This document shows, piece by piece, positions 1 to 39,799 of a stretch of DNA of 39,799 nucleotides (positions are counted from its first letter, which is position 1; each line of letters starts with the position of its first letter). A program made the translations under genes and the position numbers. The notes under the pieces were generated by a model. That model saw only the letters and a list, made by a program, of their open reading frames with translations. It had not been told where the DNA came from and did no database searches. Origin of the DNA: Crocinitomix sp. (GTDB taxonomy: Bacteria > Bacteroidota > Bacteroidia > Flavobacteriales_D > Crocinitomicaceae); NCBI GenBank assembly GCA_030836155.1, contig JAURQI010000098.1:1-39799 (forward strand). The letters are read 5' to 3'.

Positions 1-2
1 AT

Positions 3-2866
3 GGTGAATGTGCAGACCTTTCCGCTACCTATACTGGAGGAGGTGTTCCAACTGATTATACAGTTGCGGATATAACATATGCGCCAGATCCTTATGGTGT
101 TACAACCGTTTCTCTAACAGATGATTCACAGACAGGTCTTTTGCCGATTGGTTTTGACTTTTGTTTTTATGGGAATACTTACAGTGATTTTGTCATTTGT
201 TCGAATAACTGGATTGGTTTTAGCGCCGGAGAAACATCTACCTGGGTAACAACCGCAATTCCAGCTGTCGCTGGTGCACCAAGAAACTGTATTATGGGCC
301 CTTGGCACGATATTAATCCGAGTGTTGGAGGTACAATTAGTTATGATGTATACGGAGTAGCTCCTTTTAGGAGGTTGGTAGTCACTTATGAAACAGTTCC
401 GATGTTCTCTTGTGGTGGATTATTATTTACGAGTCAGATTATAATCTACGAAACGACTAATATTATCGAAAACCACATTTCATCAAAACCAATTTGTGCT
501 ACATGGAACAGTGGAAATGCTGCTCAAGGTATACACAATATTGACGGGACTGCAGCGGTTGTTTATCCGGGAAGAAACAACACAGCTTGAGATGTTACCA
601 ATCATGCAGTAAGGTATACACCAATAGGCACACCAACAATAGAATGGTATGAAGGCGTCACTTTATTAGGTACAGGTGCAGATATAACCGTTTGTCCAGC
701 GACTACCACAACTTACACTGCAAAATTAATATCATGTGGCTCTGAAGTCGCAACAGATGACGTTGTAGTTACAGTTAATCCTGATCCAGTTATTGATGCC
801 GGGGGGTAGACCAAGAAGTTTGTGAAGGAGAAACAGTTATTCTAGCAGGAACGGGAGCTGGATTAGGCGGGACTTATGCTTGGGATGGTGGCGTAACCGA
901 TGGTGTTGCTTTTACACCACCTCTGGGAACAACAACCTATACGGTAACAGGCACAGATACAAATGGATGTGATGGGACAGATATGGTTGATGTAACAGTT
1001 AATCCTGCGCCTATTGTGACTGCGTCAGCCACGCCAACTGAAATTTGTGAAGATGAAACATTAGTCTTAACCGGAGGTGGAGCCGACACTTATGCTTGGG
1101 ATGGCGGAGCAACGAATGGTGTTGCATTTACACCTCCTTTAGGTACAACAACTTATACCGTATCCGGAACCGACCTAACAACGGGTTGCGAGAATACTGC
1201 AACGGTTGATGTTACGGTTAATCCTTTACCTGCTGTAACAGCTACGGCTGATTTCACTGAAGTTTGCGAAGGTGATTTCGTTGTCTTAACAGGTGGAGGT
1301 GCAGACACCTTCACATGGGATGGTGGTGTCACTGATAGCGTTGCTTTTGCTCCTCCAATCGGAACAACGACCTATACAGTAACCGGAACAGATGCTGCAA
1401 CAGGTTGTGTAGATACAGCAACCATAGATATTACATCCTTTGATTTACCGCCAGTTACTGCAACTGCAACCCCTGATGAAGTATGTATCGGCGAGTCAAT
1501 CACTTTTACGGGAGGTGGAGCTGATACCTATGTGTGGACAGATGGAATTGTTAATGGTGTTCCGTTTACTCCAGCGGCGGCAGGTACTTTTACCTATACA
1601 GTGACAGGTACATTAGGAATCGGTTGTGAAAACAGGGCTGATGTAACGGTCACAGTTCATGACTTACCTACTGTAACGGCTACCGCAACTCCTGATGCAA
1701 TTTGTGCAGGAGAAACATTAGTTCTTAATGGTGGAGGAGCCGATACGTATACTTGGGATGGTGGAGCGACTGATGGAGTAGCCTTTGAACCTCCTTCTGG
1801 AACAACAACTTATACAGTTACAGGAACGGATGTAAATGGTTGTGAAAATACCGCATCAATTGTTGTAACGGTTAATCCTTTGCCGACCGTCACTGCCACT
1901 GCTTCTGATATCGAGATCTGTTTAGGTGAGTCTATTGTCATGACAAGTGGCGGTACAGCAGCTACTTATGATTGGGATGGTGGAGTTACAGAGGGCGATC
2001 CTTTTACACCACTGACCCCAGGTGATCATACTTTTACGGTAACAGGAACTTCTGCTGAAGGCTGCGTTTCATCGGCTTCAGTCACAGTTACAGTCATTGA
2101 GTGTGAGGAGGTTGTAGCAAACTTCCTTTATGATTCAAATATTTGTATTGGCGATTGTGTATCATTTAGAGATTCTAGTATTGGAACAATAGTTTTTTGG
2201 GATTGGGTATTTGAAGGTGGTGATCCAAGTACTTCTTCGCTTTCTAATCCAATTGTTTGTTTTAATACAGAAGGTGATTATAGTATTACGTTGACGGTAA
2301 CCAATGAATATGGATTGACTTCAACGATTACACAACCTCTTATGGTTCATGGTGTTCCGTCAATTACAGCTGCAAATGACACCATTATTGATGCTGGTGG
2401 AACAGCTATTCTGGTAGCAACGGGTGGCGATGCTGATGGGGTGTATATTTGGACTCCAGATCATCGTTTGGATTGTCAAGATTGTCAAATAACGGAAGCA
2501 AGACCGGATGAAACGACGACGTATCAAGTTATGTATATGAGTCCTTATGGTTGTGCATCATCGGATACGGTATTGGTATTGGTAAATTATGCGAAAAGAG
2601 TGGGAGTCCCTTCGGCATTCTCGCCAAACGGAGACGGAAATAATGACGTGCTTTTTGTAAAAGGAGAAGGTATTGTGAATATGAGTTTCCAATTATATAA
2701 CCGTTATGGTGAAATGATTTTTCAATCGGATGATCAACGAATTGGTTGGGATGGAACCTATAAAGGACGTCTTGAAAATCCAGCGGTATTTACATGGGTG
2801 CTTCATTATACATTTGAAGATGGCGAATTAGGAATGTTAAAAGGTAATACAACACTAGTACGTTAG
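3..2866 (+). pseudogene. Large Ig-like-repeat surface adhesin with gliding-motility-associated C-terminal domain (CHU_C, T9SS type B); 5' end off-window; reading frame interrupted
   Basis: Frame 3 is open from base 3 to TGA 588-590. The same frame continues as DVTNHAVRYTPIGTPTIEWYEG... to TAG 807-809. Homology then continues in frame 2 from ~809 (DQEVCEGETVILAGTGA...) into ORF 983..2866. About six Ig-like units (~72-75 aa, 'ICxGETLVLTGGGADTYxWDGGVxDGVAFTPPxGTTTYTVTGT...GCEN'), one PKD-like domain, then 'VGVPSAFSPNGDGNNDVLFVKGEGIVNMSFQLYNRYGEMIFQSDD...GWDGTYKG' typical of CHU_C. Confidence 0.75.
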
Positions 2867-2921
2867 TTTAAAGTTGCTAAACGGTTATCAGCTAACGGTT
2901 AAACTGTTAATAATTGAGGTT

Positions 2922-2965
2922 AAAACCCACATTATGATGCTGATCATGGTGTGGGTTTTATATTT
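2922..2965 (+). terminator. Rho-independent terminator downstream of adhesin
   Basis: AAAACCCACA ttATGATgctgATCATgg TGTGGGTTTT followed by T-rich sequence. Confidence 0.7.
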
Positions 2966-2999
2966 TTCATACATTTAACCTACTAACCAATTTTTTTTT

Positions 3000-5030
3000 A
3001 TGAAACAAAATTACTTGAAAGCGGCAGCATTGGCCTTGAGCTTAATGGGAGCCAATGAGCTAGCTGCTCAAATTACAACAACTTTTGATTATACGGGGGA
3101 TGTACAAACGTACACAGTACCTCCAGGTATAACTTCTATTCAAATTGACTGCTACGGTGGTCAAGGTCAAGCAACAACAGTTGATGACTATGCACCGTTC
3201 TCTACTGGCGGTCTCGGTGGTTATTCTGTAGGCGAATTATCGGTAACACCAGGCGAAGTATTAAACATTTATGTGGGTGGTCAAGGAGCTGATGGTGCTG
3301 GCGGATACAACGGTGGTGGAACCGGTGGATTTGGTACAGCAGGGTCAGGTGGAACCGCTGGTTATGGCGGTAGTGGTGGAGGAGCTTCTGATGTGCGACA
3401 AGGCGGCGCTACTTTGGCTGATCGTGTGATTGTAGCTGGCGGCGGCGGCGGCGGTGGTCGTAACTATACCAATGGTTCTTGTGTTCCTTGTGGTACTGGA
3501 GGTAACGGCGGCGAAGGCGGAGGCTTAGCTGGAGGAGATGGTGATGATCCAGATGACGCTATTTACGGAACTTATTTTAATCCAGGTTCAGGTGCTGGTG
3601 GCGGAACAGATGTTGCTGGTGGAGCAGCTGGGGATGGACCAGAAGGTCCTGATGGAAATGTGGGAACACTTGGTAATGGAGGTCTCGGAATTGACGGAAA
3701 CTACGGCATCGCAAGTGGCGGTGGTGGTGGAGGATACTACGGTGGTGGTTCAGGCGCTGGTGCAAGTTCAGGTTCAGGAGATGCTGGCGGCGGTGGAGGA
3801 GGAGGATCCTCTTATGTCGGTGGTATGGTCGATGGAACAACAACACCGGGTATTCGAGAAGGAAATGGACAAATTATTATTACGGAGCTTTGCACACCGC
3901 TTACGGTTGACGTTTCGAGTGATGAAATTTGTGCAGGGTCTGAATTGACATTATCAGCTACCTCTGAAATCGGAGGTACGGTTGTTTGGGACGGAGGAGA
4001 TGTCCCTAACGGAGAAGCATTTACACCAGAGGGATTAGGAGAAGTTATTTTTACAGCAACTTCAGATGCCGATTCAGATTGCCCTTATGAAGCAACGGTT
4101 ACAATTTTAGAATTACCTGAGGTAATTGGAGAAGTTGATGATTTAGATATCTGTTTTGGTGATTCAGTAATTTTCACGGCAAGTGGAACGGCTGATACTT
4201 ATGAATGGAGCGGTGATATTGTAGATGGCGAGTATTATGCGCCTGAAACAACAGGAGATAACGAATTCAAAGTATTTGGATTTGACGAAACAACTGGATG
4301 TTCTGATTCGGCTACTGTATTCGTATTCGTATATGAATTACCTGAAGTTCTTGCAACTTCTGATGAAGAAACGTATTGCGATGGTGACATGATCACTTTA
4401 ACAGGTGAAGGTGCTGATGCCTATGAATGGGATATGGGTGTAGAAGATGGCGCTGCATTCTCTCAAGATATCGGTACTGAAGTATATACTGTAACAGGTA
4501 CATCGCTAGATGGCTGCGAAGCATCTGACGAAATTGAAATTACGGTTAACCCTAATCCAGAGATCTCTATGACAGGAACTGATGAAATGATGGGTAGTGA
4601 TGGAACAATTGATTTAACGGTTGATGCTGGTGCTGCACCATATACCTATGATTGGGATAATGATGGAACAGGTGACTTTGACGATACTGAAGATCTTTCT
4701 GGATTGGTAGCAGGAACATATACAGTCGTTGTTATGGATGCGAATGGTTGTACTGCAACAGACGAGATTACCTTAAACTCTCAAGTTGGAATTGATGTTT
4801 TAGAGAATCAATTATTAACGGTTTATCCTAATCCAACTGCTATTAACTTGACAATCGTTCGTGAAGGTTCCTTTACATACCAATTGGTGTCAATTTCAGG
4901 TGAAGTTGTGCTGAATGGTGCAGGAACCGATCAAGAACTGCTGAATATGTCAGAGATGGCAAACGGCGTTTATTTATTGCAAGTCAATGCTGATGAAACT
5001 ATACAGACAGTTAAAGTAGTAAAGCAATAA
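3000..5030 (+). CDS. Secreted glycine-rich protein (ALK/LTK-type glycine-rich domain, Gly_rich-like) with Ig-like modules, SprB-like repeat and T9SS type A sorting domain
   Basis: Signal peptide MKQNYLKAAALALSLMGANELAAQ; 'GGSGGGASDVRQGG...VAGGGGGGGRNYTNGSCVPCGTGGNGGEGGG'; Ig-like modules; 'GTIDLTVDAGAAPYTYDWDNDGTGDF...GLVAGTYTVVVMDANGC'; C-terminal 'VYPNPTAINLTI...NGVYLLQVNADETIQTVKVVKQ'. Confidence 0.85.
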   Translation: MKQNYLKAAALALSLMGANELAAQITTTFDYTGDVQTYTVPPGITSIQIDCYGGQGQATTVDDYAPFSTGGLGGYSVGELSVTPGEVLNIYVGGQGADGAGGYNGGGTGGFGTAGSGGTAGYGGSGGGASDVRQGGATLADRVIVAGGGGGGGRNYTNGSCVPCGTGGNGGEGGGLAGGDGDDPDDAIYGTYFNPGSGAGGGTDVAGGAAGDGPEGPDGNVGTLGNGGLGIDGNYGIASGGGGGGYYGGGSGAGASSGSGDAGGGGGGGSSYVGGMVDGTTTPGIREGNGQIIITELCTPLTVDVSSDEICAGSELTLSATSEIGGTVVWDGGDVPNGEAFTPEGLGEVIFTATSDADSDCPYEATVTILELPEVIGEVDDLDICFGDSVIFTASGTADTYEWSGDIVDGEYYAPETTGDNEFKVFGFDETTGCSDSATVFVFVYELPEVLATSDEETYCDGDMITLTGEGADAYEWDMGVEDGAAFSQDIGTEVYTVTGTSLDGCEASDEIEITVNPNPEISMTGTDEMMGSDGTIDLTVDAGAAPYTYDWDNDGTGDFDDTEDLSGLVAGTYTVVVMDANGCTATDEITLNSQVGIDVLENQLLTVYPNPTAINLTIVREGSFTYQLVSISGEVVLNGAGTDQELLNMSEMANGVYLLQVNADETIQTVKVVKQ

Positions 5031-5053
5031 GCTATATTAAATAGTTCATATGA

Positions 5054-5083
5054 AGACCTGCTCCAATAGGGCAGGTCTTTTTA
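5054..5083 (+). terminator. Rho-independent terminator
   Basis: AGACCTGC tccaatagg GCAGGTCT TTTTATT, just after the 3000..5030 CDS. Confidence 0.85.
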
Positions 5084-5212
5084 TTGCAAAAACATTGCAG
5101 ATAATAGATGAATGATTCGCTAGTCATTAATGGTATCAATATACCTGATATTAGTCATATATCTTTTAGATTCTAATGTTTAACTTAGTGTTATTAATCA
5201 ACTTTTATAATT

Positions 5213-6805
5213 ATGAAACAGAATTACTTAAAGGCAGCAGCAATTGCCTTGGGATTATTTTCCTCCAACCAACTTGCTGCTCAAGTTACAACAACATTTG
5301 ACTATACCGGAGATGTGCAAACGTATACCGTTCCTGTTGGTGTAACGTCAATTCAAATTGAATGCTGGGGAGCCCAAGGGCAAGCAACAACTATCGATGA
5401 TTATGCACCATTCTCTAACGGAGGATTAGGTGGGTATGCCGTTGGTGTGTTAGCTGTTACTCCAGGAGAAGTATTAAATATTTACGTTGGTGGAGAAGGG
5501 TTAGCCGGTGTCGGCGGATATAACGGTGGTGCCATTGGAGGTCTTGGATCTCCTGGTAGTGGTGGTACGGAAGGTTATGGCGGCAGTGGCGGTGGAGCAT
5601 CTGATGTTCGCCAAGGCGGAACTGACTTGACTGATCGTGCAATTGTTGCTGGTGGCGGCGGTGGCGGAGGTCGTAACTACACCAATGGCTCTTGTGTTCC
5701 ATGCGGAACAGGAGGTAATGGAGGTGAAGGAGGAGGAACCGTTGGTGGCAGCGGTGACGATCCTGCTGATGCTATTTACGATGTTTATTTTAATGTTGGA
5801 GCTGGTGCTGATGGTGGAACTGATGCTGCTGGTGGATCCGGTGGTATGGGAGAAGAAGGAACCAACGGTAATGATGGTGAGTTAGGAATTGGAGGAGTTG
5901 GAATTGGAGCAACACAAGGAGCTGGAAGCGGCGGTGGTGGTGGAGGCTACTACGGTGGAGGTTCTGGTGCAGGTCCAAGCGCAGGGTCAGGAGCAGCTGG
6001 CGGCGGTGGAGGAGGAGGATCCTCTTATTTAGGAGGTGTGACTGACGGAGAGACTTTGCCTGGTGAGAGAGAAGGAGATGGACTCATTGTTATTACTGAA
6101 CTATGTAATCCAATGACTGTTACGGTATCTGATGACGAAATTTGTTTTGGAGACGAGGTAACTATTTCAGCAACTGCTGAAAGTGGAGATGCTGTAACTT
6201 GGGACATGGCAGTAGAAGATGGTATTGCTTTCGTGCCAGAAATGGTTGGAGAAAATACCTATGTCGGTAGCTCGGGTAACGTTGAAGATTGTGATGCCGT
6301 TGTAACGATATGGGTAAATGAATTACCTGAGGTATTTGGATCGTCTACACCAGATGATGGCGGCACGGGAGTTGGGGCTATTGATATCCTAGTTACAGGT
6401 GGAGCTCCTGCTTATGTCTTTGACTGGAACAATGATGGAACTGGTGATTTTGATGACACAGAGGATCTTACTGGCTTAACTACAGGTGCTTATGTTGTGG
6501 TTGTGCAAGATGCGAATAGTTGCGAAAGTCAACCAGAATCATTCTTCGTATCTGATTTAGCTAGCCTTAGTTCAGATGAGCATTCGACAATCAGTGTTTA
6601 TCCTAATCCAACCGTTGATCAGTTAACAATTGTAAATGAAGGTGTATTCACTTATCAATTGATCTCGATTTCGAGTGATGTCGTATTAAACGGAAATGCG
6701 ACGGATCAAGAAATCTTGAGTTTGTCAGAAATGGCAAATGGAATTTATTTCTTACAAGTAAATGTAGATAGCACAGTTCAAACCATTAAAGTAGTAAAGC
6801 AATAA
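5213..6805 (+). CDS. Paralogous secreted glycine-rich protein with T9SS type A sorting domain (fewer Ig-like modules)
   Basis: Near-identical signal peptide and glycine-rich domain to 3000..5030; C-terminal 'VYPNPTVDQLTI...NGIYFLQVNVDSTVQTIKVVKQ'. 530 aa versus 676 aa. Confidence 0.85.
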   Translation: MKQNYLKAAAIALGLFSSNQLAAQVTTTFDYTGDVQTYTVPVGVTSIQIECWGAQGQATTIDDYAPFSNGGLGGYAVGVLAVTPGEVLNIYVGGEGLAGVGGYNGGAIGGLGSPGSGGTEGYGGSGGGASDVRQGGTDLTDRAIVAGGGGGGGRNYTNGSCVPCGTGGNGGEGGGTVGGSGDDPADAIYDVYFNVGAGADGGTDAAGGSGGMGEEGTNGNDGELGIGGVGIGATQGAGSGGGGGGYYGGGSGAGPSAGSGAAGGGGGGGSSYLGGVTDGETLPGEREGDGLIVITELCNPMTVTVSDDEICFGDEVTISATAESGDAVTWDMAVEDGIAFVPEMVGENTYVGSSGNVEDCDAVVTIWVNELPEVFGSSTPDDGGTGVGAIDILVTGGAPAYVFDWNNDGTGDFDDTEDLTGLTTGAYVVVVQDANSCESQPESFFVSDLASLSSDEHSTISVYPNPTVDQLTIVNEGVFTYQLISISSDVVLNGNATDQEILSLSEMANGIYFLQVNVDSTVQTIKVVKQ

Positions 6806-6839
6806 GATTGCTGAAAGATTTAATAAAGTTTATTAAATC

Positions 6840-6876
6840 ACAAAGCCCGTTAGTCTATGACTAGCGGGCTTTGTTC
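6840..6876 (+). terminator. Rho-independent terminator
   Basis: ACAAAGCCCGTTAGT ctatg ACTAGCGGGCTTTGT, a long stem with one G:U pair. Confidence 0.8.
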
Positions 6877-7100
6877 ATAATTTAAAAAACATCTTTGAAA
6901 ATGAACCTAGTTATGAAACATTACTATTAGGTCTCAGACTCTGTATTTAATACAAGCTAAAGGCTATATTCCCCTAAAGAAAAATAAAAAAGATTTAATC
7001 AATCACTTATATATCTGTAAATAAGTAGTTTATCTTTCAGGTTTTCTTTTTCTAGAATTGGAAATTCTTCAGAAAATAAATAGATCCCCACCAGGATTCA

Positions 7101-8309
7101 TTAAACACGCTCAATTATTGTCGCATATCCTTGACCTACACCAATGCACATCGTAACCAATGCGTATCTTTTGTTTGTTTTCTGAAGTTCAATCGCGGCG
7201 GTTTGTAGAATACGTCCTCCTGTCATTCCAAGCGGATGACCAATGGCAATACCACCTCCATTCGGATTAATCCTTGGATCATTATCTGCGATTCCAAATT
7301 CTCTAGTGCATGCAAGAACCTGAGCTGCAAACGCCTCATTGATTTCAATGATGTCCATGTCGTCCAAAGTTAATCCTGCTCTGTCAAGAGCTTTACGGGA
7401 AGCATATACCGGACCAATTCCCATAATACGTGGCTCAACACCAGCAACAGCTGCTGATACTATTCTAGCCATGGGTTTGAAGTTATTTCGTTTCACAGCA
7501 TCTTCTCCAGCAATCAAAAGAGCAACAGCTCCGTCATTCAATCCGGAAGCATTTCCAGCCGTAACAGAACCTCCTTCTCGCTTAAAAGCTGCTCTTAATT
7601 TACCCAATATCTCAAGTGATGTATTGGGTTTTATAAATTCATCTTGATCAAAAATGATCGGATCTTTTTTGCGCTGAGGAATCTCAACGGCAATGATTTC
7701 TTCTGCTAAACGTCCATTTTTTTGTGCTTCCGTAGCCTTCATCTGGCTCCAATAAGCAAATTGATCTTGATCTTGACGGTTGATGCCGTATTTTTCAACT
7801 AGGTTCTCAGCGGTTACACCCATACCATCTGTTCCATACATTTCATGCATCTTTGGGTTAACAAAACGCCAACCGAAACTAGAATCAAACATTTCAGCAT
7901 CTCTACCAAATGGCTTAGAAACTTTAGAAATAACCCAAGGACCTCTGGTCATGTGTTCAACACCTCCAGATATATAAATATCACCAGCACCATCTTTAAT
8001 AGCACGGGCTGCATTGATCGTAGAAGCCATTCCAGATGAACATAAGCGGTTGACGGTTTCGCCTCCAATAGAATAGGGAAGACCTGCCAATAAAGAACTC
8101 ATGCGGGCAACATTTCTGTTGTCTTCACCAGCTTGATTAGCACACCCAAAAATAACATCCTCAATTTCTGAAGGATCAAAATTTGGATTTCGATTGATTA
8201 ATTCTTTCATAACAATGGCACCTAAGTCATCTGTTCTTACTGGCGCTAATGTTCCACCGAAATTTCCAATCGCTGTGCGTATCGCATCAACTATAAATAC
8301 ATCTTTCAT
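7101..8309 (-). CDS. Acetyl-CoA C-acyltransferase / thiolase (PcaF/PaaJ-like)
   Basis: Full-length thiolase: catalytic Cys region 'NRLCSSGM', 'EINEAFAAQ', '[16 protein letters not shown]', 'MCIGVGQG'. Confidence 0.93.
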
Positions 8310-8395
8310 GCTTTCAATTTTAGAGCTATAAAGTTAAAAATTCGCACGGGATTCTGAGGTGTATACGAAGGGAAATTAATTATCTTGGCCACAGC

Positions 8396-9814
8396 ATGCA
8401 TATATCTCATAAAACCGTCATGTGGATTCTTATCCTTGTCCAAGCCATTTTTGGTCTTTTGGTGATCAACGGTTTTCCGATTTCACTCGACGAACCATAT
8501 TCAGTCTATCACGCACAATCTGAAATTCCTGAGCTATTGGCAGAAGTGAATAGTGGTAATAATGCTCCCTTACACTTCTTATTGCTCCATTTTTGGGTTA
8601 AGCTATTTGGTATTAGCGCATTTGCCGTACGCTCTATGTCACTGATAATTGCGCTTTTTTCAACAGCCATACTTTTTCAATTAGCACGAAAATTCTTTTC
8701 GATAAAATATAGCATTCTCCTGGTTGGTTTATTCATTTTTTCAAGGTTAAATCATTTTGTTGCCCTCGAGGCAAGGATGTACGGACTTTTTACTTTGTTT
8801 TTTATGCTAATTCTATGGTCTTTATGGGGCTTTTTTATTGAGAACAAAAAGAATTGGTTTTGGCTTGCGATTTGGAATGTTGGTTTGATGTACACCCATT
8901 ATTTGGGAGGTGTTGTGATTTTTATGGAGGTTCTATTGCTCATTTTCTTTTGGTCAAAAATGAATCCTGCGAAATGGAAGATGCTATTGGGTACATTTGG
9001 ACTTAGCCTCTTGTTGTTTGCTCCCGGAATTTATTTATTGATTGAAAAGACACTTTCTTACGGATCTGAAGGTTCTTGGGTACCAGCCGTTCAATGGTCA
9101 GATTTATGGACAAATTTGGTGAAGTTATTTAATAACCAATTAACGTTGATTATAACGTTAGTAGCCGTTTCCGGAGCTATTTACCTGTTCAAAACCTCGC
9201 AAGAGAAAGTCAAAAAAGAAAGGTTGTTCTTTTTGGTTTTTTGGTCTATCGGAGGTTATTTCCTTTTATTTCTGATTTCTTTATTCTTTTCTTCTGTCTT
9301 TTTTATAAAATACCTTCAGTTCCTTACCATCCCTTTCTTTTTACTGCTGGTTTACGTGCTTACGGTAGGTTTTGAGAATAGATCTGGAAGATTGAATTTT
9401 TTACCCTTCCTTTTATTATTTTTTTTCGCGGGAAGTGTGAAATTCATCCCAGATGTTAATCGCGAAACTGATAAATTGATCGAGTATGTCGAAAAAATGA
9501 AAACGGTTGAGACAATTATCTATTATTCTCCTCCTCATTATGACCTGACTTTGGCCTATTATATCGATCCGGTTTTATTCAAACAATCAAAGTCAATTAG
9601 AGCGGATTTATCAACCGAAGATTATCATGCCATTTATCACGCTGATGAAATTTTGATCGATAAAAAATCTTTAATCTATATCGATTTTGATGCGGATATG
9701 CTTTATCCTGAAAATGAAATCCTCCATCGATTGGATAGCGAAATGATTTTTGAAAGTGTAGCGTCATTTAAGGGTGATTTTAATGTCTTTTTATACAGGA
9801 AACGAGATGTTTAA
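8396..9814 (+). CDS. Polytopic membrane glycosyltransferase, GT39/PMT_2-like
   Basis: Multiple hydrophobic segments; N-terminal acidic motif 'PISLDEPYSVYH', 'FAVRSMSL', 'ALEARMYGLF' typical of ArnT/PMT-type transferases. Confidence 0.75.
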   Translation: MHISHKTVMWILILVQAIFGLLVINGFPISLDEPYSVYHAQSEIPELLAEVNSGNNAPLHFLLLHFWVKLFGISAFAVRSMSLIIALFSTAILFQLARKFFSIKYSILLVGLFIFSRLNHFVALEARMYGLFTLFFMLILWSLWGFFIENKKNWFWLAIWNVGLMYTHYLGGVVIFMEVLLLIFFWSKMNPAKWKMLLGTFGLSLLLFAPGIYLLIEKTLSYGSEGSWVPAVQWSDLWTNLVKLFNNQLTLIITLVAVSGAIYLFKTSQEKVKKERLFFLVFWSIGGYFLLFLISLFFSSVFFIKYLQFLTIPFFLLLVYVLTVGFENRSGRLNFLPFLLLFFFAGSVKFIPDVNRETDKLIEYVEKMKTVETIIYYSPPHYDLTLAYYIDPVLFKQSKSIRADLSTEDYHAIYHADEILIDKKSLIYIDFDADMLYPENEILHRLDSEMIFESVASFKGDFNVFLYRKRDV

Positions 9815-9911
9815 AGGAATTCCTTAACTTTATCTTAACATAGAAAGCGTATGGCAATGATGCCCTTTTCCAAAAAAGGAATTAGCTTTGCGGCGCCAAT
9901 TTATATAATTC

Positions 9912-10685
9912 ATGGTCGGAATTCGAGTAAATATTATTGGAGCAGGTAACGTTGCGACTCACTTAAGTAAAGCTTTATTTGCGGCAGGTGTTGAAATCGT
10001 TTCGGTTTATTCGCGCCACTTTATAAATGCACGTGCTTTGTCGCATCAATTTGGAGCTCGAGCTATCGATCATTTAGCTGATCTACAAGATGGGGTTGAC
10101 CTTAATATTGTGACGATTAAAGATGATGCCATTGAAAGTGTTGCCAAAGAATTAAACAAGACAATACCGGTTGTTCATACTTCGGGCATTCAGCCGATTG
10201 ATGTCTTTAAAGGATTTGAGGCCTATGGCGTTCTGTATCCATTACAAACCTTTTCAAAACAACGTGCTTTAGATATTGCCGCAATTCCATTTTTAATTGA
10301 AGCCAATAGCATTGAATTTGAACGTTGGATTATTCAATTTTGTCAAGACAATTTATCAGATGAGTCGATTAAAGCTGATTCTAAAAAAAGAAGTGAAATT
10401 CATTTAGCTGCAGTATTTGCCTGTAATTTCACTACACAATTAATGGCCGAATCCGATAAGCTTTTGAAGTCAAGAACGGATTTAGATTTATCGATTTTAC
10501 ATCCGCTGATACGCGAGACCATGGAGAAGACGTTGGAGCTAGGTCCACATACAGCTATGACAGGGCCGGCAAAGCGAGGAGATTGTGCAACGGTAGAGAA
10601 GCATTTATCAAAATTAGATGATACTGAATTAAGGTCAATCTATGAAATGATCTCCAAACGGATTTCTGAACAGCACGGTTCTTAA
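9912..10685 (+). CDS. Rossmann-like + DUF2520 domain-containing protein
   Basis: 'VNIIGAGNVATHLSKAL' dinucleotide-binding motif; 'SGIQPIDVFKGFEAYGVLYPLQTFSK', 'LAAVFACNFTTQL', 'TGPAKRGDCATVEKHL' typical of DUF2520 proteins. Confidence 0.88.
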   Translation: MVGIRVNIIGAGNVATHLSKALFAAGVEIVSVYSRHFINARALSHQFGARAIDHLADLQDGVDLNIVTIKDDAIESVAKELNKTIPVVHTSGIQPIDVFKGFEAYGVLYPLQTFSKQRALDIAAIPFLIEANSIEFERWIIQFCQDNLSDESIKADSKKRSEIHLAAVFACNFTTQLMAESDKLLKSRTDLDLSILHPLIRETMEKTLELGPHTAMTGPAKRGDCATVEKHLSKLDDTELRSIYEMISKRISEQHGS

Positions 10686-10764
10686 TGCGCATTTAGCCTA
10701 TTCTAAGTGAGAATAGCATTGGTTTTACATTGATGAGCGAGTTTATTCCTATATTCGAACCTGT

Positions 10765-12192
10765 ATGCAATGGATGACAAAAAATAAATGGATTGTAATG
10801 GGGTTAATGCTCGTTCATTTTATCGTTTGTTTCCTCTATATCGATTCCTTTCCGATTGCGCTAGACGAACCTTTTTCTATTTTCCATTCTCAAAAATCAC
10901 TGCCTGACCTTTGGGAGGTGTTTAAAAATGAGAATAATCCGCCCTTGCATTTTATTTTGCTCCATTTCTGGATTAAGTGGTTTGGAACGACAGCTATGGC
11001 AGTTAGATCATTGTCTTTGGTGTTCAGTGTTCTAACCATCCCCGCTTTATTTAAATTAGGAAAGAAAATTACGGGGACGCATGGTGGAATTTTATTGGTT
11101 GGCTTTTTTATATTCTCTAATTTCCATCATTATCATGCTATAGAGGCTAGGGTATACAGCCTTTTTGTTTGCCTTTTTGCATGGATTGCTTTAGATCTGT
11201 ACCAACTCATCTTTGAACAACGGAAACGAAGTATTTGGAGGTTGTTGATTTGGAATACAGCTTTACTTTATAGTCACTATTTGGCTGGATTTGTGATTGC
11301 TTGTGAAGCCGTTGTACTGATCTATTTCTATAAGCATTTAATCAAAAAAGATTGGATTAACCTGTTTATTTCTGGAGCTTTATCAGTCGTCCTTTTTATT
11401 CCTGGTTTACGCTTATGGTTAATGCGGTATGATGCTTTTGCTGAGAACACGACTTGGGTTCCAGATCCGCATTGGACAGAGTTGTATGGGAATATCGTAC
11501 GTTTCATGAATGGCAAGTTGACCTACCTGTTAATCGGTATTTTATTGATAATGCTCTTTTTTATCCGATGGAATACCTTACGGAATCATTGGAAAATGCT
11601 GATTACACCCAAAAATCAGTTTGTTTTATTGTTTTTTATATTGACCTATGGAGGGATGTTTTTGGTCTCGATTTTATTCAAACCTGTTTTCCTAGATCGA
11701 TACCTATTATATACATCAATACTTGTGTTTTTATTATATGTGGTTGTTGTTGAATTTTTATTGCATCAAAAACAAGACTATATTGCATTGCTCTTGTTGG
11801 TGCCGATGATTGCCTTTTTTGATTGGCAGCCTAAGAATAACCGTGAACCTGACCAAATGGCAAATTGGATCGAGCGTGGGGCAGGAGAGCAGTCTGTGTT
11901 GATCTGTCCACCATTCTATGATTTAACATTTATCTATCACCATCAACCGGAAATTTTTACCAATCCCATGCAAAAGGAAAAGTTGATGGAAGAGGCTTCA
12001 ATTTATAGGTTGTATAATGGATCTGAACTTAAAACAGTCGCTTTAAAAGACACCGTCTATTTCGTAGATGCCAATTCTAAATTCTTATACCCTAATAATG
12101 GTATACAAGAGGCTTTGAAGGCCGAATATAACATGATAAAATCAGAGGAGTTTAAGGGTGATTTTAGTGTGAGCCAATTCATCCGGAAATAA
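10765..12192 (+). CDS. Polytopic membrane glycosyltransferase, GT39/PMT_2-like (paralog of 8396..9814)
   Basis: Co-linear similarity with the 8396 ORF (PIALDEPFSIFHSQ; NNPPLHFILLHFWIKWFG; AIEARVYSLF; C-terminal FKGDFSV). Confidence 0.75.
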   Translation: MQWMTKNKWIVMGLMLVHFIVCFLYIDSFPIALDEPFSIFHSQKSLPDLWEVFKNENNPPLHFILLHFWIKWFGTTAMAVRSLSLVFSVLTIPALFKLGKKITGTHGGILLVGFFIFSNFHHYHAIEARVYSLFVCLFAWIALDLYQLIFEQRKRSIWRLLIWNTALLYSHYLAGFVIACEAVVLIYFYKHLIKKDWINLFISGALSVVLFIPGLRLWLMRYDAFAENTTWVPDPHWTELYGNIVRFMNGKLTYLLIGILLIMLFFIRWNTLRNHWKMLITPKNQFVLLFFILTYGGMFLVSILFKPVFLDRYLLYTSILVFLLYVVVVEFLLHQKQDYIALLLLVPMIAFFDWQPKNNREPDQMANWIERGAGEQSVLICPPFYDLTFIYHHQPEIFTNPMQKEKLMEEASIYRLYNGSELKTVALKDTVYFVDANSKFLYPNNGIQEALKAEYNMIKSEEFKGDFSVSQFIRK

Positions 12193-12203
12193 AGACCTTC
12201 AAA

Positions 12204-13700
12204 TTATTGCTTGACCAATTTCCTTGTATAGGTCCCTTGTTCGGATATGATTTTGAGGATATAATACCCTGAAGGTAGCGTGCCTAATTCCAGTTGATTA
12301 GCAGTAGAATTCATATCCTGATAGATCATACGACCTTTCATATCATAAACGATGAAATCGTTTTCAACAGAAGGTAAACCTTGAATGAATACTTGTTGAC
12401 TAAAAACAGTAGGATAGACCAAAAAATCATCTAGCGTCTCATTCACATCTTCATCAATACTTAAGGTCACGATATCAAATTCCATATCATAAACGGTGGT
12501 GCCGCTCCCACTATTGAATCTATCATTTCTAATGACAATAATATTTGAAGAGCCTAGAGAACCAAAAGGGGAGGTACCCACTGCAACAACGCCTTTATCA
12601 TAACAATAATCGGTTCCGCGTAAATCATCATTCCCTTGTTCTCCAAAATTTTTGACATAAGTAAAATCCGTATAATAATTGTTCAAGAACTTCCCAAAAA
12701 AGGCATCTGTATAACCATCGATAATATCCACAGAGCCCCAACTTGTCGTTGTTGCCGCATAGAACATGTCATTATTCGCACTGAGGCAAACATCATAAAT
12801 GATATCTGATCCTAATTGCTCCCCATTCCAAGTGGTGTCCGCAATGACTGAAAAGTCTGCTGTATCAATCTTATAAATCCAAAAGTCTTTACCACAATCG
12901 CAATCTTCATAATGATTATAACTACGGTAACCACCCATTAGATAAAATGTGTCTTTTTGAATAATAGAATTAAAGCCATCTTCACCAGCTTGACCAATAA
13001 TAAAGGTAGATCCTAGTGCTCCGTCATCCATATGATATTTTAAAACAATGCCATCAGAACTTCCAGCACCGAATGAATTGGTAATACCTGAAATAACCAG
13101 TGAATCATTGTGTATATCCACATCGGTAGCCCAATCATCAAGAGTGCCGCCCCAGGTTGTAGACCACAATTCTTCGCCATTTTTGTCCGTACGCACGATA
13201 TAAACATCGCGTTCACCTTCCCCAAAACTATACGTCTCTCCTACAATAGCAAATCCACTGTCGGGTAGTTGGATCAGACTATAAGCCTTATCCCAATTTG
13301 TGCCACCATAAGTTTGTTCCCAAACGGGTTCACCTTCAATAGTTGTTCGAACGAGGTAAAAATCAAATCCACCTGCACCAAAACTATTGGTATGCCCTGC
13401 TAGTGCAAAAGCTGAGTCTTTAGTTAAGATGACTTTCTCTCCCCAATCAGAACCTGTTCCTCCATAATTATAAGACCATTTGAATGTTCCTACAGAATCT
13501 ATTTTCATCAAGAAAGCGTCAGCTGTTTCTGAACCAAAACTACTTGAACTACCCGTTGCTATATATCCCGTATCAAGTGTCTGTTTAATATCTCGACCAA
13601 CATCAAATCCGCCGCTACCGTATGATTTTAAGAATACCGTACTCTGACCAAAAGTAATACCTCCGATCAAGCATAATACTATAAGAAGTGCTTTATTCAT
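12204..13700 (-). CDS. Secreted beta-propeller-type repeat protein with T9SS type A sorting domain
   Basis: Repeats of 'GGxxxDxxxxIxxTxDxGYxxxGxTxSFGxGxxDxxLxKxDxxGxxxWxxxYGGxxxD'; C-terminal 'VYPTVFSQQVFIQGL...LPSGYYILKIISEQGTYTRKLVKQ'. Confidence 0.85.
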   Translation of the reverse strand: MNKALLIVLCLIGGITFGQSTVFLKSYGSGGFDVGRDIKQTLDTGYIATGSSSSFGSETADAFLMKIDSVGTFKWSYNYGGTGSDWGEKVILTKDSAFALAGHTNSFGAGGFDFYLVRTTIEGEPVWEQTYGGTNWDKAYSLIQLPDSGFAIVGETYSFGEGERDVYIVRTDKNGEELWSTTWGGTLDDWATDVDIHNDSLVISGITNSFGAGSSDGIVLKYHMDDGALGSTFIIGQAGEDGFNSIIQKDTFYLMGGYRSYNHYEDCDCGKDFWIYKIDTADFSVIADTTWNGEQLGSDIIYDVCLSANNDMFYAATTTSWGSVDIIDGYTDAFFGKFLNNYYTDFTYVKNFGEQGNDDLRGTDYCYDKGVVAVGTSPFGSLGSSNIIVIRNDRFNSGSGTTVYDMEFDIVTLSIDEDVNETLDDFLVYPTVFSQQVFIQGLPSVENDFIVYDMKGRMIYQDMNSTANQLELGTLPSGYYILKIISEQGTYTRKLVKQ

Positions 13701-13706
13701 AAGGCC

Positions 13707-14945
13707 TTAAAAATTAAAATTTGCGGACAGGTGCATGCTTCTGCCATGTCCATAAGTTTTTGAAATAAATCCGATCATGTCAAAGGTTCCAAGACTAATT
13801 CGAGCCTTATCGCCAGCCCAATAATTCAGGTTTAATCCCCATTGTAAGCGTCCGAACCCCCCATAGGATAGTCGAGTGGAACCAGTGAAAGCATCTGACA
13901 CTGCATAATATGCTCCGCCATAGAAATACGGAAAATAATCGGAGGTTAATAAGGTTTTAAATCCACCAATAAATTGCAATTTTTTGTCGCTTTCGCGCAT
14001 CGGCAATTTCTGAATAGAAAACTCAATCGGTAACGCTTTAAGGACATTTCCACGAGCACGATCGATTCCTAAAGTGTCTTGAAAATTATAATTATTCTCT
14101 GCACCTTCAGGCTCATTCATAAAGTCTTGAACATCAAATCCAGTGTAACGTACTAAAGAGTCTACACCATAATCAATCGTGCTTTGATTCCAATAAATAA
14201 AACCAAGGTTGTTCACCTGAAGGTTTAATATTTGCTCGCGACCATTTTTTGTCTCAAATTTGAAATTATAGTTCAAGTCAACCGATACGCCTGACCCTTG
14301 AAGCCCGATATAAGGGGAGAAACGATCCGTTTGGTAACCAGCACCTTGTAATTGCAGCGAAATTGTATCGGTCTGGCTCAGCATCCACGAATTTGACAAA
14401 CGCCCTTCAAAGGCCCTAGAACCTATCACATAATTTAATCGAGTACTCGACATGGTCGATTTTTCGTAAATACCAATACCAACTTTTTGATAATGTAGAT
14501 ATTGAGCATGTGTAAATCCAAAATCCATGGTGTCGCCTAATGTTCCTGCATTACCATACATAAGCGTTTGGAATAAATCAGAAGCCATATGTGTAGATAA
14601 TAGATGATGGTCAGATATTTCTACCATAAAGCCGTATCGTTCATCACCAATCGGGCTAAATACCGGTGTGTAGAATAAAAGCTCTTGTTCGGCCTGCCCG
14701 CCAAAAGAATTAAGGCTTCCTAGGCGATTTAAAGCACGATCTTTAATATCGGTCGTGATTGTTCCGCCAAATAAGAACTTGTCTGCTAAGGCATTGTTAT
14801 AGCGGTTGCTGGCATAATAATTCATTGAATTAATTTGCAAAACTGATTTTTCTTCGTCTGGTGCTTCATAAACGGACATGAGCTCTTGAGCCATGACCGA
14901 TGGAGCAAAGAAAAGAGCAATATATAGAGGAATGAATTTTTTCAT
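13707..14945 (-). CDS. Putative outer-membrane protein (DUF5723-like)
   Basis: Signal peptide MKKFIPLYIALFFAPSVMAQ; beta-strand-rich pattern with C-terminal aromatic residues (SANFNF). Family assignment is by recollection of pattern only. Confidence 0.6.
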   Translation of the reverse strand: MKKFIPLYIALFFAPSVMAQELMSVYEAPDEEKSVLQINSMNYYASNRYNNALADKFLFGGTITTDIKDRALNRLGSLNSFGGQAEQELLFYTPVFSPIGDERYGFMVEISDHHLLSTHMASDLFQTLMYGNAGTLGDTMDFGFTHAQYLHYQKVGIGIYEKSTMSSTRLNYVIGSRAFEGRLSNSWMLSQTDTISLQLQGAGYQTDRFSPYIGLQGSGVSVDLNYNFKFETKNGREQILNLQVNNLGFIYWNQSTIDYGVDSLVRYTGFDVQDFMNEPEGAENNYNFQDTLGIDRARGNVLKALPIEFSIQKLPMRESDKKLQFIGGFKTLLTSDYFPYFYGGAYYAVSDAFTGSTRLSYGGFGRLQWGLNLNYWAGDKARISLGTFDMIGFISKTYGHGRSMHLSANFNF

Positions 14946-14951
14946 AGAACT

Positions 14952-16517
14952 TTATAGCGCAATCGTAATATTTAAATTAGAGCGTACATTAAAATCAAAA
15001 AAAGCGTCCGCTGGTACCTTGATCATTGCTGATTCATGTGTGTCAAAAGCTACACGTAGAATAATCTTAGAAGCTAGGTCTAATGATTCTAGTTGACCTT
15101 TGTCGAGTAAAAAAGTAACCTGTCCTGCACTTGCTGTTGTTGTATAACTTTCTTCAGCATAAATACCACTTTGAATCGGACCGCTACCAATAATTGAGTC
15201 GATAACCGTCTCGCTGTCATCTAGTAAATAAAACTTACTGGCAGCACCCATCGGAAATCCGTTTTCATAAGCAACAACGATCCGTACTTCATTAGGATCC
15301 AAATTACCTGGGTTTTCCCAATCAATATCCAAGGTGTCTTGTATCGTCAAGTTATTTGCCCCCAAATTCATTGGGAATTCCCCGTCTAAAAACAGTTCCA
15401 TTTTTGAATTAGGAAAAAATTCATCAGCACCTCCGGTTATATTGCCAAACGGATTGATTTTCATTTCATAACCCACGAGAATAGAATCACTCAAGTTTTC
15501 TAAGAATGAAATCATATTCGAATTCGTATTATTAATGATGAGCGGGTATTCTGATGGCACATAATCATAAAGTCCTCCAGATGCAGGATCAATATTTAAG
15601 GTGGTGTTTTTCTGCGGAAATTCAAGCTCAGAAAGGTTGTTAGTTCTAGTATTGATTCCGGTTAGCTTCGTGATTTTAGCTTGTGCAATCAGGTTAAATC
15701 CATTTTTTACGGTTAAGACCATGTCAATGGAGTCGAGATCCAAAGTGCCGGCTACCACATTCTTCAAAGGTGGTAATGACATGGTCATCGTATCGGCAAA
15801 TGTGTATTGACCAAAATAACCCATGGCATATTGCGGAATCATATCTTTAAAGGTAAACCCAATAACATTGGTGTCAGCGTCAGTGACAATATAATTATCG
15901 GTCTCCTCATTCGACTGAACTACTACATTGATGCCTAAAGAATTAAATAGATTCTCATCTATTCCGCGCAAATCCATATGATAGTTAGCCATATCAAAAC
16001 TAGCCTCATCCGAACTTGGGTCCGCTTCTGAGCCAGCATCCATATAATAAATGTGATTGAATGAACCTAACTCGTTTGTGACATTAGGCAAGAAGAGTGC
16101 TAGACTTGTTTTCCCAGGCCAAGTATTGACCATTTTAGTCTCAACTGTACCTGATCGGATAATGACTTTTCTGAGTTTAATATCTCCCAAATCTAATTCT
16201 TGATCATAGTTTGAAGGCTGCACAAAACTTGGTGTCACTTCAATAGATGGTACGCCGATCGCTGTTTTTTCTTGTACGGTTGTATCCGGTAATTGAATTA
16301 AGGTGTCCAGTGAAAAACCGAAAACGGGTTCGTGAATCACTAATGAGAGGTAGCCATCTGCATTCGTCTCGGTATATTCTACCGGAATCATATCGTTAAT
16401 CGTGAGGTGGCCATGGACAAGCGGAGCTTCCCATGCAGTATCCCATCTGGTTTCTTCCTTCTTACAAGCAAAAGAGAAGATAAGGAGCGCAAATAGCAGT
16501 AAGGTGTGTTTTTTCAT
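14952..16517 (-). CDS. Lipoprotein of unknown function
   Basis: Signal peptide II lipobox 'LLIFSFAC|KKEE'; 7-nt gap to the next gene on the same strand. Confidence 0.75.
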   Translation of the reverse strand: MKKHTLLLFALLIFSFACKKEETRWDTAWEAPLVHGHLTINDMIPVEYTETNADGYLSLVIHEPVFGFSLDTLIQLPDTTVQEKTAIGVPSIEVTPSFVQPSNYDQELDLGDIKLRKVIIRSGTVETKMVNTWPGKTSLALFLPNVTNELGSFNHIYYMDAGSEADPSSDEASFDMANYHMDLRGIDENLFNSLGINVVVQSNEETDNYIVTDADTNVIGFTFKDMIPQYAMGYFGQYTFADTMTMSLPPLKNVVAGTLDLDSIDMVLTVKNGFNLIAQAKITKLTGINTRTNNLSELEFPQKNTTLNIDPASGGLYDYVPSEYPLIINNTNSNMISFLENLSDSILVGYEMKINPFGNITGGADEFFPNSKMELFLDGEFPMNLGANNLTIQDTLDIDWENPGNLDPNEVRIVVAYENGFPMGAASKFYLLDDSETVIDSIIGSGPIQSGIYAEESYTTTASAGQVTFLLDKGQLESLDLASKIILRVAFDTHESAMIKVPADAFFDFNVRSNLNITIAL

Positions 16518-16643
16518 GAATCGGTCTTTGACTAATTACGAATTTACAAATAAAATGGTTGGTTACCATGTAAAGAACTGAGTGGTTTTACTCTGTTTTG
16601 AAGTGTTGTGAGATTTATATCTTTGCCGTCAGAAAAAGATAAA

Positions 16644-17126
16644 ATGGCAAAATATAGATTATTATCTAGCGATGAGCTAAAGGCATTAGAGAAGGAGTTT
16701 GTTGAATACCTTGTAGTTAACGGTATTACGGCAGATGAATGGGAGCGATTAAAAAAAGAAGAGAATGACAAAGCTTTGCAGATAACTGATTTGTTCAGTG
16801 ATGTAGTAGTGGAAGGTGCACTAAGAAAAATTAAATTTATTAATCTCTACACTTCCGAAACAGTGCAGGCTATTCAGTGTTTAGAGGATCGTATGATTAT
16901 GATGGCAGTGAAACGAGAAGATGAAACACTTGATTTGTTGACAAGAACAGCATTTGAATTACGGCATATAAAGGAGGGGCGAATTTCTATTTATAAAGGG
17001 CAAAAAAAATACGATTCAGATCGACAGAAAGTCATCTTTGATATGACGCAAAAAGGGTATGAGGTTTCTGATGGTCAATTGTTCAAACAACTTGCTTTAT
17101 TGGTGGCTGATAACGCGTCTGAATGA
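16644..17126 (+). CDS. DUF6495-like protein
   Basis: ORF 16608..17126 trimmed to MAKYRLLSSDELKALEKEFVEYLVVNGITADEWERLK..., matching my recollection of a conserved Bacteroidota family. Confidence 0.65.
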   Translation: MAKYRLLSSDELKALEKEFVEYLVVNGITADEWERLKKEENDKALQITDLFSDVVVEGALRKIKFINLYTSETVQAIQCLEDRMIMMAVKREDETLDLLTRTAFELRHIKEGRISIYKGQKKYDSDRQKVIFDMTQKGYEVSDGQLFKQLALLVADNASE

Positions 17127-17176
17127 GGTTGTTATTAGCTAGATCATTTGTTCAGTTAAGAATATTTAAACATCTG

Positions 17177-17842
17177 TTATTCATTAATTAACAGGTAGTC
17201 AGAATACGTTTTTAAAATCTTCTTACTCGCCACATTTCGTGTGATGTAATCTTTTTCCAATTTGGCACCTCTCGCTGGTGAATATTCGCGACCATAATAG
17301 ATAATTTGGATGTGTAATTTGTTCCAAATTTCCTTTGGGAAAAGTCGCTTGGCATCTTTCTCGGTTTGCTTTACCGACTTTCCATTAGTGACGCCCCAGC
17401 GCGTTAATAGACGATGGATATGTGTGTCTACAGGGAATGCGGGTACTCCAAATGCCTGTGACATAACCACTGATGCTGTTTTATGACCCACAGCAGGTAG
17501 TCGCTCTAATGCATCCATATCTGCTGGAACTTCTCCACCGTGTTCATCAATTAAGATATGAGACAAGCCATAAATTCCTTTTGATTTCATAGGCGACAAT
17601 CCACAGGGTCTTATGATTTCCTTGATTTCTGCCTCGGACATTTTGATCATGTCATAGGGGTTGTCCGCCCGTTTGAATAGGAGGGGAGTAATCTCATTCA
17701 CGCGTTTATCCGTGCATTGAGCAGAGAGTAAAACTGCAATTAGCAAAGTATAAGGATCCTTATGGTCTAAAGGAACCTCAACAGTCGGATAACAATTTTC
17801 TAATTCGTCAATAATGTATTTAACCTTTTCCGCTTTTGTCAT
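17177..17842 (-). CDS. nth: Endonuclease III (DNA-(apurinic or apyrimidinic site) lyase), lacking C-terminal Fe-S cysteines
   Basis: HhH-GPD fold signatures 'LLSAQCTDKRVNEITPLLF', 'LPAVGHKTASVVMSQAFG', 'PAFPVDTHIHRLLTRWG'. Confidence 0.92.
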   Translation of the reverse strand: MTKAEKVKYIIDELENCYPTVEVPLDHKDPYTLLIAVLLSAQCTDKRVNEITPLLFKRADNPYDMIKMSEAEIKEIIRPCGLSPMKSKGIYGLSHILIDEHGGEVPADMDALERLPAVGHKTASVVMSQAFGVPAFPVDTHIHRLLTRWGVTNGKSVKQTEKDAKRLFPKEIWNKLHIQIIYYGREYSPARGAKLEKDYITRNVASKKILKTYSDYLLINE

Positions 17843-18434
17843 CCTTTTTTATTCTGAACCCGTTCTTAATAAATTGCACAAAATCTTTGAAAGTTTCTTT
17901 ATTCGAGAACACCTCTTTGATAACGCCTGTCTTATTCTGTTGTTCTGGTTGCTTCGCAACTGGCTTTTTTTCGGTAGTTGTTTCTTTTTGTTTTCTGTCT
18001 TCAGCTCGCTCTTCCGCCGTTTTAATGCCACTTAAGCGATCAGATTTGTCAAAATTTTCTTTCGCTTCTTTAGCCCATCCCATTTGTTCTTGTGCCAGTG
18101 CTAGATTGTTGTGTGCTATAGCATCATTTGGGTCCAATTCAACGGCTTTCTCATAATCTGCTAAGGCTCCGGCATAATCCTTCATTCGGGCTTTTAAATA
18201 GCCTCTTGATTGATAACGGAAGCTGTATTCGGGGTCATGTTCAACGGCAGCATCCATATCTGCTAAGCTGAGTTCTAGCTTATCAATGTTTAAATAGGAA
18301 ATTCCACGGTGAGACAAAGCATTGGCATTCGTTGGTTCCTGTTGAAGAACGAAAGTAAAGATGCGAATAGCTTCTAAATGATCATTTTCCTTAACTTTGG
18401 CCATGCCTAAAGCAAATAGTTCCTCGTTTGTCAT
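17820..18434 (-). CDS. TPR repeat protein
   Basis: Tandem TPR motifs: 'ALSHRGISYLNIDKLELSLADMDAAVEHDP', 'YQSRGYLKARMKDYAGALADYEKAVELDPNDAIAHNNLALAQEQMG'. 23-bp overlap with nth. Confidence 0.85.
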   Translation of the reverse strand: MTNEELFALGMAKVKENDHLEAIRIFTFVLQQEPTNANALSHRGISYLNIDKLELSLADMDAAVEHDPEYSFRYQSRGYLKARMKDYAGALADYEKAVELDPNDAIAHNNLALAQEQMGWAKEAKENFDKSDRLSGIKTAEERAEDRKQKETTTEKKPVAKQPEQQNKTGVIKEVFSNKETFKDFVQFIKNGFRIKKDDKSGKG

Positions 18435-18460
18435 GGTACAAATTTACGAATAGATCGACA

Positions 18461-18697
18461 ATGCATCAATATCCTGCTTACCGAAAATATACTGGCATAG
18501 ACGTTTGGTTTAAAATAACCTCTGATCGGCATTTTATTGAACTCAAAAAAATGGGCCAGCGCTGGATCAAACATGAAGTAGTTGCCGAACAATATCCGGA
18601 GATAGTTTTTATTCAGGATATGCTTTCAATGTTAGATGGTCGTTGGGAAATACAGGAAGGTGAATTGTTTGAGGATGTTTTGGTAAGTCTTGATTGA
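18461..18697 (+). CDS. Small hypothetical protein
   Basis: MHQYPAYRKYTGIDVWFKITSDRHFIELKKMGQRWIKHEVVAEQYPE... Start chosen downstream of the ORF-track start because the upstream part overlaps the divergent TPR gene. Confidence 0.5.
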   Translation: MHQYPAYRKYTGIDVWFKITSDRHFIELKKMGQRWIKHEVVAEQYPEIVFIQDMLSMLDGRWEIQEGELFEDVLVSLD

Positions 18698-18897
18698 AAG
18701 GAAGTCCAAACAAGATTATACAGGTTTAATTGAACAGATTGTCTTTAAATCTTCCATTGTCAAGCATTCTTCAGACGATTTTTCAAATAAACCTAGAATA
18801 GTAAATACATAAAGAATCAATTCTTATGCTTTTGAAAACAATCACTACCGGAGTTTGTTAGTTCAGTAGTTGTTAATAAAACAACTATATTCAAAAA

Positions 18898-19823
18898 ATG
18901 AAAAATATAAGGGGCATATCACTCGAAGTCATCCAGCTCAGTTTAGCTGTATTGCTGGCAAGTATTGGTTTAAAGGCCTTTTTATACCCAATAATTTCTT
19001 AGACGGTGGTGTTACAGGGGTTTCTATTTTGATGAGTGAGTTAACGGGGGTCGAGCTTTCGGTTTGGTTGCCGATACTTAGTGTTCCCTTTGTTATTGTG
19101 GGTTGGTTTACGGTTTCAAAACGAATTTTGGTTAAATCTATCGTTGGTATTTTCGCTTTATCGCTCGTTATCCATTTTGAAAATTTTGCTCCGATCACAG
19201 ATGAGAAACTCCTGATTTCAATTTTTGGAGGTTTATTCCTAGGGGCGGGTATAGGTCTAGCCATTAAAAACGGAGCTGTTTTGGATGGAGCGGAGATACT
19301 GGGTATTTTCATCAATGAAAAAACGGGTATTTCTATTGGGGTTGTGATTTTGTGGTTTAATGTGATCTTGTTCATCTTCACTGGGCTATTATTTTCTCTT
19401 GAAATTGCAATGTATTCAATTCTGGCCTTCTTAGTAACAGCGAAAACCATTGATCTGATTATTGAAGGTTTTGAGGATTATGCGGGATTGATGATCGTCT
19501 CGAACGAGTCCGAAGCTATACAAAAGGCGATGGCAGAAAAAGGAGGTCAAGGTATGATGGTTTATGGAGGAGCTTCTGGTGTTGGCCGTTACGGGAAAAA
19601 GGAAGGAATGGAGGTGATCCATACGATCGTCAATCGAATAGATGTCAAAAAAGTCTACAGAATCATTGATGAAATCGACGATGAAGCCTTCATTATTGAG
19701 TTTGACGTCAATAATGTGAAAGGTGGAGTTTTGCGAAAGTATTTTTCAAAAGAGAAGCTAGCCGATCAAGCTTCTAAAATCGTGGAGCTAAAACCTCAAA
19801 AGAAATCAGGTAAGGCAAATTAG
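18898..19823 (+). pseudogene. YitT/DUF2179 family membrane protein with apparent single-base frameshift near the N-terminus
   Basis: ATG at 18898 gives MKNIRGISLEVIQLSLAVLLASIGLKAFL then runs out of frame. The family sequence continues in the other frame as IPNNFLDGGVTGVSILMSELTGVELSVWLPILS... The junction is a T5 run at 18979-18983; T6 restores the frame. Confidence 0.75.
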
Positions 19824-20767
19824 TGGGTTTGCGCCCATTCAACAACTTCGCCTATTTTCATTTTAAGCATCTCTTCCGGAAGGTTAGACCGGATGGCATC
19901 GATTAAAGCCTCACGCATCCGTTTTTTAATGAAGATGCGACTCGTGATTAGGCTCACCTCTCGTAAAGGATTGATATCCTTAAAGGGCTTCACATTTTCC
20001 TTCCGCTTAGCAGTCAGATTATTACAGACCAATTCAGGAATAAGTGTAATACCTCCTTCTTTGTCTACCAGTTTTATTAAAGTTTCGATGGATGCGCTTT
20101 CATAACTGAAGCCAGATTGATCTTTATCTTCTTGCAATTCACAAAGATTTACAGCCTGATTCCTAAAACAGTTGCCATTACTCATAAGCCATATTTTCTG
20201 ATCGCGCATAGTGCTGATATCAATCTGGCTGAGATTGGCAAAGTCGTGATTTTTATGGCAATACAGCATGATCCTTTCATAATATAAGGGGGTTGTTTTA
20301 AAACCATTTCGAGGTAAAGGTGTTGCTAATATTCCCATGTCTACATCGCCTTTTTCAATTCCATCCATCAAATCTTCTGATAACATTTCTTTGATTGATA
20401 TTTCTAGATCTGGAAATTTTTTGGCAAAACGTCCAATAAAGTTAGGAAGCAAATAGGGCGCGATAGACGGAATGATGCCTAGTGTTAATCGACCAGACAA
20501 GGTTTTTTTTGAAAACTGTATGATTTCATCAATTTTGTCTGTTTCTGAAAGTATAATTTTGGCTTGTTCAATTACGGATTCACCAACTTCGGTAGGCGTT
20601 ACGGGCTTTTTCGAACGATCAAATAGAATGACGTTTAAATCTTCTTCCATTTTTTTGATTTGCATACTCAAGGTGGGTTGGGTGACAAAACAGTGGGTAG
20701 CAGCTTTCGAAAAGGATTGGTATTTCGCAACCGCTACAATGTACTCGAGTTGAATAAAAGAAGTCAT
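19820..20767 (-). CDS. oxyR: Hydrogen peroxide-inducible LysR-family regulator OxyR
   Basis: N-terminal LysR HTH 'FSKAATHCFVTQPTLSMQIKKMEEDL'; redox pair in 'GNC-FRNQAVNL-CEL', the same C-X8-C spacing as OxyR Cys199/Cys208; divergent from dps. Confidence 0.9.
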   Translation of the reverse strand: MTSFIQLEYIVAVAKYQSFSKAATHCFVTQPTLSMQIKKMEEDLNVILFDRSKKPVTPTEVGESVIEQAKIILSETDKIDEIIQFSKKTLSGRLTLGIIPSIAPYLLPNFIGRFAKKFPDLEISIKEMLSEDLMDGIEKGDVDMGILATPLPRNGFKTTPLYYERIMLYCHKNHDFANLSQIDISTMRDQKIWLMSNGNCFRNQAVNLCELQEDKDQSGFSYESASIETLIKLVDKEGGITLIPELVCNNLTAKRKENVKPFKDINPLREVSLITSRIFIKKRMREALIDAIRSNLPEEMLKMKIGEVVEWAQTH

Positions 20768-20779
20768 AGTATAGTATTT

Positions 20780-20797
20780 ACTTATTCAAATATAAGT
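20780..20797. promoter_or_regulatory. Candidate OxyR operator dyad
   Basis: Perfect inverted arms ACTTAT-TCAAAT-ATAAGT; a third ACTTAT half-site at 20810-20815, all within the 105-bp oxyR/dps intergenic region. Confidence 0.45.
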
Positions 20798-20805
20798 ATT
20801 ATCAA

Positions 20806-20837
20806 TTTGACTTATGGGAAAATTGCCCGTAAATTTG
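20806..20837 (+). promoter_or_regulatory. Bacteroidota-type promoter of dps
   Basis: TTTG (20806-20809) N20 TAAATTTG (20830-20837), matching TTTG...TANNTTTG. Confidence 0.6.
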
Positions 20838-20872
20838 TACTAACAAAGAAATTAAAAAAGACAATAAACGAT

Positions 20873-21346
20873 ATGAATTTTAACAGTATAGGATTAAACA
20901 AAGAGAAATCAGAATCAATTGTAAAAGATTTGAATCAGCTTTTGGCCGATTATCAACAATTTTACATGAATCTAAGAGGCTTCCATTGGAATATCAAAGG
21001 AGCTTCCTTTTTTGAGTTGCACGTCAAGTTTGAGGAATTGTACAATGACATCAACTTAAAAGTAGATGAAATCGCAGAGCGAATTTTAGCTTTAAACGGT
21101 TCGCCGCTGCATACTTTTACAGATTATCAGGCAATTTCAGATATCAAAGAAGTAAAAAATATGACGGATGGGCCAACCATCATTGGTGAGTTATTGAAAG
21201 ATTATCAAATCCTCATCAAACAACAACGTGAAATATTGGAAAAAGCATCAAACAATTCCGATGAAGGTACAGTGACACTCATGAGTGATTATATCACAGC
21301 ACAAGAGAAAACAGTCTGGATGCTCAGTGCATACTTGGGAAAATAA
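20873..21346 (+). CDS. dps: Dps/ferritin-like DNA-protection protein
   Basis: MNFNSIGLNKEKSESIVKDLNQLLADYQQFYMNLRGFHWNIKGASFFELHVKFEELYNDINLKVDEIAERILALNGSPLHTF; conserved H/D/E ferroxidase residues. Confidence 0.93.
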   Translation: MNFNSIGLNKEKSESIVKDLNQLLADYQQFYMNLRGFHWNIKGASFFELHVKFEELYNDINLKVDEIAERILALNGSPLHTFTDYQAISDIKEVKNMTDGPTIIGELLKDYQILIKQQREILEKASNNSDEGTVTLMSDYITAQEKTVWMLSAYLGK

Positions 21347-21366
21347 GTCCTACCATAAGAAACAAG

Positions 21367-21404
21367 AAAACCGGTCAGAACACAAAAACTGACCGGTTTT
21401 TTTG
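21367..21404 (+). terminator. Rho-independent terminator of dps
   Basis: AAAACCGGTCAG aacacaaaaa CTGACCGGTTTT TTT. Confidence 0.85.
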
Positions 21405-21487
21405 TTTGTATTTCATTTTAAAATATCTCCAAAATCAAAAGCAGCGTATGCAAGCCACTCAACAATGAAACACAATATAGTATCTAT

Positions 21488-21907
21488 TTATTTGAAGAAA
21501 TTGATGTACGAATCTTCAGCAGAAATATGGACGCCTTCAGGGAATTCAGCGTGTACAATAAGTTTATTTTCATGATGCTGCTCGAGTGAGCTTAATGTTT
21601 TACGGTTTAATAACATAACCGTAGAATGTCCATGATGATCCATTTTGTCTAATAATGTTTTACCATTAAAATCACATTGCCAATGTGTTTCAGACATATT
21701 TTCTTTATAAGCTACTTCAATAGTAGGTACTTGGAAATACTCATGCTCTCCAATGCCTTCCATATCAAAAACCATTCTTACAAATCCACCTTCAAAATGA
21801 AGGTCTTCAGTATTGAATCCCAATTCTTTTAATGATAATTTTCCTACTGATGGTGAATTGAATTTTACCTTAACTTCACCTGGATTGATTTCAATCGCTT
21901 GTCCCAT
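21488..21907 (-). CDS. Hypothetical protein
   Basis: 139-aa ORF with ordinary composition (MGQAIEINPGEVKVKFNSPSVGKLSLKELGF...); no family recognised. Confidence 0.65.
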   Translation of the reverse strand: MGQAIEINPGEVKVKFNSPSVGKLSLKELGFNTEDLHFEGGFVRMVFDMEGIGEHEYFQVPTIEVAYKENMSETHWQCDFNGKTLLDKMDHHGHSTVMLLNRKTLSSLEQHHENKLIVHAEFPEGVHISAEDSYINFFK

Positions 21908-22035
21908 ATATAATATTGTTTTTTTTCAAATATAGGGGGAATGTCATGGAGGAGATATGACAGAAAATTTGAATGGAGATGATATTTGTCAGTTTCGATT
22001 GAAATCGATATGTTTGACGGCACAATTAAGAGGAT

Positions 22036-22500
22036 ATGTTTACAAAAGAAGAGGAGAAACAAATTAGAGTTGATTTTTGGAGCGAATTAAATGATCAATT
22101 AGACCAGGTTCGTGGTGTAAATGGCAACAAGGTTAATTGGACCAATTTTAATACACATATTCGACATTTGTATTTTAGAATGGAGGCTGATCAACAAGGC
22201 ACGCGTTTATGCATTGACCTTCAGTTTCCAGACGAAGGCATACGGAGCCTTTTTTATGAGCAGTTTACCGAGTTCGAGCAGAAGTTATCTGATCATTTTG
22301 GTGATCTATTGATTTGGACACCTCGTTTTGATCATACCAACGGGAAAGAAATCGCACGAATTGCCATCAGTTTGGATGGACCTAATTTATTTAAGCGCGA
22401 GGATTGGCCAGCCATGCACACTTTTTTAGTTGATAATTTTAAAAAACTAGAACGTTTTTGGTCAGATTTTAGTGAAATTTTTGTTCAACTAAAAAAATAA
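22036..22500 (+). CDS. DUF4268 domain-containing protein
   Basis: 'FWSELNDQLDQVRGVNGNKVNWTNFNT...YFRMEAD...CIDLQF...W..F..NFKKLERFWSDF' pattern of DUF4268. Confidence 0.8.
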   Translation: MFTKEEEKQIRVDFWSELNDQLDQVRGVNGNKVNWTNFNTHIRHLYFRMEADQQGTRLCIDLQFPDEGIRSLFYEQFTEFEQKLSDHFGDLLIWTPRFDHTNGKEIARIAISLDGPNLFKREDWPAMHTFLVDNFKKLERFWSDFSEIFVQLKK

Positions 22501-22545
22501 ATCCATTTCAGTTTAGCGCCACTTCATTTGGTTAGTAACGGCAAA

Positions 22546-22583
22546 AAAAAATCCACCCGCCACAAACGGGCGAATGGATTTTA
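22546..22583. terminator. Bidirectional hairpin terminator
   Basis: AAAATCCAcccg...cgggcgaaTGGATTTT between convergent genes. Confidence 0.7.
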
Positions 22584-22606
22584 ATATTGATGTCGTTTGA
22601 TTTATC

Positions 22607-24058
22607 TTAATAATAAATTACGCGTCTTACTTTGGCAATATACTTGGCTAATCGGATAACTTGTTTCGTATATCCATATTCGTTATCGTACCACGTATAT
22701 AAAACAATGCTCTTTTTATCTGGAGATACTAAAGTTGCAGGTGCATCGAATACAGAACAACATGTATTTCCTATAATATCGTTAGAGACCAACTCCTCAT
22801 CAACAGAGTAAAAGATTTGATTGACCAAATTACCATTTAAAGCCGCGTGTCTTATCGCTTCATTAACTTCCTCGGCTGATGTCTCTTTGTTTACTGTGAG
22901 ATTCAAGATAGCCAATGAACCATTTGGGGTAGGAACCCGAACCGCATTCGCTGTTAATTTATCCTCTAAAGAAGGAATAACCTTTGTAACGGCTTTACCT
23001 GCACCAGTAGAAGTGATGACCATGTTGATTGCTGCAGAACGTCCTCTTCTGGGTTTCTTATGGAAATTGTCCAATAAGTTTTGATCATTCGTGTAGGCAT
23101 GTACCGTTTCAAGGTGACCCTTCTCAACGCCGAATTTTTCCTCAATTACTTTTAGTATTGGTGAAATTGCATTAGTCGTACATGATGCTGCTGAGAAAAT
23201 TGATTGTCCCTCAATGTCTAAGTCGTGGTGGTTAATACCATAAACGATGTTCGGAATCTCTTTTCCTGGAGCGGTTAATAAAACCTTATCAACCCCTTTA
23301 GCTTTTTTATGACGTCCAAGTGCTTCTTTATCCGTAAACACACCCGTGTTGTCAATGATTAAAGCATTTTCAATGCCATATTGCGTATAGTCAATGTCTT
23401 CTGGATTGCTGGCTTGAATCATTTTGATGATTTGGCCATTAACAATCAAGGCTTGGTTTTCGAAATCTACCGCTACTGTTCCTTTAAACTCATTGTGTAC
23501 TGAGTCGTTCTTCAATAAAGCTGCTCTTTTCTTCAATTGATTATCATCAACCTTACGGATAACAATGGCTCTTAGTCTCAATTGCTGTCCTTTGCCAGCT
23601 TGTTTGATTAACTCTCTAGCTGCTAATCGTCCAATTCGTCCAAAACCATATAGAACGACATCTCGTGGTTCAATTTGGTTATCATTATCTTGGAATAGGT
23701 GATTTAGTTTGTTTGAAAGAAAGTCTTTCTTAGAAGAGAAATTGTCTCCTTCTTGAATCCATTCATAAGCCAAACGTCCAATGTCTAATTTTGCCGGTGC
23801 AAGGTCCATTGAGAATAATTCCTCAGCTAAAGCAGCGGTAGTAGAGATGAAGATTTTTTTACCCACAACATTCTCGGCATAATCATGCAAATTAATGATT
23901 TCTGAATTTGTTGTATCCAATAAATGGTTTCTGAATAAAACAAGTTCAATACCTTTGTTGTAAAGTAATTCACCAACATAATTGGCCAACTTTACAGCAG
24001 CTTTTTCGTTGTCAATGTAGTTTTGGAGTTCTTTTTCGTATCCTACGGATGATTCCAT
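22607..24058 (-). CDS. gap: Glyceraldehyde-3-phosphate dehydrogenase, long form with N-terminal extension
   Basis: 'VVLYGFGRIGRLAARELI' NAD site; catalytic 'SAASCTTNAISPILKV'; 'WYDNEYGYTKQVIRLAKYI' C-terminus. About 125 residues precede the NAD-binding motif. Confidence 0.92.
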   Translation of the reverse strand: MESSVGYEKELQNYIDNEKAAVKLANYVGELLYNKGIELVLFRNHLLDTTNSEIINLHDYAENVVGKKIFISTTAALAEELFSMDLAPAKLDIGRLAYEWIQEGDNFSSKKDFLSNKLNHLFQDNDNQIEPRDVVLYGFGRIGRLAARELIKQAGKGQQLRLRAIVIRKVDDNQLKKRAALLKNDSVHNEFKGTVAVDFENQALIVNGQIIKMIQASNPEDIDYTQYGIENALIIDNTGVFTDKEALGRHKKAKGVDKVLLTAPGKEIPNIVYGINHHDLDIEGQSIFSAASCTTNAISPILKVIEEKFGVEKGHLETVHAYTNDQNLLDNFHKKPRRGRSAAINMVITSTGAGKAVTKVIPSLEDKLTANAVRVPTPNGSLAILNLTVNKETSAEEVNEAIRHAALNGNLVNQIFYSVDEELVSNDIIGNTCCSVFDAPATLVSPDKKSIVLYTWYDNEYGYTKQVIRLAKYIAKVRRVIYY

Positions 24059-24110
24059 GTTTTAATGTTTTGCCCGGCACGATCATCTGGATGTACCAGT
24101 GTTTTTTTTG

Positions 24111-24140
24111 CAAATGTAGTGCGAAAGAAATGAATTCAAA
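24111..24140 (-). promoter_or_regulatory. Bacteroidota-type promoter of gap
   Basis: Minus strand: TTTG N18 TACATTTG (plus strand CAAATGTA 24111-24118, CAAA 24137-24140). Confidence 0.65.
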
Positions 24141-24203
24141 ATATTCAATTGAATTATTGCTCACAAGTTATCACCAATGATTTGAGTCCTAAAAATCAAG
24201 GCA

Positions 24204-24243
24204 TAAAAAAAGTGCCCTCATTCGTTAGACGAATAGGGCACTT
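24204..24243 (-). terminator. Terminator of the sigma factor gene
   Basis: Plus-strand AAAAAAAGTGCCCTcATTCGTtagACGAATAGGGCACTT; on the minus strand the hairpin is followed by a T-run. Confidence 0.85.
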
Positions 24244-24262
24244 CATTTATTATTCTTACCGC

Positions 24263-25129
24263 TTATCCTAAATAAGCCTTTAATAATTTGTTTCGTGAAG
24301 TATGTCTCAACCTACGAATTGCTTTTTCTTTAATTTGTCGTACACGTTCACGTGTTAAATTGAACTTAGATCCAATCTCTTCTAACGTTAATCCATGATT
24401 CATTCCAATTCCGAAGAATAAACGAATGATTTCACGTTCTTTATCAGTTAAAGTAGAAAGTGATCTTTCAATCTCACGTTGTAGCGATTCCGCCATCAAC
24501 AATTTATCAGCTTTTGGAGAGTCACCATTCGCCATTACATCCATTAACGTACCACCATCTTCTGAAGAGGATAGGGGAGCGTCCATCGATACGTGACGTC
24601 CTGCGACTTTCATTGATTCTTTAATTTTATCTTCTGGAACCTCCAATACTTCAGCCAACTCTTCCGCAGAAGGTGGACGTTCATATTCTTGTTCTAGTTT
24701 CGAAAATGCTTTGTTGATTTTGTTCAATGAACCAACCTGGTTCAACGGTAATCGGACGATACGAGCTTGTTCAGCCAATGCTTGCAAAATAGACTGACGA
24801 ATCCACCATACGGCATAGGAGATAAATTTAAATCCTCTTGTTTCGTCAAATTTCTGCGCAGCTTTGATTAATCCTAAATTACCCTCGTTGATCAAATCAG
24901 GTAATGTTAAACCTTGATTTTGATACTGCTTAGCAACTGAAACTACGAATCGTAAGTTAGCTTTTGTTAGTTTTTCAAGTGCCTCTTGGTCACCTTGCTT
25001 GATTCTTTTAGCTAACTCTACTTCGGTCTCAGCAGTAATAAGTTCCTCTTTACCAATGTCTTGAAGATATTTATCTAAAGATTGACTTTCACGATTAGTA
25101 ATGGATTTTGTAATTTTTAACTGCCTCAT
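24263..25129 (-). CDS. rpoD: Primary RNA polymerase sigma factor (short Bacteroidota type)
   Basis: '[72 protein letters not shown]' (region 2) and '[30 protein letters not shown]' (region 4). Confidence 0.95.
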
Positions 25130-25167
25130 CCTGTCTTTATATTTATTTAGTTATAAACTTTAATCTG

Positions 25168-25198
25168 CAAAGTTACGCTAATAATGTACACGTGTCAA
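25168..25198 (-). promoter_or_regulatory. Bacteroidota-type promoter of the sigma factor gene
   Basis: Minus strand: TTG N20 TAACTTTG (plus strand CAAAGTTA 25168-25175, CAA 25196-25198). Confidence 0.55.
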
Positions 25199-25482
25199 TA
25201 GTAAAATGCGCATTATTTTAAACGTTTTTGCTTCTTTAATAACCCAGATTGTACGAAAAAGGTTACACGGAGGCACCTAAAATAGACATTTATTTGAAAA
25301 TATCAAGTGCTAAATGGTTGATAAACTGCTATTCATCGAGTATCCTATTTTGTTAAAAAAGCATAAGACAAAAAACGGTTCAGGTAAAACGGACATTTAA
25401 TTTTATCGAAATAAAACAATTGATGGTTTATAAACCATATGCGATTTATGTATGATTATCAGCAGAATTATAATGTATGACT

Positions 25483-26700
25483 TTATTTTCCTTTTAAATA
25501 ATCTTCCAAATAAGCATAACGCGGTGCAAGCTCTCCTTCCAACGTCGTTTCGCTGGCTCTTTCAATAATACCTTTGTCGTCCGAAACAAAAAGGCTTTGG
25601 AAAACATTATTGATCAACTCACTACCAAAATCTTCTGATGCGTCTTTTGGCAATTCGCACGGAAGGTTGTCCACAGCTTGAACGCCAATTGCGCCTTCCG
25701 CCATAAAATCTACTTCTTTTTCAGTGTCAGGATCATAACCATATAAAGGATCAGCGATGGTTGATGGTCTGAGCGTTGAAGCGACAGGACCGTCGATATC
25801 GCAAGAGATGTCTGAAACAACGGTTGTTTTTATATGATCTAATTTTAAATCCGCTCTTGTGAAGATAAAAGGTGAGCTCGCATCCCAGTAATGACAGGCA
25901 ACGTACATATTAGCAACCTCCATATATCGGGGGAAAGTGCTGATATGTCCTTCGCCACTTTTAAAGAAAGCAGACTTGTTAAAGTCAGAACCGTCTGCTT
26001 TTGCGTAATAATCCTCAACCTTTAATTGTGTATATACCGGCTCTGTAAATTCTTCATTCAAAAATTCGGTTGGAGAAACTTCTTTCAAGTTTAAGCGCGC
26101 AAATATTTCGCGTGCTCCATTTCCAACACGACCAAATCCCGTTGCTACAATCTTAGTATTTGATGGCAGGTTAACCTTGTCCAGTTCGCTTTCCATCTCC
26201 TTGCGATCTTCGCATTGGTTGGCTGGCTTTAAATTATAAAGTCCATGCTTCTTTCCATAGGCTAAGAAGCCATTATAACAACCAACAATGCCTGCATAGC
26301 GACCAAACCCAATGATTCTTCGATCCTTCTGGTCCGTCATGACTTCATAATCGATCAACTGAATATTGCGATCCAATAATGCTTGTAGTAATTTCCGGTT
26401 ATAAGGCTGTTCTTTATAAGTATGCGAAAAGAAGAGGTATTTCTTCGATGGAATTAAATCTTCAATATTCACTTCTTTTACACCAATCATGATGTCACAA
26501 TCAGAAACATCTTTAACCACAGGAATGCCCAAATCGGAATATGCATCGTCTGGAAAAGCCCGAACTTCGCTCGATTCAATAATTACTTTTACATGAGGCC
26601 ATTTTTCCATAACCTCAATACATTGCTTTGGTGTTAACGGAACCCGCTTATCTGGTGGTACTTTTCCTTCGCGAATAACGGCTAATTTGATTTCATTCAT
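25483..26700 (-). CDS. NAD(P)-dependent oxidoreductase, alanine dehydrogenase/saccharopine dehydrogenase-like
   Basis: 'LAVIREGKVPPDKRVPLTPKQC' N-terminal AlaDh/PNT motif; 'IVATGFGRVGNGAREIF' nucleotide site; 'DISCDIDGPVASTLRPSTIADPLYGYD'. Confidence 0.85.
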   Translation of the reverse strand: MNEIKLAVIREGKVPPDKRVPLTPKQCIEVMEKWPHVKVIIESSEVRAFPDDAYSDLGIPVVKDVSDCDIMIGVKEVNIEDLIPSKKYLFFSHTYKEQPYNRKLLQALLDRNIQLIDYEVMTDQKDRRIIGFGRYAGIVGCYNGFLAYGKKHGLYNLKPANQCEDRKEMESELDKVNLPSNTKIVATGFGRVGNGAREIFARLNLKEVSPTEFLNEEFTEPVYTQLKVEDYYAKADGSDFNKSAFFKSGEGHISTFPRYMEVANMYVACHYWDASSPFIFTRADLKLDHIKTTVVSDISCDIDGPVASTLRPSTIADPLYGYDPDTEKEVDFMAEGAIGVQAVDNLPCELPKDASEDFGSELINNVFQSLFVSDDKGIIERASETTLEGELAPRYAYLEDYLKGK

Positions 26701-26788
26701 GACAACCTGTCTTTGGTTCGATTTTTGCGAAATTAATAATAAATCCGTTTTACCATTAAAAACGGGTTAAAACGATGAAATTATTACG

Positions 26789-26796
26789 TAGTTTTG
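26789..26796 (+). promoter_or_regulatory. -7 element of the ssrA promoter
   Basis: TAGTTTTG (TANNTTTG), 13 nt upstream of the tmRNA 5' end; no clear -33 TTTG found. Confidence 0.4.
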
Positions 26797-26809
26797 TCAT
26801 TCGTTCTTT

Positions 26810-27211
26810 GGGGCCGACTTGGATTTGACTGCAACTGCGGTAGACAAGTAAGCATGTCGAGAAATGCGATATACCTCGTTAAAAGTATTCGTAACAAGAA
26901 TAATTGACAACAATAATTCTTACGCGTTGGCTGCGTAATCTAAATGAATTTTAGATTCGCTTAGTTCACCCCAAGTTTAGTAAGGGAACCTCGCTGTCTG
27001 CTCAACTTCTGATCATTAAGTTGGGGTCACAGGCATCATATTTTTGATCTGGCTTCTGCAAAGCTGCGGTGTAGGAGTAAGATAAAGTAGCTTAGATATG
27101 GTGTGGGGTGTTTATGCCCAGCAACATATTGAAATTCAATCATAAACTAAACATGTAGAAAGCTTGTAGACTCATTGTTAGGACGAGGGTTCGATCCCCT
27201 CCGGCTCCACC
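26810..27211 (+). ncRNA. ssrA: tmRNA (transfer-messenger RNA)
   Basis: 5' GGGGCCG pairs with 3' CGGCTCC; T-arm GGACGAGGGTTCGATCCCCTCC; tag ORF GACAACAATAATTCTTACGCGTTGGCTGCGTAA (26906-26938) encodes DNNNSYALAA*; hairpin AATCTAAA...TTTAGATT directly after the tag stop. Confidence 0.95.
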
Positions 27212-27445
27212 TTCGCTCTTCGAAGCTTTAGCGAAGAAGAGCATTGTTCTTTCGAAGCTTCAGCGAAGAAGAGTATGGCTCTTTTCGCCGAAGCTACTCG
27301 AGCTTCGGCAGAGACCTCCACTGTTACTCTTCGCCAAGCCTTGACGAAGAAGAGTATTGTTCCTTCGAAGCCTTGGCGAAGATTCCCACAGCAGCGCTCC
27401 GAAGCTTAAGCGTAGGATAACATTGTCCCTCCGAAGCTTTAGCTG
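27211..27445. repeat. Irregular ~33-bp palindromic repeat array adjoining the tmRNA 3' end
   Basis: Seven degenerate copies of (T/C)TCGAAGCYTTAGCGAAGAAGAGtATTGTTC. Conserved GAAGC(-like) cores at 27222, 27254, 27290, ~27334, 27367, 27401 and 27433. Includes the perfect inverted repeat GCCGAAGCT-ACTCG-AGCTTCGGC (27287-27309). Confidence 0.85.
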
Positions 27446-27589
27446 AATATTTCAAATATTCTCCGTGTTTAAATGGGGGCAACTTTAATAGAATAAGAAT
27501 AGTATTTGGTTCATTTTGTAACCAATTCCAATATAGGGTATTACATTCCTACAACCAACTCAAGTTTAATCTCAAAAAACAAAAATCCT

Positions 27590-29902
27590 ATGAAAAAGCA
27601 GGTCTTTTTATGGGCAGGAATCTTAGTTTCTTGTCTTTGGCAAATCAGCTTCGCACAGTCAGAACTTTTCTACAATTTTCAGGTCAAAACACCCAGTCAA
27701 AAACCGCAGGGAGGAGTGCGCGTAACAGCGGTTGAAACCACAACATTTGATTATGCTGTATTTTACACTAATTCAGAAGGTATTGCAAAAATTCACTTAA
27801 CAAAAGGAGACCGCTGGTCTATAAATGTAGGTGATATGAAATCCATTGAGGTGGTGGACATGCCAACTGATGGCACTCGGCAAGAAGAAGGATTTGCGGT
27901 TTTGGATACGGCTGTATGGAATCGTAACAATACCCCTTTAGCGGATCGGGTGGATGTTAAATTAGAAGAAGTTCGAACAAATTGGTCTTATCATCATGTT
28001 GCTGCTGACGGTAAGTGTTTGTTGGCCATTACATTAAAGGATCGAATTGGAACAGCATGGGGAGCGATACCTGTTAAGTTGGTCAGTGCTGGGCAAGCAC
28101 TTCAATTCGTCACGCTCACGGATGGCAACGGGCACGCTTGTTTTGAGGTTGACCCTGGCTTGTACGAGTTGGATGTCGATGGGGAAGAAGGGTTTGCTAA
28201 AATTGCAATTCCAGCAGATACGAGTCGAATTGAGATTACTTATCAGTTCAGCCGCAAGGATTTTTCTGAGCATCTAAATGAAGAAGGTTATACGGTTCAA
28301 AAATTGAATCATAAGCAGGGTCGTGTTTCCGGTCGTGTTTTGGTAGAATTGATGGTTAAAAAAGAAAATGGGAATCCAGCTAATCAACGAGTTGTCATTC
28401 GACAAGCAAATTCTAAAAAGCAGTTTTTGGGTTATACGGATCAAGAAGGACAGGTGAATTTCATGCTTCCTCGTGGGTTTGATTATTCTGTAAATTTTGA
28501 ATTTCACGAGAACGCAAAAACAATCGACTTAACGGCCGAAGAAAGCACAGAGCAAATGATATTATTGGTCGACTATAAACCAGAAGAGCGTTTAGCACAT
28601 CCTGAACGATTTCTACCAACAAAAGATGAATTAAAGACCTATGATTTAAACAATGTTTTGACAGGTCAGTATGCGGATACTCCAGATGATAATTTGATTA
28701 ATTTCCATGCCAAATGGGGGAATAATAAGATCGGTAGTGGATCACAAGAGGCCGTTATGGAGATGGGGTTTTCGGTTAAATCTGGTTATAAACCGAAACA
28801 AACGGGCAAGCCCGTTAATCTAGTGTTTGTGCTGGATAAAAGTGGCTCGATGTCTTTCGAGCGCATAGATATATTAAAATACGCTATGCGAAATATGGTA
28901 GAAGCGTTAAGGCCAGAAGACAAGGTCAGTCTCGTGGTTTTCGATACCAAGGCAACGGTTGCTTATCCTTTTGCTCCAGCTGATAAAGATCATATCAAAG
29001 ATGTGGTTTATGCTATTGAAGCGGCGGGTGGAACGAGCATCTATGAAGGATTAAAAATAGGGTATAAGGAGCTGAAAAAAGCCTTTAATCCAGCAGCCAC
29101 GAATCGTGTCATTTTATTAACGGATGGATATGGCTCAAAGCCAGTAGATGAAATACTAGACTTATCTGAAGTTTATTTTGGAAAAGGAATTAGCGTCTCA
29201 ACCATTGGAATAGGAGCAGGATATAACCATAATTTATTAAACCTTTTGAGTCAATATAGCGGTGGAATGGCGCATCAAGCTATTGATAATATGGCTTTGA
29301 CCGATGCTTTCAAAAAAGAGTTTGAGAGTTTAATGTACCCGCTGGCCAGCGATGTGAAAATCAAAGTCACCTACAATGATGAGATTCTTTTCGAGCAATT
29401 ACATGGCATTCCGCTTTTAGAAGAAGGGAAAGATTTTGTAACCTTTGGTTTGGCGAACATTTTTACCTCAATGAATCAAACGGCATTGCTTAAATTCAAA
29501 TTGGATAATCCAACACCGGCCTTGGTGAGAGAACCTGTTTTAGTTACGATGTCTTATTTTGACGAGCAAAAAAGGATGCCTGTTAATATCACGCAAGAAT
29601 TGCCTTTAGAATGGACTGAAGAAACGGATTTGGAAATCGTTACGACTGAACAACAAAAACGAACCTATACCTTAGCGGTAATCAACCAGTGCAATAAAGT
29701 GATTGCTGACTTATGTGAGAATGGAGCGTATGAAGGAGCGAAAAAACAAATTAAAGAAACGTTACGCGCCATTCAGAAAACAAATGGCAATAAATTTTCT
29801 GCTGATTTTAAACCGTATATTAAACAGCTAGAAGATTATTTGATAGCTATTGAGTCTGCTATTAAAGCAGGTAAAATTCCAGACAATATAGTCTTAGAGT
29901 AG
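27590..29902 (+). CDS. Secreted VWA-domain protein (inter-alpha-trypsin-inhibitor-heavy-chain-like architecture)
   Basis: Signal peptide MKKQVFLWAGILVSCLWQISFAQ (ORF-track start at 27506 is upstream of it); MIDAS 'VFVLDKSGSMS', 'GGTSIYEGL', 'ILLTDGYGS'; N-terminal carboxypeptidase-regulatory-like repeats. Confidence 0.85.
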   Translation: MKKQVFLWAGILVSCLWQISFAQSELFYNFQVKTPSQKPQGGVRVTAVETTTFDYAVFYTNSEGIAKIHLTKGDRWSINVGDMKSIEVVDMPTDGTRQEEGFAVLDTAVWNRNNTPLADRVDVKLEEVRTNWSYHHVAADGKCLLAITLKDRIGTAWGAIPVKLVSAGQALQFVTLTDGNGHACFEVDPGLYELDVDGEEGFAKIAIPADTSRIEITYQFSRKDFSEHLNEEGYTVQKLNHKQGRVSGRVLVELMVKKENGNPANQRVVIRQANSKKQFLGYTDQEGQVNFMLPRGFDYSVNFEFHENAKTIDLTAEESTEQMILLVDYKPEERLAHPERFLPTKDELKTYDLNNVLTGQYADTPDDNLINFHAKWGNNKIGSGSQEAVMEMGFSVKSGYKPKQTGKPVNLVFVLDKSGSMSFERIDILKYAMRNMVEALRPEDKVSLVVFDTKATVAYPFAPADKDHIKDVVYAIEAAGGTSIYEGLKIGYKELKKAFNPAATNRVILLTDGYGSKPVDEILDLSEVYFGKGISVSTIGIGAGYNHNLLNLLSQYSGGMAHQAIDNMALTDAFKKEFESLMYPLASDVKIKVTYNDEILFEQLHGIPLLEEGKDFVTFGLANIFTSMNQTALLKFKLDNPTPALVREPVLVTMSYFDEQKRMPVNITQELPLEWTEETDLEIVTTEQQKRTYTLAVINQCNKVIADLCENGAYEGAKKQIKETLRAIQKTNGNKFSADFKPYIKQLEDYLIAIESAIKAGKIPDNIVLE

Positions 29903-29911
29903 TAGTTGTGC

Positions 29912-29956
29912 AATTCTATGGGCGCTAATGTAACACCGTTACATGCCCATGGAATT
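29912..29956. repeat. 45-bp imperfect inverted repeat at a convergent gene junction
   Basis: AATTCTATGGGC-gcta-ATGTAAC-acc-GTTACAT-GCCCATGGAATT (outer arms 11/12, inner arms 7/7 complementary). Confidence 0.85.
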
Positions 29957-32900
29957 CATATCGCTTATCATCGATGGTATCGCCAAAATCAATCTTCCAA
30001 ACATAAACACCATCTTGCACAATTTGACCGTCATAGATACAATCCCAACCTTCATTTAAATCATAGGTTTCAAAAAGCATTTCTCCCCAACGGTTAAAGA
30101 TCATCATATGAAAATCGGTCGGATCAACACGCGAAGTGAAAACAGGTTTAAAGATGTCGTTAAATCCAGTTTTGTCAACCGTAACCGCATTTGGTACATA
30201 GAATATTAATAAATCTTGATAAGCCACACGGCCATAAGCTGTATCTGCACATCCCAATTCATTGGTTACGATTAAAGAAACATCATAAACGCCATCAATC
30301 ACCTCAGGGTAGGTATGAGATGGTTCAAATTCTCCTGAACCGCCTGATCCATCACCAAAATCCCAATAATAAGCTGTTCCGTCTGATGACATATTGCGGA
30401 AATCGACAGTTGTATTGGTAATGTCTATGGTCGTTGGTAGCGGTGTGAAATCTGCAACTGGGACAGGTGATACATAAATCAAATCCTCGACTGTTAAACT
30501 TGACGTACATCCTTCTGAGGTAATGGTTAGGGTAATATCAAATGTACCTGGACCAAATGTATAGACGATATCACCACATTCTTCTGAAAAACTTCCATCT
30601 CCAAATTCCCAATAACAATCCTCACCGACAGGCTCAGAAACGCTTGTGAATGCTACTTCTAGCGGAGCGCAACCTTCTGTAAGATTCACCATAATACCAG
30701 GGCTAGGGTAGGGAAGTATCGTTATTTCAACCGTGTCACTTACACTAGGACAAGTTCCATTCGATACAGTCCAAACAAAGGTATAATCGCCAATGGCCAT
30801 ATCAGTGACATTCGTAGCTGGAGCTGTTTCATCCTCAAATATGGAAGCGGTTCCACTAATCTGTGTCCAAATTCCCTCCGATGTTCCTACTGGAATATTC
30901 CCATCAAGTGTGATGGCAATCGTATCGCAATAAGAAGCATCGTCGCCTGCATCACTAATTGGCATATCATAAACGGTTATAAATACGGTGTCTGTTTCTG
31001 GCGGACAAGTGCCATTACTCACGGTCCACATCAATTCATAAACGCCCTCCTCTAAATCACTGATCAAAGCATTATAAAGTGTCGCATCATCGAAAGTAGG
31101 TGCGCTCGGACTGCTCAAAACGCTCCATTCTCCTGTAGATGAACCGTCAGGTTCGTTTCCATTGAGGTTTGTCTCGTATTCCGCGCATAATTGAACATCC
31201 GCTCCTGCATCACTAACGGGTAGATCAAAAACATTGATTTCAACAAGATCAGTAGAATCTTCACATACTCCGTTTGAAACTACCCAACGCATCGTATAGG
31301 TTCCTTCAACAAGGTCTTCAATTGTGGTGTTCGGATCAGTAGGATCAATGATTGTTGGAATGGATGGGCCAAATTCATATTCCCAAGCCCCCGTTGCTGT
31401 TCCTGCTGGAATGCTGCCAGAAAGGGTAGTGCTATACGCATTGCATAAATCTTGATCAGGACCGGCATAACTCGCTGGTGGATTGTAAATGTGGATAAGA
31501 ACGGTATCCAATTCTGGTGGACAGGTTCCGTTGGTGACTGCCCATTCTAAGGTATAAATGCCTTCAATCAAGTCTTCAATATCGGTGTCTGGTTCTTCTG
31601 GATCATCAAAATCAACCGGACCGGGTCCGTCAACCAAGGTCCAAAGACCAACACTGGTTGCCGTTAAGGCAGATCCGCTCAATGTTGTTGCATTCGTGTC
31701 ACAAAGAAATTGATCTTCGCCTGCATCGCTAATCGACGGTTCAAAAACTGTGATGTATACCGAGTCGTTGGATTCACATCCATCAAAAGTGCTTCCCATG
31801 ACATAATACATGCCTGATTCAGCTGGAACAAATTCGACACTGTCTATCACCCCATCTTCCCATATATAGTCTGCATCTTCACCAGCACCTGTTCCATAAA
31901 GTAGCGCAGGTTCGCCTTCGCATAATTCTAAATCATCTCCAGCATCAACCGCAAATTCGAATGTAAATCCAGCATAAAAGGCTCCTGCTCCTGCAAAACC
32001 GTTTACGGCAATAAATCCTGCAGCCATGGCGTCAGTAGATTCAATGGCAACATCACCTGTCATATCCATTTTATAGGTTTCCCAACCCGGCAAACCGATG
32101 GAAGGTTCTGGTCCGGCTGCTCCACCAATGACGGCGCCATTAACACTGACAGTGGCACCTGAAACAGTAATGATATAGAGTTTTCCATCGTAAAAGCTAC
32201 CTCCAATTCTGTCAATATCCGGGATGGCATCAATGCCTGATGATAAATAACATTCTAACGGTGGGATAAAATTGAATTCGCAAGTCGCTTCACTGGTTGT
32301 GGCTGCCGTGTTTTGAAAAACATAAGCCGGTTGCGAAGTGATGATCGCCATATTGTGGTGAAGTGTTCCTCCGTAATAAGTACCGGGCACTAAATAATAG
32401 TCGCCCGCATTTATGGTAGTAACTGGAATTGGATTGTCATTAATGTAAATTTGCGTACCATCCATCGTACCAACTACTAGCGGTTGCTCCAAGTCTGGAC
32501 CACCGCCTCCCTCTACCAATAGATGTTCAGTTCCTAAATATGAAGTAGGTACAATTTGCACAACTCCGCCGTCTTGCGCACCTAATGGACTGATAGAACC
32601 TAAATAATTACCTGTATTCACGACAATAGGATTATTTGAGGTAATGTGTGCCCCTATAAATCCAGTCATATTGGCAAGGGAAGTAGTCGTATAACCCGTA
32701 AAGACAAAACAATCCCCCTCATTTAATAAAACAGTCATCTCATCGGAATAGATAAAACCACCTAAGCCGTTTTCAAATACAACGTCCGTATCGTAATCAG
32801 CGATATTGACAGTTGTTCCATCTTCCGTGGCCATGATAGAGGTTACAAAGTTTCGATTAAAATTGGAAATGACCTGAGGCATACTCCCTGTGTAGAAATT

Positions 32901-33359
32901 TGTTCCTTTGCCTGCTAGTCCCTTACAGGCAATTGATGTTGCTTGATAACCGGCTCTCGCCCTAACATTGCAATAAAATGGTGCATCTGCATAGGCTTTA
33001 AAGCCTGAGCCTCTCAAAACCATTCCAACGCTGTCCCGCGGAACAAAAAAAGCTGTTCCTGGAACTTGGCCAGTTCCTAAATAGACATTTGTGGGTGCAT
33101 CCTTGGAAATTATAGCTGTCGCTATTACTGTTCCAGCTCCGTTTTCTATCGTAACCTCGAATGGTGTCACAACAGGCGTGCTCAAATAAATATAATGATC
33201 TGAAATCTGCCCATTCGAACGACTGTGAATCGGAGGGCAATAATGAATAGAATCTAACTGAGCAAATGACTCAAGAGGGGCGCTTGACAACAGAGGCAAG
33301 GCAATCAAAAAAAAGGCTTTTAAAAAGCTATCTTTTTTGAAAATTACAAATATTTTCAT
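29925..33359 (-). CDS. Giant surface protein: IgGFc-binding-type N-terminal domain, ~6 Ig/PKD-like repeats, PKD domains, gliding-motility-associated C-terminal domain (T9SS type B)
   Basis: 'ATEDGTTVNIADYDTDV...LNEGDCFVFTGYTTTSLANMTGFIGAHITSNNPIVVNTGN...GGTLHHNMAIITSQPAYVFQ' resembles IgGFc_binding; repeats '...SDAGxDxxLCxxxxTTLxGxxPxGTxxGxWxxxxGP...YTxxWxVSNGTCPPExDTVxIxVYDxP'; 'FYVPNAVTVDKTGFNDIFKPVF...FNRWGEMLFETYDLNEGWDC'. Confidence 0.85.
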   Translation of the reverse strand: MKIFVIFKKDSFLKAFFLIALPLLSSAPLESFAQLDSIHYCPPIHSRSNGQISDHYIYLSTPVVTPFEVTIENGAGTVIATAIISKDAPTNVYLGTGQVPGTAFFVPRDSVGMVLRGSGFKAYADAPFYCNVRARAGYQATSIACKGLAGKGTNFYTGSMPQVISNFNRNFVTSIMATEDGTTVNIADYDTDVVFENGLGGFIYSDEMTVLLNEGDCFVFTGYTTTSLANMTGFIGAHITSNNPIVVNTGNYLGSISPLGAQDGGVVQIVPTSYLGTEHLLVEGGGGPDLEQPLVVGTMDGTQIYINDNPIPVTTINAGDYYLVPGTYYGGTLHHNMAIITSQPAYVFQNTAATTSEATCEFNFIPPLECYLSSGIDAIPDIDRIGGSFYDGKLYIITVSGATVSVNGAVIGGAAGPEPSIGLPGWETYKMDMTGDVAIESTDAMAAGFIAVNGFAGAGAFYAGFTFEFAVDAGDDLELCEGEPALLYGTGAGEDADYIWEDGVIDSVEFVPAESGMYYVMGSTFDGCESNDSVYITVFEPSISDAGEDQFLCDTNATTLSGSALTATSVGLWTLVDGPGPVDFDDPEEPDTDIEDLIEGIYTLEWAVTNGTCPPELDTVLIHIYNPPASYAGPDQDLCNAYSTTLSGSIPAGTATGAWEYEFGPSIPTIIDPTDPNTTIEDLVEGTYTMRWVVSNGVCEDSTDLVEINVFDLPVSDAGADVQLCAEYETNLNGNEPDGSSTGEWSVLSSPSAPTFDDATLYNALISDLEEGVYELMWTVSNGTCPPETDTVFITVYDMPISDAGDDASYCDTIAITLDGNIPVGTSEGIWTQISGTASIFEDETAPATNVTDMAIGDYTFVWTVSNGTCPSVSDTVEITILPYPSPGIMVNLTEGCAPLEVAFTSVSEPVGEDCYWEFGDGSFSEECGDIVYTFGPGTFDITLTITSEGCTSSLTVEDLIYVSPVPVADFTPLPTTIDITNTTVDFRNMSSDGTAYYWDFGDGSGGSGEFEPSHTYPEVIDGVYDVSLIVTNELGCADTAYGRVAYQDLLIFYVPNAVTVDKTGFNDIFKPVFTSRVDPTDFHMMIFNRWGEMLFETYDLNEGWDCIYDGQIVQDGVYVWKIDFGDTIDDKRYEFHGHVTVLH

Positions 33360-33483
33360 TGGTTATAGTAAGTCTAATTAATCAAAGATACGCCAAAAAC
33401 AAACATCTTAGTCTAAAACGATTAAAGTTTAAATAAACAAATGGTTGTTAGCTGGTTATGAGATTTTAAAAAAAAGATTTCAT

Positions 33484-33500
33484 TTGTGATAGAAATCACC
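33484..33500. promoter_or_regulatory. CRP/FNR-family-like operator upstream of a c-type cytochrome gene
   Basis: T-TGTGA-TAGAAA-TCAC-C resembles TGTGA-N6-TCACA, 45 bp upstream of the 33545 start; candidate -7 TAAATTTG at 33522-33529. Confidence 0.35.
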
Positions 33501-33544
33501 AGAGAACACGGGGTTTTCAATTAAATTTGTAGAACAAAGATTAT

Positions 33545-34540
33545 ATGATGAAAAAGATGAAAATCATAGGAGGGAGCAGTCTTATTTTTTTGGCGGCTTG
33601 TACTTCTAATGAAACAGCCAATAATGATGTAGACAGTTTAACTGATTCGAGCGACTTAAACAGGGTTGAAATGACCAGCAATAATTATGACGGATTTCAA
33701 TTAATGGTGTCATCTTGTTTTTCGTGTCACAGTCCAAATCCAACCATAGAAAATCCTGTTGCTCCAACTTTGGCTGAAATGAAGATGGTCTACTCTGATC
33801 ATTATGAAAACCAAGCTGACTTTGAGCAGGCGATTATAACATTTCTAGAAAATCCAACAGCTGAAAATGCATTGATTTCCTCTGCGATAGAAGAATTCGG
33901 ATTAATGCCGCAAATGAGCATGGGGCAAGAGAAATCAGCTGCAATTGCCAAGTACCTTTTTCAAAACGGCGTGGAAACAGAAAACTGGTATCCGCAACAA
34001 TTCCAAGCAGAACAAAGAAGGGTAAAATTGATGACTGAGGATTTATCGGACATTGATCGCGGATTTGAATATGCGATGGGAACGAAATCTATCTTAGGGA
34101 AAAATTTAAAAGGTAAACTAAAAGCGGAGGGTCCTCTAGGTGCTTTATCATTTTGTAATTTAAAAGCTTACCACTTTACGGACAGTATGTCTCAAGTATA
34201 TGACGCCTCCATCAGAAGAGTTTCAGATCAACCGCGAAATCAAGAGAACACGGCTTCGGCTATGGAGTTGGAGATCATCCAAGCGTTTAAAAAGCAATTG
34301 GCGGAGGGTGAAGAAATAAAACCAGAAACACGTGAATTTTTAGAAGGCTACGTCCATGGTTATTACCCAATTGTTACCAATGAAATGTGTATGAAATGTC
34401 ATGGTGATGTCAATCAGATGGAAGAGGGTGTGCATGCTAAAATTCTGGCATTATATCCTGAAGATAAAGCAACAGGCTATGCACCGAATCAATTGCGTGG
34501 TATCTGGGTTGTGGCTATGAAAAAACGCGACCAAGAATGA
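33545..34540 (+). CDS. Lipoprotein with N-terminal cytochrome c-like domain fused to a DUF3365 (Tll0287-like) haem domain
   Basis: Lipobox 'LIFLAAC|TSNE'; haem motif CFSCH in 'SSCFSCHSPNP'; DUF3365-like 'LGALSFCNLKAYHFTDSMSQVYDASIRRVSDQPRNQENTASAMELE'; second haem motif CMKCH in 'NEMCMKCHGDV'. Confidence 0.8.
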   Translation: MMKKMKIIGGSSLIFLAACTSNETANNDVDSLTDSSDLNRVEMTSNNYDGFQLMVSSCFSCHSPNPTIENPVAPTLAEMKMVYSDHYENQADFEQAIITFLENPTAENALISSAIEEFGLMPQMSMGQEKSAAIAKYLFQNGVETENWYPQQFQAEQRRVKLMTEDLSDIDRGFEYAMGTKSILGKNLKGKLKAEGPLGALSFCNLKAYHFTDSMSQVYDASIRRVSDQPRNQENTASAMELEIIQAFKKQLAEGEEIKPETREFLEGYVHGYYPIVTNEMCMKCHGDVNQMEEGVHAKILALYPEDKATGYAPNQLRGIWVVAMKKRDQE

Positions 34541-34569
34541 TCGCGTTGAAAACTAATTTGAAAAATTGA

Positions 34570-34752
34570 CTAGAATAAATCAGCTGGAACCTTATTGAGT
34601 ACCCACTGATTTAGCTCTTTTAGTTCTGGCGGTTTCAAATAGCGTTTAGCTTTGTGATACTCCTTCCAGAAAAGTTGTTTATCGAATGTAAAATGTGATA
34701 ACACTTTTTTCGAGTACTCTAAAAATGATTTTTTCACATTCATGTTTACCAT
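34570..34752 (-). CDS. Small conserved hypothetical protein
   Basis: 60 aa, MVNMNVKKSFLEYSKKVLSHFTFDKQLFWKEYHKAKRYLKPPELKELNQWV; similar small proteins are, to my recollection, common in Bacteroidota. Confidence 0.5.
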   Translation of the reverse strand: MVNMNVKKSFLEYSKKVLSHFTFDKQLFWKEYHKAKRYLKPPELKELNQWVLNKVPADLF

Positions 34753-34966
34753 TTTAATTCTACAATTTGTGTTTACCCTAATTTAGGCATGATCATTGGT
34801 TCTTTTATAATAGACGATTCAATAGTGAATATATTTTAACATGATTTAAGAATACTTAGCTAAACGGTCAGAAAAGCACTTTTCTGCCATTTCAGCGTAT
34901 ATATGCTGAATAAATCGATTGTCTGTCAATTACTTAAGGTTGTTAGATGACTGAAAAAGATTTGTT

Positions 34967-35683
34967 ATGAAAAACTACATACTGATTATAGCTCTTCTTT
35001 TGAGTGGTTTATCATTTGGTCAAAAACTAAAAGTGATTGACGTGAATGAAGATTATTTCCATCATGAGAAAGTAGAAGGTTTTCATTGTTTGTATGATCG
35101 GATGCCCGATTACGGTTATACATGGATTGGTACGCTGAAAATTGAGCTAGATACTATTGTTCAGCATACGATTAAAGAGATTTATTCAATGGCTCAAGAT
35201 CGTGCAAACCGACTTGGAGCAAATGCATTTAGAGTAAAAAAGGATGATTTGTTTTCGTACGGCGAAGAGAAATACATCACGTTTGATATCTTTCATCTAA
35301 GAATGGAGAATAGAGATGAAAATCGTGATCTGTTTAAAGGTAAAACACTCTATCTTTTTGGTTTTTTAGGGCATCATCAAAATATGGATGGGTACACGAT
35401 TAAACTGAATGGCGAAAAAATGTTGTTAACAGAATTGTCTTATTATCAGTTTGAGCCAAAAATTGGTGACGTCATTTGTCTGGAGATTGGTAGCTCTGCC
35501 AAAAAAGATAAAATTGAATATAAAGTGGATGGTAAAGGATGGCCGCGTTATTTTTCTTTCCAAATGTTTCATGGTTTATTTAGTGCGCATGAAATTTCTG
35601 AGTATGAATGGGCTTATGGTGAATTCCTTATTCAAGTCTTGGAGAAAAAACCTACCGGTGATCGATCTTTATCAAATTATTAA
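34967..35683 (+). CDS. Hypothetical secreted protein
   Basis: Signal peptide MKNYILIIALLLSGLSFGQ; 238 aa; no family recognised. Confidence 0.65.
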   Translation: MKNYILIIALLLSGLSFGQKLKVIDVNEDYFHHEKVEGFHCLYDRMPDYGYTWIGTLKIELDTIVQHTIKEIYSMAQDRANRLGANAFRVKKDDLFSYGEEKYITFDIFHLRMENRDENRDLFKGKTLYLFGFLGHHQNMDGYTIKLNGEKMLLTELSYYQFEPKIGDVICLEIGSSAKKDKIEYKVDGKGWPRYFSFQMFHGLFSAHEISEYEWAYGEFLIQVLEKKPTGDRSLSNY

Positions 35684-37041
35684 GAGACAGTTTCTTCTAG
35701 CGTAAGTTTCGCCTCCTGTGATTTTAAATAATCCTCTTGACAGCCTTTAAATAAGGTGATAAGCGCATTTCTTTTTTCTTTTATATCCTCAATTAGTTCA
35801 GGTTGCTGCTTAGCGATTTGTCGCAGATGTATTCTACGTTTACTTTGTTTTGCCGCAGTCAAATAAATCAATGCGTAAATACCGGTGGCATACATTAAAA
35901 TAGGGTAGAGTAAAGCCCACCATCCAAAAAGCACACTTCCTAATAATATGCTAATCCCAATATACCATATCGAGAATAATCCTAGACCCATCGCCAGAAC
36001 AAAGCTACCAGCAAACGTCCGGTCAGAAGTCAATTTTCTAGCTAACCAGCCGCTTGCTTTGTACGGAATGACATTATTGATCACACCCAGTATAAAGAAA
36101 GGCAGGCCCAGCAAAAAAGACCACACTCTCCTATACTTTAATTGATCTGAAAGCCCTGCAATATCTTTATCGATGAGATCGGCTTGAGTCAAAGCATTTT
36201 CGTATGCTTCCATTTGATCCAGTGTTATCGTATATAATTCTGGCTTTTCTTGCTGAAAGTAAAGGATAGCGTCAGAAAATCCTTTTTGCAGTTCAAATTC
36301 TGACACTTGATCTGAAAAGGTAATATTTAGTTCATTTTTTAAGTCTCTTGTAAAAATCGCATCTAGCTTTTCAAAAACTTTCTCTGTTCCGGGTGTTGGA
36401 AGATGTAAAACCAATGAACGCAATCGGTTCTCCAGTTCCAATGTCAATTCTTTTATTTCCTCAGTATTACATGTTTGTTGCAGCTCATCTTCATTTGACA
36501 GGTAAAAAGGCTTACCAATCTGAATCAATAAATCACTACGAAAGCTGTGTGGATCGGAGTAGTTTAGGCCAATTGGAACGATAGCGACACTTCGATTGTA
36601 TTCTTTTTCCGCTCCGATTGCGATTCTAACTGTGCCGGTTTTTAATGATTTAAGTTTTCGCTCGGTTAAACTAACCCCTTCAGGAAAGATGATTAACGTT
36701 CCGCCTTTACCTAAATGTTCGTGACATCGTTTAAAGCTGTCCTGATTCTTGTGTGTTTCGCCAGGTCGGGTTGATGGGCGAAATATCGGAATCATATGTA
36801 GCATACGCTGAAAAAACCATCCTTGTATTCCTTTCCCAACATACTCACCCGCAGCCAAAAAATAAACCGGACGTTTGACCGAAGCCGCTGCCACAATAGG
36901 ATCCATAAAGGCACTGGGATGATTGGCGACAAAAATGACAGGATCGTTTTCAGGAATGTTTTCCTTTCCTGTAATCGACCATTTCCTGAAATAACCAAAT
37001 ATGGTCAATTTCGATAGTATTTTTAATAACTGATAAATCAC
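35680..37041 (-). CDS. PlsC-like 1-acyl-glycerol-3-phosphate acyltransferase with C-terminal membrane region
   Basis: HX4D motif 'VANHPSAFMDPI', 'IFPEGVS', 'VPIGLNYSDPHSFRS'; hydrophobic C-terminal half. Confidence 0.88.
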   Translation of the reverse strand: MIYQLLKILSKLTIFGYFRKWSITGKENIPENDPVIFVANHPSAFMDPIVAAASVKRPVYFLAAGEYVGKGIQGWFFQRMLHMIPIFRPSTRPGETHKNQDSFKRCHEHLGKGGTLIIFPEGVSLTERKLKSLKTGTVRIAIGAEKEYNRSVAIVPIGLNYSDPHSFRSDLLIQIGKPFYLSNEDELQQTCNTEEIKELTLELENRLRSLVLHLPTPGTEKVFEKLDAIFTRDLKNELNITFSDQVSEFELQKGFSDAILYFQQEKPELYTITLDQMEAYENALTQADLIDKDIAGLSDQLKYRRVWSFLLGLPFFILGVINNVIPYKASGWLARKLTSDRTFAGSFVLAMGLGLFSIWYIGISILLGSVLFGWWALLYPILMYATGIYALIYLTAAKQSKRRIHLRQIAKQQPELIEDIKEKRNALITLFKGCQEDYLKSQEAKLTLEETVS

Positions 37042-37141
37042 AGCATGAATATAAGATTATTTCGCCCACATTTACTCCGTGGAGCCGATAAACTTTGAGG
37101 AGTTCGGAGTTTGAAACATATCCATAAGCCCTACAAATGCT

Positions 37142-37179
37142 CGCACCCGATTCAACTCGTTTTTCACAATGGACTTCAG
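37142..37179. repeat. 38-bp direct repeat, copy 1
   Basis: CGCACCCGATTCAACTCGTTTTTCACAATGGACTTCAG; 34/38 identical to 38660-38697. Confidence 0.8.
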
Positions 37180-37229
37180 ATGCTGACATGGCGTATACGT
37201 CTAGCATTTCAAATCTTAACCTTACACAT

Positions 37230-38468
37230 TTAAATTAGAGCAAAGGTTTTAAACGACAAGAAAACTAGACAGAGTAAGCCACCGAGAAAGGGCAACCAAA
37301 ACTTAATCGTTCGGAACATTCTGAATTTTCTGTCTTTGTAGATGAGGATGACTTGAGAAAAATTGACGAGTACAAATACACTTATGATTACATAGGAGGT
37401 TGTATTAGCAAGATTTACTATTGGAACCACAATGGCCAGAAATGTAATAGCTATTCCTATGATTATAGTAGCCGCTATAGGTGTTTGAAACTTTTGGTGA
37501 ACCTCCTTTAGAAAAGACGGGGCGCTCTTCTGTCTAGCTAAGCCAAACAATACTCTAGATCCCATGATGATTTGAGCCAATACACCGTTGATTACGGCTA
37601 TCAAACTAATGAGCGCAATAAAGTAGATATAACCTTCTCCCTTAGGTGAAAGAATTTCAGCCATTGGTGCTTCTGTTGATGTAAGTACATCAAGTGGTAG
37701 TGCGATAACTGCTACAACAGCTACGAGTATATAAAGAATCAAAGCAATGCTCAATCCGCCTAGCAAAGCGATCGGCATACTTTTTTTTGGATTCTTTGCT
37801 TCCTCCGCAATATTGGCCAAATCCTCGAAACCAACAAAAGCAAAAAAAGCTAGAAAAGCCCCTTGAAAGACAGAGAATATGTCGTTGTCTGGAGAATTTA
37901 TGAAAAGTTCAGCAAAGTGGTCACCAACCTGAGACGGACTAACGCCTGAGGCGCTAATGATGAAGATCAATCCCGATACTTCGATTAAAGTAATTATTCC
38001 GATGACTGCCATTGACTCGCCAATCCCCCAAATAGCGATTGCACTCAATATAAAAATGACGATGCTAATGACCATCCAGTCAGGAAATTCGATAAAAATA
38101 TCAAGATAGCCAACAAATCCTTTTGATATCGCTGCTGCTGAAATAATACCTGTGAAAATAACGCCCCAGCCAACCATGGAAGCCAATCGTTTTGAATGTG
38201 TTGCTGCACGCACATATTCAATCTCACCTCCACTTTTTGGGAATCGCGGGGCTAGCAGCGAATAAGAATAGGCGGTTAATCCTGCAAGCACACCGGCAAT
38301 AACGAAAGACAACGGCGCCAATGAACCTGCGTATCCTGCCACTTTTCCAACCATCACATAGATACCAGCCCCCAACATGGTGCCGACTCCATATAATAAA
38401 ATATGAGCAGTGCTCAGACGCTTTTTAAATCCTAATTTTTCTTTATCGTTATTATCTGATTGAGACAT
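37230..38468 (-). CDS. APC family amino acid permease
   Basis: 'YGVGTMLGAGIYVMVGKVAGYAG', 'FLAFFAFVGFEDLANIAEEAKNPKKSMPIA', about 12 hydrophobic segments. Confidence 0.9.
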   Translation of the reverse strand: MSQSDNNDKEKLGFKKRLSTAHILLYGVGTMLGAGIYVMVGKVAGYAGSLAPLSFVIAGVLAGLTAYSYSLLAPRFPKSGGEIEYVRAATHSKRLASMVGWGVIFTGIISAAAISKGFVGYLDIFIEFPDWMVISIVIFILSAIAIWGIGESMAVIGIITLIEVSGLIFIISASGVSPSQVGDHFAELFINSPDNDIFSVFQGAFLAFFAFVGFEDLANIAEEAKNPKKSMPIALLGGLSIALILYILVAVVAVIALPLDVLTSTEAPMAEILSPKGEGYIYFIALISLIAVINGVLAQIIMGSRVLFGLARQKSAPSFLKEVHQKFQTPIAATIIIGIAITFLAIVVPIVNLANTTSYVIISVFVLVNFSQVILIYKDRKFRMFRTIKFWLPFLGGLLCLVFLSFKTFALI

Positions 38469-38659
38469 TTTATAGAAGTAAGTTAAGTATTAATAGCCTG
38501 AATTGAAATGAGTCGGATATTCGTTTTGCGTTAGTCTCTAAATATAGAACAAAATTGCGCACACAAACATGACTAAAGCACGTATACCGATACTGCTGAC
38601 CCTTTGCTAGGTTTAAGCCCCTCGAGAAATGGTAGTTAGCAACCCAATCCAAATACCCC

Positions 38660-38697
38660 CGCACCTGATTCAACTTGTTTTTCACAATGGGCTTAAG
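38660..38697. repeat. 38-bp direct repeat, copy 2
   Basis: CGCACCTGATTCAACTTGTTTTTCACAATGGGCTTAAG. Confidence 0.8.
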
Positions 38698-38899
38698 TTT
38701 CTAACATAACCATTTGAGATAGTTCGAAATTTCTTATCTTAGTCTTGTTAACCTAATTAATAAGAATTTATACCGAATTAAATCTGCTTCCTACCACAGC
38801 AGTGCGAGAGGAGTGGATAAGGAAAATAAAGGTATATCTTTAGCCAAAATAAAGTAGATAGCTTTATACAGATGTTGGGCACAATAAAAACAAACAAAA

Positions 38900-39637
38900 A
38901 TGAAAAAAATTCTCCTATTAACATTAATCGTAACAGTCAGTTTAATGTCCTGTAAGAATGACCAGAAAAAGGCAGAAGAAAAAGAAACTGTAAAAGTTGA
39001 AGAAGTTGACAACACCGAAAAAATTGAGAAGATTTTCGGACAGTTCAAGTCACTTTATAGCGAACTCATAGAATTTAAAGGCAAAGACGATTTTAAAAAA
39101 TTCGGATTTGGACAAGGCGGACCTTACAACAAGTGGCTAAAAGAAGTTGAGCAACTTGAAAATGACCCTGACTCAAAACTACTGTTACAAAAAGGTGTTG
39201 TTACCGGAGAACTAAAATCTTTAGGAATGGAGTATGCAAGTTCTAAAGGTCAAGAAACAGAAGTAACTAAAAGTTTCAACAAAATATTTGCAGACGCTAT
39301 AAATAGTAAGCCATTTGAAGAAGTCGAAACAGCTTCAGGAAACAGTAATTACGACATGCTCAAAACCGACTATGAATTATTCGGTAAATGGGAGATTACC
39401 AACTCCATGAGCAAGACCCAATACCCTTACGAAATATACAAGAAAGGCAACGAGTACATTGGAGTTATCCCCCAAGGAGATTACAAAACTGAAATTCTTG
39501 ACAAAAAGGGAGACAAATATTCCGTTAAAGGCAACACGTACGGAGAATATTACAAGATTGACGGCAATAAAAACATGACACTTTTTGACAAAGACGGAGA
39601 ATTGGCAAGTATGGGTTACAAAGCGACTAAAAAATAA
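38900..39637 (+). CDS. Lipoprotein of unknown function (candidate cassette gene)
   Basis: Lipobox 'IVTVSLMSC|KNDQKK'; bounded by TGTTGGGCACA (38873-38883) and TGTGCCCAACA (39645-39655). Confidence 0.75.
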   Translation: MKKILLLTLIVTVSLMSCKNDQKKAEEKETVKVEEVDNTEKIEKIFGQFKSLYSELIEFKGKDDFKKFGFGQGGPYNKWLKEVEQLENDPDSKLLLQKGVVTGELKSLGMEYASSKGQETEVTKSFNKIFADAINSKPFEEVETASGNSNYDMLKTDYELFGKWEITNSMSKTQYPYEIYKKGNEYIGVIPQGDYKTEILDKKGDKYSVKGNTYGEYYKIDGNKNMTLFDKDGELASMGYKATKK

Positions 39638-39647
39638 AAATTACTGT

Positions 39648-39706
39648 GCCCAACAAAACCTAAACTGCACTAAAACGCAGTTTAGCAAAACCGTTAGCGT
39701 TAGTAA
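39648..39706 (+). other. attC-like imperfect hairpin site
   Basis: GCCCAAC-aaaacc-TAAACTGC-actaaaac-GCAGTTTA-gcaaaacc-GTTAGCG: RYYYAAC-type inverse core, perfect 8-bp L-type arms and a GTT-starting (imperfect) right core. Confidence 0.4.
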
Positions 39707-39717
39707 AAACGAAACAG

Positions 39718-39799
39718 ATGAATACAATGACGAAAATAATTTTAAGTGCAGTGATGGCATGTACAATGACTATTGCAAATGCACAAAGTAAGAAGGAAC
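39718..39799 (+). CDS. 5' part of a secreted protein gene, truncated by window end
   Basis: ATG at 39718: MNTMTKIILSAVMACTMTIANAQSKKE..., a signal-peptide-like start. Confidence 0.5.
   Translation, partial: MNTMTKIILSAVMACTMTIANAQSKKE

Follow-up and report, generated by a model that had tools for sequence, protein, structure and literature searches.

The tmRNA gene (ssrA) of a Crocinitomix sp. contig is followed by a run of short diverging hairpins, and the question raised by this locus is where such an array comes from and why it lies at the end of a stable-RNA gene. It had been predicted from the sequence alone that about seven degenerate palindromic copies begin at the tmRNA 3' end and represent either a dispersed REP/MITE-like family that expands next to stable-RNA genes or an RNA structure affecting ssrA 3' processing. 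We analyzed the contig stretch of 39,799 nt (hereafter the window) together with the rest of the genome and a large set of other bacterial genomes. Table 1 lists the features of the locus.

Table 1. Features of the tmRNA gene and the adjoining hairpin array, in window positions.
Feature	Sequence	Position	Strand	Basis
tmRNA (ssrA), host RNA gene		26810..27211	+	ARAGORN; Rfam RF00023
Hairpin 1 (left-end)	TTC-GCTCTTC-GAA-GCTTTAGC-GAA-GAAGAGC	27212..27242	+	R1 covariance model; covariation, 16 sequences
Unit 2	TTCGAAGCTTCAGCGAAGAA	27251..27270	+	TRF repeat; unit alignment; covariance model
Unit 3, read as motif 2	GCCGAAGCT/AGCTTCGGC inverted repeat and overlapping motif	27287..27321	+	comparison with L016 and L205
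Unit 4, outer stem 8 bp	TACTCTTC...GAAGAGTA	27325..27356	+	covariance model
Unit 5	TTCGAAGCCTTGGCGAAGA	27364..27382	+
Unit 6	TCCGAAGCTTAAGCGTAGGA	27398..27417	+	covariance model
Unit 7, truncated	TCCGAAGCTTTAGC	27430..27443	+
Perfect 8+1+8 palindrome closing the array	GAATATTTCAAATATTC	27445..27461	+	sequence

The description of the array in the original prediction was largely confirmed. Seven diverged hairpin units occupy 27212-27461, directly after the final tmRNA base, and the tmRNA tail CTCCACC forms the left border of the element described below. The units are spaced 32, 36, 45, 32, 34, and 32 bp apart, a range of 32 to 45 bp instead of the predicted 32 to 44 bp. The tandem repeat found by TRF at 27215-27284 (period 32, score 105) has the top score in the window. 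The units fold, as had been proposed: the array fold is better than that of dinucleotide shuffles (z -4.4, 0/200 shuffles as good). Both special features named earlier are present, namely the perfect inverted repeat with an ACTCG loop (GCCGAAGCT-ACTCG-AGCTTCGGC, 27287-27309, DNA fold z -4.5) and the terminal 17-bp palindrome, for which no counterpart was identified in relatives. Hairpin 1 has a 7-bp outer stem (27215-27221/27236-27242) and a GAA/GAA internal loop; it scores 60.4 bits (E 9e-13) against the R1 covariance model, of which this copy is one of the 16 building sequences. Unit 2 reaches 18.0 bits and units 4 and 6 reach 15.1 and 15.0 bits, units 1 and 2 thus being the best preserved. 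A T-run after hairpin 1 is absent in the window copy.

The prediction of a dispersed family did not hold in the array's own genome (3.19 Mb in 180 contigs, 94% complete). The unit pattern, with up to 3 mismatches allowed, was found at the array only; BLAST detected no second array copy in this genome and the R1 covariance model matched the array alone. Since the unit is found at one place, it is not a dispersed family there. The single Y1_Tnp (IS200/RAYT-type) ORF of the genome (174 aa, G000:C152:14952-15146) lies on another contig and is unrelated; no Y1_Tnp ORF adjoins the array, and a pattern search of that other contig found no palindrome of the array family. REPs carry a GTAG or CGTC tag (PMC3733652), which is absent from the unit ends here, the units reading TTCGAAGC...GAAGAA. 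It is thus barely credible that the array is a REP-like family mobilized by a RAYT/IS200-type HUH transposase: its imperfect palindromes of 20-40 nt are REP-like in size and one Y1_Tnp ORF does exist in the genome, but that ORF is not beside the array, dispersed copies and the tag are missing, and the enzyme linked to the palindromes in relatives is a GIY-YIG nuclease. REP/RAYT identity is refuted as far as tested, by the lack of dispersal, of a linked RAYT and of a tag, while the predicted association with stable-RNA genes survives in another form. The uniqueness of the unit in its own genome would also fit a purely local degenerate tandem repeat unrelated to mobile elements. This we regard as very unlikely, because hairpin 1 and a second motif (motif 2) can be recognized at the same type of site in 30-odd genomes of the order, and covariance-model matches are found at the tmRNA and tRNA tails of relatives.

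In these relatives, the same hairpin 1 follows CTCCACC directly 3' of ssrA, and after it come motif 2 and an ORF encoding a GIY-YIG protein of ~78 aa. In another species of the same genus (L016), the tail end is repeated, and motif 2 and the ORF follow the second copy. The comparison shows the order of the intact element: RNA-gene tail, left-end hairpin, spacer, motif 2, short direct tail copy, and a GIY-YIG ORF of ~80 aa, with a total size of about 0.3-0.6 kb. The left-end hairpin has a symmetric TTC/TTC or GAA/GAA internal loop and often a T-run at its end, and the spacer sometimes holds a tandem array of more hairpins. Sixteen aligned left-end sequences share the form CCACC-TTC-(7-bp stem)-GAA-(inner stem)-GAA-(stem'); pairing holds in 99.4% of the cells, compared with 37-49% in slid controls, and 6 pairs show double changes with 23 double-compensated cells. 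A T-rich tract trails hairpin 1 in 18 of the 26 elements compared, so hairpin 1 is probably the terminator of the RNA gene in those elements. Tandem hairpin arrays are also found in copies that carry the ORF (L205, L254, and L295, the last at tRNA-Met). Array copy number varies among close relatives, a point raised by the original prediction, and L254, for example, has three near-identical ~110-bp repeats.

In motif 2, the tail of the RNA gene plus the left arm recur as their inverse complement. At tmRNA the two parts read, for example, TCCACC-TTC-GCCC and GGGC-TTC-GGTGGA, and at tRNA-Asp ACCGCC-TTC-GCTC and GAGC-TAT-GGCGGT; the mean match is 8.9/10 versus 6.1 in shuffles. The motif tracks the tail, being TCCACC/GGYGGA for tmRNA and ACCGCC/GGCGGT for the tRNA-Asp tail in L202, and a direct tail copy such as TCCAC usually comes after it. 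In the window, GAGC-TTC-GGCAGA-gacc-TCCAC at 27300-27321 falls in unit 3. Its inverse-complement match to the tmRNA tail TCCACC-TTC-GCTC is 8/10, a score that its own shuffles also reach. In L016 and L205 the ORF is preceded by a segment, CTTCGGCGGAGACCTCC, to which unit 3 is nearly identical. We read unit 3 as a putative decayed motif 2 followed by a direct tail copy, the score alone being insufficient for this assignment. No GIY-YIG ORF remnant was detected in the window (tblastn E at least 0.02), so it is hairpin 1, motif 2, and position that link the array to the element. We consider it likely that the array is what remains, in degenerate form, of a compact GIY-YIG/palindrome element that is apparently mobile and resides at tRNA and tmRNA 3' ends.

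The nuclease was examined by a protein search of 119 relatives, in which 32 genomes had a match. Three example ORFs score 50-59 bits against PF01541, and the catalytic Y, Y-G, R, and E columns are invariant in the relatives' GIY-YIG ORFs. NCBIfam gave no match for the nuclease, and Pfam gave the generic GIY-YIG domain only, plus a marginal T5orf172 match in one protein. A close subfamily is encoded directly behind tmRNA, tRNA-Ala, tRNA-Asp or a short tail fragment (L195, L198, L202, L203, and L205); for the ordinary GIY-YIG proteins recovered by that search, no RNA gene lies upstream. In the nuclease tree, built on the few columns of an 80-aa protein, the tail-associated clade stands apart from ordinary GIY-YIG proteins with support of 95/97, and the starred branches force at least six label changes for tmRNA. 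A profile scan of 396 Bacteroidota genomes, run with no RNA-gene condition, matched 115 genomes. Among the best 30 loci, 27 of 33 ORFs lie 3' of a tRNA or tmRNA gene at a distance of at most 900 bp, and the hairpin mostly starts within the RNA tail; the association is therefore wider than the SGxAF subclade first used. Neither plasmids nor viral contigs yielded a close relative, and the best phage matches are GIY-YIG proteins of ~43% identity or less. Stop-interrupted GIY-YIG ORFs were seen beside intact hairpins in G027 (L207/L025), G044 (L197), and G114 (L206). They may be steps on the way to the ORF-less state seen in the window.

Presence and absence of the element at a fixed, conserved site among close relatives is clear in two genera, g11 and g22. 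In g11 it is found at tmRNA in G078, G265, and G179, at tRNA-Ala in G194, and at an ectopic position in G191; G206, G722, G255, and G197 lack it and have native terminators (e.g., AAAAAGC...GCTTTTT), which hairpin 1 replaces in the sister species. In the tRNA-Ala copy of G194 the nuclease is about 95% identical; different RNA genes are occupied by closely related element copies. In g22, G087 has the element at its first tmRNA tail. In G313, with a tmRNA 99% identical to that of G087, the element lies at a tail duplicate about 150-200 bp farther downstream. Two ectopic copies (L198 and L205) carry 11-15 nt of the tmRNA tail. At the loci examined in relatives, an element at the RNA 3' end leaves the RNA gene intact. 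In these species-level comparisons the native terminator region has been replaced, which leaves the exact right borders undefined. The positions of the copies in the genomes compared and the discordance of the tree suggest that the element is apparently mobile. A stretch of ~87 bp after the ORF (L193 query 825-911) recurs at many g11 loci and may be a further repeat family or mark a favored right border. Five g22 ssrA 3' flanks (L255, L259, L261, L269, and L271) contain a different cassette, mostly with no GIY-YIG ORF: a second copy of the tail (about AACCCCTCCGRCTCCAC) lies roughly 100-200 bp downstream, the duplication enclosing a native terminator-like palindrome.

Related palindromes occur well outside this order. 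The exact 19-mer TTCGAAGCTTYAGCGAAGA matched at least 114 stretches in a scan of one-genome-per-species contigs, against about 4 expected by base counting. The matches come from Verrucomicrobia, Planctomycetes, Patescibacteria, Bacteroidota, Omnitrophota, Alphaproteobacteria, and others; no exact match was found in viral contigs. Some of them may be coding coincidences, as one frame reads FEALAKK. A 20-mer search with at most one mismatch in 18 of these genomes gave about 90 matches, and the reversed control gave 0. Flank complementarity runs three bases past the 20-nt core and then drops to chance level; the resulting palindrome is 26 nt long with variable compensated ends, the compensation being possibly inflated by shared ancestry of lineage-specific ends. 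The predicted clustering at tRNA and tmRNA 3' ends is found in these genomes: among the matches listed, 33 of 120 copies are within 150 bp of such a gene, whereas 3.5% of the positions in these loci are that close (binomial P about 1e-20, without correction for relatedness). The other 87 of the 120 listed are more than 150 bp away, which points to additional, independent spread of the 26-nt palindrome or to further roles for it. In seven copies the encoded CCA of the RNA serves as a stem arm, and left ends at tRNA-Ser, -Asp, -Ala, -Val, and tmRNA share the same TTC/TTC loop fold. A GIY-YIG protein is encoded at 16 of the 114 loci listed, in 15 cases within 500 bp of the palindrome, as judged with a profile built partly from the same loci. 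Verrucomicrobia copies (L044, L045, L065, L101, L109, L113, and L114) differ by a single additional C in the 3' arm (GAAGAACGGG); this lineage-specific variant is spread over the genome, with 15 matches in G059. A 1.1-Mb alphaproteobacterial MAG (G062; L049, L067, L086, and L088) has ten palindrome copies; those examined have TCC left ends and are not beside RNA genes, an apparent independent expansion of the bare palindrome.

How might such an element arise at an RNA tail? In the proposed mechanism, the GIY-YIG protein would cleave an empty RNA-gene tail, and repair of the break would copy the element in with the conserved RNA gene as left homology arm. The right junction would be non-homologous or micro-homologous, amounting to one-sided homing, and the inserted hairpins would restore a terminator or processing end. 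The hairpins are probably also single-strand or cruciform recognition sites, whose symmetric mismatched loop could let the protein distinguish the two strands, by analogy with other hairpin-recognizing systems. Fold-back synthesis at the inserted hairpin could produce the inverse-complement tail, which would account for hairpin flanks complementary to the tail at the site. The window copy would have lost its ORF, and its hairpins would have multiplied and decayed. On the best reading, the element's hairpin often replaces the terminator of the host RNA gene, and the array may affect ssrA 3' processing, as originally suggested, or termination. A stronger version, that the hairpins are primarily a terminator or 3'-processing stabilizer kept by the host with the GIY-YIG gene as a passenger, is in our judgment unlikely. 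Hairpin 1 does start at the mature RNA end, folds strongly as RNA, replaces native terminators in sister species and in most elements compared is trailed by the T-rich tract noted above; but most relatives have unrelated terminators, palindromes also lie far from RNA genes, motif 2 mirrors the tail in a way that a terminator does not need, and the GIY-YIG association recurs across several phyla.

Going beyond the remnant reading, the element may represent an undescribed minimal mobile-element class present in several phyla. Such an element would combine an ~80-aa GIY-YIG nuclease with nested palindromes, colonize tRNA and tmRNA 3' ends, and rebuild their terminators. Fold-back synthesis on the local RNA tail would supply its outer stems, and the 26-nt non-autonomous palindromes that it sheds would move from phylum to phylum. 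We put the chances of this larger proposal at about even. If it is true, small orphan bacterial GIY-YIG genes would gain a biological context as well as a target open to testing (the tRNA/tmRNA acceptor end), short palindromes common to several phyla would be explained, and one-sided homing or hairpin-mediated insertion could be studied in a very small system. The ssrA and tRNA 3' flanks of many Bacteroidota would then be element-derived, which bears on RNA 3'-end and terminator annotation.

Several known systems share parts of this organization. Free-standing GIY-YIG homing endonucleases include the phage T4 Seg proteins, among them SegB, encoded beside a tRNA cluster. Like them, the element is small, has a single GIY-YIG enzyme and is patchily distributed at conserved sites near tRNA genes. 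Unlike them, its protein of about 80 aa has no separate DNA-binding domain, it resides in bacterial chromosomes and was not found in viral contigs, and it has many RNA-gene targets and nested palindromes whose ends complement the target tail. Integrase islands use tRNA and tmRNA 3' ends as att sites; the target is the same and RNA-tail copies occur at the element borders, but the element is only about 0.5 kb and has an inverse-complement tail copy. At the loci examined, inspection of the ORFs revealed only the GIY-YIG ORF between tail and flank and no integrase ORF. With REP/RAYT elements (REPtrons) it shares short imperfect palindromes, some enzyme-linked and some solitary, but it uses a GIY-YIG enzyme and not a HUH Y1 transposase, lacks the GTAG/CGTC tag, and has variable compensated ends at RNA-gene 3' ends (PMC3733652). 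No description of the element or of the exact units was found in the open-access literature searched, within which the system appears undescribed. Short bacterial GIY-YIG proteins have been grouped near Slx1 in a non-eukaryotic Slx1-like cluster (PMC1564403), and the nuclease likely belongs to the same superfamily group. A term search of that survey found no mention of tmRNA or palindromes, whereas here the [GA]SGxAF subclade, together with its near relatives, is linked to hairpins and to the 3' ends of stable RNAs. Tandem GIY-YIG ORFs of constant spacing were also observed, with five copies every 450 bp at G560:C1:120132-122159 and further cases in G456, G377, and G400.
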